The notes beneath the pieces were generated by a model, which did not search any database, was not told where the DNA came from, and was given only the letters and a program-made list of their open reading frames with translations. Of a stretch of DNA of 64,000 bases, positions 1 to 64,000 are shown piece by piece (the stretch's first letter is position 1; every line of letters starts with the position of its first letter). A program made the translations under genes and the position numbers. Origin of the DNA: an uncultured Phascolarctobacterium sp. (lineage in GTDB: Bacteria; Bacillota; Negativicutes; Acidaminococcales; Acidaminococcaceae). The stretch spans positions 124,001 to 188,000 of the forward strand of contig CASDXO010000002.1 in assembly GCA_949285135.1 (NCBI GenBank), read 5' to 3'.

Positions 1-880
1 AAAAGAACAGTATGTAAGTATTGCGTCTGCCGATGTAATCGGAAATAGTAGACCAGACAATGCGGCCAAGACCATTGAGCAGGCCAATGATACCAACCAT
101 GGAAGCTGCGGCCAGCGGGGTCATATGGATGACTTCCTGTGCCATGGGAGATGCTACTGCCAGAAGCCCGATACCACAGGTGATGTTAGTAAAGAAAATC
201 CACCATAAAGCATAAAACTGCCAGGTTTTCATAGCTTCGTTAACAGTGTACTGAGTCTGAGTAGCTGCTGGCACAGAAGCGAGTTTGGCTTTGGCTTCAG
301 TAACAGGTGCTGCTTTAGGAGGTTCAAGATAAAGTGAAGAGGCTGTCATAACTATCATATAAATGCAGCCAAGAATAATAAAATTATTAATCAGACCGTA
401 TTTGGCAATCAGCAGCTGCATAACGGGGCCGGCGATAAGGCTGGCGAAGCCGAAACCCATGATAGCCAGGCCTGTAGCAAGACCGCGGTTATTGGGAAAC
501 CATTTTACGAGGGTAGAAACAGGAGTTATATAACCTGTACCAAGGCCGATGCCGCCGATAACGCCGTAAAAAAGATACATTAACGGCAGACTGTGCTGCG
601 ACAAGGCAAAAGCGGTACCGAACATACCCAGTCCAAAGAAAACAGTAGAAACAAGTCCGCTGCGACGAGGACCGTGCTTTTCAACATAACTGCCCAAAAA
701 GCCGGCGGATAAACCCAGAAACAAAATAGCCAGAGAAAAAGTCCAGGTAGTTTCCTGCAGGGTGAAACCCATGGCCTGCATAATCGGTTTGGTCAACACA
801 CTCCAGGCATAAACACTGCCTATGCAGATATGGATTCCGATAGCGGAAAGAACGATGAGCCATTTGTTTTTTTTCATCAT
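1..880 (-). CDS. MFS transporter, OFA (oxalate/formate antiporter-like) family, 3'-truncated
   Basis: This is the N-terminal 293 residues of a major facilitator transporter; the C-terminus lies beyond base 1. The protein starts MMKKNKWLIVLSAIGIHI, then shows GSVYAWSV in helix 1 and a run of hydrophobic helices with a charged loop about residues 195-215 between the two six-helix halves. The GSVYAWS-type first helix is typical of the OFA subfamily, whose members exchange small carboxylates such as oxalate, formate or lactate; the substrate cannot be read here. The start at 880 or 877 has an AGAGG about 6 bases upstream. The frame stays open further upstream to an ATG near 988, so a longer N-terminus is possible but lacks a clear ribosome binding site. 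Confidence 0.85.
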   Translation of the reverse strand, partial: MMKKNKWLIVLSAIGIHICIGSVYAWSVLTKPIMQAMGFTLQETTWTFSLAILFLGLSAGFLGSYVEKHGPRRSGLVSTVFFGLGMFGTAFALSQHSLPLMYLFYGVIGGIGLGTGYITPVSTLVKWFPNNRGLATGLAIMGFGFASLIAGPVMQLLIAKYGLINNFIILGCIYMIVMTASSLYLEPPKAAPVTEAKAKLASVPAATQTQYTVNEAMKTWQFYALWWIFFTNITCGIGLLAVASPMAQEVIHMTPLAAASMVGIIGLLNGLGRIVWSTISDYIGRRNTYILFF

Positions 881-1038
881 CAAAACCTCTTTCTGTTCAT
901 TGTTTTTGACCGGAAGAAAATAAAAACCATCCGGGTCAATAAGATTGCCCAGACGGTCGGCAGTGTTCATGGTGCAGTACATGTGGTCAATTCCACTTAT
1001 CCGTCAGTCCTGCATCAGAATATTGAATTGTAATTCAT

Positions 1039-1066
1039 ATTATAAAGATTTTTAAGGATATGTCAA
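1039..1066 (-). promoter_or_regulatory. Predicted sigma-A promoter of the MFS gene
   Basis: On the minus strand TTGACA (1061-1066) and TATAAT (1039-1044) are separated by 16 bases, giving a leader of about 150 bases before the start at 880. The rest of the 881-1130 gap shows no gene I can support, apart from the in-frame N-terminal extension noted for the MFS gene. Confidence 0.6.
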
Positions 1067-1130
1067 GTAAAAAATAACAATATTTTGAGAGTAAATAATA
1101 TAAAAATACTATATGTAGATGATAAGGTGT

Positions 1131-1159
1131 TTGACAGATTAAGCAGAAACAAGTATACT
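1131..1159 (+). promoter_or_regulatory. Predicted sigma-A promoter of the thi operon
   Basis: TTGACA (1131-1136) and TATACT (1154-1159) are 17 bases apart. Transcription would start near 1166 and give a leader of about 118 bases before thiS. Confidence 0.75.
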
Positions 1160-1211
1160 TAGTAGTAAGCCATGTATAGCATAGAAAAATAATATTGACA
1201 GAGAGTGAACG

Positions 1212-1268
1212 AAGTTCATGAAGGGGTACACCACCGCGGGTGTAGATTCTTCATGGACTTTTTTGTTT
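1212..1268 (+). promoter_or_regulatory. Leader hairpin/terminator-like element upstream of thiS
   Basis: AAGTTCATGAA (1212-1222) pairs with TTCATGGACTT (1250-1260), followed by a T-rich stretch; inside the loop a second hairpin forms from TACACC (1227-1232) and GGTGTA (1239-1244). It lies directly before the thiS ribosome binding site (GGAGGT at 1272). I found none of the conserved TPP-riboswitch (THI box) elements such as CTGAGA here. A candidate RNA class named for thiS has been described upstream of thiS in Firmicutes; whether this matches it needs a covariance-model search. Confidence 0.55.
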
Positions 1269-1283
1269 TCCGGAGGTAAAAAG

Positions 1284-1478
1284 ATGCAGGTGAACGGAGA
1301 AAAAATATTGTTGACGAGAAGAATGTCACTGGAAGAATTCTTGTTGCAGAGGTGTTACCGGCTGGATAGAGTGGTGGCAGAGCTCAACGGTGAAATCATA
1401 AGTGTAGACAGATATGGGCAAGTTATGCTTGCTGATGAAGACGTGCTGGAAATTATCAGTTTTGTAGGAGGCGGCTGA
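1284..1478 (+). CDS. thiS: Sulfur carrier protein ThiS
   Basis: A 64-residue ubiquitin-like sulfur carrier of thiazole synthesis. The C-terminus ends VGGG; ThiF adenylates the terminal Gly-Gly and it is then converted to the thiocarboxylate that gives sulfur to ThiG. The ATG at 1284 has GGAGGT seven bases upstream. An in-frame ATG at 1218 exists but lies within the leader hairpin, so I rejected it. The gene leads the thiS-thiF-thiG-thiH-tenI operon, with four bases to thiF. Length and C-terminus fit the family. Confidence 0.93.
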   Translation: MQVNGEKILLTRRMSLEEFLLQRCYRLDRVVAELNGEIISVDRYGQVMLADEDVLEIISFVGGG

Positions 1479-1482
1479 CAGA

Positions 1483-2106
1483 ATGGTTGATAAGACGTTA
1501 TTAAATCAGGCGCTGTGCGGCAGGCATGGAAAAGTATTTGCGGAGAAAATGGCGAGAGCACATGTGGCTGTTGCCGGGCTTGGCGGTCTTGGCAGCAACG
1601 TGGCTGTTATGCTGGTACGTATGGGGATAGGGCATTTGCATCTCATTGACTATGACAGGGTAGATATCAGCAATTTAAATAGGCAGCAGTATACTGTTGC
1701 CGATATTGGCAGATATAAGACAGAGGTACTGCAGAAATATTTATTGCAGATCAATCCTTATGTGGATATTAAGGCTGACTGTCTGAAGCTGTCGGCAGGA
1801 AATATTGTAGAGGTACTCGCACGTGATGAAATAGTCTGCGAGGCTTTAGATGCTCCGGACGCCAAGGCCATGCTTGTCAACGAAGTGCTTACTGTTTTTA
1901 CTGATAAAAAGGTGGTGGCAGCTTCTGGGATGGCAGGACTGGGCAGTGCCAATGATGTGGTAACACGTAAAATCAGTGACAGACTGTATATCTGCGGTGA
2001 TGGCAGAAGTGACTGCAGTAAAATGCCGCTTACTGCAGCCAGGGTAGCGCTCTGTGCAGCGCATCAGGCCAATATTATCAGCAGAATCATACTGGGATTG
2101 GAGTGA
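1483..2106 (+). CDS. thiF: Sulfur carrier protein ThiS adenylyltransferase ThiF (short family-2 type)
   Basis: An E1-like enzyme that activates the C-terminal glycine of ThiS with ATP. The nucleotide-binding loop GLGGLGSN is at residues 32-39 and is followed by LIDYDRVDISNLNRQQY, the E1/MoeB/ThiF signature. At 207 residues it is shorter than E. coli ThiF and matches the compact ThiF found beside thiS in anaerobic Firmicutes, with the C-terminal signature MPLTAARVALCAAHQAN. The start four bases after thiS and the six-base gap to thiG suggest translational coupling. Confidence 0.92.
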   Translation: MVDKTLLNQALCGRHGKVFAEKMARAHVAVAGLGGLGSNVAVMLVRMGIGHLHLIDYDRVDISNLNRQQYTVADIGRYKTEVLQKYLLQINPYVDIKADCLKLSAGNIVEVLARDEIVCEALDAPDAKAMLVNEVLTVFTDKKVVAASGMAGLGSANDVVTRKISDRLYICGDGRSDCSKMPLTAARVALCAAHQANIISRIILGLE

Positions 2107-2112
2107 AATTTT

Positions 2113-2880
2113 ATGCAAAAGGATTGTTTTAAGTTAGGCGACAGAGAATTTACATCTCGATTTATTCTGGGTTCAGGGAAATATTCTTTAAATCTCATCA
2201 GAGCGGCAGTGGAGGAAGCAGGCGCAGAAATAATCACGCTGGCACTGCGGCGTGCCAATGGCGGTGACATGGACAATATTTTAGATTATATTCCGGAAAA
2301 TGTGGTGCTTTTGCCTAATACTTCCGGAGCACGTAATGCTGAAGAGGCTGTACGTATTGCCAGAATGGCACGTGCTTTATGCCATACTGATTTTGTTAAG
2401 ATAGAGGTTATCAAAGACAGCAGATATTTGTTGCCGGACAACTACGAAACGGTAAAAGCAACGGAAATATTAGCCAAAGAAGGTTTTACTGTTATGCCAT
2501 ATATGTATCCAGATTTGCAGTGTGCCCGCAGTCTGCGTGATGCAGGGGCTGCGTGCATTATGCCGTTGGGAGCGCCCATAGGTTCAAATAAAGGGCTGGT
2601 AACCAGAGAGTTTATCCAGATACTGATTGATGAAATAGAGCTGCCTGTTATTGTGGATGCCGGCATCGGCAGACCGTCGCAGGCCTGTGAGGCTATGGAG
2701 ATGGGCGCGGCGGCTGTCATGGTCAATACGGCGATAGCCAGCTCCGGTAACATACCACTGATGGCTGCTGCCTTTAAAAATGCTGTTCTTGCCGGAAGGC
2801 AGGCATATCTTGCCGGACTTGGGGCAGTCAGCAGTATCGCCAGAGCGTCTTCGCCACTGACTGGCTTTTTGCATGATTAG
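2113..2880 (+). CDS. thiG: Thiazole synthase ThiG
   Basis: A 255-residue TIM-barrel enzyme that condenses 1-deoxyxylulose 5-phosphate, dehydroglycine and ThiS thiocarboxylate into the thiazole phosphate. Lys96 in the segment FVKIEVI corresponds to the Schiff-base lysine known for this family. The glycine-rich phosphate loop segments [10 protein letters not shown] and [10 protein letters not shown] are present. The ATG has GGAGTG upstream, overlapping the thiF stop. In this anaerobe the dehydroglycine comes from ThiH, encoded next, rather than from the oxygen-dependent glycine oxidase ThiO. Confidence 0.95.
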
Positions 2881-2889
2881 GAGGTAAAG

Positions 2890-4098
2890 ATGGAAGACAG
2901 ATTTTTTAACGCAAGTATTTATGACAGGCAGGCACAGGCTTATGCTGAAAATTGCCGGGCAGATCATATGACTTATTTGCCTAGTATGGAAATATTATCG
3001 TCTGATCTGTTGGCGCAGGTGATTGCGGGACGAAATGCCTGCTGCTGGGAAAAATATACCAGTGCAGATGTACAGAAGGCACTTTACAGTAATAAGCGCA
3101 GTATAGAAGATTTTATGGCTCTGCTTTCTCCGGCAGCGCTTGAATATTTGGAAGAAATAGCATCTGCAGCACAAAAGGAACGGCAACGTTATTTTGGTAA
3201 TTCGGTTAACTTTTTTACGCCGCTGTATCTGGCTAATTACTGCGAAAATTACTGTATTTACTGCGGATTTAACTGTCATAATAAAATTAAGCGTGCCAAA
3301 TTGACGAATGAACAGATGGAACGGGAAATGCAGGCTATTGCAGCAACGGGGCTGCAGGAGGTACTGCTTTTGACTGGTGAAAGCAGAAAGATGTCTGATG
3401 TCCAGTATATTGGCGAAGCCTGCAAAATGGCATCAAAATATTTTAAGGTTGTCGGACTGGAGATTTATCCTGTCAACAGTGATGAATACCGTTATCTGCA
3501 TCAATGCGGTGCTGATTATGTGACAGTGTTTCAGGAAACATATAACAGCGATAAGTATGAGAAGCTGCACCTTGCCGGTCATAAGCGTATTTTTCCCTAT
3601 CGTTTTTATACTCAGGAGCGAGCTTTGCTGGGAGGTATGCGTGGCGTAGGTTTTGCTGCCCTGCTGGGACTGGATGATTTTCGCAGTGATGCGCTGGCGA
3701 CAGGACTGCATGCGTATTTGCTGCAGCGTAAATATCCCCATGCAGAAATAAGTATTTCCTGCCCCCGTTTAAGACCTATTATTAATAACGACAGGATAGA
3801 GCCGCTGAACGTGCATGAACGTCAGCTACTGCAGATAGTGTGTGCTTACAGGTTGTTTCTGCCTTTTGCGACCATTGTTGTTTCCAGCAGGGAATGCGCA
3901 CGTGTACGAGATAATCTTATGCAGATAGCTGCCAATAAAATTTCTGCAGGTGTAAGTACAGGCATAGGCAGCCATGCAGCCAGCCAAATGGGGGATGAAC
4001 AGTTCGAGATAGCTGATACCCGTTCGCTGCAGGAAATTTACGCAGCACTGACGGAACGTGGTTTACAGCCTGTGATGGCGGAGTATGTTTATGTTTAA
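2890..4098 (+). CDS. thiH: 2-iminoacetate synthase ThiH (radical SAM tyrosine lyase)
   Basis: A 402-residue radical SAM enzyme that cleaves tyrosine to p-cresol and dehydroglycine, the glycine imine used by ThiG. The cluster motif is Cys118, Cys122 and Cys125 (CENYCIYC). The N-terminal 80 residues carry the helical segment typical of ThiH, and the C-terminal region has the GIGSHAASQMGDEQFEI stretch of the biotin/thiamin-synthesis-associated domain. It overlaps tenI by eight bases. Oxygen-sensitive chemistry fits an anaerobic host. Confidence 0.95.
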   Translation: MEDRFFNASIYDRQAQAYAENCRADHMTYLPSMEILSSDLLAQVIAGRNACCWEKYTSADVQKALYSNKRSIEDFMALLSPAALEYLEEIASAAQKERQRYFGNSVNFFTPLYLANYCENYCIYCGFNCHNKIKRAKLTNEQMEREMQAIAATGLQEVLLLTGESRKMSDVQYIGEACKMASKYFKVVGLEIYPVNSDEYRYLHQCGADYVTVFQETYNSDKYEKLHLAGHKRIFPYRFYTQERALLGGMRGVGFAALLGLDDFRSDALATGLHAYLLQRKYPHAEISISCPRLRPIINNDRIEPLNVHERQLLQIVCAYRLFLPFATIVVSSRECARVRDNLMQIAANKISAGVSTGIGSHAASQMGDEQFEIADTRSLQEIYAALTERGLQPVMAEYVYV

Positions 4099-4666
4099 AA
4101 TTATTGCTGTAACAAACAGACACTTATGTCCAAGACCGCTGACAGAGCAGATAAAACTTATAAGCAGCGGCACATTGAAGCCTTTTGCTGTTATTTTGCG
4201 CGAGAAAGATTTGGCACCGTCTGCGTATGAGCAACTTGCGCTGGAAGTTGGCTCTGTCTGTGCCGAATATAATGTAATAATGATTTTGCACAGTTTCTGG
4301 CAGGCGGCTTTAAATCTAAAATGCAAGAATATCCATCTGCCTTTAACTGTACTGCGCACAGATGAATTTCAACAGCAAAAAGAAAAATTTCAGCTTATTG
4401 GAGCTTCTGTTCACAGCATGATGGAAGCAGAAGAGGCAGTTTCATTGGGAGCTAATTATCTTACAGCCGGACATATTTATGCAACAAGCTGCAAGAAAAA
4501 TGTACCGGGGCGGGGGTGTGAATGGCTGCAGCAGATATGCAGTAAGACAGCTGTCCCCGTTTTTGCTATCGGGGGGATTTCGATGGATGGAGGGCGGTTT
4601 AAAGAGCTGCAGCAGTGTGGTGCTGCCGGGGCCTGTATAATGAGCGGGTTTATGTATGACAGATAA
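4091..4666 (+). CDS. tenI: Thiazole tautomerase TenI-like protein (ThiE/TenI fold)
   Basis: The barrel protein resembles both ThiE and TenI, but sequence details favour TenI: VHSMMEAEEA, then AGHIYATSCKKNVPGRG with a histidine at about residue 128 where ThiE has a proline-containing GPxxxT loop, and the lack of the ThiE GQxDLP segment. TenI converts the ThiG product tautomer into the aromatic carboxythiazole. I chose the ATG at 4091 because GGCGGAG (4077-4083) is seven bases away; the ATG at 4085 is too close. If it were ThiE instead, the operon would also join thiazole and pyrimidine, so the call matters for pathway reconstruction. Confidence 0.78.
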   Translation: MFKIIAVTNRHLCPRPLTEQIKLISSGTLKPFAVILREKDLAPSAYEQLALEVGSVCAEYNVIMILHSFWQAALNLKCKNIHLPLTVLRTDEFQQQKEKFQLIGASVHSMMEAEEAVSLGANYLTAGHIYATSCKKNVPGRGCEWLQQICSKTAVPVFAIGGISMDGGRFKELQQCGAAGACIMSGFMYDR

Positions 4667-4667
4667 T

Positions 4668-4703
4668 AAAAAATACCGGATTTTATTAATCCGGTATTTT
4701 TTA
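4668..4703. terminator. Bidirectional terminator between tenI and panF
   Basis: AAAATACCGGAT and its complement ATCCGGTATTTT form a 12-13 bp stem with a seven-base loop, with A and T tracts on both sides. It can stop both the thi operon (plus) and yhdT-panF (minus). Confidence 0.85.
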
Positions 4704-4706
4704 TAT

Positions 4707-6203
4707 CTATTTATCAAATTTTTCGGGGAAGAAAATTTCCAGTGTCTGGCGGTCTGCAGACTTGCCAAAATGATTGCCGATAAAGAACAGCAGCAAGGAA
4801 AAGAAGATACCAAGTACGATTTGATGCAGGTCAAAGAATTTTATCTTCAAGGCCATGGTTACGCAGTAAACAATGACGCCGCCAACCATGGCTGCCAAAG
4901 CACCGTTTTTATTGGCATGCGGCCAGAACAGACCGAAGATAAGTACCCAGAAGAAGGCTGTTTCCAGTCCACCGAAAGCAAACATATTAATCTGCCAGAT
5001 GACGCTGGGCGGGGAAATGGCTATAAAATATACTGCAAGCCCAAGAATTATTGTGGTTGCCAGGCTGAAAGTGCGTATTTTACTGTTTAACGGCGCAAGC
5101 CCGCGTTTGCCCAGTTCATGCATATAGATATCCTTAATGATGGAAGAGGAAGATGCAAGAAGCAGGGAAGAAACAGTGGAAATTGTTGCTGCAATAGGGC
5201 CGATAATAGTAACGCCTGCCCAGAAAGGACCCATGCTTTTGACAATGGTCAGAGGCGTAATATTATCGACGCTGTTGCCATAAGCCGCCAGTGAATCTGT
5301 CAGAATGCCTTTGCTGAGTACGCCGATCCAGGTAGCTACAAGGGTCATGGCACCGATAACGACAGTGCCGATAATCATGGCTCGGTGCAGGGCCTGTGTG
5401 TTTTTGTAGCTGATGCCACGTACAACTGATTGAGGCAGAGAAAGGGTACAGATGCCTACCAGCAGCCACTGACTGATATAGAGGGAAACCGGCATTTTAC
5501 CACGTGAAAGCGGTTCCAGCATGTCTGGATGGTTGGAGCCGATATAATTCATTATATTGTTAAAACCACCGCCGACGTCCATCATGGAACCCATTAGAAG
5601 GCAGAGACCGGCAATCATGGCGATAGCGCAGACAGAGTCAGTAACGGCTACACCCTTGAAGCCGCCGATAGTAGTGTAAAATACGACTATCAGTCCAAAA
5701 AGGCTGAGACCGGTAACATAGGAAAAGCCGGTTACTGCTTCAAATAATTTTGCCGCACCGACAAACTGTGCTACCATGGTAGCACAAAAGAAAGCAACTA
5801 TGACAAGGGCAGAAAAATTGGCCAGTAAATCGGAATGGTAACGGGCGCGGATAACGTCGATAACGGTGACAGCATCAATCCGGCGGGAAATAAGAGCGAT
5901 TTTTTTGCCAAAAACACCGAGTACGAGGAATATAACTACAACCTGAACTATTGCCATATAAAGCCAGCCATAGCCGATAACCCAAGCCATACCGGGGCCG
6001 CCGACAAAAGTGCTGACGCTGCTGTAGGTGGCAGCAGTGGTCATGGCCAGTACAAAGCCGCCCAGTGTTCTACCGCCGATAAAATAATCTTTGGCAAAAT
6101 TTTTGTTTCTGTCATCTTTTGAGGATTTCTGGATATAAACGCTGATGCCGAGCATGAAAATAAGAAAGACCATTACCGGCAGCAGATTAAAGATGCTATT
6201 CAT
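4707..6203 (-). CDS. panF: Sodium/pantothenate symporter PanF
   Basis: A 498-residue sodium:solute symporter (SSS family) with about 13 hydrophobic helices. The N-terminal pattern YFIGGRTLGGFVLAMTTAATYSS and the segment GGPGMAWVIGYGWLYMA match the pantothenate symporter branch. It imports vitamin B5 into the cytoplasm with sodium. The identification is strengthened by the yhdT gene directly upstream, a pairing also seen in enterobacteria. The two coding regions overlap by eight bases, and the ATG at 6203 lies inside the yhdT 3' end with GGAG upstream. Confidence 0.9.
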   Translation of the reverse strand: MNSIFNLLPVMVFLIFMLGISVYIQKSSKDDRNKNFAKDYFIGGRTLGGFVLAMTTAATYSSVSTFVGGPGMAWVIGYGWLYMAIVQVVVIFLVLGVFGKKIALISRRIDAVTVIDVIRARYHSDLLANFSALVIVAFFCATMVAQFVGAAKLFEAVTGFSYVTGLSLFGLIVVFYTTIGGFKGVAVTDSVCAIAMIAGLCLLMGSMMDVGGGFNNIMNYIGSNHPDMLEPLSRGKMPVSLYISQWLLVGICTLSLPQSVVRGISYKNTQALHRAMIIGTVVIGAMTLVATWIGVLSKGILTDSLAAYGNSVDNITPLTIVKSMGPFWAGVTIIGPIAATISTVSSLLLASSSSIIKDIYMHELGKRGLAPLNSKIRTFSLATTIILGLAVYFIAISPPSVIWQINMFAFGGLETAFFWVLIFGLFWPHANKNGALAAMVGGVIVYCVTMALKIKFFDLHQIVLGIFFSLLLFFIGNHFGKSADRQTLEIFFPEKFDK

Positions 6204-6453
6204 GTTTTGTCTCCTCGTCGTCTAAATCAAAATTAACAAAAACCTTCCTGGTAAGGAAAATGGTTACCAGTATGGCAAAAATCCATGTTCCCAGGCAGCC
6301 GCCCCATACCCAGATGGGAGTATGCCAGAAAGTTATGTCACAGTCAGCAAGGCCGAAACCTGCAGCCCACCAGAAAATAATAACGGCAACAGTGGCAGCT
6401 ACGGTGGCCTTGGCTTCATAATTAGCCTGACGGAACTTATCACTCCGCTTCAT
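6196..6453 (-). CDS. yhdT: YhdT family membrane protein (DUF997), PanF partner
   Basis: An 85-residue protein with two hydrophobic helices: about residues 18-35 (VAATVAVIIFWWAAGFGL) and about 50-67 (WGGCLGTWIFAILVTIFL). YhdT-type proteins are small membrane proteins encoded next to panF; their role in transport is not established. The N-terminus is basic (MKRSDKFRQANYEAK) and the C-terminus acidic. It is the first gene of a two-gene minus-strand operon and overlaps panF. Its upstream region (6454-6617) is AT-rich; I see no promoter there that I would score highly. Confidence 0.85.
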   Translation of the reverse strand: MKRSDKFRQANYEAKATVAATVAVIIFWWAAGFGLADCDITFWHTPIWVWGGCLGTWIFAILVTIFLTRKVFVNFDLDDEETKHE

Positions 6454-6617
6454 GTAAAAAACCCCTTTCTTTGCTGAAGAAATGAAGATTTGTTTTTTTA
6501 TGTATCGCCCCTATTCTATCATATTTTTACGTTCTGCAAAGATTTTTTTGTACAAAAACAGGAAATATAAATTGTACTTTACAGTAATTATTATGATATA
6601 ATAAAAACGGTGATTTT

Positions 6618-6953
6618 ATGTATAATATTTTTACTCAATGGCTTACATTGAGTGTTATTTTTTTTGCTGTAATTTATAATACACAATGGCTGGAGATTGT
6701 TACGCTCGGCGGACTGTTGACTGGGACAGCTTTGTTGGCGGCGTTTGTGACCCTGCTGGTAAGAATTTGCCGCAGACTGCCTGTCTGGAACTTTCGGGCT
6801 GTGGTGATGGCCGGTACGATGCTTGCAACGGAGCTGCTGGTACAGTTACTGCCTGGGTATGTTATCAGTGATATGCCGTCATTGACAGTGTTTTTAGTAC
6901 TCTATGCCCTGATGGCAGTAGTGCTTGACAGAATATTAGAAAGAATGGACTGA
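6618..6953 (+). CDS. Small integral membrane protein of unknown function
   Basis: A 111-residue protein that I do not recognise. It has four hydrophobic segments: about residues 6-20, 27-48, 60-80 and 88-105, with a basic loop RICRRLPVWNF in the middle. This topology resembles small 4-TM proteins often annotated as holin-like or DUF membrane proteins, but no motif supports a function. A TATAAT-like box (6595-6600) lies close to its start. It ends seven bases before the HAD phosphatase gene, so the two are probably cotranscribed. Confidence 0.7.
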   Translation: MYNIFTQWLTLSVIFFAVIYNTQWLEIVTLGGLLTGTALLAAFVTLLVRICRRLPVWNFRAVVMAGTMLATELLVQLLPGYVISDMPSLTVFLVLYALMAVVLDRILERMD

Positions 6954-6960
6954 AAAGAAA

Positions 6961-7779
6961 ATGCAGATAAAATTGATTGCCAGTGATATGGATGATACTT
7001 TGCTGAATAAGGAGTGTAAAATTTCCAGACGTAATGCTGAGGCTATTAAACGAGCTGTTGCAGATGGTATTATCTTTCTGATTGCAACGGGCAGGATGTA
7101 TGTTTCTGCACGTCCTTATGCGCTTGAATTAGGGTTGGATGTGCCGCTGGTAACATATAATGGTGCTCTGGTTAAGGAAAGCCGCAGCGGCAAAGTGTTT
7201 TACGAGCATAAGATGAAACTGGAAACAGCACGTGATGTTCTGTCTTACTGTAAAGAAAAAGGTTGTTATCTGCAGGTGTATATCGGAGACAAGATATTGA
7301 TTAAGGAAGAAAATGAGTTTTCCCGCATGTATACCAAAATTTCCGGTATACCTACGACTGAAGTTGGTGATGCCATTTATACAACTGACGAAGCACCGTA
7401 TAAGATTCTTATTATGACGGCCGGCAACGAATTTGAACAAACATGGCAGGAGTTTGCGGAGAAGTTTGCCGGCAGACTGGATGTAACAAGTTCCAAGGAT
7501 AACTTTCTGGAGCTGATGGAGCCAGGCGTAAATAAATGGGAAGCTGTAAAGGCTGTAGGTGCTGCCTATAATATTCAGCCGGAAGAAATTATGTGTATCG
7601 GCGATTCCAATAATGACATCGGCATGATTAAAAATGCGGGCATTGGTGTTGCTGTTGCCAATGCTAAAGACAGCGTCAAAGACAATGCGAAGATAATTAC
7701 TGCTTCCAATAATGATGATGGTGTTGCGCTGGTAATTGAAAGTGTTTTGACAAAACAGGCGCAGGTTGAGTTAAATTGA
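6961..7779 (+). CDS. Cof-type HAD-superfamily hydrolase
   Basis: A 272-residue haloacid dehalogenase-like phosphatase of the Cof/YidA group. Motif I is DMDDTLL with catalytic Asp9 and Asp11, motif II lies in IATGR, motif III is the lysine in NKWEAVK, and motif IV is GDSNNDIGM near residue 214. The C2-type cap lies between motifs II and III. Family members dephosphorylate sugar phosphates, nucleotides or flavin mononucleotide; the substrate cannot be inferred. It follows the small membrane protein by seven bases and ends at a long inverted repeat. Confidence 0.9.
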   Translation: MQIKLIASDMDDTLLNKECKISRRNAEAIKRAVADGIIFLIATGRMYVSARPYALELGLDVPLVTYNGALVKESRSGKVFYEHKMKLETARDVLSYCKEKGCYLQVYIGDKILIKEENEFSRMYTKISGIPTTEVGDAIYTTDEAPYKILIMTAGNEFEQTWQEFAEKFAGRLDVTSSKDNFLELMEPGVNKWEAVKAVGAAYNIQPEEIMCIGDSNNDIGMIKNAGIGVAVANAKDSVKDNAKIITASNNDDGVALVIESVLTKQAQVELN

Positions 7780-7818
7780 CGGTAAAGGCAGGTATGCGTT
7801 CATACCTGCCTTTACCGT
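7779..7818. repeat. Perfect 18-bp inverted repeat after the HAD gene
   Basis: ACGGTAAAGGCAGGTATG (7779-7796) and its exact complement (7801-7818) flank a four-base loop. It begins at the stop codon of the HAD gene. No T tract follows, so it is not a standard intrinsic terminator; it may block 3' exonucleases or act as a terminator of another type. Confidence 0.7.
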
Positions 7819-7872
7819 ATGAAGAATAAAGATGCAAATAATATGAATTTTACAGGCAGGAGGTGACAGGCA

Positions 7873-8865
7873 ATGGCTATTTTGCCGATTTTTATACCAC
7901 ATGCAGGTTGTCCGCATCAATGTGTTTTCTGCAACCAGAAGACGATCAGCGGACAGAAAAATGCTGCCGTAAGCGGAGCACAGGAGCAAATCAAAAGATG
8001 GCTGCAATGGCTGCGTCCCTCGGCTAACAACGAGGCTGCTTTTTATGGCGGGTCTTTTACTGCGCTTGATATGAAGCTGCAGGAACAATTGCTGCAGCTG
8101 ACAGACGAATTACTGGCGCAAGGCATTATCGGCAGTGTGCGTCTGTCTACCCGTCCTGACTGCATTGATGAAGAAAGGCTGACGTTGCTGCGCAGGCATG
8201 GAGTAAAACTTGTGGAACTGGGAGTACAGTCCTTGGATGACAGGGTTCTGCTGGCTGCTGGACGCGGGCATAATGCGGCTGAGGTGGTTAAGGCTGTAAA
8301 ACTGCTGCGTAACCGTGATTTTAAGATTGGGCTGCAGCTGATGGTAGGTATGCCTTTGCAAAGTTTTGCCAGTGTGCGCGATACGGTACAGCAGGCTGTT
8401 GCGCTCAGGCCTGACATTGCCAGAATTTATCCGCTGCTTGTGATTAAAGATACGCCGCTGGCTGCAAGTTGGTATAAGGGTGAATATATTCCTCTGACTA
8501 TTGAAGAAGCTGTACGCCAAAGTGCCTGGATATATGAACGACTTACAAGGGCTGGCATCCGCGTCATCAGAGTAGGGTTGCAGCCGGATGAAGAATTGTG
8601 TGCTCCTGGAAACATTCTGGCAGGGCCATTTCATCCTTCCATGGGTGAACTGGTACAGAGTTTTTTGCTGCGCGAACAGCTGACAGATAAACTGCTTGCT
8701 TTGAAGGGCGCCGAACAGGTAATTATTCACTGTCCGGCAAGGCAGGAATCAAAGCTCAGGGGCAGTAAAAATTGTAATATGTTGTACTGGCAGCAGTTAA
8801 TGACGCCAACCCAAATAGTTGTTCAAAAAGTTTCTGCTGACGAAATTACAGTCAGTGCCATATAA
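7873..8865 (+). CDS. Radical SAM protein, Elp3/HemN-like
   Basis: A 330-residue radical SAM enzyme. The cluster-binding motif Cys13, Cys17, Cys20 (CPHQCVFC) lies at the very N-terminus, followed by FYGGSFTAL and the ELGVQSLDDRVL segment seen in Elp3- and HemN-like proteins. There is no C-terminal acetyltransferase domain, so it is not a full Elp3. The role is unknown; proteins of this type are sometimes annotated as tRNA-modification or coproporphyrinogen-like enzymes without proof. GGAGGTGA at 7859 gives strong initiation. It ends 25 bases before the DNA glycosylase start and is probably in one transcript with it. Confidence 0.82.
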   Translation: MAILPIFIPHAGCPHQCVFCNQKTISGQKNAAVSGAQEQIKRWLQWLRPSANNEAAFYGGSFTALDMKLQEQLLQLTDELLAQGIIGSVRLSTRPDCIDEERLTLLRRHGVKLVELGVQSLDDRVLLAAGRGHNAAEVVKAVKLLRNRDFKIGLQLMVGMPLQSFASVRDTVQQAVALRPDIARIYPLLVIKDTPLAASWYKGEYIPLTIEEAVRQSAWIYERLTRAGIRVIRVGLQPDEELCAPGNILAGPFHPSMGELVQSFLLREQLTDKLLALKGAEQVIIHCPARQESKLRGSKNCNMLYWQQLMTPTQIVVQKVSADEITVSAI

Positions 8866-8890
8866 AATGATGCGTGAAAAGAGGGCGAAA

Positions 8891-9385
8891 ATGAATATCT
8901 GCAGAAGTTTTCCTCCGGTTATTGCGGCAGACAGCAAAGTACTTATTCTCGGCTCCATGCCGGGTAAGAAATCTTTGGCAATGCAGCAGTATTATGCACA
9001 TCCCCAAAACAGATTCTGGAAATTGATGGCTGCCTTATTTGAGGAAAAACAGCCCGTGGAATATTCTGATAAACTTGCTTTACTGCGAAAAAACAGGGTG
9101 GCATTGTGGGACGTGCTTGGCTATTGTGAGCGTGAAGGCAGCCTTGACAGTGACATCCGTAATGAGCAGCCTAATGATATCCCTAACTTATTGCAGAATT
9201 ATCCGCAGCTTGAAGCAGTTTTCTGCAACGGTGGTAAGGCGGGCAGAGAACTAAAAAAATACTTTGCTGCTTCATTAAAAATACCAGTATATTATCTGCA
9301 TTCAACCAGTCCTGCCAACGCAAGAATGAATCTGGCTGCACTGCAGGAAGAATGGCAGCAGCTGAAAATCTGGACAGAAAAGTGA
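8891..9385 (+). CDS. DNA-deoxyinosine (hypoxanthine) glycosylase, uracil-DNA glycosylase superfamily
   Basis: A 164-residue protein with the UDG fold. It has LILGSMPGKKSLAMQQYYAH, matching motif I of the hypoxanthine-DNA glycosylase family, AHPQNRFW, and a late motif LHSTSPANARM that is the equivalent of the UDG leucine loop. These enzymes remove deaminated adenine from DNA in base-excision repair. I chose the ATG at 8891 because GAGGG lies five bases upstream; upstream in-frame starts at 8867 and 8819 have no ribosome binding site. The 9386-9458 gap to smc has a weak GGCAT/ATGCC hairpin and no clear terminator. Confidence 0.85.
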   Translation: MNICRSFPPVIAADSKVLILGSMPGKKSLAMQQYYAHPQNRFWKLMAALFEEKQPVEYSDKLALLRKNRVALWDVLGYCEREGSLDSDIRNEQPNDIPNLLQNYPQLEAVFCNGGKAGRELKKYFAASLKIPVYYLHSTSPANARMNLAALQEEWQQLKIWTEK

Positions 9386-9461
9386 AGACGGCATCTTGCT
9401 GTTGTATGCCGCATAATATATATGATAAAATATTACGATAAAGAATTATTGAAGTAAGGTG

Positions 9462-12400
9462 ATGACCGTGCGCTTAAAGTCTTTTACCACATACGGCTTT
9501 AAATCCTTTGCCGAAAAAACTGAATTAACTTTTGATAAAGGTATTACGGCCGTAGTGGGTCCTAACGGCTCCGGTAAAAGTAATATTTCCGACGCTATCC
9601 GCTGGGTATTGGGAGAGCAGAGTGCCAGATATCTGCGCGGCAGTAAGATGGAGGATATTATTTTTTCCGGCAGCAGTAAAAGGCGTGCTTTAGGCGTGGC
9701 AGAAGTCACTCTGGAATTCGATAACAGTGACCGCAGTCTGGATATGGATTTTGCAGAAGTTAGCCTGACCAGAAGGCTTTTTAGAAGCGGTGACAGCGAA
9801 TATGCCATCAACAAAAAAAGCTGCCGCTTAAAGGATGTTCTTGATTTACTGGCTGATACGGGCCTGGGAAAAGGGTCTATGTCCATTATTGGTCAGAACA
9901 GGATTGACGAGGTATTAAACAGCAGACCTGAGGAACGCAGGGCACTGTTTGAAGAAGCTGCTGGTATTGCCAAATACAGACTCAGAAAAAAAGATGCGGT
10001 ACGCAGATTGGACGAAACAGGAGCAAACCTTACCAGAATTAATGATATCAGGTCTGAGGTTGCAGCTCAGGTTGAGCCGTTAAAAGCGGCTGCTGAAAAG
10101 ACGCAGCAATATAACGCCTTGTATCAGGAGCAGAAAAAGTGCCGGCTTACAGGGTTAATTCGTAAAATAGATGGTATTGAAGATATCTGTGCAAAACTGC
10201 AGGCTAAAAAGAATAAACTGGAGCAGGAGCTTTCGGAACGTCTGGCAATTTTGAGTACCAGCGAGGCAGACGCAGCACGTCTGCAGGCAGAAGCGGACAA
10301 ACTTAATGAACATTTTGCCAGATTGCTGGACGAGATGCGTGACAAGGAAACTGCACTTGAAAAAATTCGTGGGCAGAAAGCTGTGCTGGATGAGCGTATT
10401 GTCAACAGCAGGCAGTCTGCGGAAAAGCTTACTGTACGCAATGAGAAGCTTGAGCAGCAGGCAGACGGGTTGGAAAAACAAATGTCGGAGTTGGCTGCAG
10501 AATTTGACGAAGTGGACAGAAAACGCGCAGCAGCTGAGTACAGTCTGCAGCAGCTTATTCGGGAGAAGGAGCAGTATGAAGAAAATCTGCGCTCCATCAG
10601 TTTGCAGTCAGAAAATCTGCAGGCTGATGTTTTTACCGATATGCAGCATTTACTCGAAGCACGTAATGCACTGCGAATGCTGGAACAGGAGCAGGAGCGG
10701 CGTGTAAAGCGCAGAGAAGCATTAAAAACCAGCATTGAAGAAGCGGAGGATGCTGCATCTGTAATGGAAGAAGAGTACCGCCAGCTGCTGGAGAAAGAAG
10801 CACGCAGCGGACATGAGCAAAAACTGCTGCAGGATACACTTGCCAGAGATGCTGCTCAGGAGAAAAGCTGCCTTGAACAATTACACGCTATAAGGCAGCG
10901 ACAGTCGTTGTGTCAGAAAAATTTGGTGGAAACAGAAACACGTCTGACCTCGCTGCAGCGTATGCAGTCATCTTACGAAGGCTTTGGCTACGGCATAAAG
11001 AATATCATGAAGTGCAGGGAGCCCTGGCGTGAAAATATTATTGGAGTGGCAGCAGAACTGCTCCAGACTGATGATAAATATGTAACTGCTATGGAAACGG
11101 CTCTGGGAGAAAGTGCTCAGAATATTGTGACAGCAGATGCTGCTACTGCTAAAGCGGCGATAAATTTTTTAAAACAGCAAAATGCCGGCAGGGCTACCTT
11201 CCTGCCTCTGGATAATATACAGGAACGCTATCTGACGCAGGATGAAGAAAAACTGCGAAAGCTTGACGGTATATGCGGTTACGCCATAGATTTGGTGCGC
11301 TGTACAGAGCAGGCTGCCAAAGCAATAAGATTTTTGCTGGGGCGCGTGCTGGTCGCAGAAAATATCGATGCGGCGCTGGCGGCGGCAAAAGCATCAAGAT
11401 TTCGCATCAGAGTAGTAACCTTAGACGGCGATGTTGTTAATGCAGGCGGCAGTATGTCCGGCGGCAGCCGCAGACATAAAGAAGGTTATCTGAGTCGTGG
11501 ACGTGATATACAGCAGCTGGCAGAAGTGTTGTCAGGCAGACGTTCGGAAATGCTGCAGCTGCAGGAAGAACTTGAAGCTGCAGAAGAGCAGCAGCAAAAA
11601 CTGGCAGTGAAACTGCGTCTGGAGCAGGAGCAGCAGCGTCAGTATGAATTGGCTATTTCGCAGCTTAAGTTACAGCTGCACAATGTACAGCAGAAGAAAA
11701 AAGAAATTGAAGAAAGATTGTTTTTGCTGCTGGATAACAGAAAAACCATTGCCGCTGAATATATGGAAAAGCGGGAACAGGTTCAACAGTTAAGAGTTAA
11801 AGTTAAGGAACTGGAAACTAAAGACAGTGAGGCCAAACAGTTACTTGAAGAAATCCAGCAGAAACTTGCAGTCGAAAAAAGCAGGGTTGCTGCTGCTGAT
11901 AATCAGCTGCATGATGTAAAGCTGCTTGTGGAAACCTCGTCTGCAAAAGCCAAGCTTATGGCAGACCGGATGAAGGGACTGGATAATGATACTTTACTCT
12001 TACGTAAAGAAATAACCGGTAATGAGCAGGAGCAGCAGCGTCTGTTGCAGCTGATTGACGAATGTGAGGCTAAAAAGCAGGAATGTGATAAATGCAGCCA
12101 GGAGATGCTGCAGCAGCTACAGCAGACTGAAAGCGGCAAAGAGGAATTTCGGGAAGAGAGACTGAAATTGCAGGAGCAGCAGCATCGGGCAGAAGAAAAA
12201 GCTGCATCAGAGCGCAGGCAGTGCGCCGGTATGGAAGCTGCCTTGAAGCAGCTTGATATAGAGGCGGCACGGGCCAATAATGACCATGAGCACGTACTGG
12301 AGCAGCTGGCCGAGGAATATGGCATGGATGTAGCAGCAGCCAGAAATGCAGAGCTTATGGAACTTGACAGTGCGGAACTGAAAAAGCTGGAAAGCCGACT

Positions 12401-13022
12401 GACTGCAAGTATTGCGGCACTGGGTCCGGTTAATCCGGCAGCGGTGGAAGAATATCATGCGGTACAGGAACGCAGTGAGTTTTTAAACAGGCAGTATGAT
12501 GATCTGTGCACGGCACGAGACAATCTGGAAGCTGTAATAAGTGAAATAAATTCCGGTATGACCAAAAAATTTAAAGAAGCCTTTGCATCTATTAATAAAT
12601 ATTTTGCTGAATGTTATGTAAGGCTTTTTGGTGGTGGTACGGCAGTACTAAAATTATCTGCTCCCGAAGATCTTTTGAACTCCGGAATAGATATTGAAGT
12701 ACAGCCACCAGGAAAACGTCTGCAAAGCCTTTATCTGTTATCAGGCGGTGAAAGAGCATTGACTGTTATCGCATTGCTGTTTGCTCTGCTCAGCTATCGT
12801 CCGGCACCATTTTGTATTCTTGATGAAATAGATGCTGCTCTTGATGATGCTAATATTATACGTTTTTCTAAATTTTTACAGGATTTTTCACTCAAAACGC
12901 AGTTTATTATCATTACTCACCGTAAAGGTACCATGGAATGTGCCGACATTATGTATGGCGTAACGATGGAAGAGTCAGGGGTATCAAAACTGCTGTCTGT
13001 TAAGATAAACGAAAAGGAGTAG
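9462..13022 (+). CDS. smc: Chromosome segregation protein SMC
   Basis: The full-length structural-maintenance-of-chromosomes ATPase, about 1,186 residues. The Walker A loop GPNGSGKSN is near residue 33, the flexible hinge spans about 500-640 (from SYEGFGYGIKNI to GGSMSGGSRR), with long coiled coils rich in Gln, Glu and Leu on both sides. The signature LLSGGERALT and Walker B CILDEIDAALDD are in the last 120 residues. With ScpA/ScpB it organises and segregates the chromosome. The start is uncertain: GTG 9459, ATG 9462 and GTG 9468 are all in frame after AAGGTGAT. It is followed by ftsY after six bases, as in other Firmicutes. Confidence 0.97.
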   Translation: MTVRLKSFTTYGFKSFAEKTELTFDKGITAVVGPNGSGKSNISDAIRWVLGEQSARYLRGSKMEDIIFSGSSKRRALGVAEVTLEFDNSDRSLDMDFAEVSLTRRLFRSGDSEYAINKKSCRLKDVLDLLADTGLGKGSMSIIGQNRIDEVLNSRPEERRALFEEAAGIAKYRLRKKDAVRRLDETGANLTRINDIRSEVAAQVEPLKAAAEKTQQYNALYQEQKKCRLTGLIRKIDGIEDICAKLQAKKNKLEQELSERLAILSTSEADAARLQAEADKLNEHFARLLDEMRDKETALEKIRGQKAVLDERIVNSRQSAEKLTVRNEKLEQQADGLEKQMSELAAEFDEVDRKRAAAEYSLQQLIREKEQYEENLRSISLQSENLQADVFTDMQHLLEARNALRMLEQEQERRVKRREALKTSIEEAEDAASVMEEEYRQLLEKEARSGHEQKLLQDTLARDAAQEKSCLEQLHAIRQRQSLCQKNLVETETRLTSLQRMQSSYEGFGYGIKNIMKCREPWRENIIGVAAELLQTDDKYVTAMETALGESAQNIVTADAATAKAAINFLKQQNAGRATFLPLDNIQERYLTQDEEKLRKLDGICGYAIDLVRCTEQAAKAIRFLLGRVLVAENIDAALAAAKASRFRIRVVTLDGDVVNAGGSMSGGSRRHKEGYLSRGRDIQQLAEVLSGRRSEMLQLQEELEAAEEQQQKLAVKLRLEQEQQRQYELAISQLKLQLHNVQQKKKEIEERLFLLLDNRKTIAAEYMEKREQVQQLRVKVKELETKDSEAKQLLEEIQQKLAVEKSRVAAADNQLHDVKLLVETSSAKAKLMADRMKGLDNDTLLLRKEITGNEQEQQRLLQLIDECEAKKQECDKCSQEMLQQLQQTESGKEEFREERLKLQEQQHRAEEKAASERRQCAGMEAALKQLDIEAARANNDHEHVLEQLAEEYGMDVAAARNAELMELDSAELKKLESRLTASIAALGPVNPAAVEEYHAVQERSEFLNRQYDDLCTARDNLEAVISEINSGMTKKFKEAFASINKYFAECYVRLFGGGTAVLKLSAPEDLLNSGIDIEVQPPGKRLQSLYLLSGGERALTVIALLFALLSYRPAPFCILDEIDAALDDANIIRFSKFLQDFSLKTQFIIITHRKGTMECADIMYGVTMEESGVSKLLSVKINEKE

Positions 13023-13028
13023 AAGGGT

Positions 13029-13946
13029 ATGGGATTTTTTGAACGACTGAAAGAAGGTCTCAGTAAAACTCGTCGTAATTTTACTGACAGGATAGAAGAA
13101 CTTGTGGGTTTGTCTGCTTCTATTGACGAAGATTTTTTAGAAGAGCTGGAAATGATTCTGCTGACGGCAGATGTTGGCGTAAAAACGACTGAAAAGCTCA
13201 TTGACGCTGTGCGTCAGGCGGCTAAGAAAAAAGAAATTGGCGGCACGCAGGATGTCATTCCTTTTCTGAAAAAATATCTGACTGAAATGCTGCAGGATTC
13301 CGGGCAGCGTACCCGTATTGGTGCCAAACCAACGGTTATTCTGGTAGTAGGTGTAAATGGTGTAGGCAAGACGACTACGATAGGCAAGCTGGCTAACTAT
13401 TTCACTTTATTTAATTATAAAGTTGTGCTCGCAGCAGGCGATACGTTCAGAGCAGCAGCTTCTGAACAGCTGCAGATATGGGGCGAACGTGCAGGTTGTG
13501 ATGTTATCCGCCATGCAGAAGGTGCTGATCCGGCAGCAGTTGTGTTTGACGCAGTCAAGGCTGCCGTAGCCCGTAAGGCAGATATACTTTTTATTGATAC
13601 TGCCGGCAGACTTCATAACAAGGCCAACCTGATGAATGAGCTGGAAAAAATTCACCGTATCGTAAAAAGAGAGATACCGGAAGCACCTCATGAAACTTTT
13701 CTGGTACTGGATGCAACTACCGGACAGAATGCCATCAACCAGGCGAAAGTATTTATGGAAACAGCCAATGTTACAGGTGTGGTACTGACCAAGCTGGATG
13801 GAACTGCCAAGGGCGGCGTTGTTGTAGCGATTAAAGAAGAGCTGGGACTGCCTGTAAAATGGATTGGCGTAGGTGAAGGTATTATGGATTTCAGACCTTT
13901 TGAAGCTGATAAATTTGTCGAAGCTTTATTTGATACTGACAAGTAA
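13029..13946 (+). CDS. ftsY: Signal recognition particle receptor FtsY
   Basis: A 305-residue SRP receptor GTPase that docks ribosome-SRP complexes at the membrane. The helical N domain (about 1-90) is followed by the G domain with G1 [10 protein letters not shown] near 107-116, the [11 protein letters not shown] segment, DTAGR for G3 and TKLDG for G4. The long acidic A domain of E. coli FtsY is missing, as is usual in Firmicutes. It sits between smc and the ylxM-ffh pair. A separate promoter after ftsY probably drives the next genes. Confidence 0.97.
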
Positions 13947-13952
13947 AAATAC

Positions 13953-13981
13953 TTGACATATATCTGAGCTTACAGTATAAT
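13953..13981 (+). promoter_or_regulatory. Predicted sigma-A promoter of ylxM-ffh-rpsP
   Basis: TTGACA (13953-13958) and TATAAT (13976-13981) with exact 17-base spacing, immediately after ftsY. It is one of the best consensus promoters in the window. Confidence 0.85.
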
Positions 13982-14018
13982 TGCATAGTCAGATATTTTT
14001 AGTAAAGGAAACAGAGCA

Positions 14019-14369
14019 TTGTCAGAGCATGATTTTGAGCAAAGAATGAGGTTAGGAAGGCTGTTTGATATTTATGGCGGCCTTTTAACAGAGAAGCAGC
14101 AGCAATGCCTGAGATTATATTTTTACGACGATTTATCACTGACGGAGATTGCGGAAGAAACCGGCGTTTCCCGACAGGCCATACATGACCTGCTGAAAAG
14201 AGTGGAGCTGATTTTAGAACGCAATGAAACCAAATTGGGACTTTTGGCGCGCAGCGAAGCTGAAAAGGAACGGCTGCGTGAAGTGATAGAGCTGCTTGCT
14301 CAATGCAGCAGACAGAAAAATGATGAAGCCATAAAGATTTTAAGTGGAATGTGTGGCGAAAGTAGGTAA
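14019..14369 (+). CDS. ylxM: YlxM family DNA-binding protein (UPF0122), SRP-associated
   Basis: A 116-residue protein with a sigma-70 region 4-like helix-turn-helix: LSLTEIAEETGVSRQAIHDLLKRVE at about residues 45-69. Members of this family are encoded directly before ffh and are thought to modulate the SRP pathway. The start is TTG at 14019, with AAGGAA nine bases upstream; no ATG gives the conserved N-terminus SEHDFEQRMRLGRLFDIYGG. Two bases separate it from ffh, so the genes are cotranscribed and probably coupled. Confidence 0.9.
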   Translation: MSEHDFEQRMRLGRLFDIYGGLLTEKQQQCLRLYFYDDLSLTEIAEETGVSRQAIHDLLKRVELILERNETKLGLLARSEAEKERLREVIELLAQCSRQKNDEAIKILSGMCGESR

Positions 14370-14371
14370 CA

Positions 14372-15718
14372 ATGGCTTTTGAAAGTTTATCTGAAAGATT
14401 ACAAAATGCTATAAAGATGTTCCGCGGAGCAGGTAAAATTACAGAAGAAGATCTGAAAGCACCGATGCGTGAAGTGCGCATGGCCCTGCTGGAAGCGGAC
14501 GTAAATTTTAAAGTAGTAAAAGATTTCGTTGCCAAAGTTAAGGAACGTGCTCTTGGTGCTGAAGTTAGCGAAAGCCTGAATCCGCATCAGCAGATTATCA
14601 AGATTGTTAACGAAGAACTTATCCAGCTTTTAGGCGGAACACAGAGCAAACTGGCTGTTTCTCCCAAGCCGCCGACAATCATTATGCTGGTCGGACTGCA
14701 GGGCGCCGGTAAAACAACCACTGCCGGTAAGCTGGCAACCTATCTTAAACGTAAGAATAAGAAACCGCTTCTGGTTGCAGGCGATATTTACCGTCCTGCT
14801 GCTATTACGCAGTTGCAGGTACTGGGTGAGCAAATTAATGTTCCTGTTTTTGCGCTGGGAGATAAGGTGTCTCCGGTAGAGATTGCCAGACAGTCTCTTG
14901 ACAAAGCTTTTTCGCTGGCATGCGATACGATAATTATCGATACAGCAGGCCGACTGCACATAAATGAGGAGCTGATGAATGAGCTCCGTGACATTAAGGG
15001 TAGTGTCAATCCTACGGAAATTTTGCTGGTAGTTGATGCCATGACCGGTCAGGATGCTGTAACAGTAGCAGAAAGCTTTGACCGTGAGCTGGGCATTGAT
15101 GGCCTGATTGTTACTAAACTGGATGGCGATGCCCGCGGCGGTGCCGTGCTTTCTGTAAAAGCAGTTACCGGTAAGCCTGTAAAACTTATCGGTATGGGTG
15201 AAAAGATGGATGCTTTGGAGCCATTCCATCCGGATCGTATGGCTTCCCGTATTCTTGGTATGGGCGATATCCTTACTCTGGTGGAAAAAATCCAGTCTAC
15301 CACTGATCTGGCTAAAGCTCTGGAGATGGAAAAGAAGCTCCGTAAGGATGAATTCACACTGGAGCAGTTTCTGGAGCAGATGCAGCAGGTGAAAAAGTTA
15401 GGGTCTCTTGATACTATTCTGGGACTGATTCCCGGTATGGGTGGTATCAGCCAAAAGCTGAAAGAAGCTAATGTGGATGAAAAGGAATTCGACAGAATTG
15501 AAGCTATTATTCGTTCCATGACTCCCAAGGAGCGTCGTAATCCTGACATCATCAACGGCAGCAGACGTAAACGTATAGCAGCAGGCTGCGGTATGCGCGT
15601 ACAGGATGTCAATAAGCTTCTGAAGAATTTTGAGGAAAGCAAAAAAATGATGAAGCGCATGCAAGGCATGGCTAAGTTTGCTTCTAAAGGCGGATTTAAA
15701 ATCCCCTTTATGCATTAA
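14372..15718 (+). CDS. ffh: Signal recognition particle protein Ffh
   Basis: A 448-residue SRP54 GTPase that binds signal sequences and 4.5S/6S-type SRP RNA. The N domain is at about 1-90, followed by the G domain with GLQGAGKTTT near 108-117, DIYRPAAITQL, DTAGRL and TKLDGDARGG, and then a methionine-rich M domain from about residue 300 to the end, including the RNA-binding segment RRKRIAAGCGMRVQDVN. It partners with FtsY encoded upstream. It ends 47 bases before rpsP with no obvious terminator in between. Confidence 0.98.
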   Translation: MAFESLSERLQNAIKMFRGAGKITEEDLKAPMREVRMALLEADVNFKVVKDFVAKVKERALGAEVSESLNPHQQIIKIVNEELIQLLGGTQSKLAVSPKPPTIIMLVGLQGAGKTTTAGKLATYLKRKNKKPLLVAGDIYRPAAITQLQVLGEQINVPVFALGDKVSPVEIARQSLDKAFSLACDTIIIDTAGRLHINEELMNELRDIKGSVNPTEILLVVDAMTGQDAVTVAESFDRELGIDGLIVTKLDGDARGGAVLSVKAVTGKPVKLIGMGEKMDALEPFHPDRMASRILGMGDILTLVEKIQSTTDLAKALEMEKKLRKDEFTLEQFLEQMQQVKKLGSLDTILGLIPGMGGISQKLKEANVDEKEFDRIEAIIRSMTPKERRNPDIINGSRRKRIAAGCGMRVQDVNKLLKNFEESKKMMKRMQGMAKFASKGGFKIPFMH

Positions 15719-15765
15719 TAAATAATCTCAGTTAGTTGATAGCAGTTTAAGGAGGTGAAATCAAC

Positions 15766-16038
15766 ATGGCAGTTAAAATTCGTCTGAAACGTATGGGTGC
15801 TAAAAAAGCTCCTTTCTATCGTATCGTTGTTGCTGATTCCCGTTCTCCGCGTGATGGCAGATTCATCGAAAGCATCGGTTACTATGATTCTACCGTTCAA
15901 CCGGCTAACGTAAAAATCGACGCTGAAAAAGCAATCGACTGGATGTCCAAAGGCGCACAACCGACCGATACCGTTAAATCTTTGTTCAGCAAAGACGGCA
16001 TCATGAAAAAATTTGCTGAAGCTAAAGCAGCAAAATAA
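15766..16038 (+). CDS. rpsP: 30S ribosomal protein S16
   Basis: A 90-residue small-subunit protein. The start [20 protein letters not shown] and the segment [14 protein letters not shown] are invariant S16 features. A strong AAGGAGGTGA lies upstream at about 15750. The order ffh-rpsP-khpA-ylqD-rimM-trmD-rplS is the classical Firmicutes ribosome-maturation operon, linking S16 with RimM, which matures the 30S head. Confidence 0.98.
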
Positions 16039-16056
16039 TAAGAGAGGCGTGTTTAC

Positions 16057-16284
16057 ATGAAAGAATTGGTAGAAGTAATGGCCAAGTCTCTTGTAAGTAA
16101 TCCGTCTGCAGTAGTCGTGGAGGAGGAAACAACCGGTACAACAACGGTGCTTCGCCTCCATGTTGCTTCTGAGGATATGGGTAAAGTTATTGGAAAACAG
16201 GGCCGTATCGCAAAAGCGATTAGAACAGTTATGAAAGCAGTTGCAACACGCGAAAATGTAAAGGTTATCGTGGAAATTATCTGA
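16057..16284 (+). CDS. khpA: KH domain RNA-binding protein KhpA (YlqC)
   Basis: A 75-residue protein that is a single KH domain. The motif GKVIGKQGRIAKAIRTVM at about residues 45-62 contains the GxxG loop (GKQG) that contacts RNA. KhpA pairs with KhpB/Jag in Gram-positive bacteria, where it is linked to cell elongation and small RNA binding. It is encoded 18 bases after rpsP and before ylqD, with AGAGAGG upstream of the start. Confidence 0.95.
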   Translation: MKELVEVMAKSLVSNPSAVVVEEETTGTTTVLRLHVASEDMGKVIGKQGRIAKAIRTVMKAVATRENVKVIVEII

Positions 16285-16301
16285 TTAAGGATGGTATAAC
16301 A

Positions 16302-16706
16302 ATGGATAAAATGTATGTCAGGGTTCCTGTTGCAGTGAAAGCTAAAGTAACCGAAGATTTGAAGTTGAAAATTATTGGAGATCTCCAAAATACCATAAAG
16401 AAAATGGAATTAGATCTGGAACAGTTCGAATTCCAGGCAAAAAAAGCTCTCAGTCAGGCAGCAAGTGATTTAAGCGTACTTCCGGCATTACGCGAACAGA
16501 TTGATATGGAACGTAATAAACGTTTAGCTGCTAAAAATGAAGCAGATGCAAAACTGAAACGCGCCGAAGCATTGGAATTAGGTGCTGAAATCGGTCACGG
16601 TACCTTGGAACGTACCGTTGAGATTACAGTTGGTACTAATCTGGATGCTCTGATGGGTGCAGAAATCCTTACGGAAGACGGTAAAGTTATAGCTTTCCGC
16701 CAATAA
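16302..16706 (+). CDS. ylqD: YlqD family protein
   Basis: A 134-residue protein of the YlqD family, function unknown. The N-terminal half begins with VRVPVAVKAKVTEDLK, followed by a long charged helix likely to form a coiled coil (about residues 28-90), then a small C-terminal domain with VEITVGTNLDALMGAEILTE. The gene is conserved between khpA and rimM in Firmicutes, which suggests a role in ribosome assembly or RNA binding, but nothing direct is known to me. It stops four bases before rimM. Confidence 0.85.
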   Translation: MDKMYVRVPVAVKAKVTEDLKLKIIGDLQNTIKKMELDLEQFEFQAKKALSQAASDLSVLPALREQIDMERNKRLAAKNEADAKLKRAEALELGAEIGHGTLERTVEITVGTNLDALMGAEILTEDGKVIAFRQ

Positions 16707-16710
16707 GCGT

Positions 16711-17214
16711 ATGGAGAAAGAAATAGTTATTGGAAAAATTGTCGCTCCGCACGGTGTGCGGGGCGATATTCGTATTATGCCCCTTACGGACAGGCCGGAA
16801 CAATTTTTAAATCTTAATTATCTGCTTCTGGAAGACGGACGTCAGCTGACTGTCAGGACCGCGCGCTTCCATAAAAGAATGGTGCTTGTAAGCACGAAGG
16901 AAATAACTACGATGAATGAGGCAGAACTGCTGCGTGATAAAAAGATACTTATCAGAGCAGAAGACCTGCCGCCTCTGGAAGAGGGTCGCTTTTATGTGGC
17001 CGATCTTATTGGACTGCCAATTTTTGATGAGCAGGGCAGGCAGCTGGGAACTTTTAAAGACAGTATCACTACCGGCAGCAATGATGTATATATCATTGCT
17101 GTGCCTGATGGCAAGGATATGCTGATACCGGCACTGAAAATTTATGTGCGGGAAATCAATATAGAGGAAAAGCGTATCGTGGTAAAAGTACCTGAATGGA
17201 CTGATGAAGCATGA
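16711..17214 (+). CDS. rimM: Ribosome maturation factor RimM
   Basis: A 167-residue 30S maturation factor that binds S19 and helps form the 16S 3' major (head) domain. The N-terminal beta-barrel begins IGKIVAPHGVRGDIRI, a RimM hallmark. The PRC-barrel domain follows from about residue 93, with FYVADLIGLPIFDEQG and MLIPALKIYVREIN. It overlaps trmD by four bases (ATGA), so translation is probably coupled. Confidence 0.97.
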   Translation: MEKEIVIGKIVAPHGVRGDIRIMPLTDRPEQFLNLNYLLLEDGRQLTVRTARFHKRMVLVSTKEITTMNEAELLRDKKILIRAEDLPPLEEGRFYVADLIGLPIFDEQGRQLGTFKDSITTGSNDVYIIAVPDGKDMLIPALKIYVREINIEEKRIVVKVPEWTDEA

Positions 17215-17957
17215 ATTTTTTGTTTATAACTTTATTTCCTGAGCAAATAGAGCAGGCTGCTTCTCACAGTATTATTAAACGAGCTGTGGATAAGGGCCTT
17301 ATCAGTGTATCATGTATTAATCCACGTGACTTCACTACCGACAGACACCGTACCGTAGATGATGCACCTTTTGGCGGCGGTGCCGGGATGGTACTGAAGC
17401 CTGAGCCTATGGTGGCAGCGATACGAAAGGCCAAGGAGCAGCTGCCGGATGCCAGAGTGATTGCCATGTGCCCGGGAGGCAGAACCTTAAGGCAGGATAT
17501 TGTTGAAGAATATGCCCAATGTGGACAGGATATGATTTTCGTCTGTGGTCATTATGAAGGCTTTGATGAACGTATTTTTAACTGGGTGGATGAAAAGCTC
17601 TCCATAGGTGATTATGTACTTACCGGTGGTGAGATGCCTGCGCTTATTGTTATGGATGCTGTGGCACGATTTATTCCAGGCGTTTTGGGAAAACTGGTCA
17701 GTGCTGAGGAAGATTCTTTCAGTACAGGTCTTCTGGAATATCCGCAATATACCAGACCTGTAGATTTTGAAGGACTGACGGTACCTGAAGTGCTGCGCAA
17801 CGGCAATCATGCGCTGATTAACAGATGGCGGCGCAAACAGTCACTGAAAGCTACTTATCTGCTGCGTCCGGAGCTTTTGCCTCATGATATGGATAAAGAA
17901 GACAGAAAGCTGATGACGGAAATAAAAGCAGAGCTGCAGGGTGATGCAGATGGCTGA
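17211..17957 (+). CDS. trmD: tRNA (guanine-N1)-methyltransferase TrmD
   Basis: A 248-residue SPOUT methyltransferase making m1G37 in tRNAs, which prevents +1 frameshifting. It has the start LFITLFPEQIEQ, PFGGGAGMVLKPEP, and the trefoil-knot SAM-binding segments FVCGHYEGFDERI and LSIGDYVLTGGEMPAL. It follows the usual gene order after rimM. Its last codons overlap the next gene, another SPOUT methyltransferase. Confidence 0.98.
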   Translation: MNFLFITLFPEQIEQAASHSIIKRAVDKGLISVSCINPRDFTTDRHRTVDDAPFGGGAGMVLKPEPMVAAIRKAKEQLPDARVIAMCPGGRTLRQDIVEEYAQCGQDMIFVCGHYEGFDERIFNWVDEKLSIGDYVLTGGEMPALIVMDAVARFIPGVLGKLVSAEEDSFSTGLLEYPQYTRPVDFEGLTVPEVLRNGNHALINRWRRKQSLKATYLLRPELLPHDMDKEDRKLMTEIKAELQGDADG

Positions 17958-18522
17958 TTTATTTGTAGGTTTGGTGCATTACCCTATTTATAATAAAAGA
18001 ATGCAGGTCATTGCAAGTGCAGTAACAAATTTTGACTTACATGATATTTCCCGTACCTGCAGAACCTATGATGTCAAAAAATACTATATCATTCATCCGC
18101 TTGAGGTGCAGCGTCAGATTGTAGAGCGTATTATCGGTTACTGGCAGCATGGCTATGGCAGCGTATATAATCCTGACCGCAGTGATGCTTTAAACAGAGT
18201 ATGCTGGCAGCCTGATATAGCGGCAGTGGCAGAGAATGTAAGGCAGCTGATTGGACAGGAGCCATATATCGTAACTACAGATGCCAGAACTTATCCTAAT
18301 ACTGTCAGCTATCAGTTTATGCGCAGAAAGATGCAGGAAGGAACGAGACCGGTACTGCTGCTTTTCGGCACTGGATTTGGTATAGAAGCCAATGTTATGA
18401 AGAAATTTGATTATATTTTAGAGCCGGTTTACGGCAGCTGCGACTATAATCATCTGTGTGTGCGCAGTGCAGCGGCTATTATTCTTGACCGCTTGGCCGG
18501 TGAGCCATGGTGGGAAAAATAA
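17950..18522 (+). CDS. SPOUT-type RNA methyltransferase (SAM_MT family)
   Basis: A 190-residue protein starting MADLFVGLVHYPIYNKRMQV. It belongs to the SAM-dependent RNA methyltransferase family seen after trmD in Firmicutes and Deltaproteobacteria. The C-terminal FGTGFGIE, YGSCDYNHLCVRSAAAIILDRL is consistent with a SPOUT knot binding SAM. The RNA target is unknown. I prefer the ATG at 17950, giving an eight-base overlap with trmD, over the in-frame GTG 17941 and ATG 17944. Confidence 0.85.
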   Translation: MADLFVGLVHYPIYNKRMQVIASAVTNFDLHDISRTCRTYDVKKYYIIHPLEVQRQIVERIIGYWQHGYGSVYNPDRSDALNRVCWQPDIAAVAENVRQLIGQEPYIVTTDARTYPNTVSYQFMRRKMQEGTRPVLLLFGTGFGIEANVMKKFDYILEPVYGSCDYNHLCVRSAAAIILDRLAGEPWWEK

Positions 18523-18545
18523 TCTGCAGAAAAGTGTAAAATATA

Positions 18546-18574
18546 TTGCATTAAGCTGCTGATTATGATAAAAT
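18546..18574 (+). promoter_or_regulatory. Predicted promoter of rplS
   Basis: TTGCAT (18546-18551) and TAAAAT (18569-18574) are 17 bases apart between the methyltransferase gene and the L19 leader. Confidence 0.55.
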
Positions 18575-18584
18575 CTTTTTTGTG

Positions 18585-18636
18585 TAATACGGACGGTCCG
18601 CTGTGGAGTTCGCACATGAACGTCTATGAATTAGGA
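18585..18636 (+). ncRNA. Candidate L19 (rplS) leader RNA
   Basis: The segment directly upstream of rplS contains TAATACGGACGGTCCGCTGTG, split by a short GGAC/GTCC hairpin and a TGTG/CACA hairpin. This resembles the autoregulatory L19 ribosomal-protein leader of Firmicutes. Position and local motif support it; a covariance search would decide. Confidence 0.5.
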
Positions 18637-18643
18637 GGAAATT

Positions 18644-18985
18644 ATGAACATTATTGAAGTATTGGAACAAGAACAACTTCGTTCCGACATTCCTGACTTC
18701 CGTGCAGGTGACACCGTAAAAGTTTATGTAAAAGTTGTTGAAGGCAGCAGAGAACGTATCCAGCTGTTTGAAGGCGTTGTAATTTCCCGCAGCGGCTCCG
18801 GCGTGCGTGAAAACTTTACTGTTCGCCGTATCTCCTATGGTGTTGGTGTAGAAAGAACTTTCCCGGTACATAGCCCTCGTTTGGAAAAAATCGAAGTTGC
18901 TCGCCGCGGTATCGTTCGTCGTGCTAAACTGTACTATCTGCGTAACCTCACCGGTAAAGCAGCTCGTATCAGAGAAAGACGCTAA
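18644..18985 (+). CDS. rplS: 50S ribosomal protein L19
   Basis: A 113-residue large-subunit protein at the 30S-50S interface. The segments [26 protein letters not shown] and the basic C-terminus [22 protein letters not shown] are characteristic. AGGAGG lies upstream. It probably has its own promoter and leader, and it ends at a strong terminator, which closes the ffh-rplS block. Confidence 0.98.
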
Positions 18986-19003
18986 TTTTTACCAAGATGA
19001 TGG

Positions 19004-19032
19004 AAGGGACTGTAGTTACAGTCCCTTTTATT
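19004..19032 (+). terminator. Intrinsic terminator after rplS
   Basis: GGGACTGT and ACAGTCCC form an 8-bp stem with a four-base loop, followed by TTTTATTATTTT. Confidence 0.88.
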
Positions 19033-19048
19033 ATTTTCGGCAGAAGTG

Positions 19049-19077
19049 CTGACTGCAAATAAATTTTGTGTTACAAT
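19049..19077 (+). promoter_or_regulatory. Predicted promoter of lepB
   Basis: CTGACT (19049-19054) and TACAAT (19072-19077) with 17-base spacing, about 57 bases before the lepB start. The -35 box is weak. Confidence 0.4.
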
Positions 19078-19133
19078 AAAAGACAGCTTTTTATAAGCTG
19101 CAGGTGTAAAGATTTTCGGAAAGGAGTGCAGAT

Positions 19134-19706
19134 ATGAGCAGTAAAAATAATTCTTCCTGGCAGGATTCAGCCAGTGACTGGCTTGTTTCTATTATTGTAG
19201 CTGTTGCGCTGGCTTTTTGTATAAGGACTTTTCTTGTGGAACCGTACATGGTGGAAGGCTCTTCCATGTATCCGACGTTAATAAACCATGAACGGGTTAT
19301 CGTTGATAAGCTCAGCTATTATTTTACAGATCCAAAAAAAGGTGAAATTATCGTCTTCCGTTATCCTAAAGATCAAAGCCGTGATTTTATTAAAAGAGTT
19401 ATTGCCGTAGGCGGCGATACTGTTGAAATGAGACAGGGCAAAGTGTTTGTAAATGGTACAATGCTTAATGAGGGCTATATTTATAAAGATGACCCCAAAG
19501 GTCCTAATCTTTCCGATTACAGAAAGTCTGTAGTTCCTGAGGGTCATATATTTGTTCTGGGTGATAACCGTAATAATTCTGAGGACAGCCGCTTTGCAGA
19601 TGTAGATTTTGTACCGCTGAAGCTGGTCAAAGGTCGGGCTGCACTGGTGTTCTGGCCGTTGGATCAGTTCCATCTGATTAAGGCTGATACAGGTATGGCG
19701 CAATGA
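19134..19706 (+). CDS. lepB: Signal peptidase I
   Basis: A 190-residue type I signal peptidase that cleaves secretory signal peptides at the outer face of the cytoplasmic membrane. One N-terminal membrane helix (about 16-34) precedes the catalytic Ser44 in VEGSSMYPTL; the general-base Lys is in KRVIAVGGD at about residue 87; box E is GDNRNNSEDSR. The single membrane anchor and short length are typical of Gram-positive enzymes. It overlaps the rbgA start by four bases. Confidence 0.97.
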   Translation: MSSKNNSSWQDSASDWLVSIIVAVALAFCIRTFLVEPYMVEGSSMYPTLINHERVIVDKLSYYFTDPKKGEIIVFRYPKDQSRDFIKRVIAVGGDTVEMRQGKVFVNGTMLNEGYIYKDDPKGPNLSDYRKSVVPEGHIFVLGDNRNNSEDSRFADVDFVPLKLVKGRAALVFWPLDQFHLIKADTGMAQ

Positions 19707-20560
19707 TAGCTGATTTTAAAATTCAATGGTTTCCCGGTCATATGACCAAGGCCAAAAGAATGATGGAAGCACAGATTAAACTGGTGGATGTCGTTGTAGA
19801 AATGCTGGATGCCAGAATTCCAAAATCGAGTACTAATCCGATGCTGGTTAATTTACTTGGCGGCAAACCGAAGGTTATTGCGCTCAATAAGGTTGATATG
19901 GCAGATAATGCCAGAACAGAACTGTGGCTGCAGAAATTAAAGGGCAGTGGATTACCTGTATGTAAAGTAGACTGCGCCACTGGTAAAGGCGTTAAACAGC
20001 TGATAGGTCTTATTCAGACAGCGGCAAAACCTGTAATTGATAAGTGGCTGAAAAAGGGTGTGCGCAATCGTCCTATTCGCGTAATGATAGTGGGGATTCC
20101 CAATGTTGGTAAGTCAACACTCATTAATCGTCTGGTTGGTAAAAATAAGGTTGTGGCTGCTGATAAGCCTGGTGTAACAAGAGGCCAGCAATGGATTACT
20201 ATTGCTAAAGGTCTGGAACTTCTGGATACTCCCGGCGTATTATGGCCCAAATTTGAGGATCCGGAGATTGGCTTTAGTTTGGCTGTTACAGGTGCTATTA
20301 AAGAGGATGTGTTTGACAGAGAGCAGGCAGCAGAATTGCTGATTGCCCGGCTTATGGAAGCATATCCGCAGGAGCTGAAAACAAAATACACGATAGATTT
20401 TGAAAGTCGTGAAGATGTAAAGGATGTAATGGCGAAGATTGCGGCTGCACGCGGTTGTATTAAAGCAGGCGGAGTTTATGACCTTGATAAGGTATATCAG
20501 CTTGTTTTGCGTGATTTTCGTTCAGGACGTATGGGTCGTTTTACTATTGACGAACCATAA
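19703..20560 (+). CDS. rbgA: Ribosome biogenesis GTPase RbgA (YlqF)
   Basis: A 285-residue circularly permuted GTPase needed for late 50S assembly. The start IQWFPGHMTKAKRMM is diagnostic. G4 (NKVD, near residue 62) comes before G1 (GIPNVGKSTLINRL, near 133) and G3 (DTPG), the permuted order. The C-terminal ANTAR-like helical domain follows. The gene sits between lepB and rnhB as in Bacillus and ends at a terminator. Confidence 0.97.
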   Translation: MIADFKIQWFPGHMTKAKRMMEAQIKLVDVVVEMLDARIPKSSTNPMLVNLLGGKPKVIALNKVDMADNARTELWLQKLKGSGLPVCKVDCATGKGVKQLIGLIQTAAKPVIDKWLKKGVRNRPIRVMIVGIPNVGKSTLINRLVGKNKVVAADKPGVTRGQQWITIAKGLELLDTPGVLWPKFEDPEIGFSLAVTGAIKEDVFDREQAAELLIARLMEAYPQELKTKYTIDFESREDVKDVMAKIAAARGCIKAGGVYDLDKVYQLVLRDFRSGRMGRFTIDEP

Positions 20561-20565
20561 AGATA

Positions 20566-20589
20566 ACCGCCTTTGCAGGCGGTTTTTTT
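20566..20589 (+). terminator. Intrinsic terminator after rbgA
   Basis: ACCGCC and GGCGGT pair (with extension to ACCGCCT/AGGCGGT) across a four-base loop, followed by seven T. Confidence 0.88.
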
Positions 20590-20603
20590 GTGAGGTGATT
20601 TGC

Positions 20604-21434
20604 ATGAAAATTCAGGAAATTAAAACAATTCTTGATAATAAGCCACAAGAAGCATTTTTGCAGCAGCTGGCGATGGACAGCCGCAGTGGGGTACAGAAGT
20701 TACTTCAGGGATACTATAAAAAGCTTGCAGCGGCAGAAGCAGAACAGCAGCGCTTTTATGAAATGCTGCGTTATGAGAGAACAGAGTATGACGGAGGAGC
20801 AGAATTTGTTGCTGGTGTTGACGAAGCAGGGCGCGGGCCGCTGGCAGGGCCGCTGGTTATTGCCGCTGTAATTTTGCCGCGAGATATTTTTATCAGCGGA
20901 CTTAATGATTCCAAGCAGCTTTCCGCTAAAAAACGGGAGCTGCTATATCAAGAAATAATTGCCAAGGCTGTAGCAGTAAGTGTGAATATAGTGAGTGTCA
21001 GCAATATTGACAGCCTTAATATTTACCATGCTACGCAGGAGGGAATGAGCCAGGTATTAAGACATCTGAACATTAAGCCGCAGACAGCGTTGATAGATGC
21101 TATGCCGCTTGAGGTAGAAACCATTAAATGTCTTTCTATTGTACATGGAGATGCTCTCAGTGCGTCTATTGCGGCTGCGTCTGTCATTGCCAAAGTAACG
21201 CGTGACAGGATTATGGAAAGATTGGCTGCAGTTTATCCGCAGTATGGGTTTGCTGGTAATAAAGGCTATGGCAGTAAAGAACATATGCAGGCTGTGGCTG
21301 AATACGGTGCTACCATATGGCACAGACGCAGCTTTGAACCTGTGCGAAGCATGCATCTTGCTGCTGTGGAGCCGCAGGATAATATTTTATATTCGCCGCT
21401 GACTGATAAGTTTGAATATGAACCGGAAGGATGA
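20604..21434 (+). CDS. rnhB: Ribonuclease HII
   Basis: A 276-residue RNase HII that cuts RNA in RNA-DNA hybrids and initiates ribonucleotide excision. After an N-terminal helical extension of about 65 residues typical of Firmicutes, the catalytic core starts at GVDEAGRGPLAGPLV near residue 71. Further on are NDSKQLS, IIDA-equivalent LIDAM, and HGDALSASIAAASVIAKVTRD. I chose ATG 20604, with GTGAGGTGA upstream; the frame is open back into rbgA but that part crosses a terminator. The last 17 bases overlap yraN. Confidence 0.96.
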   Translation: MKIQEIKTILDNKPQEAFLQQLAMDSRSGVQKLLQGYYKKLAAAEAEQQRFYEMLRYERTEYDGGAEFVAGVDEAGRGPLAGPLVIAAVILPRDIFISGLNDSKQLSAKKRELLYQEIIAKAVAVSVNIVSVSNIDSLNIYHATQEGMSQVLRHLNIKPQTALIDAMPLEVETIKCLSIVHGDALSASIAAASVIAKVTRDRIMERLAAVYPQYGFAGNKGYGSKEHMQAVAEYGATIWHRRSFEPVRSMHLAAVEPQDNILYSPLTDKFEYEPEG

Positions 21435-21780
21435 GCTGGGAAGGTTTGGAGAAGATTTTGCCTGCAACTATCTGCGGCGACAGGGATATACCGTTCTATG
21501 CCGTAATTTTCGCTGCCGTATAGGTGAAATAGATATTATTGCTGAAAAAGATGCTGTATTATGTTTTGTTGAAGTAAAGACACGTGCTTCCGGAAGATAT
21601 GGAAAGCCTGCGGAAGCCGTGACCTGGACTAAACAACAAAAGATTTATCGGTGTGCTGAATATTATATGCAGGTGAGAGGTATAATACAAAATATGCCGG
21701 TACTTTCTTTTGATGTTATAGAAATTTTAAAAGAAGGAACTGTGGTAAAAGAGTTTCACCATTATCCGCATTGCTTCTGA
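21418..21780 (+). CDS. yraN: YraN family endonuclease-like protein (UPF0102)
   Basis: A 120-residue protein with a restriction endonuclease-like core: RRQGYTVLCRNFRCRIGEIDIIAEKDAVLCFVEVKTR contains the E, D and ExK residues of a PD-(D/E)XK nuclease. The cellular function of YraN is not settled; it is often near rnhB and comM. I prefer ATG 21418 over TTG 21412. The gene overlaps rnhB and ends 19 bases before the comM-like gene. Confidence 0.9.
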   Translation: MNRKDELGRFGEDFACNYLRRQGYTVLCRNFRCRIGEIDIIAEKDAVLCFVEVKTRASGRYGKPAEAVTWTKQQKIYRCAEYYMQVRGIIQNMPVLSFDVIEILKEGTVVKEFHHYPHCF

Positions 21781-21799
21781 GAAAGAAGGGTTTTGTGTA

Positions 21800-23320
21800 G
21801 TGTTTTCTTATGTATTAGGTGAAACCACCATAGGAATTGATGGGGTAAAGATTGCGGTAGAAGTCGATGTTACTAACGGTTTGCCGGGCTTCGATATTGT
21901 TGGGCTGCCCAATCTTGCCGTGCGTGAGGCCAGAGAAAGAGTAAAGGCGGCCATACGCAATTCAGGCTATCCCTTTCCGATGACGAAGATAACCGTCAAT
22001 CTTGCGCCGGCTGATTTGAAAAAAGAAGGGTCGGGATTGGACCTGCCGATAGCGGTAGGTGTTTTGGTAAGTTCTAAATTTCTTTCACAGGAAATGGTAA
22101 ACGGGAAGATTTTTGTTGGCGAACTGTCGCTTGACGGCAGTGTGCGCAAGCTTTCCGGAGTATTGTCCATGATTATCGAGGCGAAAAAAAGCGGGTTTCA
22201 GGAAATCTTTATTCCCGCTGACAACGCTGCCGAAGGTAAGCTTATTGCAGGTATCGATGTTTATGCAGTTGGCAGCCTGATGGAATTAGTAGATCATTTA
22301 CAGAGTACTAAAAAGTTGCAGCCGCTGCCCAAGGAAAACATTCTTGAAAATGCTGAACGTATTTATCGTGAAGATTTTGCTGATGTCAAAGGGCAACCTG
22401 TAGCAAGACGCGCGCTGGAAATTGCGGCAGCAGGAGGACACAGTATCCTGATGGTAGGAGCCCCTGGCTGTGGTAAGACCATGCTGGCCAGACGGCTTGT
22501 GACTATTTTGCCGCCGATGACTGAGGAGGAAGCTTTAGAAGTTACCAAGATTTACAGCATTGTTGGCATGCTGCCGGAAACGGAAAGTATTATGCTGGAA
22601 AGACCGTTTCGCAGTCCGCATCACAGTGTTTCTGCCAGTGCATTATTAGGTGGCGGACCATATCCGCGACCAGGTGAAGTGACATTGAGTCATAATGGGG
22701 TATTGTTTTTAGATGAGCTGCCCGAGTTTGAACGTTATACGCTGGAAATGTTACGCCAGCCGCTGGAAGACGGAGAGGTAAATATTTCCCGCGTCAGAGC
22801 GGCGATGACTTTTCCCAGCAAATTTATTCTTTGTGCGGCACAAAATCCGTGTCCCTGTGGTTATCTGGGAGATAAAGAGCATCGCTGTCGCTGCCGGCAG
22901 AAAGAAATTGACAATTACCGCCGTAAAGTATCAGGCCCTTTATTAGACAGGATTGATATGCAGATAAATTTGACTCGTGTTAATTTCAGCGAATTGGAAA
23001 ATAAAGAAAAAGGTGAAAGTTCTGCAGCAATACGTAAGAGAGTGGTAGCTGCAAGAAATATACAGCTGCAGCGTTTGCAGGGCAGCGGCTTGTATTGTAA
23101 TGCGCAAATGGGCAGGCAGGAAGTTGTTCATTACTGCAGCCTGGAAAAGGAGGCGCAGGATATGCTGGGGAAATATTTTAATGCCCTGCATCTGAGTGCG
23201 CGTAGCCATGACAGAATTCTGAAAGTTGCCAGGACGATTGCTGACCTTGCGGGTAGTAAGCACATTGCCGCAGCTCATGTTGCAGAAGCCATCCAGTTAC
23301 GTACAAGTATTACAGGATAA
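21800..23320 (+). CDS. comM: YifB/ComM family Mg chelatase-like AAA+ ATPase
   Basis: A 506-residue AAA+ protein with an N-terminal Lon-like domain (about 1-170), Walker A GAPGCGKTML near residue 220, Walker B LFLDELPEF, and the CPCGYLGDKEHRCRC zinc-like cysteine cluster in the ATPase region. ComM is a branch-migration helicase for natural transformation in Gram-negative bacteria; in Firmicutes the function is less clear. The start is GTG at 21800 with AGAAGG upstream. Confidence 0.93.
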   Translation: MFSYVLGETTIGIDGVKIAVEVDVTNGLPGFDIVGLPNLAVREARERVKAAIRNSGYPFPMTKITVNLAPADLKKEGSGLDLPIAVGVLVSSKFLSQEMVNGKIFVGELSLDGSVRKLSGVLSMIIEAKKSGFQEIFIPADNAAEGKLIAGIDVYAVGSLMELVDHLQSTKKLQPLPKENILENAERIYREDFADVKGQPVARRALEIAAAGGHSILMVGAPGCGKTMLARRLVTILPPMTEEEALEVTKIYSIVGMLPETESIMLERPFRSPHHSVSASALLGGGPYPRPGEVTLSHNGVLFLDELPEFERYTLEMLRQPLEDGEVNISRVRAAMTFPSKFILCAAQNPCPCGYLGDKEHRCRCRQKEIDNYRRKVSGPLLDRIDMQINLTRVNFSELENKEKGESSAAIRKRVVAARNIQLQRLQGSGLYCNAQMGRQEVVHYCSLEKEAQDMLGKYFNALHLSARSHDRILKVARTIADLAGSKHIAAAHVAEAIQLRTSITG

Positions 23321-23351
23321 AATACTACAGACAGGTCACATATTATATGAT

Positions 23352-23390
23352 AAAATAAAAACATCACGAAAGTGATGTTTTTATTTTTAA
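23352..23390 (+). terminator. Intrinsic terminator after comM
   Basis: AAAACATCAC and GTGATGTTTT around a GAAA tetraloop, followed by TATTTTT. It lies between comM and the ACT-domain gene, whose translation starts beyond it at 23408. Confidence 0.88.
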
Positions 23391-23407
23391 AACAGGGAGG
23401 CAACATT

Positions 23408-23677
23408 ATGCGAATAGTATTGACCATTGTAGGTAAAGATAAGGTGGGTATTATTGCCAGTGTAAGTCGTACGTTGGCGGAATGCAATATTAATATTATT
23501 AATATTAATCAAAATATTATGCAGGGATTTTTTAACATGGTATTGATAGCCGATATGAGTAATGCCAATGTTACGCTTAAAGAAGCACAGGAAAAATTCG
23601 CTGCACTTGGCAAAGAAATAGGTGTGGAAATCCGTCTGCAAAGTGAAGAAATCTTTACTGCCATGCATCGCATATAG
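23408..23677 (+). CDS. ACT domain protein, UPF0237 family
   Basis: An 89-residue single ACT domain: MRIVLTIVGKDKVGIIASVSRTLAECNINI gives the beta-alpha-beta start, followed by IMQGFFNMVLIADM. ACT domains bind amino acids and regulate partner proteins; this family is almost always encoded next to a UPF0210 gene. The ATG at 23408 has GGGAGG upstream. An upstream in-frame ATG at 23372 falls within the comM terminator and was rejected. The next gene starts nine bases later. Confidence 0.92.
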   Translation: MRIVLTIVGKDKVGIIASVSRTLAECNINIININQNIMQGFFNMVLIADMSNANVTLKEAQEKFAALGKEIGVEIRLQSEEIFTAMHRI

Positions 23678-23686
23678 GAGGTTGCC

Positions 23687-25048
23687 ATGCTGTTCAATAC
23701 CAATGATATTTTAGAAACGACACGCATGATTACCGAAAATAATCTGGATGTGCGTACTATTACTATGGGCATTAGCCTGAGAGATTGTGCTCATCCTGAT
23801 ATTAAGGTAACTGCACAAAAAATTTATGATAAAATATGCCAGAAAGCAGAAAAGCTGGTAAAGACCGGTGAAGACTTAGAAGTAGAGCTGGGAGTTCCCA
23901 TTATTAATAAACGTATTTCCGTAACTCCGGTAGCAATGGTTGGTGAAAGCTGTGACAGCAGCGATTATGTACCGTTGGCACAGGCTCTGGACAAAGCTGG
24001 CAAAAATGTCGGTGTTAATTTTATCGGTGGTTTTTCTGCTCTGGTAGATAAAGGTTATACCAAAGGTGATAAAAAATTAATTGCTGCAATCCCTGAAGCA
24101 CTGGCAGTTACTGATATTGTCTGCTCTTCTGTCAGTGTTGGCTCTACCAAATGCGGCATCAACATGGATGCGGTAGCACAGATGGGCAGAGTAGTAAAAA
24201 TGGCAGCTGAGCGTACTGCAGAACGTGATGCTATTGGCTGTGCCAAGCTGGTTATTTTCTGCAATGCCGTGCCTGATAATCCGTTTATGGCAGGTGCTTT
24301 TCATGGTGTAACAGAACCGGAAACAGTTATCAACGTAGGCGTAAGCGGACCAGGCGTAGTTAAGCATGCGCTGGAATCCGTGCGTGACGGTGATATCGGT
24401 ATGGTGGCTGAAACCATTAAGAAAACAGCCTTTAAGATTACCCGTGTAGGGCAGCTTGTTGCCCAGGAAGCTGCACGCAGACTTAATACTCAGTTTGGTA
24501 TTATCGACCTGTCTCTTGCGCCGACACCGGCAATTGGTGACAGTGTGGCACATATTCTGGAAGAAATTGGTCTGGAAAGCTGCGGCTGTCCGGGAACTAC
24601 TGCTACTTTGGCCATGCTGAACGATGCAGTTAAAAAAGGCGGTCTGATGGCTTCCAGCTATGTTGGCGGTTTAAGTGGTGCCTTTATACCTGTCAGTGAA
24701 GATGCCGGCATGATTGCTGCTGTAGAAAGAGGCTGCCTGACTTTGGAAAAACTGGAGGCCATGACCTGTGTATGTTCTGTAGGTCTTGACATGATTGCTG
24801 TTCCCGGTGATACTACTGCAGAAACAATTGCTGCCATTATTGCCGATGAAGCAGCTATTGGCATGATTAATAATAAGACTACTGCCGTACGTTTGATTCC
24901 TGTTCCCGGCAAAGGTGTAGGCGATAAAGTTGAGTTTGGCGGTTTGCTTGGATATGCGCCGATTATTGCAGTAAATAATTTCAAAGCGGATAAATTTATT
25001 GCCAGAGGCGGACGTATACCGGCACCGGTTAGGAGTCTGACAAACTGA
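23687..25048 (+). CDS. UPF0210/DUF711 family protein (PFL-like fold)
   Basis: A 453-residue protein of the UPF0210 family, reported as having a pyruvate formate-lyase-like fold without a confirmed reaction. Conserved stretches include [45 protein letters not shown] and [15 protein letters not shown]. No glycyl radical motif at the C-terminus is seen. The constant partnership with the ACT protein upstream suggests allosteric control by an amino acid. It overlaps nth by one base (TGATG). Confidence 0.9.
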
Positions 25049-25686
25049 TGCTGCGTAAAAGTAAACGTGATGCAATTTTAAAGATTCTGGAAGATACTTA
25101 CACAGGTACTAAAACAGCACTGAATTATAATTCTCCATTTGAACTGCTGGTTGCGGTTATTCTTTCTGCGCAGTGTACGGATGAGAGGGTAAATAAAATT
25201 ACAGCCCGTTTATTTCCCAAATATAATACACCGGAAAAAATGGGAGCGCTGACCCAGGAGGAAATGGAAGAGCAGATACGTGACTGTGGCCTTTTCCATG
25301 CCAAGGCAAAAAATATTCTGGCAGCCTGCCATATGCTGACAGAAGAATTTGACAGCAGGATTCCCGATGACATTGCAACACTGATGAAGCTGCCGGGAGT
25401 TGGCAAAAAAACGGCTAATGTAGTAGCAAGCGTTATTTACAATGTTCCTGCTATTGCTGTCGATACTCACGTATTCCGTGTTTCGCACAGATTGGGTCTG
25501 GCCAAAGGCGCGGATCCGCTGGCAACGGAAAAGGAGCTGCAAAAGATTATTCCCATGGAAAAATGGAGTGATGCGCATCACTGGTTTATCTGGCATGGAC
25601 GAAAAATATGTAAGGCCCGTAAACCGTTGTGTACAGAGTGTGTTTTACTGGCAGAATGTCCTTACAAGGAGAAAAATTTAGATTAA
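25048..25686 (+). CDS. nth: Endonuclease III
   Basis: A 212-residue bifunctional DNA glycosylase/AP lyase that repairs oxidised pyrimidines. The helix-hairpin-helix has LPGVGKKTANVV with catalytic Lys near 120, the catalytic Asp is in VDTHVFRVSHRLG, and the C-terminal [4Fe-4S] ligands are C-x6-C-x2-C-x5-C (CKARKPLCTECVLLAEC). It is translated from an overlap with the UPF0210 gene and ends at a terminator. Confidence 0.97.
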   Translation: MLRKSKRDAILKILEDTYTGTKTALNYNSPFELLVAVILSAQCTDERVNKITARLFPKYNTPEKMGALTQEEMEEQIRDCGLFHAKAKNILAACHMLTEEFDSRIPDDIATLMKLPGVGKKTANVVASVIYNVPAIAVDTHVFRVSHRLGLAKGADPLATEKELQKIIPMEKWSDAHHWFIWHGRKICKARKPLCTECVLLAECPYKEKNLD

Positions 25687-25716
25687 AACGACTGCATTGC
25701 AGTCGTTTTACTTTTA
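25685..25716 (+). terminator. Intrinsic terminator after nth
   Basis: AAAACGACTGC and GCAGTCGTTTT form an 11-bp stem with a three-base loop, followed by ACTTTT. Confidence 0.88.
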
Positions 25717-25767
25717 AATGGATTTATTTTCTATTACGACAATAGTTACAATATTACAGGAAATATA

Positions 25768-27012
25768 ATGATGCAAGAAAATAATAAACTGAAAACAGCA
25801 TTACAAAAATATTTTGGCTATGACAGTTTTCGCAGCGGGCAGGAAGAAATCATCACGGAAATTATAGAAAAAAGGCCTGTATTGGCTGTATTGCCTACAG
25901 GAGCAGGTAAAAGTATTTGTTTTCAGCTGCCGTCACTTTTAATGGAAGGAGTGACGCTGGTAGTATCACCATTGATATCATTGATGAAAGATCAGGCGGA
26001 AGCATTATGTGCACGTGGTATTAAGGCAGCCTATCTGGACAGCAGTATGAGCGGCAATGCCTATGGCAAGATTTTATATGATACTCTGAACGGAAATTGT
26101 AAATTTTTGTATGTAGCTCCGGAAAGACTGGCTAATCCTCAGTTTGTAAGTTTTGCCAGAAAAGCGGCTATCAGTATGGTCGCGGTAGATGAAGCTCACT
26201 GTGTTTCTCAATGGGGCCACAGTTTTAGAAAAGATTATTATAATATACCGCGATTTATTGACTGTTTGCCGCATAAACCTTTGATTGCCGCTTTTACGGC
26301 GACGGCTACAGCAGAAGTACGGCGGGATATTATAAGCAAACTGCATATTGAAGGTGCAAAAACGGTGGTAACCGGATTTGACAGACCTAATCTGCATTTT
26401 TCTGTCAAAAGATCTGCTGATAAAGAGCGTACTTTACTTGATTTTCTGGAACAGCACAGCAAGGAAAGCGGCATTATTTATTGTTCTACGCGCAAAAGGG
26501 TAGAAACAGTGACAGCGCTGCTTGTCAGGCATGGGTATCTGGCGCTGAGATATCATGCAGGACTTACCAGCGAAGAAAGAGAGTTTAATCAAAATTGTTT
26601 TGTCAGGGATCAGGTAAAGCTGATTGTTGCAACTAATGCTTTTGGTATGGGTATAGATAAGGCTGATGTACGCTTTGTCATCCATTACAATATGCCTAAA
26701 GATATAGAAAGCTATTATCAGGAAGCAGGACGCGCCGGCAGGGACGGGCAAAAGGCAGAATGCCTGCTGCTGTATGACAGGAGTGATATTGCCGTCAATA
26801 CATATTTAATAGGGCACGACCAGCCGGATCTTGCCTGGAAAGAGCATGAGCTGCAGCTGCTTGATAAGATGATAACCTATTGCAATACGTCTGCCTGTCT
26901 GCGCAATTATTTGTTGCAGTATTTTGGCGAAAAGACAGGTGGAGACTGTGGAAATTGCGGCAATTGTAGTCAGCGTGCAAATGTCAGCTGGCGTCGATTT
27001 CTCAATTTGTAA
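25768..27012 (+). CDS. recQ: RecQ family ATP-dependent DNA helicase, short form
   Basis: A 414-residue SF2 helicase. Motif 0 FRSGQEEII, Walker A LPTGAGKS (residues 42-49), DEAHCVSQWGHSFR near 140, TATATAEV and motif VI YYQEAGRAGRDGQ are intact. The zinc-binding region is present (CNTSACLRNYLLQYFG followed by CGNCGNC), but the protein ends about 12 residues later, so it has neither the complete winged-helix nor the HRDC domain. It may be a naturally short RecQ or a truncated one; the ATPase core looks functional. AGGAAATATA lies before the start. Confidence 0.9.
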   Translation: MMQENNKLKTALQKYFGYDSFRSGQEEIITEIIEKRPVLAVLPTGAGKSICFQLPSLLMEGVTLVVSPLISLMKDQAEALCARGIKAAYLDSSMSGNAYGKILYDTLNGNCKFLYVAPERLANPQFVSFARKAAISMVAVDEAHCVSQWGHSFRKDYYNIPRFIDCLPHKPLIAAFTATATAEVRRDIISKLHIEGAKTVVTGFDRPNLHFSVKRSADKERTLLDFLEQHSKESGIIYCSTRKRVETVTALLVRHGYLALRYHAGLTSEEREFNQNCFVRDQVKLIVATNAFGMGIDKADVRFVIHYNMPKDIESYYQEAGRAGRDGQKAECLLLYDRSDIAVNTYLIGHDQPDLAWKEHELQLLDKMITYCNTSACLRNYLLQYFGEKTGGDCGNCGNCSQRANVSWRRFLNL

Positions 27013-27107
27013 TAAATAAGTGACAGACCTCTGAATGGCAGGTAAAAATTTTTTTGAAGCGAATAATTATATTATGATATACAGTTTAACAGGCAGGAGG
27101 TTTTGTT

Positions 27108-28715
27108 ATGAAGGTTACGTTTTTAGGTGCTGCCCGTATGGTTACCGGTTCCTGCTATCTGGTAGAAGTGGCCGGCAGAAAGATACTTGTTGACTGTGGC
27201 ATGTTCCAGGGGTCAAAGCTGATTACTGCGTTTAATGAAAAAGATTTTATTTTTAATCCGGCAGAAATTGATGCTGTAGTGCTGACGCATGCGCATGTAG
27301 ACCATAGCGGCCTGCTGCCCAAGCTTGTGAAAAAAGGCTTCAGAGGCTATATTCATTGTACAAAATCAACTCAGGAACTGTGTTCCATCCTGCTTCCGGA
27401 CAGTGCTCATATTCAGGAAGGTGATGCTGAACTGGCTAACCGCAAGGGACTGAGAGCAGGTAAAAAAATTGTTGAGCCGCTGTTTACTGTCGATGATGCC
27501 TATGAGGCAATGAAACTGTTTAGAATCCATGATTTTGACACAATTATTGATATAATACCCAATATCAAGGTGTGCTTCCGAGTGGCAGGGCATATACTCG
27601 GTTCAGCGATTGTGGAAATGTTTGTTAAAGAAGGTGACAAACAGACCAAGCTGGTATTTACCGGTGATATCGGTCAGCCGGATCAGCCTATTATAGAAGA
27701 TCCGGAACATATTTCCGGAGCGGATTTCATTATTACCGAGTCTACTTATGGAAACAGGGTGCATAAAGAATACGACAAAGAAAGCGAATTGGCAAAGGTC
27801 ATTAACGATACTGTAGAGCGCGGTGGCAATATCATTATTCCGGCATTTGCTGTAGGCAGGACGCAAGTGTTATTGTATTATTTCCAAAAACTGCGTGCTG
27901 AAAATAAAATACCGGATGTGCCTATCATTGTGGACAGTCCTATGGCAAATAAGGCAACTCAGATAACATTGACCAATCCGGAAGAATATGACGAAGAAGC
28001 ACGTGCGTTGTATGAAATGCAGGGACGCAGGCTCGTTGCCATGAAAAATTTGCGTTTTACGGCTACACCGGAAGAATCACGCGCTATAAATGATGACGAG
28101 ACAAGCAAGATTATTATTTCTGCCAGCGGTATGGCAGATGCCGGCCGTATTCTGCATCATCTGAAGCATAATTTATGGCGTTCTGACAGCAGCGTTGTTT
28201 TTGCAGGCTTTTTAGCAGAAGGAACTTTAGGACGACGTATTGTCGAGGGTGCCAAACAGGTTAAAATTATGGGTGAGGACATTAAGGTCAACGCCAGAAT
28301 TTATAATATGAAAGGATTTTCTGCTCATGCGGACAAAGAACAGCTGCTGAGCTGGTATGGCAGGATGAGCAGTATGCCGAAAGCATTTTTTGTAACCCAT
28401 GGCGAATTTGACGCAGCAAGTAATTTAGCTGATGAGTTGCAAAGGCGTCTGGGAACCGCAGCCTATATACCGCAGTTTGGCGATTGCGTAGAAATTAACG
28501 GTACGGAATGGCATATTGAGGCGTCTCAGCTTGTTACCGTTGACACTGCTGCTATTGAGCTGAGAGAATATCTCAGACAGATGGAACGTGATTATCTGCT
28601 GCATAGAACGAAGATTGAGCAGATTGCAGCACGTGACAGCAGTAAGGTAAATACTATCCGTAAAAAGCTGGATAAGTTGAGGAAATATATGGATGATTTA
28701 CTTAGTGACCTGTAA
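27108..28715 (+). CDS. MBL-fold/beta-CASP metallo-hydrolase (RNase-like)
   Basis: A 535-residue protein of the beta-CASP RNA-processing group. It begins MKVTFLGAARMVTGSCYLVE, has the metal-binding THAHVDHSGLLPKL near residues 60-66, a later His in VAGHILGSA and Asp in FTGDIG, and the beta-CASP signature around SASGMADAGRILHHL and GFSAHADKEQL. The last 70 residues form a charged helix. Such enzymes resemble CPSF73/YsgI-type nucleases; the RNA target is unknown. AGGAGG precedes the ATG. It is monocistronic. Confidence 0.9.
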   Translation: MKVTFLGAARMVTGSCYLVEVAGRKILVDCGMFQGSKLITAFNEKDFIFNPAEIDAVVLTHAHVDHSGLLPKLVKKGFRGYIHCTKSTQELCSILLPDSAHIQEGDAELANRKGLRAGKKIVEPLFTVDDAYEAMKLFRIHDFDTIIDIIPNIKVCFRVAGHILGSAIVEMFVKEGDKQTKLVFTGDIGQPDQPIIEDPEHISGADFIITESTYGNRVHKEYDKESELAKVINDTVERGGNIIIPAFAVGRTQVLLYYFQKLRAENKIPDVPIIVDSPMANKATQITLTNPEEYDEEARALYEMQGRRLVAMKNLRFTATPEESRAINDDETSKIIISASGMADAGRILHHLKHNLWRSDSSVVFAGFLAEGTLGRRIVEGAKQVKIMGEDIKVNARIYNMKGFSAHADKEQLLSWYGRMSSMPKAFFVTHGEFDAASNLADELQRRLGTAAYIPQFGDCVEINGTEWHIEASQLVTVDTAAIELREYLRQMERDYLLHRTKIEQIAARDSSKVNTIRKKLDKLRKYMDDLLSDL

Positions 28716-28813
28716 AAAGCCATAATTGAAAGTGATATTATAAATAAAAGTGTAAAGGTTAATACAGAAAAAGATAATTTTAAAAAGAGTTTTACAATAT
28801 AGTTGTGAATTAG

Positions 28814-28842
28814 TTGACAGAAAATAAGAGCGTTGTTATACT
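28814..28842 (+). promoter_or_regulatory. Predicted sigma-A promoter of the T-box/lyase/TRAP unit
   Basis: TTGACA (28814-28819) and TATACT (28837-28842) with 17-base spacing. Bases 28716-28813 upstream are AT-rich and show no gene or clear terminator. Confidence 0.82.
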
Positions 28843-28848
28843 ATGTTT

Positions 28849-29095
28849 AATTTTTAAGAAAATCTTGAAAACTGTAAACATGTATAAGCGATGAACGGAA
28901 ATAAGGCAGTAACACATTTTAGAGATTTGGCGGGTGGTGCAAGCCAAAAAGCTGAAGCTGTCTTTCTCATCCGTGAGCTCTTTTTCTGAAAGTCATTAGG
29001 AAAAAGCGTACTGCTGCGTTAAAGTACAGAGTATAATATAGGGTGGTACCGCGTATTACGCCCCTATCGGTTTATGCCGATAGGGGCTTTTTTTA
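28849..29095 (+). promoter_or_regulatory. T-box leader, probable Leu (CUC) specifier, upstream of lyase-TRAP genes
   Basis: The leader contains the stem I apical element AGAGATTTGGC...GGTGGTGCAAGCC (28921-28945), the T-box AGGGTGGTACCGCG (29040-29053), and a terminator with GCCCCTATCGG/CCGATAGGGGC and seven T (29060-29095). I paired GGCAG with CTGTC and ACGGA with TCCGT; the 3' side of the loop left between them is TTTCTCA, so the specifier is best read as CTC (Leu) followed by the usual A. TCA (Ser) is the alternative if the lower stem is one pair shorter. Uncharged tRNA should favour the antiterminator and turn on the genes below. Confidence 0.88.
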
Positions 29096-29114
29096 TTAAA
29101 CTGGAGGGGTGTTG

Positions 29115-29978
29115 ATGGATGTACGTAAAAATCTGCGGGAAAGACTGCAGAAGAAAGATATACTGGTTCTTCCGGGCGTTTATGATGCACTGACAGCAAA
29201 AATTGCAGCAGCGGCAGGCTTTGAAGGATTGGTAATGGGTGGTTACGGTGTAGCTGCCAGCAGACTTGGCGAACCGGATGTAGGTTATCTTTCGATGACA
29301 GAAATGGCCGATGCACTGAGGACAATTACAAGAGCAGCACAACTGCCGGTATTTGCTGATGGTGATACGGGATATGGCAACAATCTGAGTGCCATGAGAA
29401 CTATGCGGGAGTATGAAGCTGCCGGAGCTGCTGCAGTCCTTTTTGAAGATCAGGTGTGGCCGAAACGTTGTGGACATATGCAGGGCAAGCAGGTGATTGA
29501 TGCCAAAGAGCATGCCAAAAAGCTGCGTGCAGCAGCAGATGCTAAAACTTTTGCAGATACGCTGCTGATTGCAAGGACCGATGCCAGAGCGGTATTGGGT
29601 TTGGAGGCTGCTATCGAGCGAGGTAAGCTTTATCTTGACAGTGGTGCGGATGCGCTTTTTATTGAAGCACCGCAGAATATTAAAGAAATGGAAACTATCT
29701 GTCGTAGTTTTCCTGATACTGTTTTGATTGCCAATATGATAGAAGGAGGCAGGACGCCGAATCTGACTGATGCGGAGTTACAGGAACTGGGTTTCAGAAT
29801 CGTTTTCTGGCCCTGTGCATCTGTATATACAGTTGCCAAAGCCTTTGGGACGGTAATGCGACAGCTGCGTGAGCATGGTACTACTGCAGGCAGTGGGCAG
29901 GAGATGCTCAGCTTTGAAGAATTTAATGAATTTATTGGGCTCAGAAAATACAATGAGCTTGATCAAAAATACAAATAA
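29115..29978 (+). CDS. Isocitrate lyase/PEP mutase family protein (methylisocitrate or dimethylmalate lyase-like)
   Basis: A 287-residue TIM-barrel enzyme. The metal-binding DGDTGYGN segment near residue 80 and EDQVWPKRCGHM with the catalytic Cys at about 119 place it with C-C bond lyases such as PrpB (2-methylisocitrate lyase) and 2,3-dimethylmalate lyase, rather than with PEP mutase. The substrate is not determined. ATG 29115 has GGAGG seven bases upstream. It lies between a T-box and TRAP genes, which suggests that it cleaves a carboxylate imported by the transporter, with a product feeding amino-acid synthesis. Confidence 0.85.
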   Translation: MDVRKNLRERLQKKDILVLPGVYDALTAKIAAAAGFEGLVMGGYGVAASRLGEPDVGYLSMTEMADALRTITRAAQLPVFADGDTGYGNNLSAMRTMREYEAAGAAAVLFEDQVWPKRCGHMQGKQVIDAKEHAKKLRAAADAKTFADTLLIARTDARAVLGLEAAIERGKLYLDSGADALFIEAPQNIKEMETICRSFPDTVLIANMIEGGRTPNLTDAELQELGFRIVFWPCASVYTVAKAFGTVMRQLREHGTTAGSGQEMLSFEEFNEFIGLRKYNELDQKYK

Positions 29979-30007
29979 AATTTTATATTAAAGGGGAGTG
30001 TTGTATT

Positions 30008-31024
30008 ATGAAATGGATGAAAAAAATGACAGCGGCGGCTTTGATTGCCGCAATGGCTCTGGTTGGCGGTTGTGGCGGCAGCGACAACAAAAAAGCTGCT
30101 GATGGCGGTACTGTGGAACTTAAAATGGCAACGGCTCTGCCAGCAAGCCATCCGCTGGTAAAAGCCATGGATAGTTTGAAAGAAAAGGCTGCTGCTAAGT
30201 CAGGCGGAACTGTTAAGATTGCCATTTACCCTGCCGGGCAGCTGTATAATGATAAAAATATGAATGATGCCATTATGTCCGGCGGTATTGATATGGGCCT
30301 GAATACCGTAGGCAGATGGGCAAGCATCATACCTGCGATGGACGTTTTTGATGTACCATTCCTGTTCCCGGATTATGAAAAGGTTGACCATGCCATTGAT
30401 GGCGGCCTGGGCGACAAGCTTGGCAGTGAACTGCAGAAAAAAGGCGTACGTCCTTTGATTTGGGCAGATTATGGTTTTGTACAGTTTGCCAATAATAAAA
30501 AGGAAATTAAATCGCCGGCTGATTTTGCCGGACTGAAGATGCGTGGTTACAGCAAATATTCTGCTGAAACTATCAAAGCACTGGGTGCTTCTTCTGTAAC
30601 TATGGGTGCAAGCGAAGTTTATATGGGTATCCAGCGCGGTACAATTGACGGACAGAGCTCCGGTACACCGGCAATGCGTGACCGCAAGATGTACGAAGTT
30701 CATGAATATCTGACCATTACCAATCATGCTTCTCCGGAATTTATTGTTGCTATTAACGAAAAATCTTATAACAAACTGAGCGACAGCCAGAAAAAAGCTT
30801 TGAATGAAGCTGCACTGGAAGTACGTAATGATATCAGAGCCAATGCCAAGAAAGAAGATTTGCAGGCATTAGAAGATCTGAAAGCCAAAGGCATGAAGGT
30901 ATACGTTGTTCCTGAAAGTGAATTGCAGGCATGGCGCGATGCAACTGCTCCGGTTTGGAATGTATTTGTTAAAGAAAATGGTAAACTCGGTCAGGAATTG
31001 ATTGATATCTGCACTAAATCCTGA
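30008..31024 (+). CDS. dctP: TRAP transporter substrate-binding protein DctP
   Basis: A 338-residue extracytoplasmic solute receptor. It has a lipoprotein signal peptide ending LVGGC with lipidated Cys22, so it should be anchored at the outer face of the membrane. The sequence KMATALPASHPLVKAMDSLKEKAAAKSGG starts the mature domain, and MRGYSKYSAETIKALGAS contains the conserved Arg that normally binds a carboxylate. GDNSNGQ-like APxV features are replaced by family-typical IQRGTIDGQSSG. GGGGAG precedes the start. Ligand: an organic acid, unidentified. Confidence 0.92.
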   Translation: MKWMKKMTAAALIAAMALVGGCGGSDNKKAADGGTVELKMATALPASHPLVKAMDSLKEKAAAKSGGTVKIAIYPAGQLYNDKNMNDAIMSGGIDMGLNTVGRWASIIPAMDVFDVPFLFPDYEKVDHAIDGGLGDKLGSELQKKGVRPLIWADYGFVQFANNKKEIKSPADFAGLKMRGYSKYSAETIKALGASSVTMGASEVYMGIQRGTIDGQSSGTPAMRDRKMYEVHEYLTITNHASPEFIVAINEKSYNKLSDSQKKALNEAALEVRNDIRANAKKEDLQALEDLKAKGMKVYVVPESELQAWRDATAPVWNVFVKENGKLGQELIDICTKS

Positions 31025-31056
31025 TTGTTGCTGCAGACAAAAGTGAGAGTGATACA

Positions 31057-31581
31057 GTGGAAAGATTTATTGGAATATATGACAGAATATTACATGTGAT
31101 AACCAAGGCTGCCGGTATTATTGCGGGTTTGCTGGTACTGTTTACCGGATTTATGATTGTCTATGAGGTAATCTGTCGTGGAGCCTTTAACGCACCGACA
31201 GAATGGGTAATGGAAATCTCGACCTATTGTGTGGTTGTGGCCGGATTTCTTGGTATGGGTGTGGCATATGCGGGCAAAAAACATATCCATGTAGATATAG
31301 TTATGTCCAAACTGTCGCCTAAAGTACGCTGCTATGTGGAGATTTTTACAGGCATTATCGGTCTCTTTTACAGCTTTATCTTTATGCAGCAGGCCTGGGA
31401 AATGACGATGTTTTCTCTGGAGATTAATAACTGTGCGCCTACGACCCTGAGTACGCCGTTGTGGATACCTCAGATGGCCATGCCTGTTGGTATGCTGGTG
31501 CTGCTTTTACAGATTATCCGCACGCTGCTGGTGGATTTCGTAAAAATTAAGAACAATGATTTCAGTGAGGAGGTAAAATAA
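31057..31581 (+). CDS. dctQ: TRAP transporter small permease DctQ
   Basis: A 174-residue membrane protein with four hydrophobic helices (about 20-40, 50-68, 90-112, 130-150) and the conserved segment FNAPTEWVMEISTYCVVVAGFLGMGVAYA. It forms the membrane complex with DctM. The start is GTG at 31057 with only a weak GAGAG upstream. It is followed immediately by dctM with no gap, which suggests coupled translation and fixed stoichiometry. Confidence 0.9.
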   Translation: MERFIGIYDRILHVITKAAGIIAGLLVLFTGFMIVYEVICRGAFNAPTEWVMEISTYCVVVAGFLGMGVAYAGKKHIHVDIVMSKLSPKVRCYVEIFTGIIGLFYSFIFMQQAWEMTMFSLEINNCAPTTLSTPLWIPQMAMPVGMLVLLLQIIRTLLVDFVKIKNNDFSEEVK

Positions 31582-32859
31582 ATGATATTAGGATTTACCG
31601 CTTTGCTGTTATTGTTGCTGGTTATGGGTCTGCCGGTGGCCTTTTCACTGGGCATGGCTGGCGTTGCCGGTATGCTGCTCTTTATGGGTGGCGATGGTGC
31701 GCTGGCACAGCTGCCTATTATCGGCTATAAATCACTGGATGATTTTGTCCTGACGGCAGTACCTTTGTATATTTTAATGAGCCAGATACTGCTGACAGGT
31801 AAGGTAGGCAATGATTTATTCGAGCTGGCAAATAAATGGCTGCGTCATCTTCCGGGTGGTCTTGGCATTGCTACTGTTATGGCATGTGCTGTTTTTGCGG
31901 CTATTACCGGTTCTTCGGTAGCCTGCGCTGTTACCATCGGTGCTATCGCTATTCCTGAAATGCTTTCCCGTGGTTATGAACGCTCGCTGGTTTTAGGTGC
32001 TGTGGCTGCCGGAGGTACGCTTGGTATACTTATTCCGCCGTCCATCCCCATGATTCTTTACGGCGCAATAACTGATGAATCTATTGGCAAGCTGTTTATG
32101 TCCGGTGTGGTTCCCGGAGCAATCCTTACAGTAATGTTCATCATGATTGTTGTGTATAAGTCAAGAAATCTGCCTCTGGAAGCTGCTGCCAGCTGGGAGG
32201 AGCGTATCAGTGCATTGAAAAAGTCCTTCTGGGGACTGATGCTGCCGGTTATTGTTGTTGGTGGTATTTATACGGGCATTTTTACACCGACTGAGGCTGC
32301 CGGCATAGGTACGGTTTACAGTCTGATAATAACTTTCTTTATCTACCGGACTCTTTCCCTGAAAGATATGCCGGATATTTTGGAAGATACTATTAAGACT
32401 ACGTGCATGATTTTTGCCATTATGATTGGCGCCAGCCTGTTCGGTTTTGTGCTCACCATTTTGGATGCACCGCAGGCGCTGACTAATTTTGTTGTGGATA
32501 TGCAGACTAATCGCTGGGTAATCTTTGTTGCCATCAATATTTTGCTGCTGTTTTTGGGCTGCATACTCGAATCTGTTTCCATTATCTTTATCACACTGCC
32601 GATACTGTTCCCGTTAATTATGCGGCTTGGCTTTGATCCCATCTGGTTCAATGTTGTAATGCTTATTAATCTGGAACTGGCATTGATTACGCCGCCTGTC
32701 GGCATGAATCTCTTTGTATTGCAGGGCATCAGTCCGGACAGTAAGATGACGCAGATTATTAAAGGCGTTATTCCCTTTGGCATCGTTATGGCACTGGAAA
32801 TCTTGTTGCTGTGCTTCTTCCCGCAGATTGCGACCTGGCTGCCCAATGTTGTTAAATAA
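31582..32859 (+). CDS. dctM: TRAP transporter large permease DctM
   Basis: A 425-residue permease with about 12 hydrophobic helices. It carries the TRAP signatures GLPVAFSLGMAGVAGM, FAAITGSSVACAVTIGAIAIPEM, GTLGILIPPSIPMILYGAITDESIGKLFMSG and FTPTEAAGIG. It uses the sodium gradient to move the substrate delivered by DctP. GAGGAGG lies at the dctQ end. It is the last gene of the T-box unit. Confidence 0.95.
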   Translation: MILGFTALLLLLLVMGLPVAFSLGMAGVAGMLLFMGGDGALAQLPIIGYKSLDDFVLTAVPLYILMSQILLTGKVGNDLFELANKWLRHLPGGLGIATVMACAVFAAITGSSVACAVTIGAIAIPEMLSRGYERSLVLGAVAAGGTLGILIPPSIPMILYGAITDESIGKLFMSGVVPGAILTVMFIMIVVYKSRNLPLEAAASWEERISALKKSFWGLMLPVIVVGGIYTGIFTPTEAAGIGTVYSLIITFFIYRTLSLKDMPDILEDTIKTTCMIFAIMIGASLFGFVLTILDAPQALTNFVVDMQTNRWVIFVAINILLLFLGCILESVSIIFITLPILFPLIMRLGFDPIWFNVVMLINLELALITPPVGMNLFVLQGISPDSKMTQIIKGVIPFGIVMALEILLLCFFPQIATWLPNVVK

Positions 32860-32871
32860 TATGCGATTTTA

Positions 32872-32900
32872 TTGACATAGTAATATAAAAAGAATATAAT
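32872..32900 (+). promoter_or_regulatory. Predicted sigma-A promoter of typA
   Basis: TTGACA (32872-32877) and TATAAT (32895-32900), both full consensus, with 17-base spacing. Transcription should begin about 32907, just before the hairpin at 32913. Confidence 0.85.
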
Positions 32901-32912
32901 GGAAAAGCAGTT

Positions 32913-32948
32913 AGAAGGATGCTCCTTGACAGGCATCCTTCTTCTTTT
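32913..32948 (+). terminator. Terminator-like hairpin in the typA leader
   Basis: AGAAGGATGC (32913-32922) pairs exactly with GCATCCTTCT (32933-32942), followed by TCTTTTT. It lies after the typA promoter, so a normal transcript would meet it within about 40 bases. It could terminate dctM read-through, or act as an attenuator for typA. Confidence 0.75.
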
Positions 32949-32975
32949 TAATTAGTGAAGGAGAGAATCATCAGA

Positions 32976-34799
32976 ATGATTAGAAATGATTTACGTAATA
33001 TAGCTATTATTGCCCACGTTGACCATGGTAAAACCACTCTTGTTGATGCCATGCTGAAGCAGAGCGGTATTTTCAGAGCTAATGAACATGTTGAAGAACG
33101 TGTTATGGACTCCAACGATCTGGAACGTGAACGCGGTATTACCATTTTGTCTAAAAATACCGCCGTTATGCATAATGGCACCAAAATCAACATCCTGGAT
33201 ACTCCGGGCCATGCTGACTTTGGCGGCGAGGTTGAACGTGTCCTGACCATGGTTGACGGTGTACTGCTGCTGGTAGATGCTTATGAAGGCCCCATGCCGC
33301 AGACCAAATACGTACTGCGTAAGGCTTTGGAACAGCACCTGAAACCTATCGTTGTTATCAATAAAATCGACCGTCCTGACCAGCGTGTTACTGAGGTTAT
33401 TGACGAAGTACTTGATTTGTTTATCGAACTGGATGCTGATGAAGATCAGCTGGAATTCCCGGTTGTACTGGCTTCTGCCCGTAACGGTATTGCCAAACTG
33501 TCCATGGATGAAGAAAGCAACAATCTGGAGCCGCTGTTCAAGGTTATTCTGGAAAACATTCCTGCACCTGATGTAGATGTGGAAGCTCCGCTGCAGATGC
33601 TGGTTAATACCCTGGACTATGATGATTATGTAGGCCGCATTGTTGTAGGCCGTGTGGTACGCGGTACTATTCACAATGGCGAAAACATCACTTTGATGAA
33701 TGAAAATGAAAGCAAAAAGGCGAAAATTGGCCGCCTGTATACCTATCAGGGCCTGAAACGTGTAGAAGTACAGGAAGTTGCAGCTGGCGATATTGTTGCT
33801 CTCATCGGTCTTAATGATGCCAATATCGGTGATACTATTGCCGATTATGAAAATCCGGAACTGCTGAAAGGTCTGAAAATTGACGAACCGACTCTGTCCA
33901 TGATTTTCTCTGTTAACAACAGCCCCTTTGCAGGTCGTGAAGGTGAATTTGTTACCAGCCGTCACTTACGTGACCGCCTGTTCAAAGAAATCGAAACCAA
34001 TGTTTCCATGCGTGTAGAAGAAACCGAAAGCCCGGATGCGTTCAAAGTTTCCGGACGCGGCGAACTGCATCTGTCCATACTTATCGAAACCATGCGTCGT
34101 GAAGGTTATGAGCTGCAGGTTGGTAAACCTAAGGTTATTATGCACCGTGATGAAAACGGTACTCTGCTTGAGCCTATGGAAGCGCTGACTATAGATGTAC
34201 CGCAGGATTATATGGGTGCAGTTATGGAAGGGTTAGGTCTGCGTAAGGCAGAGCTGACCAACATGACGGAAATGGCCGGCTATTTGCGTATGGAATTTAA
34301 GATTCCTGCCCGTGGCCTGATTGGTTTCCGCAACCAGTTCCTTACTGATACCAAAGGCAATGGTATTATGAACCATGTATTTGCCGGTTATGAAGAATAT
34401 AAAGGTGAAATTCCTGGTCGTACCCGCGGCAGCCTTGTTGCTTTTGAAACAGGCGAAACTACTTCTTATGGCATTGGTAATGCTCAGGAACGTGGCACCA
34501 TGTTCATCATTCCTGCAGAACAGGTTTATGAAGGACAAATTATCGGTGAAAACAGCCGTGAAGACGATATGGACGTTAACCCCTGCAAAAAGAAACATGT
34601 CAGCAACATGCGTGCTTCCGGCAGTGATGACGCTATCCGCCTGATTCCGCCTAAGACCTTCTCCTTGGAACAGGCATTGGAACATATTAATGATGATGAA
34701 CTGGTAGAAGTAACTCCTAAGAGCATCCGTATGCGTAAAAAGGTTCTTGATCGTGTAGAACGTGGTCGTATGCGCGGACGTGCTAAAAATAATCAATAA
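32976..34799 (+). CDS. typA: Translational GTPase TypA/BipA
   Basis: A 607-residue ribosome-binding GTPase related to EF-G, implicated in 50S assembly and stress growth. G1 is [12 protein letters not shown] near residues 12-22, [12 protein letters not shown] is switch [15 protein letters not shown] is G3 and NKIDR is G4. The C-terminal domain ends with a basic tail. I chose ATG 32976 ([17 protein letters not shown]) over the in-frame GTG 32955. Codon use is strongly biased, consistent with high expression. A promoter and a hairpin lie directly upstream. Confidence 0.97.
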
Positions 34800-34886
34800 A
34801 TTTTTATTTCCGGCAGGAGTTTTACCTATGCACAGAGAATATAATTCTCTACTATAGTATTTATATGGGATATGGGGGCAATACCA

Positions 34887-35252
34887 ATGGACTTTAAAAA
34901 TACGGCAATGAAATTTTTCTCAGCAGAAGAACATGATGAGCAGATTTTTGACGGACCGCGTCTTTTAAAATCAGGACATCTGAATATAATGATCCGCACT
35001 CCTAAATCCTTCAGCGATGTGCGTGATTATGCTGACGCACTGATGAGTGGCAGCGCAATAATGGTTTGCTTTGATGCTGTGGATGCGGCACTGAAAAACC
35101 GTATTTTTGACTATCTTAACGGTGTAAGTTATATTGTCAATGCTTCCGTATCAAAAGTAAACGATGATTTGCTTTTATATGCTCCTGAGCAGGTAGGCGT
35201 GAATAAGGAAACTGTTTTAAAACGCAGCGGCGTTCGTTCCTGGTTAGGCTGA
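34887..35252 (+). CDS. sepF: Cell division protein SepF
   Basis: A 121-residue FtsZ-bundling and membrane-anchoring protein of Gram-positive-type division. The C-terminal core has IMIRTPKSFSDVRDYADALMSGSAIMVCFDAVDAALKNRIFDYLNGVSYIV, the SepF/DUF552 signature. The N-terminal amphipathic segment is short. I prefer ATG 34887 with GGGGG upstream; ATG 34872 in frame is possible. It is usually with other division genes, but here stands alone between typA and an SH3 protein and ends at a terminator. Confidence 0.92.
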   Translation: MDFKNTAMKFFSAEEHDEQIFDGPRLLKSGHLNIMIRTPKSFSDVRDYADALMSGSAIMVCFDAVDAALKNRIFDYLNGVSYIVNASVSKVNDDLLLYAPEQVGVNKETVLKRSGVRSWLG

Positions 35253-35266
35253 TAACTGAACTATGA

Positions 35267-35306
35267 AACTGCTTTCCCCGGAAACGGGGAGGGCAGTTTT
35301 TGCGTT
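35267..35306 (+). terminator. Intrinsic terminator after sepF
   Basis: AAACTGC/GCAGTTT enclose an inner CCCCG/CGGGG hairpin, followed by TTGCGTTTT. Confidence 0.75.
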
Positions 35307-35349
35307 TTACAGCAAAAATGATATCTTTTGGCAGAAAGCGAGGTAAAAT

Positions 35350-36060
35350 ATGAAAAAACGGTATTTTGCGTTGTTAGTTATCGTGCTGCTGATCATACAG
35401 TCCATGTGCAGTGCTGAAGAAAAATTTTACTGCACAGATAAGGTAAAAGGTTATGATAAAGGCAGCTTTGTCATTATGCAAGGTGATGATGTAAATCTTA
35501 GGCAGCAGCCGGAAAACGGACAGATAATTCGCGTATTACCAAGACATACGCTTTTACATGTGCTGGACAGAGAGCAGGATTGGTATAAAGTTTCTGCGGA
35601 CGGTACGGAAGGCTATGTATATGCACCCTTTACGGAGGAGTGCCGTAAAGATATGCTTACTGCAGAAGATTTTGTTCTTGGCTATATTTCTCTCAACAAT
35701 AAATTTGTGCAGAATGAAGTAGAAAAAAGCCTTGGTAAGTGTTTGAATACGGAAAAAAGAGATGGCAGATCTTACTATACTTTTGAAAATATCGTGATAG
35801 GCGTGCATAAACGCTCTAAAGATATTGTTTATTACAAAATAGGCGATCCTCGCATTATAACCATGCGCGGAGTAAGCGTTGGTGATAACAGTGCCAGAGC
35901 GATTGGCCAGTATGGTACACCGGACACGGCTGTCTACAGCGATGCTGGTGTATGCTATGAATATTTTTTACGGGATCAGAAAGATGATGACTATCGTTTT
36001 GCCATCGAAAGCAGTAAAGAAGGCATAATCAAAGGGCTGATTATAGAAAGATTGAAATAG
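35350..36060 (+). CDS. Secreted bacterial SH3 domain protein
   Basis: A 236-residue protein with a cleavable signal peptide (KKRYFALLVIVLLIIQSMCSA, cleavage probably near residue 22). An SH3b domain at about residues 38-92 contains GDDVNLRQQPENGQIIRVLPRHTLL and WYKVSADGTEGYV. The rest (about 95-236) is a unique domain with no motif I recognise. Such SH3 proteins bind peptidoglycan or other wall components. No catalytic domain is visible. It is single, flanked by terminators. Confidence 0.85.
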   Translation: MKKRYFALLVIVLLIIQSMCSAEEKFYCTDKVKGYDKGSFVIMQGDDVNLRQQPENGQIIRVLPRHTLLHVLDREQDWYKVSADGTEGYVYAPFTEECRKDMLTAEDFVLGYISLNNKFVQNEVEKSLGKCLNTEKRDGRSYYTFENIVIGVHKRSKDIVYYKIGDPRIITMRGVSVGDNSARAIGQYGTPDTAVYSDAGVCYEYFLRDQKDDDYRFAIESSKEGIIKGLIIERLK

Positions 36061-36101
36061 TTTGGCAATTTTTTAACTGGAAAAATTTAACAGGCATGTT
36101 T

Positions 36102-36139
36102 CAGAACGACGGAAAATACTTGCGTCGTTCTGTTTTTTT
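36102..36139 (+). terminator. Intrinsic terminator after the SH3 protein gene
   Basis: CAGAACGACG and CGTCGTTCTG form a 10-bp stem with an 11-base loop, followed by a T tract. Confidence 0.85.
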
Positions 36140-36200
36140 CTTTATAGGAAAGTGTTATAATAAAAAAGTTAAATAATTAGAAGAAGGAGTTGAAGCTTTT

Positions 36201-37754
36201 ATGAAGGCTGTTCAGGAAAAACAGCAGATAGGCGGTATTCTTGGTTTTATTGAACGGATAGGCAATAAAATTCCGGATATCACTATTTTGTTTGTAGCTG
36301 CTTTTGTCATTGTTTGTGTCGTATCCGCAGTTTTATCTCAGATGCATTTTGATTATGTGCATCCCACGACAGGCAAAAATATTGTTGTAAACAATATGCT
36401 GAGCGGAGAAAATATCGTTAAGCTGCTCAGTACCATGGTGACCAATTATTCAGGGTTCCCGCCACTGGGGATGGTAATAGTTGCTACTCTTGGTATTGGT
36501 ATTGCCGATGGTTCCGGTTATATTAATACGGGCCTGAAAAAAATTCTGTCTGTTACACCGAAATTTTTGCTGACCCCGATTATTATTCTGGTAGGTATGC
36601 TGAGCCATCTGGGACCAGATACCGGCTATGTTATTATCATTCCTGTGGCTGCGTATATGTTCTATGCCAGCGGTAAGCATCCTCTGGCTGGTATAGGAGC
36701 TTCTTTTGCAGGTATTGCCGGTGCTTTTGCAGCAAACTATACGCCCTCAGCAATTGACCCTGTCATTCAGGGATTTACTCAGAGTGCGGCACAGCTGATT
36801 GATCCAACTTACCAGGTCAATGTGCTCTGCAATTATTTTTATGCTTTTGGTTCCACATTTATTGTCATTGCCAGCTGCTGGTATGTAACGGAAAAAATTT
36901 CTGAACCATGGCTGTGGAAAGCCTGCCCGCTTGATAAAGATATTGATATTGGTGAAGATGCCAAAACTGAAGTAACTCCTAAAGAAAACAGAGCTTTTAT
37001 GATTGCGACAGGTGTACTTATCCTGATGATTATAGCCCTGATTGCTGCAATCCTGCCGGCAGACTCTATACTGCGTGATAAAAACGGTGTACTGGCAAGC
37101 TTCCAGGCTCCGATTATGCAGTCCATTGTTTCGCTGCTGTTTGTTTTTACCGGTACTGTTGGCCTGGTGTATGGCATTATGGTAGGTAAATTTAAATCGC
37201 CGCAGGATGTTACCAAGGCCATGGAAGACATTACTAAGACACTGGTACAGCTTATCGTATTTTATTTCTTCGCTGCCCAGTTCCTTTATGCTTTTGGTGC
37301 TTCCAACATGGGTGCGTTAATTGCCATTGCCGGTGCAGAATTTTTGAAATCGCTGGCCTTGCCGCCACAGGTAACTGTTTTTGGTATTATCATTTTTGTT
37401 GCCTGTCTGAACCTCATCATTACTTCTGCTTCGGCAAAATGGGCCATTTTGGCGCCTATCTTCGTACCGATGCTGATGGCTGTAGGCATTGCACCTGAAC
37501 TTACTCAGGTTGCTTTCCGTGTCAGTGATTCTGCTGTTAACGTAGTAACGCCTATGTTTGCCTTTTATCCGCTTATTATCTTATACTGTCAGCGTTATGT
37601 AAAAAGTGCAGGCATCGGTACTTTAAGCTCTCTCATGCTGCCGTATACGGTAGCTCTTCTGGTGAGTCTGACTATCATGCTGTATGTATTCTGGGGTTTG
37701 GATATTCCGCTGGGTTTCCAGGCTGATTATGTATATCCCAGACGCGTAATGTAG
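36201..37754 (+). CDS. AbgT family transporter
   Basis: A 517-residue membrane protein of the AbgT family with about 12-13 hydrophobic helices. The N-terminus FIERIGNKIPDITILFVAAFVIV and the segments GFPPLGMVIVATLGIGIADGSG, SHLGPDTGYVIIIPVAAYMF and SSASAKWAILAPIFVPMLM-like text are typical. E. coli AbgT imports p-aminobenzoyl-glutamate, and other members export sulfonamides. A peptidase T gene follows 16 bases later, which suggests cotranscription and perhaps uptake of short peptides or glutamyl compounds. AAGGAG lies upstream. Confidence 0.92.
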   Translation: MKAVQEKQQIGGILGFIERIGNKIPDITILFVAAFVIVCVVSAVLSQMHFDYVHPTTGKNIVVNNMLSGENIVKLLSTMVTNYSGFPPLGMVIVATLGIGIADGSGYINTGLKKILSVTPKFLLTPIIILVGMLSHLGPDTGYVIIIPVAAYMFYASGKHPLAGIGASFAGIAGAFAANYTPSAIDPVIQGFTQSAAQLIDPTYQVNVLCNYFYAFGSTFIVIASCWYVTEKISEPWLWKACPLDKDIDIGEDAKTEVTPKENRAFMIATGVLILMIIALIAAILPADSILRDKNGVLASFQAPIMQSIVSLLFVFTGTVGLVYGIMVGKFKSPQDVTKAMEDITKTLVQLIVFYFFAAQFLYAFGASNMGALIAIAGAEFLKSLALPPQVTVFGIIIFVACLNLIITSASAKWAILAPIFVPMLMAVGIAPELTQVAFRVSDSAVNVVTPMFAFYPLIILYCQRYVKSAGIGTLSSLMLPYTVALLVSLTIMLYVFWGLDIPLGFQADYVYPRRVM

Positions 37755-37770
37755 AAAGAAGGAATAGAAT

Positions 37771-39018
37771 ATGGAACTACAAAAAAAACTACAGGAACGC
37801 TTCCTGCGCTATGCTGCTGTAGCCAGTCAGAGCAATGAAGGTGCGGCTGTTGTGCCCAGTACTCCTGGGCAGCGCGAACTGGCAGAACTACTGAAAAAGG
37901 ATTTGGCAGAACTTGGACTTGTTGATTTGGAAATCAGTGAATATTCTGTTTTGACAGGACGACTGCCTGCCAATCTTCCGGCAAGATACCACAATGTGCC
38001 CAAGGTTGGCTGGGTTGCTCATCTGGATACTGTTAATGTTTGCCTGTCTCCTGATGTACATCCGCAGGTTGTAAAAAATTATCAGGGTGGCGATATCTGT
38101 CTTAATAAAGAAAAGCAGATTTTTCTTACCGTGAAAGAACATCCTGAAATTGAGCGTTATATCGGTGATGACATCATTGTCAGTGATGGTACTTCTGTTT
38201 TGGGAGCTGATAATAAAGCAGCTATTAGTAACATCATGGTAGCACTGGAAACTCTTGTGAATGATAAAGAACGTTATCATGGGGAAATTTATGTTGCCTT
38301 TGTACCGGATGAAGAAGTAGGCCTTTTGGGCAGCAAAAAAATGGACTTTAGTAAATTTCCCGTTGATTTTGCCTATACCATCGACTGCTGTGAGCTTGGT
38401 GAAGTAGTTTACCAGACCTTTAATGCCGGCAGTGCGGATGTCTGTATCAAAGGTATTACCGCTCATCCCATGTCTGCTAAAGGTGTGCTGGTAAATCCGG
38501 CTCTTGTAGCTGTTGATTTGGTTAACAGTTTTGACAGAATGCAGACTCCTGAGCATACCGAAGGACTGGAAGGCTTTATCTGGGTCAATGGAATTGATGC
38601 CAATGTATCGGAAGCCAGAGTTTCTCTGAAAATACGCGACCATAATAAAAAGTTATATGAAGCACGTAAACAGCAGATTTGTGATGCAGTAGAATTTTTG
38701 AAACTGCGTCATCCGAAAGCTGTTATTGAATTGACCATGAGTGATACATATGCCAATATTGAAGATGCTGTGCGTGAAGATAATAAGAAATGTATCGATT
38801 TTATTTATCAGGCCATGGATGAGCTGGGCATAACGCCTAAAACCATTGCCATGCGCGGTGGTACTGACGGCTCCTTTATCTCCGGTAAGGGAATTTTAAC
38901 ACCAAACTATTTTACCGGAGCGCATAATTTCCATTCTAACTGTGAATTTATGCCTATGAGTGCAGTAGAAAAATCCTGCTTAATGACTTTAAAGCTTATT
39001 GAGCTTATAACTAAATAA
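37771..39018 (+). CDS. pepT: Peptidase T (tripeptide aminopeptidase)
   Basis: A 415-residue M20-family dinuclear zinc peptidase. Zinc ligand motifs are VAHLDT, DGTSVLGADNKAA, VPDEEVGLLG, and a late HNFHSNCEFMP. PepT removes N-terminal residues from tripeptides in the cytoplasm. It follows the AbgT transporter gene closely, so uptake and hydrolysis may be coupled. It ends at a bidirectional terminator shared with ilvB. Confidence 0.95.
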   Translation: MELQKKLQERFLRYAAVASQSNEGAAVVPSTPGQRELAELLKKDLAELGLVDLEISEYSVLTGRLPANLPARYHNVPKVGWVAHLDTVNVCLSPDVHPQVVKNYQGGDICLNKEKQIFLTVKEHPEIERYIGDDIIVSDGTSVLGADNKAAISNIMVALETLVNDKERYHGEIYVAFVPDEEVGLLGSKKMDFSKFPVDFAYTIDCCELGEVVYQTFNAGSADVCIKGITAHPMSAKGVLVNPALVAVDLVNSFDRMQTPEHTEGLEGFIWVNGIDANVSEARVSLKIRDHNKKLYEARKQQICDAVEFLKLRHPKAVIELTMSDTYANIEDAVREDNKKCIDFIYQAMDELGITPKTIAMRGGTDGSFISGKGILTPNYFTGAHNFHSNCEFMPMSAVEKSCLMTLKLIELITK

Positions 39019-39021
39019 AAA

Positions 39022-39066
39022 ATAAAATGTCACGAAAGATTGTCTATGCTTTCGTGACATTTTTTA
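39022..39066. terminator. Bidirectional terminator between pepT and ilvB
   Basis: AAAATGTCACGAAAG and CTTTCGTGACATTTT form a 15-bp stem with a 10-base loop; T tracts flank in both directions. Confidence 0.88.
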
Positions 39067-39078
39067 TGTTTGCAATAT

Positions 39079-40734
39079 TTATTTTCCCATATTGAAATCT
39101 ACGTAATCATTTATGCCTTTACCGGGAGCAACCATGGGTTGTACCATATCGTCAGGATTAATGGCTACTTCAATGAGATAGGGCTCTGCGTGCTGCATTG
39201 CTTTTTCGACAGCTGCAGCAAGTTCCTGAGGGGTGGCAACATGCTCACCTTTAATGCCGAAGGCTGAGGCATATTGAACAAAATCAACATAGGCAGGCAG
39301 CTCGCAGGCTGTAAAATGTTTATTAAACTGAACTGTCTGCAGCTGGCGAATCATGCCCAGACCGCTGTTATTTAAAACTATTGCTATAACAGGAAGTTTA
39401 TTGGCAGCAATTGTAAACAGTTCAGAACCTGTCATTTTAAAGCCGCCATCACCGCTTAAACAGATAACTCTGCTGTTGGGCCGTGCCAGCTGTGCTCCCA
39501 TCGCCGCAGGCAGACCAAAACCCATAGTACCAAGGCCGCCGCTGCTTATCCACTGACGGGCAAACTGGATTTTAATGTGCTGTGCAGCCCACATTTGATG
39601 CTGACCGACATCGGTGGTAATAATATAGTCTTTATCTTTAATAACGGGATTAAGCGCACGGAAAAAGGCAGGTGTCTGTTCAGTTCCGTAATCATCGTCT
39701 ATGCCTTTCCAACTGTCGATAAGCTCCCACCATTGAGATAAATCCTGTGCCTCGCTGCCGCGTTCCAGCATATTCAGAGTCATATTGATATTGCCTGTAA
39801 TGCCAATGGCAGAGTCAATATTTTTATCAAGTTCGGCAGGATCAATGTCAAGGTGGATAATGGTTTTATTTTTGCTGTAACTTGTACGTTCTCCGGTTAC
39901 CCTGTCATTAAAACGGCTGCCAACAGCTAAGATAAGATCTGCTTCTTTAATAGCATTATTGGCGCGTTTATGACCGTGCAGACCAGTCATGCCGAGAAAC
40001 AGTCTGCGGTAGGCACTGATGGCGCCAAGGCCCATAAGGGTGCTTACTACGGGGATATGGAGCTTTTCGCATAAATGCATGACATCATATTCGGCATCGG
40101 CAGTAATGACACCGCCGCCGATAAGCATTACCGGACGTCTGGCTTTTTTTAGTGCCTGAATAGCGTCGTCAATACGCTGTTTATCAGGTGGTTGTGGAGG
40201 TAAATCATGCAATTTGTTACAAGTATATTCTATTAAAGAGGTCTGTACATCACGGGGTACATCGATAAGTACCGGACCGGGACGTCCGCTTTTAGCTATC
40301 TGGAAGGCAAGGCGCATAACCTGCGGCAAATGGGCAGCGTGCTTCACCAGAAAGTTATGTTTGGTAATAGGCATAGTAATACTGGTGATATCAACTTCCT
40401 GAAAGGCATCGTGACCAATAAATTCGCAGGCAACCTGTCCTGTGATTGCTACTACCGGGATGGAATCAAGAAAAGCTGTTGCCAGACCGGTAACAAGATT
40501 GGTTGCGCCGGGGCCTGATGTAGCTATGCATACGCCTGCTTTACCGGAAGCACGTGCATAACCGTCGGCAGCGTGAGCTGCACCCTGCTCATGGGCGGTC
40601 AGGATATGTTTAATATCAGAATTGCGCAAGGCGTCGTAAAAGGGGAGGATGGCACCTCCCGGATATCCAAAAACTGTATCGATACCTTCTTCTTCCAGGC
40701 ATCTTACCATTATTTCAGCACCTGTTAACTGCAT
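39079..40734 (-). CDS. ilvB: Acetolactate synthase large subunit
   Basis: A 551-residue thiamine-diphosphate enzyme making acetolactate or acetohydroxybutyrate in Val, Leu and Ile synthesis. The N-terminal [14 protein letters not shown] and catalytic Glu in [20 protein letters not shown] are present, and the ThDP-binding [29 protein letters not shown] is in the C-terminal third. It is the second gene of the T-box-controlled ilvN-ilvB operon, with 13 bases between the genes. ThDP dependence links it to the thiamine operon upstream in the window only metabolically. Confidence 0.96.
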
Positions 40735-40747
40735 AGTTTCACTTCCT

Positions 40748-41287
40748 TTATAACGTGCAGGCTCCGGTTACAACCGGCGGCCATTCGTAACGAGATTTAT
40801 CTACTGCAAGTGATGTGTCACCGCGTTCAAGGGCAAGCAGACCGGTTTGTACCATTTCAGTAACCCCGTAAGGACGCATAACGTCTACAAAGGCTTTCAG
40901 TTTGCCTTCATCGCCAGTGATGACGAATATCAGTGATTCGCCGGTAACGTCTACTGCGTGGGCTCTGAATACATCTGCAAGACGCAGAAGTTCGAGCCTT
41001 TTGTCGCCGGCATGAACCTTGACCATCGCCATACTGCGTTTGGCACTGCTGTCAGGCGGCAGTATTTTTACTGCTTCTACTTCTACCAGCTTACCAAGCT
41101 GTTTGCATACCTGAGTAATCGTTGCTTCATCTGCTTCCATGGTAACTGTCATTCTGGAAAATTCCGGATTTTGTGTCGTACCGACGGCAAGGCTGTCAAT
41201 ATTAAAGCCACGCCTGGAAAACATACCTGAAACACGCATCAGCACTCCAGGCTGATTGCGTACTACTATTGATAAAATCTGTTCCAT
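40748..41287 (-). CDS. ilvN: Acetolactate synthase small (regulatory) subunit
   Basis: A 179-residue subunit with an N-terminal ACT domain ([36 protein letters not shown]) that binds valine, and a C-terminal domain ending [20 protein letters not shown] at 41287 has GGAGGAAAG upstream. A longer in-frame reading back into the leader was rejected since it crosses the terminator and T-box. It is unusual that the small subunit precedes the large one. Confidence 0.95.
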
Positions 41288-41302
41288 AAATCTTTCCTCC
41301 CC

Positions 41303-41556
41303 CAAAAAATAAATCCCCTGCCTGCAGATGCAGACAGGGGCGATGATAAACCGCGGTACCACCCTTATTTAGATACTCATTCTGCGCATAACGCCGCTGC
41401 AGCGTCGAACCTTACTGATAGTTCAGGAACGCGGCTCCGGGACTACAACCGTACGCAATCGGAACGGCTTGCACCAACCGCCGCTTCTCTTACCGACTTA
41501 ACGCAAAGTCCTTCCGTTCTTTGCCTTTACAGTATTTGCTTTTAGAAAAAGTTATT
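41303..41556 (-). promoter_or_regulatory. T-box leader of ilvN-ilvB
   Basis: Reading the minus strand: stem I apical element GGTTGGTGCAAGCC (about 41465-41478), the T-box AGGGTGGTACCGCGG (about 41350-41364) and a terminator CCCCTGTCTGC/GCAGGCAGGGG with a T-rich tail (41303-41340). I could not fix the specifier; an ATC (Ile) followed by A occurs near 41420, but stem I pairing in that area is ambiguous. Control by branched-chain aminoacyl-tRNA is expected for this operon. Confidence 0.88.
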
Positions 41557-41562
41557 TTGTAT

Positions 41563-41591
41563 ATTATGTCAAGCAAATCTGTTTCTGTCAA
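41563..41591 (-). promoter_or_regulatory. Predicted promoter of the ilv T-box operon
   Basis: On the minus strand TTGACA (41586-41591) and CATAAT (41563-41568) are 17 bases apart. Bases 41592-41754, up to the feoB terminator, are AT-rich and show no gene. Confidence 0.65.
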
Positions 41592-41754
41592 GGATAATCT
41601 ACTTATAATTTGTAAATTTTTAGGCAAGCAAGTCATAAAATATCTAAAAGTGTAAAGTGTATAACAAATATTTTTATGCTATTCGCCTCTAAAAAGTATA
41701 TGCGATTAAGCAAAAGGGTGCTTATAATAAGTGCAAACAAGTAACCTGCTTGAT

Positions 41755-41790
41755 AAAAAAGCTGCACCACTAAACTTTAGCGATGCAGCC
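41755..41790 (-). terminator. Intrinsic terminator after feoB
   Basis: On the minus strand GCTGCATCGCTAAAG... and ...TGGTGCAGC form a 6-7 bp GC-rich stem with additional pairs, followed by TTTTTT. Confidence 0.75.
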
Positions 41791-41805
41791 CAAAAATATT
41801 ATACT

Positions 41806-43812
41806 TTAGTTGAAGCCCAACAACAGACCTATATGGCGGATGATAAAAGCAACCAGCCAGGCAATAGCAAGCTGGTAGATAATGATAGCCAGAGTATGTA
41901 AATTGGAATTCATTTCCCTTCTGATTGTTGCCAGAGCAGCAACGCAGGGAGGATACAGCAGGCAGAAAACAAGAAAAGTATAAGCAGTCAGCCCGCTGAA
42001 CATATCGTGCAGAGCAGGAGCACCGTTAGTGCCCACTGCCAGTACGGACAAGGTACTGATAACGACTTCTTTGGCTGTAAGACCGGTCAGCAGTGATGTT
42101 GCCGCCTGCCAGCTGCCGAAACCAAGCGGAGCAAAAACCGGTGCAATCAGCCTGCCAATCTGGGCAATCATGCTTTCGCTGGCTTCAACCATGTAAAAAC
42201 GTGTATCGAAGCTTTGCAGGAACCAGATGACAATGCTTGCCAAGAAGATAACTGTAAAGGCTTTATGCAGAAAATCTTTAGCCTTGCTCCACATGTGCAG
42301 CATAATATTACGGGAGGTAGGCAGGCGGTAAGCCGGAAGTTCCATAACGAAGGGAACTGGCTTGCCTTTGTAAATAAAGCTTTTCAGCAGCAGTCCGGTC
42401 AGCACAGCCATAATGATACCAAGAAAATAAAGGCTCAGCATAATCAGGCTGCCGTTATTGGGAAAGAAGGCGGCGATAAAGATGCCGTAGATAGGCAGTT
42501 TGGCGCTGCAGCTCATAAACGGCGTCAGCATAATCGTCATTTTGCGGTCACGTTCGCTGGCAAGAGTACGTGTAGCCATAATGGCTGGTACACTGCAGCC
42601 AAAGCCGATAATCATGGGTACAAAAGAGGAACCGGAAAGACCGATTTTACGCAGCAGCTTATCCATGACAAAAGCCACGCGAGCCATGTAACCGCTGTCT
42701 TCCAGCAAGGAAAGAAAGAAAAACAGGGTAATAATCGTAGGCAGGAATGAAAGCACACTGCCGACACCGGAAAAAATACCGTCGATAATCAGCGAATGCA
42801 TGGGCGCGCTGATGTCAAGCGCTGTCAGGCCTGCGTCGGCTGCAGCAGTAACGGCATCAATAGCTCCTTCCAGTAATGAGCTGAGAAAACTGCCGATAAC
42901 GTCAAAAGTAAGCCAGAAAATAAGGCCCATAATAGCAATAAAGAAAGGCAGCGCAAAATATTTATGGGTTAAATAATAGTCTATTTTTACCGAGCGCATC
43001 TGAGCGTCCGTATGTGCCGGTTTATGTACAGTACGGGCACACAGGTTTTCAATATAAGCATAGCGCATGTCGGCTAAAGCTGCTTCTTTATCGGTACCTA
43101 AGGCCTTTTCCATTTCTTCGGTAAAATGGCCTATAATATCCAGCTCGTTGGCACTGAGCTCCAGTTCATGAGCGAAAATGGAGTCGCCTTCGATAAGCTT
43201 GGTAGAGGAAAAACGCAGCGGCAGACCTTTGCTGCGTACTTTGTTTTCAATCAGATGGGCGATAGCATGGATGGCTGTATGTACAGGACCGCTGCAGAAA
43301 TCCAGCCTTTCCGGCAAACGTTTATTCTCAGCCAGTGCAACAGCCTGACGGATAAGTTCTGCAACACCTTCGCCGCTGTTAGCGGTAATGGGCACTACCG
43401 GAATAGTGAGTGCTTCTGACATGGCCTTGATATCAATGCTGCCGCCGCTGGCAGTCAGCTCATCCATCATGTTCAGGGCAATGATCATGGGGATGTTGAG
43501 CTCAATAAGCTGCAGTGACAGATACAGGCTGCGCTCAATATTGGTTGCGTCGATAACGTTGATAATGGCGTCAGGCTTATTATAAAGCAGCAGATCGCGG
43601 GTAACTATTTCTTCCGAAGTATAGGGAGACAAGGAATAAATGCCGGGCAGGTCGATAACACTTGCGTCAGGTACACGCAGCAGAGCTCCTTCCTTTTTCT
43701 GGACAGTGACGCCAGGGAAATTGCCTACATGCTGGTTACTGCCGGTAAGATAATTGAAAAGCGTACTTTTACCGCAGTTCTGGTTGCCCACAAGGGCAAA
43801 ATGAATATTCAT
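41806..43812 (-). CDS. feoB: Ferrous iron transport protein B
   Basis: A 668-residue ferrous iron transporter. The N-terminal G domain has G1 GNQNCGKSTLFN (residues 8-19), DLPGIYSL for G3 and NMMD for G4, followed by a GDI-like helical domain. The membrane part has two Gate motifs, including GCSVPAIMATR and KLPIYGIFIAAFF. It imports Fe2+ under anaerobic conditions. Its start overlaps feoA by four bases. The C-terminal FeoC is absent. Confidence 0.96.
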   Translation of the reverse strand: MNIHFALVGNQNCGKSTLFNYLTGSNQHVGNFPGVTVQKKEGALLRVPDASVIDLPGIYSLSPYTSEEIVTRDLLLYNKPDAIINVIDATNIERSLYLSLQLIELNIPMIIALNMMDELTASGGSIDIKAMSEALTIPVVPITANSGEGVAELIRQAVALAENKRLPERLDFCSGPVHTAIHAIAHLIENKVRSKGLPLRFSSTKLIEGDSIFAHELELSANELDIIGHFTEEMEKALGTDKEAALADMRYAYIENLCARTVHKPAHTDAQMRSVKIDYYLTHKYFALPFFIAIMGLIFWLTFDVIGSFLSSLLEGAIDAVTAAADAGLTALDISAPMHSLIIDGIFSGVGSVLSFLPTIITLFFFLSLLEDSGYMARVAFVMDKLLRKIGLSGSSFVPMIIGFGCSVPAIMATRTLASERDRKMTIMLTPFMSCSAKLPIYGIFIAAFFPNNGSLIMLSLYFLGIIMAVLTGLLLKSFIYKGKPVPFVMELPAYRLPTSRNIMLHMWSKAKDFLHKAFTVIFLASIVIWFLQSFDTRFYMVEASESMIAQIGRLIAPVFAPLGFGSWQAATSLLTGLTAKEVVISTLSVLAVGTNGAPALHDMFSGLTAYTFLVFCLLYPPCVAALATIRREMNSNLHTLAIIIYQLAIAWLVAFIIRHIGLLLGFN

Positions 43813-44060
43813 CTGTCATCACCTTCCGGTAAGACAGTTATTTTGGCAGCTTCATCAGCGCGAAGCGTAAGTTCATAACCGCGCAGGAATATTTCCAATG
43901 GGTCACCTAAAGGTGCCTTTTTTCGTACCATTACTTTGGTTCTGGGGGTTAGCCCCATATCTAAAAGCCTGCGGCGCAGGATACCTTCTCCGCCCACAGT
44001 CTGAATAACTCCGCTTTGACCTAAGGGGAGTTTATCAAGCGTTAATATTTGATTTTGCAT
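43809..44060 (-). CDS. feoA: Ferrous iron transport protein A
   Basis: An 83-residue SH3-like protein that supports FeoB. It has LPLGQSGVIQTVGGEGILRRRLLDMGLTPRTKVMVRKKAPLGDPLEIFLRGYELTLR, whose RRRLLDMGLTPG-type motif is the FeoA signature. It is the first gene of the feoAB operon. GAAGG lies about 10 bases before the ATG. Confidence 0.94.
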   Translation of the reverse strand: MQNQILTLDKLPLGQSGVIQTVGGEGILRRRLLDMGLTPRTKVMVRKKAPLGDPLEIFLRGYELTLRADEAAKITVLPEGDDR

Positions 44061-44101
44061 GATTCTGATACCTTCTGTATGATAAATAATGACTTCTAAT
44101 A

Positions 44102-44130
44102 ATTATATAATCATGGATTTTTGGTGTCAA
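44102..44130 (-). promoter_or_regulatory. Predicted sigma-A promoter of feoAB
   Basis: On the minus strand TTGACA (44125-44130) and TATAAT (44102-44107) with 17-base spacing. The sequence around the -10 box (TAATAATTATATAATCATG) is AT-rich and might hold a Fur-type operator, but I see no clean consensus. Confidence 0.75.
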
Positions 44131-44268
44131 TTTAAAAGTATATACTTTCTGTAAAGCTTTAATATCCGCATCAGTTATAAAATGAGAATAATTCAATTAA
44201 ATGAGACAAGATACTCAAAAAGCATAATTTTCAAATGTGATATATTAGAAAAATACCTTTGTTCTGAC

Positions 44269-44296
44269 TTGACTTTTACTAAAATAATTGTATAAT
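44269..44296 (+). promoter_or_regulatory. Predicted promoter of perR
   Basis: TTGACT (44269-44274) and TATAAT (44291-44296) with 16-base spacing. The -10 box is overlapped by the palindrome at 44292-44312. Confidence 0.75.
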
Positions 44297-44312
44297 TCTA
44301 ATTAAGAATTAT
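44292..44312 (+). promoter_or_regulatory. Palindromic operator (PerR/Fur box-like) over the perR -10 region
   Basis: ATAATTCT (44292-44299) and AGAATTAT (44305-44312) are exact complements around a five-base centre. The spacing and AT-rich sequence resemble PerR/Fur boxes such as TTATAATNATTATAA. Its place over the -10 box and the start site suggests autorepression by the Fur-family protein encoded downstream. Confidence 0.65.
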
Positions 44313-44333
44313 TTTTGATAAAGGATGATGAAG

Positions 44334-44738
44334 ATGGCGAAAAGGAATACTATTCAAAGACAGTTAGTTATTGCCGCCGTACGTTTTCTGGCAGATCACC
44401 CCACTGCTGAAGAAGTGTATGACCGCATTACCATGGAGTATCCCGATATCAGCAAAGGTACGGTATATCGTAATCTGAATTCGCTGGTTGAAAGCGGTTT
44501 GCTGGGTAAAGTTTCTGTTCCCAGCGGTGCTGACAGGTTCGATCATATCCTGGCCAGACATTATCATATAAAATGTACCGGCTGCGGTAAATTTTCCAAT
44601 GTGGAAAATTTTGAATATTTCCAGGATCTGGATGAAAAAGTAGCTGCTGTTACCGGTTATAAGATGGAACATCATGACATTGTTTTTAACGGTCTGTGCC
44701 CTGAATGCCAAAAGGCAGCTACAGAGAAGAAAAATTAG
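44334..44738 (+). CDS. perR: Fur family transcriptional regulator, PerR-like
   Basis: A 134-residue Fur-family repressor. The winged helix has ADHPTAEEVYDRITMEYPDISKGTVYRNLNSLVESGLL; metal ligands lie in ADRFDHILARHYHIKCTGCGK, with Asp in RFD and His residues at the HYH positions used by PerR, and the zinc site uses CTGC plus a second CPEC near the end. It differs from B. subtilis PerR around the last iron ligand (VENFEYF), so peroxide sensing is likely but not certain. Start choice: ATG 44334 has AAAGGA eight bases upstream; ATGs at 44325 and 44328 are too close. Rubrerythrin follows. Confidence 0.88.
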   Translation: MAKRNTIQRQLVIAAVRFLADHPTAEEVYDRITMEYPDISKGTVYRNLNSLVESGLLGKVSVPSGADRFDHILARHYHIKCTGCGKFSNVENFEYFQDLDEKVAAVTGYKMEHHDIVFNGLCPECQKAATEKKN

Positions 44739-44792
44739 TTTTTGTACCCTGATCAGGGTAAAATATTATTTTATTTTGAGGAGGAGAAAGAA

Positions 44793-45332
44793 ATGGAATT
44801 AAAAGGCAGTAAAACTGAACAAAATTTGTGGGCGGCTTTCGCCGGCGAATCTCAGGCAAGAAACAAATATACCTATTATGCAAGTGCAGCTAAAAAAGAA
44901 GGCTATAACCAGATAGCAGCTATTTTTGAAGAAACTGCAGGCAATGAAAAAGAGCACGCAAAAATCTGGTTTAAAGAACTTCATGGTGGCAGCGTTCCTA
45001 AAACCATGGAAAACCTGGCTGATGCTGCAGCAGGTGAAAACTATGAATGGACTGAAATGTATGCTGAATTTGCCAAAACCGCTAAAGAAGAAGGTTTTGA
45101 CAGACTGGCATATCTGTTTGAAGAAGTAGGCAAGATTGAAAAACATCACGAAGAAAGATATCGTGCCCTGCTGGCTAATATTGAAAACGACCGCGTATTC
45201 AAACGCAGCGAAAAGAAAGTATGGATCTGCACCAACTGCGGCGAAATCATTGTTGGCGAAGAAGCTCCGCAAGAATGCCCTGTATGTGCTCATCCTCAGG
45301 GATATTTCCAACTGCATGTAATCAACTACTAA
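44793..45332 (+). CDS. rbr: Rubrerythrin
   Basis: A 179-residue peroxide-reducing di-iron protein of anaerobes. The N-terminal four-helix bundle contains the Glu and ExxH ligands ([50 protein letters not shown]), and the C-terminal rubredoxin domain has CTNCGEI and CPVCAHP for one iron. It detoxifies hydrogen peroxide with electrons from NAD(P)H-rubredoxin systems. ATG 44793 has GAGGAGGAG upstream. It follows perR and is a probable PerR target. Confidence 0.96.
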
Positions 45333-45342
45333 GAGCTTAATT

Positions 45343-45373
45343 AAACGCTCCGGCTGTGCCGGGGCGTTTTTGT
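45343..45373 (+). terminator. Intrinsic terminator after rubrerythrin
   Basis: AAACGCTCCGGC and GCCGGGGCGTTT form a stem with a three-base loop, followed by TT and a T-rich tract. Confidence 0.85.
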
Positions 45374-45430
45374 TTTATCTGCGGCTATGGTATAATCTAA
45401 TTATTAAGAATGCCAAAGGAGTGTTGGTTA

Positions 45431-46804
45431 ATGCAAGGGAATATACCCGTTAAAAAGGGCGATAATATAGAAGTACAGATTGCCGGACTGGGCAGCAGCG
45501 GCGAGGGTGTTGGTAAGTATGAAGGCTTTACTGTCTTTGTGCAGGGAGCGCTGCCGGAAGAATCAGTACAGGCTGAAATAACATTAGTTAAGAAAAACTA
45601 TGCAGCAGGCAAGCTGATTGAGATAATTGAGGCTTCACCGGAAAGAGTGGGGCCTGTATGTCCTGTATACGCAGAATGCGGCGGCTGTCAGCTGCAGCAT
45701 CTCTCCTATGCAGGGCAGCTGCGCATGAAACAGCAGCAGGTAAAAGATGCCCTGACTCGCATAGGACATCTTGATACGGAAGTATTGCCCGTTATCGGCT
45801 GCACCAATCCGTGGAATTATCGTAATAAGATGCAGTTTCCGGCTGCCAGCGGCGCAGAAGGGACTATCAATATTGGTTGTTATGCAGCGTCTACCCACAG
45901 CGTTATTGATACCGGCAGCTGCATGATTCAAAAAGAGGCTAATAATGAGGTACTGACCACAGTACGCAAATGGATGCATAGATATGGTATTAGTGCTTAT
46001 GATGAAAAGACCGGTAAGGGACTGGTGCGTCATGTCATGAGTCGTGTAGGTGTGCACAGTGGTGAAGTGATGGCAGTACTTATTACATCTGCCTATGATA
46101 TACCGCATAAAAAAGAGCTGATTGAATGGCTGACAAAATATGTTCCTAATCTTGTCAGTGTGGTGCAGAATATTAACAAAAAGCCTACTAATGTAGTTAT
46201 GGGCAGCAAAACCAGAGTGCTGTACGGACGTCCTACCATTACCGACAGCTTAGGTGCTTTAAGCTTTAATATTTCTGCCCAGTCCTTTTTCCAGGTAAAT
46301 AGTGAGCAGGCAGAAAAGCTGTATAACAAGGCTTTGGAATACGCAGCTTTAAGCGGCACTGAAACAGTAGTGGATGTATATTGCGGTACCGGTACTATTT
46401 CTCTTTATCTGGCAAAACACGCTGGTAAGGTATACGGTATAGAAATTGTGGCGCCTGCTATTGAAGATGCTAAAAAGAATGCTCAGGATAATAACTGCCA
46501 TAATGCGGAATTTATCTTAGGTGATGCTGCAGAAAAACTGCCGCAGCTGCTGGCAGAGGGTGTTAAGCCTGATGTGGTTGTCGTTGATCCGCCGCGGGCA
46601 GGCTGTGAGCAGAAGGTACTGATGGCTATTGCGGATGTAGAACCTCAGCGCATCGTTTATGTTTCCTGTAATCCGGCTTCCTTGGCGAGAGATTTAGCTT
46701 ATTTAAATGAGCGAGGATATAGGGCGATGACGGCGCAGCCTGTGGATATGTTCCCCATGACAAGCCATGTGGAGACGGTAACTTTTTTAATAAATAATAT
46801 ATGA
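45431..46804 (+). CDS. rlmD: 23S rRNA (uracil-C5)-methyltransferase, RlmD/RlmCD type
   Basis: A 457-residue SAM-dependent rRNA methyltransferase. The N-terminal TRAM domain is about 1-60 and is followed by the iron-sulfur cysteines in CPVYAECGGCQLQHL. The Rossmann-like SAM site has VVDVYCGTGTISLYLAK, and the catalytic motif VVDPPRAGCEQK is followed by YVSCNPASLARD with the nucleophilic Cys. I chose ATG 45431 with AAAGGAG upstream; ATG 45410 in frame is possible. RlmCD in Gram-positives may modify two uridines. Confidence 0.93.
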   Translation: MQGNIPVKKGDNIEVQIAGLGSSGEGVGKYEGFTVFVQGALPEESVQAEITLVKKNYAAGKLIEIIEASPERVGPVCPVYAECGGCQLQHLSYAGQLRMKQQQVKDALTRIGHLDTEVLPVIGCTNPWNYRNKMQFPAASGAEGTINIGCYAASTHSVIDTGSCMIQKEANNEVLTTVRKWMHRYGISAYDEKTGKGLVRHVMSRVGVHSGEVMAVLITSAYDIPHKKELIEWLTKYVPNLVSVVQNINKKPTNVVMGSKTRVLYGRPTITDSLGALSFNISAQSFFQVNSEQAEKLYNKALEYAALSGTETVVDVYCGTGTISLYLAKHAGKVYGIEIVAPAIEDAKKNAQDNNCHNAEFILGDAAEKLPQLLAEGVKPDVVVVDPPRAGCEQKVLMAIADVEPQRIVYVSCNPASLARDLAYLNERGYRAMTAQPVDMFPMTSHVETVTFLINNI

Positions 46805-46841
46805 AATTATAAAATCTAATATCCAGAAAAGGGAAATCTAT

Positions 46842-49556
46842 ATGGATTCAAGCAAGAATATGATAATTGCTAAAGATAAAATAATAACTTTGGTAGTAAA
46901 AAAATGCATATATGATAATGAAGCGGAGAAATGGTTAATAACTTTTAATAATGGTAAAGTATATACATATTCTAACAAAAATGTATTATGGTTAAAAGAA
47001 CCAGAGATATTACCAGTAAAGTTATGTAATGTTTTTTATAAAAATAATCTTTTGTCTAATGTCATAGCAATATTGAAATTTACTGGGCAATCAAAAACTT
47101 ATTATCATATTCAATGCCGTGATGGAAATGATATTGATTCTGGTGAAGAGGATATTAGAATTGATAAAATTGTTACTATAGAAAATAATAAAATTTTTTT
47201 GTATCTAAAAGAACTTGCTAAATTAAGTGAAATAAAAAATACAGTGACAAATGAAACAATTCTTCCAAAGCAATTTGAAAAAATTAAACATATAAATGAT
47301 GATGTCATACTGTCAAGATATTTAGGAATAAATAAGGAAAGCAGAACAAGACAAGAGTATATACCTATTTTTCCTTTTGGTTGCAATTCGAGTCAATATA
47401 AAGCTGTAAAAAAGGCATTAGAGTCTGATTTTAGTATTATTCAGGGACCTCCTGGAACTGGAAAAACACAGACTATTTTAAATATAATTGCCAATATAAT
47501 TATGATGGGAAAAACTGTACAGGTAGTATCGAATAATAATTCTGCAATAAAAAATATATTAGAAAAACTTTCTTTGCCAGAATATGGTTTAGATTTTATT
47601 GTAGCTAATTTAGGGAAAGCTGAAAATAAGGAAAATTTTATTGCCAATCAGAAAAATATTTATCCAGATTTTGCAAATTGGTTATTACCTAATGAAGTGA
47701 ATATTAATAAAATAAAAGAAAAATCTTTTAAGTTACAAAAAATGTTTCTTTTGGAAGAAAAAGCTGCATTATTAAGACAAGAACTTTCTCAAATAGATAT
47801 TGAGAAAAAATATTTTAATGAATATGCTAAAAATATATTAACATCTTATAATTTACAGTTAAAAAAAAGTATAAATCTAAATTTATTAATGAATTTATGG
47901 CAAGAAAATATAGAGATAAAAGAAAACAATTCAAAAATAAATTTATGGCATAAAATAATTAATATATTTAAATATGGAATAATAAATTGGGATTTTTACA
48001 ACCAAGATATAGATATTATAATTGCAAGTATACAAAAATTGATTTATGAGTATAGAATAAAAGAAATAAGAAAAGAACTGGATTATATTAGTGATATTTT
48101 AAAAAATAATAGAGATTTATTAAATGAAATGATTAATGAATCTATGATGTTATTAAAAAATAAATTGGCAAGTAAATACCAGTACAGAAAAAACAGAAGA
48201 ATTTTTAATATTGATGAATTATGGAAAGCTGCTGATGAATTTTTGGCGGAATATCCAGTTATTTTAAGTACGACTTTTTCTTCTAAAAGTAGTCTTAATA
48301 GTGGTGTAGTGTATGATTATCTTATTATGGATGAGGCATCACAAGTTGATTTAGCAACAGGGGCTTTAGCCCTTTCTTGTGCAAGAAATGCTATAATTGT
48401 TGGTGATACGAAACAATTACCTAATATTGTAACGACTAATATTAAAGTAAAAGCAGAAAAATTATTTAAAGATTATGATTTACCTTCATGCTATAGATAC
48501 GATAAAAGTTTTTTACAGTCGGCAATTGAAGCAGTTGATAATATTCCTCAGACTTTATTGAAAGAACATTATAGATGTCATCCTAAAATCATTAATTTTT
48601 GTAATCAAAAATTTTATGGTGGGCAGTTGACTATCATGACGAAAGATGGTGGAGAAAGCGATGTTCTCAAAGTTATAAAAACAACAAAAGGTAATCATGA
48701 AAGACGGCATTACAATCAAAGAGAAATTGATGTTATAAAAAAAGAGATACTTCCATATTATGTGAGCAATGGAAATAAAATAGGCATAATAACACCATAT
48801 AGAGCACAAGTTAATTCTTTATTAGATAATATATCTGAAATAGAAATTGATACAGTGCATAAATTTCAAGGAAGAGAAAAAGATATTATCATTCTTTCTA
48901 CTGTCGATGATCAAATAACAGAGTTTGTCGACAATCCATATTTGTTAAATGTAGCTGTTTCAAGAGCCAAAAAGCAACTTGTTATTGTTGTATCAGGTAA
49001 TGAGCAAAAAATAGAGAATAATATAAATGACTTAATTGATTATATAGAATATAATAATTTTGAAATTACAGACAGTAATGTGTTTTCTGTATTTGATTAT
49101 TTATATAAGCAGTATGATGATTTTAGAAAAGAATATTTACGTAAATATAAGAAAATATCTGAATATGATTCTGAAAATTTAATGTATGCGTTAATATTGG
49201 ATGTTTTAAAACAAGAAAATTTAATCGATTTAGATGTGATTTGTCATTTGCCACTACGTATGTTAATTAAAAATTATGAATTTTTAGATAGAGAGGACAT
49301 TGATTATGTAAAGAATTATGCTACCCACTTGGATTTTCTGATTTATAATAAACTTAGTAAAAAGCCTGTTTTAGCGATTGAAGTAGACGGTTATGAATAT
49401 CATAAAAAAGGTACGAAGCAGTATTTTAGAGATAAAAGAAAAGAAAAAATTTGTAAAATATATGGTATTAATTTAATCAGATTTAATACTAATGGTAGTG
49501 GAGAACGAGATATCTTATTAGCTGAGTTAAAAAAGTATCTGAATAACATTTGTTAA
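46842..49556 (+). CDS. SF1 helicase with C-terminal PD-(D/E)XK-like nuclease domain; candidate defence protein
   Basis: A 904-residue protein in very AT-rich DNA. An N-terminal region of about 160 residues has no recognised domain. SF1 helicase motifs of the Upf1/DNA2 type follow: GPPGTGKTQT near 201, DEASQ near 497, EHYRCHPKIINFCN, TVHKFQGREKDII near 670 and NVAVSRAKK near 702. Between motifs is a long charged helical insert (about 290-460). The C-terminus has HLDFLIYN...LAIEVDGYEYHKKG...RDKRKEKICKIYGINLIRF, like the DUF2726/Vsr-type restriction-endonuclease fold, with Asp, Glu and Asp candidates. Such helicase-nuclease fusions occur in anti-phage systems; function here is unproven. No partner gene is adjacent. 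Confidence 0.82.
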   Translation: MDSSKNMIIAKDKIITLVVKKCIYDNEAEKWLITFNNGKVYTYSNKNVLWLKEPEILPVKLCNVFYKNNLLSNVIAILKFTGQSKTYYHIQCRDGNDIDSGEEDIRIDKIVTIENNKIFLYLKELAKLSEIKNTVTNETILPKQFEKIKHINDDVILSRYLGINKESRTRQEYIPIFPFGCNSSQYKAVKKALESDFSIIQGPPGTGKTQTILNIIANIIMMGKTVQVVSNNNSAIKNILEKLSLPEYGLDFIVANLGKAENKENFIANQKNIYPDFANWLLPNEVNINKIKEKSFKLQKMFLLEEKAALLRQELSQIDIEKKYFNEYAKNILTSYNLQLKKSINLNLLMNLWQENIEIKENNSKINLWHKIINIFKYGIINWDFYNQDIDIIIASIQKLIYEYRIKEIRKELDYISDILKNNRDLLNEMINESMMLLKNKLASKYQYRKNRRIFNIDELWKAADEFLAEYPVILSTTFSSKSSLNSGVVYDYLIMDEASQVDLATGALALSCARNAIIVGDTKQLPNIVTTNIKVKAEKLFKDYDLPSCYRYDKSFLQSAIEAVDNIPQTLLKEHYRCHPKIINFCNQKFYGGQLTIMTKDGGESDVLKVIKTTKGNHERRHYNQREIDVIKKEILPYYVSNGNKIGIITPYRAQVNSLLDNISEIEIDTVHKFQGREKDIIILSTVDDQITEFVDNPYLLNVAVSRAKKQLVIVVSGNEQKIENNINDLIDYIEYNNFEITDSNVFSVFDYLYKQYDDFRKEYLRKYKKISEYDSENLMYALILDVLKQENLIDLDVICHLPLRMLIKNYEFLDREDIDYVKNYATHLDFLIYNKLSKKPVLAIEVDGYEYHKKGTKQYFRDKRKEKICKIYGINLIRFNTNGSGERDILLAELKKYLNNIC

Positions 49557-49573
49557 GTTAAAGAAGGTTTTTT

Positions 49574-50134
49574 ATACAAAATTTTTTAATTGTCGATTTT
49601 GAATTTACCATGTATACCAAACCGGTTGGCAGACCTAACGGATTTTTCCCAGAAATCATTGAAGCAGGTGCAGTAAAACTCTCCGGAGAAGATTTTACAT
49701 GCACAGGCAAGCTGCAAAGTTTTGTCAGGCCGCATTTCTATCCCAGACAGGCTAAAGTGGCAATGGATTTTTGTATGATTACTGCCGATGATATGAAAAA
49801 GGGTATAGAATTTCCTGAGATGGTTGAAAAGCTGGCGGCATTATATGAAGCATGCAATACTTATTTTGTAGCCTGGGGAGATTCTGATTATAAGGTGTTG
49901 CAGCAAGGATGTGAGCGTCATAAGATTGCCAACCCCATTGCATTTGAAGATTATCTTGATCTTGCCGAGCATATAAATTGTGGAAGCAGGATGAAAGAAC
50001 GACAGGATTGAAAAAGGCGACGGAAGAACAGGAAGTGGATACTGCCGGACTGTGGCATACGGCTTTTTGACGATGCCAATAATACCGATAAACTGCTTGG
50101 TGCCATGCTGCAATGCTTATGTGTCGTAAAGTAA
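49574..50134 (+). pseudogene. Decayed DEDDh 3'-5' exonuclease (KapD-like)
   Basis: The reading frame opens with ATA at 49574 (AAGAAGG just upstream) and reads IQNFLIVDFEFTM, whose DxE is exonuclease motif I; it continues PNGFFPEIIEAGAV and LQSFVRPHFYPR. No ATG exists before motif I; the first ATG (49610) would remove the catalytic Asp-Glu. The frame breaks near 49974 (a one-base loss after GAGCAT), resumes one frame over as KLWKQDERTTGLKKATEEQEVDTAGLWHTAF, and breaks again near 50069 in a run of five T, after which DDANNTDKLLGAMLQ resumes. The second break splits motif III (HTAFDDA). It is either a pseudogene or affected by sequence errors. Confidence 0.8.
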
Positions 50135-50175
50135 CACACAAGGATTTGGTAGACAGCAGCCTGCTGTTCCGAAAT

Positions 50176-50255
50176 AAAAGCATAGGCTATATCAAGGCTA
50201 AACCCATTAAAAGTTGTTCATATTGAGGGTGAAATCTTGACAAGCCTATGCTTTT
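50176..50255. repeat. Inverted repeat flanking the marR promoter
   Basis: AAAAGCATAGGCT (50176-50188) and its exact complement AGCCTATGCTTTT (50243-50255), 54 bases apart. The right arm lies in the spacer of the marR promoter. The pair could form a long-loop terminator, be operator half-sites, or mark an element boundary. Confidence 0.6.
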
Positions 50256-50265
50256 TAAGTAAAAT
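50237..50265 (+). promoter_or_regulatory. Predicted promoter of the marR-nitroreductase operon
   Basis: TTGACA (50237-50242) and TAAAAT (50260-50265) with 17-base spacing, 47 bases before the marR start. Confidence 0.7.
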
Positions 50266-50311
50266 AAAGTCAAATAATTGACCGTAAAGAAATAGACTAA
50301 AGGGGTGGACT

Positions 50312-50764
50312 ATGACTAAAGAAGATAAGAGAAACGCATATCTGTATTGCAAATTTAGAGATGAACAATTTGCCCTATATGACGAATATGCAAAACGACA
50401 CGGTATGCTGATGAAAACCCTATTAGTAGTAAATGCTCTTTTTTATGCGAAAGACGGAATGACACAGACAGAGATATGCAAGAGAACTTTTCAATCCAAA
50501 CAAACCGTGAATTTAATCATCAAAAACCTATTATCAGACAGCTATGTTGCTGTAACCGAAGTGCCGGAAAACAAGAGAACCAAAATCGTCCAAATGACAG
50601 AAGCAGGCCGGACATACTGTGAAAAAGTTGTTCGGCATATCACATGGGCGGAAGACACAGCTATGTCTATGTTTACGCCGGAGGAACAAAAGCAGCTCAT
50701 TGACTTGTCGAGGACTTTTACAAAAAACCTTACCAAGCTGGTGAATCAGGAAACGGAGGACTAA
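50312..50764 (+). CDS. MarR family transcriptional regulator
   Basis: A 150-residue winged-helix repressor. The DNA-binding region is about residues 45-100: KDGMTQTEICKRTFQSKQTVNLIIKNLLSDSYVAVTEVPENKRTKIVQMTEAGR. The flanking helices form the dimer. MarR proteins usually repress their neighbours until they bind an aromatic or electrophilic ligand. Here it precedes two nitroreductases by four bases, so it probably controls them and itself. AGGGGTGGA precedes the ATG. Confidence 0.9.
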   Translation: MTKEDKRNAYLYCKFRDEQFALYDEYAKRHGMLMKTLLVVNALFYAKDGMTQTEICKRTFQSKQTVNLIIKNLLSDSYVAVTEVPENKRTKIVQMTEAGRTYCEKVVRHITWAEDTAMSMFTPEEQKQLIDLSRTFTKNLTKLVNQETED

Positions 50765-50767
50765 CAA

Positions 50768-51364
50768 ATGGAATTTTACGAAGTTATCAACAAGAGAAGA
50801 AGTATCCGCCAATTTGAGGACAAGGAAATCCCCAGAGAAGTATTAGAAAGAATTTTGGACGCAGGGCTGAAAGCCCCATCCTCCAATCATCAAAGACGTT
50901 GGGAACTGGTAACTCTAACAGATAAGAACATCATTATGGAACTTGCTCAATTTGTTCGTCCCTACCCCTGCCGTATAGGGGAGCCGAAAACTCCGCAACA
51001 GGAAATGTTTAAGATTGCCTACCCGCGTCAACGTACCATGATTGAAGAAGCCGCTTGTGTGATCCTGCCCTATTTCAAACAGAAGCACCCTTTGAGCGAG
51101 GAAAAAAACGGCTATGGATTGATGGACTATGGCGCAACATGGGCGCTGGTGGAAAATATGCTTCTTGCTGCAACTGCGGAGGGGCTGGGGGCTGTTGTCC
51201 ATATCCCCGTAAAAAAAGAGCCGGAGCAAATCAAGAAATTTTTGAAAGTGCCAGACGGCTGGGCCTTGCCTACTCTGGTGGTTTTGGGCTATGCCGTCAA
51301 AGACCCGATCCTGCCGACCCAAGTCAAGGCCACGGTTGAGAACAAAGTGCGCTGGAACAAATGA
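50768..51364 (+). CDS. Nitroreductase family protein (first copy)
   Basis: A 198-residue flavoprotein of the nitro-FMN reductase family. The FMN-binding RRSIRQFEDKEI at residues 10-21 and LDAGLKAPSSNHQ are standard, and MLLAATAEGLGAVVHIPV forms the second FMN contact region. It reduces nitro, quinone or flavin substrates with NAD(P)H; the natural substrate is unknown. It starts four bases after marR and is followed 20 bases later by a related gene, a tandem pair probably from an old duplication. Confidence 0.9.
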   Translation: MEFYEVINKRRSIRQFEDKEIPREVLERILDAGLKAPSSNHQRRWELVTLTDKNIIMELAQFVRPYPCRIGEPKTPQQEMFKIAYPRQRTMIEEAACVILPYFKQKHPLSEEKNGYGLMDYGATWALVENMLLAATAEGLGAVVHIPVKKEPEQIKKFLKVPDGWALPTLVVLGYAVKDPILPTQVKATVENKVRWNK

Positions 51365-51384
51365 TAATCGCCTGAGGAAATGAG

Positions 51385-51999
51385 ATGGAATTTAACGAGG
51401 TTATCAATAAAAGAAGAACAAGCCGGGAATGGACAGAAAAAGCGGTTGATTTTGAAATCATCAAGCGGATTATTGCCGCCGGTATGAAAGCCCCCTCATG
51501 GGATCACTACCGAAACTGGCAGTTTATCGTTCTCCATGAGCGTGAAGATAAAGAGCGAGTCTTTGCATACGCAAAAGCTGTTGCCAAGCGTTTTGTAGAC
51601 AGTAACCGCACCTACTCCCGCCCCAATCTGGCGCAGAAAATGTATGCCTATGCCATGCCAAGGCAATATACCATGTTGGTAGACTGCCCTTATGTTATTG
51701 TCCCGCTTTTCAAATGTGCCAAACTCAATGCGGAATGGGTAAGCAAGTTAAATCCTCTTTCGACTGCGTGGTGTGTGGCAGAAAATATCATGCTGGCCGT
51801 TATCAATGAGGGATTAGGCTACTCTCTGCGTATTCCGTTGAACAGAGAGCATGATGTGGTACTGAAAGAATTGGGTGTACCGCAAGGCTGGATGACCCAA
51901 TGCTTTATTGGAGTAGGTTATCCCAAAGAAGATGAACTGGTTTTAGAGCAATATGACAGCACCCCGGACAGTCATATTCACATGGGAGGCTGGCAGTAA
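51385..51999 (+). CDS. Nitroreductase family protein (second copy)
   Basis: A 204-residue relative of the preceding protein: it begins FNEVINKRRTSREWTEKAVD where the first has FYEVINKRRSIRQFEDKEIP, and both share MKAPS/LKAPS and the VAENIMLAVINEGLGYSLRIPL segment. The two have diverged widely, so they may form a heterodimer or act on different substrates. The stop overlaps the next start by one base (TAATG), so it is translationally coupled to the radical SAM gene. Confidence 0.88.
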   Translation: MEFNEVINKRRTSREWTEKAVDFEIIKRIIAAGMKAPSWDHYRNWQFIVLHEREDKERVFAYAKAVAKRFVDSNRTYSRPNLAQKMYAYAMPRQYTMLVDCPYVIVPLFKCAKLNAEWVSKLNPLSTAWCVAENIMLAVINEGLGYSLRIPLNREHDVVLKELGVPQGWMTQCFIGVGYPKEDELVLEQYDSTPDSHIHMGGWQ

Positions 52000-52934
52000 T
52001 GAGCAACCCAATTATTCGAGAAATTGAGGTAAAAAGCGTTATCACAAAATCCAATCTTCCAGTGTGTGAATACTCTGTTAATCCCTATGTGGGCTGTACG
52101 CATGGCTGCCAATATTGCTATGCGTCCTTTATGAAGCGTTTTACAGGCCATGCAGAGCCGTGGGGAACTTTTTTAGATGTCAAGATATGGCCGGAAATTA
52201 AAAATCCGAAAAAATACGCAGGCAAGGAATTGTTTATCGGTTCTGTTACCGACCCATATTTGCCACAAGAAGAACAATACCAGCGCACACGCGCCTTGCT
52301 GGAACAACTAAAAGGGAGCGGTGCCAAGATTAGTATTGCTACAAAAAGCGACCTGATACTACGCGATTTGGATTTGATACAGACTTTCTCGGAAGCCCGT
52401 GTTTCATGGTCAATCAATACGCTGGACGAGAATTTCAAAGACGATATGGACAACGCCGTTAGTATCGAGCGGAGACTTGCGGCTATGGAAATATTTCACC
52501 GAGCCGGTGTCCGCACAACTTGCTTTGTTTCTCCCATATTCCCCGGCATTACTGATGTAAAAACTATCATTGACCGGTCAAAGGGACAATGCAACTTGAT
52601 TTGGCTGGAAAACCTCAATCTGCGGGGTAGCTATAAAACGGTAATTATGGAGTACATACAGCAAAAGCACCCGGAACAGCTGTCCCTCTACCGGGAGATT
52701 TACCAGAAAGGAAACCGTAGCTATTGGGAATTGTTGGACGCAGAGTTAAAAGCCTATGCCGTAGCGATTGGTCTTGATTATGTGACAAACGACGACAGCA
52801 TGACGCGCCCCTTTGACGCACCGCCTGTCGTTGTCAATTATTTTTATCACGAGCAGATTAAAAAATCAGCAAGGAAAGGCGGTGACAACTATGCCGGAAT
52901 TGCCCGAAGTAGAAGTCATAAGACGAGTGATTGA
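51999..52934 (+). CDS. Radical SAM protein, SPL/Rv2578c-like
   Basis: A 311-residue radical SAM protein with CTHGCQYCYA near residues 34-43 (Cys-x3-Cys-x2-Cys) and the surrounding VNPYVGC and FIGSVTDPYLPQEEQY typical of the spore photoproduct lyase-like family of unknown function. SPL proteins repair thymine dimers; this relative lacks proof of that, though the next gene is a DNA repair glycosylase. Its 3' end overlaps mutM by 44 bases. Confidence 0.85.
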   Translation: MSNPIIREIEVKSVITKSNLPVCEYSVNPYVGCTHGCQYCYASFMKRFTGHAEPWGTFLDVKIWPEIKNPKKYAGKELFIGSVTDPYLPQEEQYQRTRALLEQLKGSGAKISIATKSDLILRDLDLIQTFSEARVSWSINTLDENFKDDMDNAVSIERRLAAMEIFHRAGVRTTCFVSPIFPGITDVKTIIDRSKGQCNLIWLENLNLRGSYKTVIMEYIQQKHPEQLSLYREIYQKGNRSYWELLDAELKAYAVAIGLDYVTNDDSMTRPFDAPPVVVNYFYHEQIKKSARKGGDNYAGIARSRSHKTSD

Positions 52935-53730
52935 GCCACAGATACAGGGACTTGCGATTGAGCAGATTACAGTCAGCCGCCAGGAAGTGGTTGCCCACCC
53001 TACCGCCGATGAATTTTGCCGCTGCCTCACGGGACAAGTTTTTGACAGTATGACACGTCGGGGAAAATTCCTTATTATCCAGCTTAAAAGCAGCGATAAG
53101 ATTATTATTCATCTGCGAATGACCGGATGTCTGCTGGTGACACCGGCAGATTACCCGGAAGGAAAGCATACACATATCATTCTTTGGTTGAACAACGGCA
53201 AAGAACTGCGCTTTTCGGACACACGTCGGTTTGGACGCTTTTGGCTGCTGCGGAAGGGAGAGGAAGATACATACACTGGGATGGAAAAGCTGGGAGCAGA
53301 ACCCTTTGAACACTGCTTCTCTGAGGAATACTTGTCTACGCACTTGGGAAAACGAAAGAAAGCTGTCAAGGAATGCCTGCTGGATCAGAGCGTGATTGCC
53401 AGAATCGGCAATATCTATTCCGATGAAATCCTATTTGCCGCCCGCATCCACCCAGAACGGTTCGCCAACACGCTGACAACCGGGGAATGGAAACGGCTTG
53501 CTTCGGTTATTCCAGAACGGCTTACCTTCTTTGTCGAAAAGAACAAGACCACGCCGGAAGAATATCTGGAAACAAAAGGTCAGGATTACCGCAACACACC
53601 GTTTTTACAGGTCTATGGACACGGCGGTGAACTTTGTCCAGTTTGTGGAGAAACGCTCTGCCGAACTGTGATCGGCGGTAGGAGCAGCGTGTACTGCCCG
53701 GCTTGTCAGAAGATAGAAAGTAAAAAATGA
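52891..53730 (+). CDS. mutM: Formamidopyrimidine-DNA glycosylase
   Basis: A 279-residue Fpg enzyme that removes 8-oxoguanine and ring-opened purines. The N-terminus MPELPEVEVIRR provides the catalytic Pro (after Met removal) and Glu; MTRRGKFLIIQL holds the catalytic Lys; LLDQSVIARIGNIYSDEILF is the helix-two-turn-helix; and the C-terminal zinc finger has CPVCGETLC...CPAC. ATG 52891 has GGCGGTG upstream, inside the end of the radical SAM gene. It seems carried on the same transferred cassette. Confidence 0.95.
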   Translation: MPELPEVEVIRRVIEPQIQGLAIEQITVSRQEVVAHPTADEFCRCLTGQVFDSMTRRGKFLIIQLKSSDKIIIHLRMTGCLLVTPADYPEGKHTHIILWLNNGKELRFSDTRRFGRFWLLRKGEEDTYTGMEKLGAEPFEHCFSEEYLSTHLGKRKKAVKECLLDQSVIARIGNIYSDEILFAARIHPERFANTLTTGEWKRLASVIPERLTFFVEKNKTTPEEYLETKGQDYRNTPFLQVYGHGGELCPVCGETLCRTVIGGRSSVYCPACQKIESKK

Positions 53731-53796
53731 TGGATAAGATCCTTCTCCTTCGTGGAGAGGGGGTATTTGTTGCCCTTGTTGAATTCGTCACTTGAC

Positions 53797-54071
53797 AATA
53801 TGGCAAAGAGCGAATGACCCAGGACGAAATCGCGGTGATGGACGGAGGCAAGCGTATCTTGCAGCTTCGAGGGGTGCGGCCTTTTTTCAGCGACAAGTTT
53901 GATGTAACGAAGCATTCCCACTACAAGTACCTTGCCGACGCCGACAAGAAAAACATCTTTGACATTGAACGGTACATGAAACTCAGGCCGGCCATTGTAA
54001 AGCCGGACGAGCCCTTCAATCTGTTTGTACGGATTAAAAGCCACCGACCTTCAAACCGACAATTCAACTGA
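53797..54071 (+). pseudogene. C-terminal fragment of TraG/VirD4-type conjugative coupling protein
   Basis: The readable frame QYGKERMTQDEIAVMDGGK...ILQLRGVRPFFSDKFD...HYKYLADADKKNIFDIERYM matches the C-terminal end of type IV secretion coupling proteins (VirD4/TraG) in Gram-positive integrative conjugative elements. Only about the last 90 residues remain; the frame upstream meets stops and no ATPase domain is present. Bases 53731-53796 hold no recognised gene. It is a remnant of an ICE. Confidence 0.72.
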
Positions 54072-54083
54072 ACGAAAGTAAAT

Positions 54084-54278
54084 GTGAATATGAGCTTTTT
54101 TACCAATGTTATCGACGTTTTGCATACCCTTGTCATTGCCTTGGGTTGCAGCCTGTGCGTGTGGGGTGGCATCAACCTTCTGAAAGGTTACGGATCGGAT
54201 ACCCCTGATTCCAAAAAGGTTGGAGTACAGCAGCATATTTTGCGGCAAAGGAAGAATTGGGAAAACAAAGCGACATAG
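54084..54278 (+). pseudogene. Maff2-like ICE protein remnant
   Basis: A 64-residue frame starting SFFTNVIDVLHTLVIALGCSLCVWGGINLLKGYGSDTPDSK. The single hydrophobic helix and the GINLLKGYG segment match small Maff2-family membrane proteins, which in Tn1549-like ICEs follow the coupling protein gene. The C-terminal part (QQHILRQRKNWENKAT) no longer fits the family, which suggests a rearrangement. It may still be translated. Confidence 0.65.
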
Positions 54279-54365
54279 TATAAAAATTAAAGAGCAACTA
54301 ATTTGTAAAAAAGTATACATAATTAACACTATAAAATACAAAAAATAAGAAAGTGTAAAATTTTG

Positions 54366-54394
54366 TTGACTGCCTTTTACCTGTATGTTAAAAT
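54366..54394 (+). promoter_or_regulatory. Predicted sigma-A promoter of the trp operon
   Basis: TTGACT (54366-54371) and TAAAAT (54389-54394) with 17-base spacing. It is only about 85 bases from the end of the ICE remnant; the AT-rich stretch between them shows no gene. Confidence 0.75.
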
Positions 54395-54401
54395 TTGCTC
54401 A

Positions 54402-54690
54402 ATTTAAAAAAGCAAACCGTTGAAGCGGAGATAACGGCTAATATGCCTTTACAGAGAGCCTGCGCTGCTGAGAGTCAGGTAAGAAACAGTTTGTCAAATG
54501 GACCGCTGAGGGTGCAGTCAAATGCGCGTGAGCGCAGAGTATTCTGCAACGTGTGGGCATACGTTAGTTGCCGGGGATATGTTGGTATCCTGACAAGTGT
54601 ACGGCGTCGTAGTCGTAAAGCAAGGTGGCACCGCGGATAAAGTTTATTCGTCCTTGACAGAAGAAAGATTTCTGTCAGGGACTTTTTTAT
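54402..54690 (+). promoter_or_regulatory. T-box leader of the trp operon, specifier TGG (Trp)
   Basis: Stem I starts with GAAGCGGAGA; the specifier TGG at 54499-54501 is followed by A and then by CCGC, which pairs with GCGG on the 5' side. The T-box AAGGTGGCACCGCGG is at 54622-54636. The terminator GTCCTTGACAGAA/TTTCTGTCAGGGAC with six or more T lies at 54650-54690. Uncharged tRNA-Trp would allow read-through into trpE. Confidence 0.93.
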
Positions 54691-54732
54691 TCTTCTGGCA
54701 GAAATCGGAGAAGTATTTTTGGAGGTAAAGTA

Positions 54733-56196
54733 ATGAAATTTTATCCGTCGTTAGAAGATGTCAGAAAAATTGCGTCTGAAGGTAAGTACAAAGTGTTGCC
54801 TGTAAGCTGCGAAGTTATGGCTGACATACGTACGCCTATTGAGGTGTTGAAAGCTTTAAAAAATGTTTATTCACATTGTTACATGCTGGAATCAGTTACA
54901 GATAATGAAAAATGGGGAAGATATACTTTCCTTGGTTTTGAACCGAAATTTGAAGTAACATGCCTTAACGGCAAAATGAAGATAGGCAATGTAAAGCTTG
55001 ATACGGATGAGCCGGCCAAAGTGCTGCGGCAGCTGCTAACTGATTATAAAAGTCCGAGATTCGATTATTTGCCCAGCTTTACCGGTGGACTTGTAGGCTA
55101 TTTTGCCTATGACTTTATCAGATACAGTGAGCCGAAAGCTTATGCAGACGTTCAGGACAGCGAAGCATTCAGGGATTTTGATTTGATGCTGTTTGATAAA
55201 GTGATTGCTTTTGATAATTACAGGCAGAAAATCATCCTCATTGCTAATATGTCTTTGGAAAACCCGGAGACAGAATATAATAAAGCGGTTATGGAGCTGC
55301 GGCAAATGTACGAATTACTGAAAGAAGGCAGACCTGCAGCAGATACTGGCGGTAAACTTTTAAGCAGGATAGAGCCTTTGTTTACCAAAGAAGAATTTTG
55401 CAGCATGGTGGACAAAGCAAAGCATTATATCAGAGAAGGCGATATTTTTCAGATAGTGTTGTCTAATCGTTTGAACGCAGCTTTTGCCGGCAGTTTATTG
55501 AATACTTATCGTATTTTAAGGACGCTTAATCCGTCACCGTATATGTTTTATTTTTCCGGCACGGATGTAGAAGTGGCGGGAGCGTCACCGGAAACATTGG
55601 TCAAGCTGGAAAACGGCGTGCTGCATACTTTTCCGCTGGCAGGAACGAGACCGCGTGGTAAAACGGATGCGGAGGACTTGGCTTTAGAGCAGGAGCTGCT
55701 GCAGGATGAAAAAGAACTGGCTGAGCATAATATGCTGGTGGACCTGGGTCGTAATGATTTAGGCAGAATAAGTAAATTCGGCAGCGTACAGGTAGAAAAG
55801 CTGCATTCTGTTGAGAAATATTCTCATGTAATGCACATCGGTTCGACGGTGCGAGGTGAGCTACGTGAAGATTTGGACGCACTGGATGCCATTGCGGCGG
55901 TGCTGCCGGCGGGAACTTTATCTGGAGCACCTAAGATTAGAGCCTGCCAGCTTATTGGCGAACTGGAAAAGAATAAGCGCGGTATTTATGGCGGTGCTGT
56001 AGGATATATTGATTTTACAGGCAATATGGATACCTGTATAGCAATCAGGATTGCCTATAAAAAGAATGGTACGGTATTTGTACGCAGCGGCGCAGGTATT
56101 GTGGCCGATTCGGTGCCTGAAAAGGAATATCAGGAGTGTTTGAATAAGGCGCAGGCCGTGCTTAAAGCGTTGCAGCTGGCGGAGGAAGAATTATGA
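54733..56196 (+). CDS. trpE: Anthranilate synthase component I
   Basis: A 487-residue chorismate-using subunit. The chorismate-binding core has the late signatures SPYMFYFSG, ASPETLVKL, TFPLAGTRPRGKT, MLVDLGRNDLGRI and LPAGTLSGAPKIRA, and GIYGGAVGYIDFTGNMDTCIAIR. It makes anthranilate from chorismate with ammonia supplied by TrpG. It is the first gene of trpEGDCFBA behind a Trp T-box, with GGAGG before the ATG, and it overlaps trpG by four bases. Confidence 0.97.
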   Translation: MKFYPSLEDVRKIASEGKYKVLPVSCEVMADIRTPIEVLKALKNVYSHCYMLESVTDNEKWGRYTFLGFEPKFEVTCLNGKMKIGNVKLDTDEPAKVLRQLLTDYKSPRFDYLPSFTGGLVGYFAYDFIRYSEPKAYADVQDSEAFRDFDLMLFDKVIAFDNYRQKIILIANMSLENPETEYNKAVMELRQMYELLKEGRPAADTGGKLLSRIEPLFTKEEFCSMVDKAKHYIREGDIFQIVLSNRLNAAFAGSLLNTYRILRTLNPSPYMFYFSGTDVEVAGASPETLVKLENGVLHTFPLAGTRPRGKTDAEDLALEQELLQDEKELAEHNMLVDLGRNDLGRISKFGSVQVEKLHSVEKYSHVMHIGSTVRGELREDLDALDAIAAVLPAGTLSGAPKIRACQLIGELEKNKRGIYGGAVGYIDFTGNMDTCIAIRIAYKKNGTVFVRSGAGIVADSVPEKEYQECLNKAQAVLKALQLAEEEL

Positions 56197-56762
56197 TATT
56201 ACTGATAGACAATTATGACAGCTTCTCTTATAACCTGTATCAGCTGGTTGGAGAACTTGCTGAGAATATTAAAGTGATTCGTAATGATGAGCTGAGCGTT
56301 GAACAGATTGCAGACTTACGACCGGAGAAAATTATTCTTTCACCGGGACCTGGCAGACCGGAAAATGCCGGCGTCATTATGGATTGCATTAAACAGTTAG
56401 GCGACAAAGTGCCTGTTTTGGGAGTGTGCCTTGGACACCAGGCGATTTGCGCAGCATTCGGAGGTAAAATCGTGTATGCGCCGGAGCTGATGCATGGCAA
56501 ACAGTCCATGGTAAAATTCCAGACTAATTGTCCATTGTTTGCGGGCTGCACGGAAAAGTCGCCAGTAGCACGGTATCATTCACTGCTGGCTGACAGAGAG
56601 ACGCTGCCGGAATGCCTGGCAGTTACGGCTACTACTGATGACGGCCTTGTAATGGGAGTGCAGCATAAAAAGCTGCCGATATTTGGAGTGCAGTTCCATC
56701 CTGAGTCTATTATGACGACGCAAGGCAAAATTATGTTGCAAAATTTTATTGCGTTGAAATGA
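56193..56762 (+). CDS. trpG: Anthranilate synthase component II (glutamine amidotransferase)
   Basis: A 189-residue class I glutamine amidotransferase. The nucleophile Cys lies in [12 protein letters not shown] near residue 78, and the His-Glu pair is in VQFHPESI near the C-terminus. It passes ammonia to TrpE, and may also serve PabB since no pabA is seen here. It is not fused to trpD. Confidence 0.96.
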
Positions 56763-56766
56763 GGGA

Positions 56767-57801
56767 ATGATGATGATTAAAGAAGCGATTGTAAAGATTG
56801 TCAATAAAGAAGATTTAAGCTTTAATGAAGCCTATACTGTAATGAATGAAATTATGAGCGGACAGACGACACCGACACAAAATTCGGCGTTTCTGGCAGC
56901 ACTGTCTACTAAAAGTACCAGGGCGGAGACTACCAGTGAGATTGCCGGCTGTGCTGCAGCCATGCGTGACCATGCGACTAAACTGGTAACAGATATGGAT
57001 TTATTTGAAATAGTGGGCACTGGCGGAGATAATTCTCAGAGCTTTAATATTTCTACTACTTCGGCACTGGTTGCAGCAGCAGGCGGCATGAAGGTTGCCA
57101 AACACGGTAACAGGGCGGCTTCTTCCAAATGCGGGACGGCTGATTGTCTGGAAGCTTTAGGCGTAAACATTGAGCAGAGTCCCAATAAGTGTCTGGAATT
57201 GCTTCGTGAAGTAGGAATGTGCTTTTTCTTTGCGCAGAAATACCATACGTCAATGAAATATGTTGGCGCCATCCGTAAGGAACTGGGTTTTCGCACTGTG
57301 TTTAATATTTTAGGGCCGCTGACTAATCCAGGCAGTCCCAGAATGCAGCTGTTAGGCGTCTACGACGAATATTTGGTGGAGCCGTTAGCACAGGTACTTA
57401 TTGACCTTGGCGTACGGCGCGGTATGGTGGTATACGGGCAGGACAAGCTGGATGAGATTTCTCTGAGTGCGCCGACTACGGTCTGCGAGTTTAAGGACGG
57501 CTGGTTTAAATCCTATACTATCCAACCGGAAGATTTTGGCTTTGCGCGCTGTACAAAAGAAGACCTTGTGGGTGGTACGCCGCAGGAAAATGCATCTATT
57601 ACGCTTGCTGTTTTACAGGGAAAGGAACGTGGACCGAAAAGAAATACCGTACTGATGAATGCCGGAGCGTCGCTGTATATTGGCGGCAAGGCTGAAAGCT
57701 TTAAAGGCGGTGTAGAGCTGGCAGCGCAGCTGATTGATTCCGGCAGTGCATTGGCAACGCTGAACAAATTTATTGCAGTCAGCAACAGAGCGGAGGCATG
57801 A
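56767..57801 (+). CDS. trpD: Anthranilate phosphoribosyltransferase
   Basis: A 344-residue enzyme that joins anthranilate with PRPP. The PRPP-binding [14 protein letters not shown] is at about residues 80-93; [21 protein letters not shown] and [36 protein letters not shown] follow. Starts at 56767, 56770 and 56773 are all in frame; 56773 has the best spacing to GAGGG. The stop is one base from trpC. Confidence 0.97.
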
Positions 57802-57802
57802 G

Positions 57803-58582
57803 ATGACTATTTTAGAGGAAATTGCTGCTTACGCAGCAGAACGTGTGCGGCAGGCGGAAAGGAACTTACCAATAGAAGCGGTCAGGGAGCAGGCGTTGGC
57901 GTTAGCAGGCAAAGATTTTGCTTTTGAAAAAGCTTTGCGTAAGCCGGAACTGGCTTTTATCTGTGAGTGTAAAAAAGCATCGCCATCCAAAGGCATCATC
58001 GCGGCAGATTTTCCATATTTACAGATTGCCAGAGAGTATGAACAGGCTGGGGCCGAGTGCATTTCGGTATTAACTGAGCCTAAATGGTTTCTGGGCAGCA
58101 ACAGCTATTTGGGTGAGATTGCAGCGGCGGTGTCCGTACCTTGTCTGCGTAAAGATTTTGTAGTTTCTCCCTATATGATTTATGAGGCAAGAGTTTCAGG
58201 AGCTGCTGCCGTATTGCTTATTTGCTCGCTGCTGACAGAAAAGGAACTGGCGGACTATATTGAAATCTGTAACAGCATGGGGCTGTCTGCTTTAGTGGAA
58301 GCTCACAGTGAGGCTGAGGTAAAGATGGCTGTACATGCAGGTGCAAAGATTATCGGAGTAAATAACAGAAATCTGAAGGATTTTTCCGTGGATACGGAAA
58401 ACAGCCGCAGACTGAGAGAATTAGTGCCGCCGGAGATTATATTTGTTGCGGAAAGCGGGGTAAGCTGCGCGGCAGATGTGCAGCAGCTGCGGCAGATAGG
58501 TGCTGACGCCGTACTTGTAGGGGAAGCATTGATGCGGGCAGCTGATCGAAAAGCTAAACTGGCAGAACTGCGGGGTGCATGA
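57803..58582 (+). CDS. trpC: Indole-3-glycerol phosphate synthase
   Basis: A 259-residue TIM barrel. The signature FICECKKASPSKGII with the catalytic Lys residues is present near 50-65, ISVLTEPKWFLGS, LRKDFVVSPYMIYEA and GVNNRNLKDFSVD follow. ATG 57803 comes right after the trpD stop (GCATGAGATG). It is separate from trpF, unlike the fused enterobacterial protein. Confidence 0.97.
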   Translation: MTILEEIAAYAAERVRQAERNLPIEAVREQALALAGKDFAFEKALRKPELAFICECKKASPSKGIIAADFPYLQIAREYEQAGAECISVLTEPKWFLGSNSYLGEIAAAVSVPCLRKDFVVSPYMIYEARVSGAAAVLLICSLLTEKELADYIEICNSMGLSALVEAHSEAEVKMAVHAGAKIIGVNNRNLKDFSVDTENSRRLRELVPPEIIFVAESGVSCAADVQQLRQIGADAVLVGEALMRAADRKAKLAELRGA

Positions 58583-59184
58583 TGACGAAAGTTAAATTGT
58601 GCGGACTGAAAAGTGAAGCTGATATTGCTGCTGCCAATATTTTGCGGCCGGACTATGTTGGCTTTGTCTTTGCACCACACAGCAGGCGGTATCTTGCTCC
58701 GCAAAAGGCTGCGCTGCTGCGTCAGCAGCTGGATAAAAATATTATTGCGGTCGGTGTTTTTGTAAATGAAAAGGTGGAAGCAGTAGCGACTTTGCTTACT
58801 GAAGGCACGATAGATATTGCCCAGCTGCACGGTACTGAGAATGACGAATATATCAGTCAGCTGAAGCAGTTAACTGATAAAGAAATTATTAAAGCTTTTA
58901 AAATAGAAAATACCGGCGATGTCAAACTGGCGGCTTTAAGCAGCGCTGATTATATCCTGCTGGATTCCGGTGCGGGTACAGGGACAAGTTTTGACTGGAA
59001 TTTGCTGCAAGGTTTTGAACGACCATATTTTTTAGCCGGAGGTTTGGACTGCAGTAATGTGAGCGAAGCCGTATGCAGGCTGCGCCCTTATGCGGTAGAT
59101 GTAAGCTCCGGTATTGAAACCGACGGTACTAAGGATTATGAAAAAATGACTGCATTTGTTAATGCAGTACGTAATATAAAGTGA
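58579..59184 (+). CDS. trpF: Phosphoribosylanthranilate isomerase
   Basis: A 201-residue TIM barrel with the catalytic Cys in [12 protein letters not shown] near residue 8 and a catalytic Asp in the [12 protein letters not shown] region. [19 protein letters not shown] is a family signature. ATG 58579 overlaps the trpC stop by four bases; the adjacent ATG 58582 is an alternative. It ends just before trpB. Confidence 0.96.
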
Positions 59185-59198
59185 AGGGATGTAGGAAG

Positions 59199-60389
59199 AT
59201 GACTAACAGGAAAGGCAGATTCGGCATTCATGGTGGACAGTATATACCTGAAACATTGATGAATGCTGTTACAGAACTGGAGAAAGCATATAATCATTAT
59301 AAGGATGATCCGGAATTTAAAAAGGAACTTGCGGAATTGTTCAATGAATATGCAGGCAGGCCTTCCAGACTGTATTATGCAGAAAAGATGACAAAAGATT
59401 TGGGCGGTGCCAAGATTTATTTGAAACGTGAGGATTTAAATCATACTGGCGCTCATAAGATAAATAATGTGCTGGGGCAGGCACTGCTGGCTAAAAAAAT
59501 GGGTAAGACGAGACTGATTGCTGAAACAGGGGCCGGGCAGCACGGGGTTGCAACGGCGACAGCTGCAGCCTTAATGAATATGGAATGTGTAGTATTTATG
59601 GGCGAAGAAGATACTATTCGTCAGGCTTTGAATGTTTACCGCATGAAACTGCTGGGGGCAACGGTTGTGCCGGTAAAAACAGGTACTGGTACTTTAAAGG
59701 ATGCTGTATCGGAGGCGCTGCGTGAATGGACTACCAGAATAGATGACACTCATTACTGTCTGGGGTCTGTTATGGGGCCGCATCCTTTTCCTACTATCGT
59801 GCGTGATTTTCAGGCTGTCATTTCACAGGAAATTAAAGAACAGATGCTGGCAAAAGAACACAGACTGCCTGACGTGGTGATTGCCTGTGTAGGCGGTGGC
59901 TCCAATGCTATCGGCAGCTTCTATAATTTTATTGATGATAAAGAAGTAAGACTGATTGGCTGTGAAGCTGCAGGAAGAGGTGTAGATACCTATGAAACTG
60001 CAGCAACCATCAATACTGGTAGTTTGGGTATTTTTCATGGGATGAAATCCTACTTCTGCCAAAATAAGTACGGACAGATTGCGCCCGTATATTCCATTTC
60101 TGCGGGGCTTGACTATCCTGGTATTGGGCCGGAACATGCTTATCTGCATGATATAGGCAGAGCGGAATATGTGCCTGTAACAGATGAAGAAGCTGTTTGT
60201 GCTTTTGAATATATGGCGAGGACGGAGGGCATTATTCCTGCTATCGAATCCGCCCATGCTGTTGCCTATGCCATGAAGCTGGCACCGCAAATGCGCAAAG
60301 ATCAGCTGATGGTAATTACCATATCCGGCAGAGGAGACAAGGATTGTGCTGCCATTGCCAGATACAGAGGGGAGAATATTAATGAGTAA
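59199..60389 (+). CDS. trpB: Tryptophan synthase beta chain
   Basis: A 396-residue PLP enzyme that makes tryptophan from indole and serine. The PLP lysine lies in [11 protein letters not shown] near residue 86, the catalytic Glu in [15 protein letters not shown], and the phosphate loop [12 protein letters not shown]. It begins [17 protein letters not shown] chose ATG 59199 with AGGAAG upstream rather than GTG 59181. It overlaps trpA by eight bases. Confidence 0.98.
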
Positions 60390-61155
60390 GATAAAATCTG
60401 CTTTTACAAACGGCAAGGCTTTTATTGCCTTTATTACTTGTGGTGACCCTGATTTACAAACTACTGAAGAAGCAGTTTGTGCGGCTGCAGCTAACGGTGC
60501 CGATCTTATCGAACTGGGCATACCTTTTTCTGACCCTACGGCAGAAGGGCCGGTAATTCAGGGAGCTAATCTCAGAGCGCTAAATGGCGGTGTGACTACA
60601 GATAAAATTTTTGAACTTGTTGAAAGACTGCGCACCAAAGTTACCGTTCCCATGGTTTTTATGACTTATGCTAACGTAGTTTTTTCCTACGGGGCGGAAA
60701 AATTTATTTCTCAATGTGCTGCAGTCGGCATTGACGGGCTTATTTTACCGGACATTCCTTATGAGGAAAAAGAGGAGTTTTTACCTGTTTGCAGGAAGCA
60801 TGGGGTAGACCTCATCTCTATGATAACGCCTGCGTCTGCTGACAGGATTGCCATGATTGCTAAAGAGGCGGAAGGATTTCTCTATATTGTTTCCAGCCTG
60901 GGTGTAACTGGTACAAGAAGTGAAATTACCACAGACATCGCGTCTATGGTAAAAATTGTGCGTGCAAACAGCAATATTCCCTGTGCGATAGGTTTTGGCA
61001 TTTCTACACCAAAGCAGGCACAGACCATGGCAGGTTTTGCTGATGGGGTGATTGTGGGTTCGGCCATTATTAAGCTGCTGGAAAAATATGGCATGCAGGC
61101 GCCGCAATATATAGGCGAATATGTTAAAAGCATGAAAACAGCCATCATGCAGTAA
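60382..61155 (+). CDS. trpA: Tryptophan synthase alpha chain
   Basis: A 257-residue TIM barrel that releases indole from indole-3-glycerol phosphate to TrpB. The catalytic Glu lies in [21 protein letters not shown], and the catalytic Asp in [16 protein letters not shown]. The phosphate-binding loop GVTGTRSE and [10 protein letters not shown] are present. ATG 60382 has GGGGAG upstream. It is the last gene of the trp operon; no strong terminator is visible before the next promoter. Confidence 0.97.
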
Positions 61156-61161
61156 AGCGTT

Positions 61162-61190
61162 TTTACAGAGGGCAGATACTGTGCTATAAT
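61162..61190 (+). promoter_or_regulatory. Predicted promoter of the deformylase-like gene
   Basis: TTTACA (61162-61167) and TATAAT (61185-61190) with 17-base spacing, 34 bases before the start codon. Confidence 0.65.
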
Positions 61191-61223
61191 CAATGATACA
61201 AAAATTATAAAGGAAGTAAGCAG

Positions 61224-61634
61224 ATGGTCAGAGATATTGTAAAAGATATGTTCTTTTTAGCACAGAAGTCAGAACCAGCTACGTCCAGGGACAGAAAGGT
61301 TGCAGACGATTTATTGGATACTCTGCGGGATAATCGTGAACGCTGCGTAGGTATGGCTGCTAATATGATTGGTGAACGTAAGCGCATTATTGCCATAGCT
61401 GATGGCAATAATTATCTGGTAATGTTTAATCCGGTGATTGTTGGAAAAGAGCGTCCTTATGAAGCAGAGGAAGGATGCCTGTCCCTGACGGGCGTGCGCA
61501 CTACAACGCGCTATGAACAGATAATGCTTGAGTATCAGGATATGAAACTGCGCAAAAAGCGGGAGCAGTTTTCCGGTTTTACTGCTCAGATTATTCAGCA
61601 TGAATGTGACCATTTGGAAGGTATACTTATTTGA
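61224..61634 (+). CDS. def: Peptide deformylase-like protein with altered motif I
   Basis: A 136-residue protein of the deformylase family. Motif II is EEGCLSLTGV and motif III is IQHECDHLEGIL, so the metal ligands Cys and two His plus the catalytic Glu are present. Motif I reads GMAANMIG where the usual form is GxxAAPQIG; the glutamine that stabilises the reaction intermediate is replaced by Met. The protein is also shorter than typical Def. It may be a second deformylase with changed specificity. It has its own promoter. Confidence 0.85.
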   Translation: MVRDIVKDMFFLAQKSEPATSRDRKVADDLLDTLRDNRERCVGMAANMIGERKRIIAIADGNNYLVMFNPVIVGKERPYEAEEGCLSLTGVRTTTRYEQIMLEYQDMKLRKKREQFSGFTAQIIQHECDHLEGILI

Positions 61635-61688
61635 AAATAAAACAACCCTGTATGCTGTCTGGTGAAAGCATACAGGGTTGTTTTATTT
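61635..61688. terminator. Bidirectional terminator between def-like gene and ilvA
   Basis: A 22-bp perfect inverted repeat: the left arm 61635-61656 (AAATAAAACAACCC...) pairs with 61667-61688, with a 10-base loop and A/T tracts at both ends. Confidence 0.88.
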
Positions 61689-62893
61689 CAGGCTTTTTCG
61701 TTGAAAAGGGTGAAGCCTGCTTCCGTAAGTTTTTGCTTGATTTGCTCAATCTGCAATGCATCGCGAGTTTCAAGGCTGAGCTTGAGAAAGCAGCTGGTGA
61801 TAGGCATGTTGGCATCGGCACGATCGTGATGGACGCTGATAACATTGGCTCCGCAGCTGCTGATGATATCGCTGACACAAAGCAGCTGTCCGGGTTTGTC
61901 TTCCAGCGCAATCATCAGATTGGTCTTGCGGCCGCTGATGACCTGGCCGCGGGTAATGACGCGCGACAGAATATTAACGTCGATGTTGCCGCCGGAAATC
62001 AGGCAGACAGTTTTCTTGCCTGCTATAGGCAGCTTGTTGAACAGAGCAGCGGCAACAGGGGTAGCGCCTGCACCTTCAGCAATGAGTTTCTGTTTTTCTA
62101 TAAGCGTCAGGATGGCGGCAGCAATTTCATCTTCACTGACGGTAATAATATCATCTACATATTTGCTGATGATGTCAAAGGTCGTTTCACCGGGGGTTTT
62201 GACTGCTATGCCGTCGGCAAAAGTCTGTACACTGTTTAATGTTTCATAACAGTGGCTTTTATAGGCATTATACATGCTGGCTGCACCTGCTGCCTGCACT
62301 CCGTAAATCCTGATGTCAGGACGCAGGCTTTTCATAGCCAGCGCTACACCGGAAATAAGGCCGCCGCCGCCGATAGGGACTATTACAGCTTCAACATCAG
62401 GGAGCTGCTCCAGTATTTCCAGACCGATGCTGCCCTGACCGGCGATTACAAGCTCGTCGTCATAAGGATGGATAAAGGTCATGCCTGTTTCCTGCTGTAA
62501 TTCTACTGCGCGATCGTGAGCATCGTCGTAGGTACCGGGAACAAGTTCGACCTGTGCACCAAGTTTTTTGGTATTTTCTACCTTCATAATGGGGGCACCG
62601 TCAGGCATGCAGATGATGCTTTTAATACCCATACGGGTTGCGGCCAGTGCCACGCCCTGAGCATGATTGCCGGCGCTGCAGGCTATAACGCCGCGTGCGC
62701 GTTCTTCCGGAGTAAGCTGGCTGATTTTATAATATGCACCTCTGACCTTAAAACTGCCGGTTACCTGCAGGTTTTCTGTTTTCAGATAAAGGCTGTTGCC
62801 TTCACACAGCAGCGGCGCGGCAATCAGGTCTGTTTTGCGAGCAATGTTTTTCAGTACAAAAGCCGCATGGTAAATCTTATCCAAAGTAAGCAT
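61688..62893 (-). CDS. ilvA: Threonine ammonia-lyase (threonine dehydratase) with ACT domain
   Basis: A 401-residue PLP enzyme converting threonine to 2-oxobutyrate, the first step to isoleucine. The PLP lysine lies in GSFKVRGAYYKI near residue 50, the PLP phosphate loop is in PIGGGGLISG, and one ACT domain occupies about residues 325-401 (MIALEDKPGQLLCVSDIIS). The single ACT domain is typical of the medium form; control by isoleucine is possible but not shown. ATG 62893 has AAAGGAGTG upstream. Confidence 0.92.
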   Translation of the reverse strand: MLTLDKIYHAAFVLKNIARKTDLIAAPLLCEGNSLYLKTENLQVTGSFKVRGAYYKISQLTPEERARGVIACSAGNHAQGVALAATRMGIKSIICMPDGAPIMKVENTKKLGAQVELVPGTYDDAHDRAVELQQETGMTFIHPYDDELVIAGQGSIGLEILEQLPDVEAVIVPIGGGGLISGVALAMKSLRPDIRIYGVQAAGAASMYNAYKSHCYETLNSVQTFADGIAVKTPGETTFDIISKYVDDIITVSEDEIAAAILTLIEKQKLIAEGAGATPVAAALFNKLPIAGKKTVCLISGGNIDVNILSRVITRGQVISGRKTNLMIALEDKPGQLLCVSDIISSCGANVISVHHDRADANMPITSCFLKLSLETRDALQIEQIKQKLTEAGFTLFNEKA

Positions 62894-62910
62894 TATCTGC
62901 ACTCCTTTAT

Positions 62911-62938
62911 AAAAAAATAACTCCGCTTGAAGCAGAGC
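62911..62938 (-). terminator. Terminator-like hairpin in the ilvA leader
   Basis: On the minus strand CTCTGCTTCAAGCGGAG (62922-62938) folds into a hairpin followed by TTATTTTTTT, placed between the ilvA promoter and its ribosome binding site. It may be an attenuator. Confidence 0.6.
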
Positions 62939-62966
62939 ATGAAAAATATTAGTCTTTATAAAATCG

Positions 62967-62995
62967 ATTATAAGTGAATTTTTAGTGTACGTCAA
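62967..62995 (-). promoter_or_regulatory. Predicted promoter of ilvA
   Basis: On the minus strand TTGACG (62990-62995) and TATAAT (62967-62972) with 17-base spacing. Confidence 0.75.
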
Positions 62996-63004
62996 TAAAT
63001 TGTT

Positions 63005-63034
63005 TTGATGAAAGAGCTTCATCTATGCTATACT
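63005..63034 (+). promoter_or_regulatory. Predicted promoter of prmA
   Basis: TTGATG (63005-63010) and TATACT (63029-63034) with 18-base spacing, 73 bases before the prmA start. Confidence 0.5.
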
Positions 63035-63107
63035 TTAAGGTATCATTGCAGATGCTTGATGTTTATTTTGTGAAAATAATTTATGCTAAAGAAATGAGGA
63101 TAAGAAG

Positions 63108-64000
63108 ATGCAGTGGATAGAAGTAAATATACAGGTCACTCATGAAGCTGTAGAAGTGGTGGCAGATATACTGACGGCTGCAGGTACCAGCGGTGTGGCA
63201 ATCGAAGACCCGCAGCTGATCAACAATCTGCGTAATAGCGGCACCTGGGAGCTGTGCGATATACCGGAACAGGAAAATACGGAAATAGTTACGATAAGCG
63301 CTTATTACGCTGACGATGAGAAACTTCAGGATAAACTCAGACAAATTGAGGAAGAGCTGGCAGCAGTAGAAGAGCGTATCGGCAGTTTCCGTTTTGGCAA
63401 TATCAGGTTCCGCAGTCTTTCAGAAAAAGACTGGGCCAATGAATGGAAACAGTATTTCCATGTTACGCATGTAGGCGAAAGTCTGGTGATTAAGCCCAGT
63501 TGGGAAGAATATGTGCCCAAAGCTGGTGAGCATGTTATCAGAATAGATCCCGGCATGGCGTTTGGTACGGGTACACATCATACTACCAATATGTGTATGG
63601 CGCGTCTGGAAAAAGTATTGCCAGAAGATGCAGATGTTTTTGATGTCGGTACAGGCAGCGGCATACTGGCTATTGCAGCCGCACTGCTCGGAGCAAAATC
63701 TGTCAAGGCAGTAGATATTGATGCTGTTGCTGTGCGTGTAGCCCGTGAAAATATTGCTGACAATGGTTTGGAAGATAAAATAGAGGTTAAGGAAGGTGAC
63801 CTGCTGCATGGAACAGAAGGTCAGGCTGATCTCATTATCGCCAACATTATTGCTGATATCATTATCATGCTTTTGAAAGATATTCCCGGAAAGCTGAAAG
63901 AAAACGGAATCTTTCTTGCCAGCGGCATCATCAGTGACAGACGTGCCGATGTGGAAGCTGCAGCTGCTGAAGTTGGTATGCAGGTAGATCATGTGGATGA
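63108..64000 (+). CDS. prmA: Ribosomal protein L11 methyltransferase, 3'-truncated
   Basis: The first 297 residues of PrmA; the 3' end lies beyond base 64000. The N-terminal substrate-binding domain starts QWIEVNIQVTHEAVE and is followed by the SAM-binding DVGTGSGILAIAAALLG near residue 180, VDIDAVAVRVARENI and DLIIANIIADI. It trimethylates ribosomal protein L11. In many Firmicutes it stands before a 16S rRNA methyltransferase (RsmE), which may lie just outside the window. GAGGA lies upstream of ATG 63108. Confidence 0.95.
   Translation, partial: MQWIEVNIQVTHEAVEVVADILTAAGTSGVAIEDPQLINNLRNSGTWELCDIPEQENTEIVTISAYYADDEKLQDKLRQIEEELAAVEERIGSFRFGNIRFRSLSEKDWANEWKQYFHVTHVGESLVIKPSWEEYVPKAGEHVIRIDPGMAFGTGTHHTTNMCMARLEKVLPEDADVFDVGTGSGILAIAAALLGAKSVKAVDIDAVAVRVARENIADNGLEDKIEVKEGDLLHGTEGQADLIIANIIADIIIMLLKDIPGKLKENGIFLASGIISDRRADVEAAAAEVGMQVDHVD

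Follow-up and report, generated by a model that had tools for sequence, protein, structure and literature searches.

The TRAP transporter family is known mainly for organic acids. SiaP, 4p47, 4pdh, 4p9k/4pak, 4p8b and 7bbr have the fold, the P-Q-M gene set and Arg179 in common with the TRAP system studied here. The Leu T-boxes of the Bacillus subtilis ilv-leu operon and yvbW permease have the same RNA architecture and CUC specifier as the leader of this system; the CUC result is credited to Marta 1996, as cited in PMC2494555. Leu T-boxes 5' of transporters are known for the APC and NSS families, and the T-box transporter families tabulated in the same survey are ABC, APC, DAACS, LIVCS, MFS, NHAC and NSS, with no TRAP among them (PMC2494555).

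In the present study, we analysed a stretch of 64,000 nucleotides from an uncultured Phascolarctobacterium sp. (the window), which carries a Leu T-box 5' of a C-C lyase gene and dctPQM. The difference from the B. subtilis type lies in the target, which here is a TRAP system, accompanied by a lyase in some loci. On balance, we consider it probable that, when leucine is short, the Leu T-box switches on a TRAP importer whose substrate is leucine or a leucine-related carboxylate.

A complete Leu T-box precedes the lyase-dctPQM operon

The complete T-box leader spans positions 28814-29096, with the following elements:

28814-28842, + strand: sigma-70-type promoter, TTGACA - 17 nt - TATACT (consensus scan, 11/12 matches)
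28882-29068, + strand: T-box leader RNA (RF00230), stem I to T-box/antiterminator (cmscan, 101.6 bits, E 2.9e-21)
28966-28968, + strand: specifier codon CUC (Leu) in the stem I internal loop (covariance-model alignment, fold)
29044-29047, + strand: UGGU bulge of the T-box, pairing with ACCA of tRNA-Leu(GAG) (leader and tRNA gene sequences)
29060-29096, + strand: intrinsic terminator of the leader, 12 pairs, T7 run (fold)

The Rfam covariance match lay above the RF00230 gathering score of 93 bits; among the orthologous leaders, several exceeded this score and the rest gave 57-92 bits. The terminator had a z of -6.1, and an equally good fold was obtained in 0 of 200 shuffles. These results bore out the sequence-only reading, which had described a full T-box of promoter, stem I, T-box and terminator before a lyase and dctPQM and had favoured CUC as its specifier.

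The CUC triplet lies directly 5' of the lower helix, within the internal loop. We calibrated this assignment on 13 other full T-boxes of the same genome, with gene names taken from translations. The T-boxes of leuS, leuA and leuCD all had CUC as the specifier, and the others followed their genes: AUC for ileS, GUA for valS, UUC for pheS, ACC for thrS, GGC for glyQS, UGG for trpE and UCC for serC. The two ilvNB T-boxes had AUC and GUA, respectively, and AUG was found before an O-acetylhomoserine-sulfhydrylase-like gene. The genome also encodes the matching tRNA-Leu(GAG), whose gene end, A73-CCA, is complementary to the leader UGGU.

Other RNA elements were recorded alongside. The Val T-box (GUA) 5' of an ilvN-ilvB-like acetolactate synthase pair lies in the window at 41333-41530 (- strand), and the ilvNB pair outside that locus has the Ile (AUC) T-box. 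The window also holds a Trp T-box (UGG) 5' of a trp operon (54411-54658, + strand) and a ZMP/ZTP riboswitch (940-1021, - strand, 57.2 bits). Two T-box cores stand in tandem 5' of serC-serA (L013 and L015; G000:C11:63224-63498, - strand), and the second (28.8 bits) is no more than an antiterminator-like fragment. G014 has a comparable fragment 3' of a T-box (C111:2286-2319). GCC (Ala) T-boxes 5' of an AsnC/Lrp-like regulator and an aminotransferase were found in Sporomusa ovata and a related genome (L029, 12643-12852, - strand; L031, 6647-6854, - strand).

The Leu specifier is conserved in orthologous leaders

We compared 36 leaders 5' of the dctPQM-type TRAP family, the window's included (35 plus one from another family, L258). 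The specifier was CUC in 34 and CUG in 2, so that a branched-chain specifier, Leu, was read in 36/36. The CUG leaders (L216 and L217) belong to a related genome pair; this synonymous switch is the kind of change that selection for leucine would allow. By comparison across these leaders, regulation by leucine appears well supported.

The T-box and lyase recurred together in 16 further loci, with dctP next wherever the contig was long enough; contig ends cut some loci in this survey. The T-box-lyase-dctPQM order was found in Phascolarctobacterium spp., including P. faecium DSM 14760, in Sporomusa ovata DSM 2662, and in one Peptococcaceae and one unclassified Bacillota genome. In a Sporomusaceae genome (L030), a single CUC T-box precedes leuA-leuC-leuD-leuB-lyase-dctPQM. 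The reading frames of lyase and dctP overlap in L029 and L030.

A T-box was not seen at every TRAP locus, which counts against the preferred reading. One genome (L024/L221) has a lyase-TRAP operon without it, and no T-box was detectable at L259 and L260, where the TRAP operon is present. In the L024 leader (5600-6010), a terminator-like hairpin is kept and the T-box is absent.

The transporter is the core of the operon

DctP homologues were found in 36 of the 59 family genomes by a DctP search. We read 20 loci, mostly picked for the absence of a neighbouring lyase, and 18 of them had a T-box directly 5' of dctPQM and no lyase; the remaining two were a contig end and L221. Genome-wide covariance searches confirmed the T-boxes at TRAP-only loci in G012, G013, G014 and G018. 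At L258, from another family of the same class, a CUC T-box lies before TRAP genes with no lyase between; it was missed by a pattern-only search and found by the covariance model. The lyase-free Leu T-box-dctPQM loci total 19, namely 18 from Acidaminococcaceae plus L258. At L205 and L211, the neighbours are those of the window, a metallo-beta-lactamase-fold gene upstream and a typA-like gene downstream.

A search for a close lyase homologue anywhere in the genome gave none in G012, G013, G014, G021, G033, G036 and G063. Together with the 19 lyase-free loci, this indicates that the transporter can fulfil its role without cleavage. In the DctP tree, lyase-bearing and lyase-free operons were interleaved, and at least three state changes were needed; gain or loss of the lyase thus happened repeatedly, and the Leu T-box persisted throughout. 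The lyase-free loci and the leuACDB-lyase-dctPQM order of L030 indicate that this leucine operon is built around the transporter, with the lyase added in some lineages.

The biosynthetic genes were surveyed in the same genomes. We found leuA in nearly all carriers of the TRAP operon; the lyase-TRAP pair is therefore no substitute for the first step of leucine synthesis, and its replacing LeuA was rejected. TIGR00973 gave weak hits only as a LeuA model, because LeuA here is of the TIGR00970 type. Three genomes of one genus lacked leuA, leuB and leuC and also the TRAP genes. This joint loss is unexpected if leucine itself is imported; the genomes are small and related. G018 was considered as a leucine auxotroph keeping the TRAP genes and was rejected: its leuC lies at a contig end, and the missing leuB and leuA may be assembly gaps.

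The lyase belongs to the petal-death-protein side of its superfamily

The window operon contains four genes, all on the + strand and with short gaps:

29115-29978, + strand: C-C lyase of the ICL/PEP-mutase superfamily, petal-death-protein/2-alkylmalate side, 287 aa (PF13714, 160 bits)
30008-31024, + strand: dctP, TRAP solute-binding lipoprotein (NF037995, TIGR00787, PF03480)
31057-31581, + strand: dctQ, TRAP small permease, GTG start (PF04290, 96 bits)
31582-32859, + strand: dctM, TRAP large permease (TIGR00786, 412 bits; PF06808)

The TRAP subunits are adjacent, and their model scores exceeded the cut-offs (NF037995, 208 against 50 bits; TIGR00787, 202 against 175 bits; TIGR00786, 412 against 268 bits). 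Between dctM and the typA/bipA-like gene are a terminator-like hairpin and a promoter that matches the consensus perfectly.

The lyase had been read as an isocitrate lyase/PrpB-type enzyme. The superfamily and fold stood, and the PrpB assignment did not. The AF2 model of the lyase (pLDDT 93.9) gave a Z of 38.1 to both the petal death protein (1zlp) and PrpB, and the catalytic residues are those of PrpB. The catalytic loop is KRCGH, and D82, D84, E111, K117, C119, R154 and N207 were invariant in 34 homologues; from the roles known in PrpB, we take the acidic, Arg and Asn positions to bind metal or substrate. In contrast, the TIGR02317 (prpB) score was 288 bits against a cut-off of 354 bits, 66 bits short, and the lyases of this operon formed one clade of 17 (support 99/98) on the opposite side of the tree from PrpB. 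Because of this score and this tree position, the lyase is not PrpB.

The closest solved sequence was 1zlp (254 bits), which has the catalytic CGH loop and the ANMIEGG segment in common with the lyase, whereas methylisocitrate lyases have EFG in place of EGG. The split between the petal-death-protein and PrpB sides was supported at 100/100; 1zlp is a long branch, and its place within its side is unsure. The fold is also that of 2,3-dimethylmalate lyase (3fa3). The window enzyme differs from 1zlp and 3fa3 in being a bacterial lyase encoded together with TRAP genes under a leucine T-box, and its substrate class is a prediction from sequence. Some relatives at about 50% identity stand beside LeuC-like dehydratase or GlmL-type mutase accessory genes, without a T-box, in neighbourhoods that presumably resemble the nicotinate-fermentation module, which includes 2,3-dimethylmalate lyase. 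The lyase is an accessory enzyme present in part of the lineages, and its probable substrates are acids of the 2-alkylmalate type with a link to the leucine pathway; its role may be the clean-up or the feeding of 2-alkylmalates.

The DctP receptor has lost a conserved arginine

The AF2 model of DctP (pLDDT 82.6) matched TRAP receptors at Z of about 29-34, with 33.9 to 4p47. A ligand could not be taken from this structure search, since the structural neighbours bind diverse ligands. In the alignment, Arg179 was conserved and position 158 was Val in 40/40 homologues, as opposed to Arg in L145 and five aligned PDB relatives. We take positions 158 and 179 to correspond to the two Arg of SiaP that hold the carboxylate region of the ligand. 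The second conserved Arg of the 4p47/4pdh/4p8b-type acid-binding DctPs is thus absent from the window DctP. Two further positions, invariant in 40 sequences, differ from these relatives: 218 is Ser, not Asn, and 244 is Glu, not Pro. The leucine T-box also sets this DctP apart. The loss of one Arg in the sequence would fit a partly hydrophobic ligand that carries only one carboxylate.

Proposed function and alternative explanations

In the proposed mechanism, leucine shortage would leave tRNA-Leu(GAG) uncharged. This tRNA would pair with the leader twice, through its anticodon with the CUC of stem I and through its ACCA end with the antiterminator UGGU. Formation of the terminator (29060-29096) would thereby be prevented, and lyase-dctPQM would be transcribed. 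The importer would be made alongside leucine biosynthesis and would bring in leucine or a leucine-related carboxylate. The regulon suggests scavenging by the importer, either of leucine or of something convertible to leucine; the most likely role is scavenging of a leucine-related carboxylate when leucine is short. Judged from the receptor and leader sequences, candidate DctP ligands are leucine, its 2-oxo or 2-hydroxy acid, and isopropylmalate. We give roughly one third of the weight to leucine or the branched-chain amino acids themselves, somewhat under half to an oxo- or hydroxy-acid of the leucine pathway, and the rest to something else. A bolder version, to which we give a low probability, would make this the first TRAP system assigned to a T-box regulon for an amino acid: a subfamily devoted to leucine or to an acid of the leucine pathway, accompanied by a lyase that splits isopropylmalate or other 2-alkylmalates and so edits the pathway or supplies it.

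Norvaline and norleucine can arise from acids such as citramalate and 2-ethylmalate. Under leucine starvation, derepressed LeuA would also make acids of this kind, and the lyase could be a clean-up enzyme that splits them back, with the TRAP system as a separate member of the regulon. We regard this as unlikely, even with the grouping of the lyase with the petal death protein, a broad 2-alkylmalate lyase, away from PrpB, with its specifier being that of leuA and with its place directly 3' of leuB in L030. The tight lyase-TRAP pairing would be left unexplained, and most TRAP-only genomes do without the lyase.

Slightly less probable still is the pathway of the sequence-only reading, in which the TRAP system imports an organic acid and the lyase turns it, by cleavage, into a precursor of leucine or the branched-chain amino acids; 2-isopropylmalate, for example, would give 2-oxoisovalerate and acetate. 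Its leucine part was strongly supported, with Leu in 36/36 leaders and the leuACDB fusion of L030. The lyase lies directly 5' of dctPQM in every lyase-bearing locus of the clade that is long enough, and the overlapping frames in L029 and L030 also agree with coupled import and cleavage. Its cleavage part fared worse: in 19 TRAP loci with a Leu T-box, no lyase gene separates the T-box from dctP, seven genomes have no close lyase at all, and LeuCDB would use imported isopropylmalate directly, making cleavage wasteful. Cleavage to a precursor is possible, and the regulon does not need it.

Ordinary dicarboxylate or propionate/methylisocitrate catabolism that lies behind a T-box by chance is very improbable, for although the top-scoring family models were prpB and dctP/dctM, the lyase falls below the TIGR02317 cut-off and apart from PrpB with full support, DctP is without the second Arg of its aligned relatives, and the Leu specifier is universal among the leaders.

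Significance of the Leu T-box-TRAP combination

The reading preferred here, a TRAP importer switched on by leucine shortage, joins two known parts. Leu T-boxes and TRAP systems are each known, and their combination would be what is new, although this is not proven: a text search of the open literature, with key older surveys beyond its reach, did not find a T-box combined with a TRAP transporter. The T-box ties a leucine shortage signal to genes that would be labelled "dicarboxylate transporter" and "methylisocitrate lyase" from their sequence, and narrows the search for the ligand to a handful of leucine-related compounds. This link may correct annotations across the Acidaminococcaceae. Import of leucine or isopropylmalate by the TRAP system, if it occurs, would give the TRAP family a part in amino-acid scavenging in gut bacteria.
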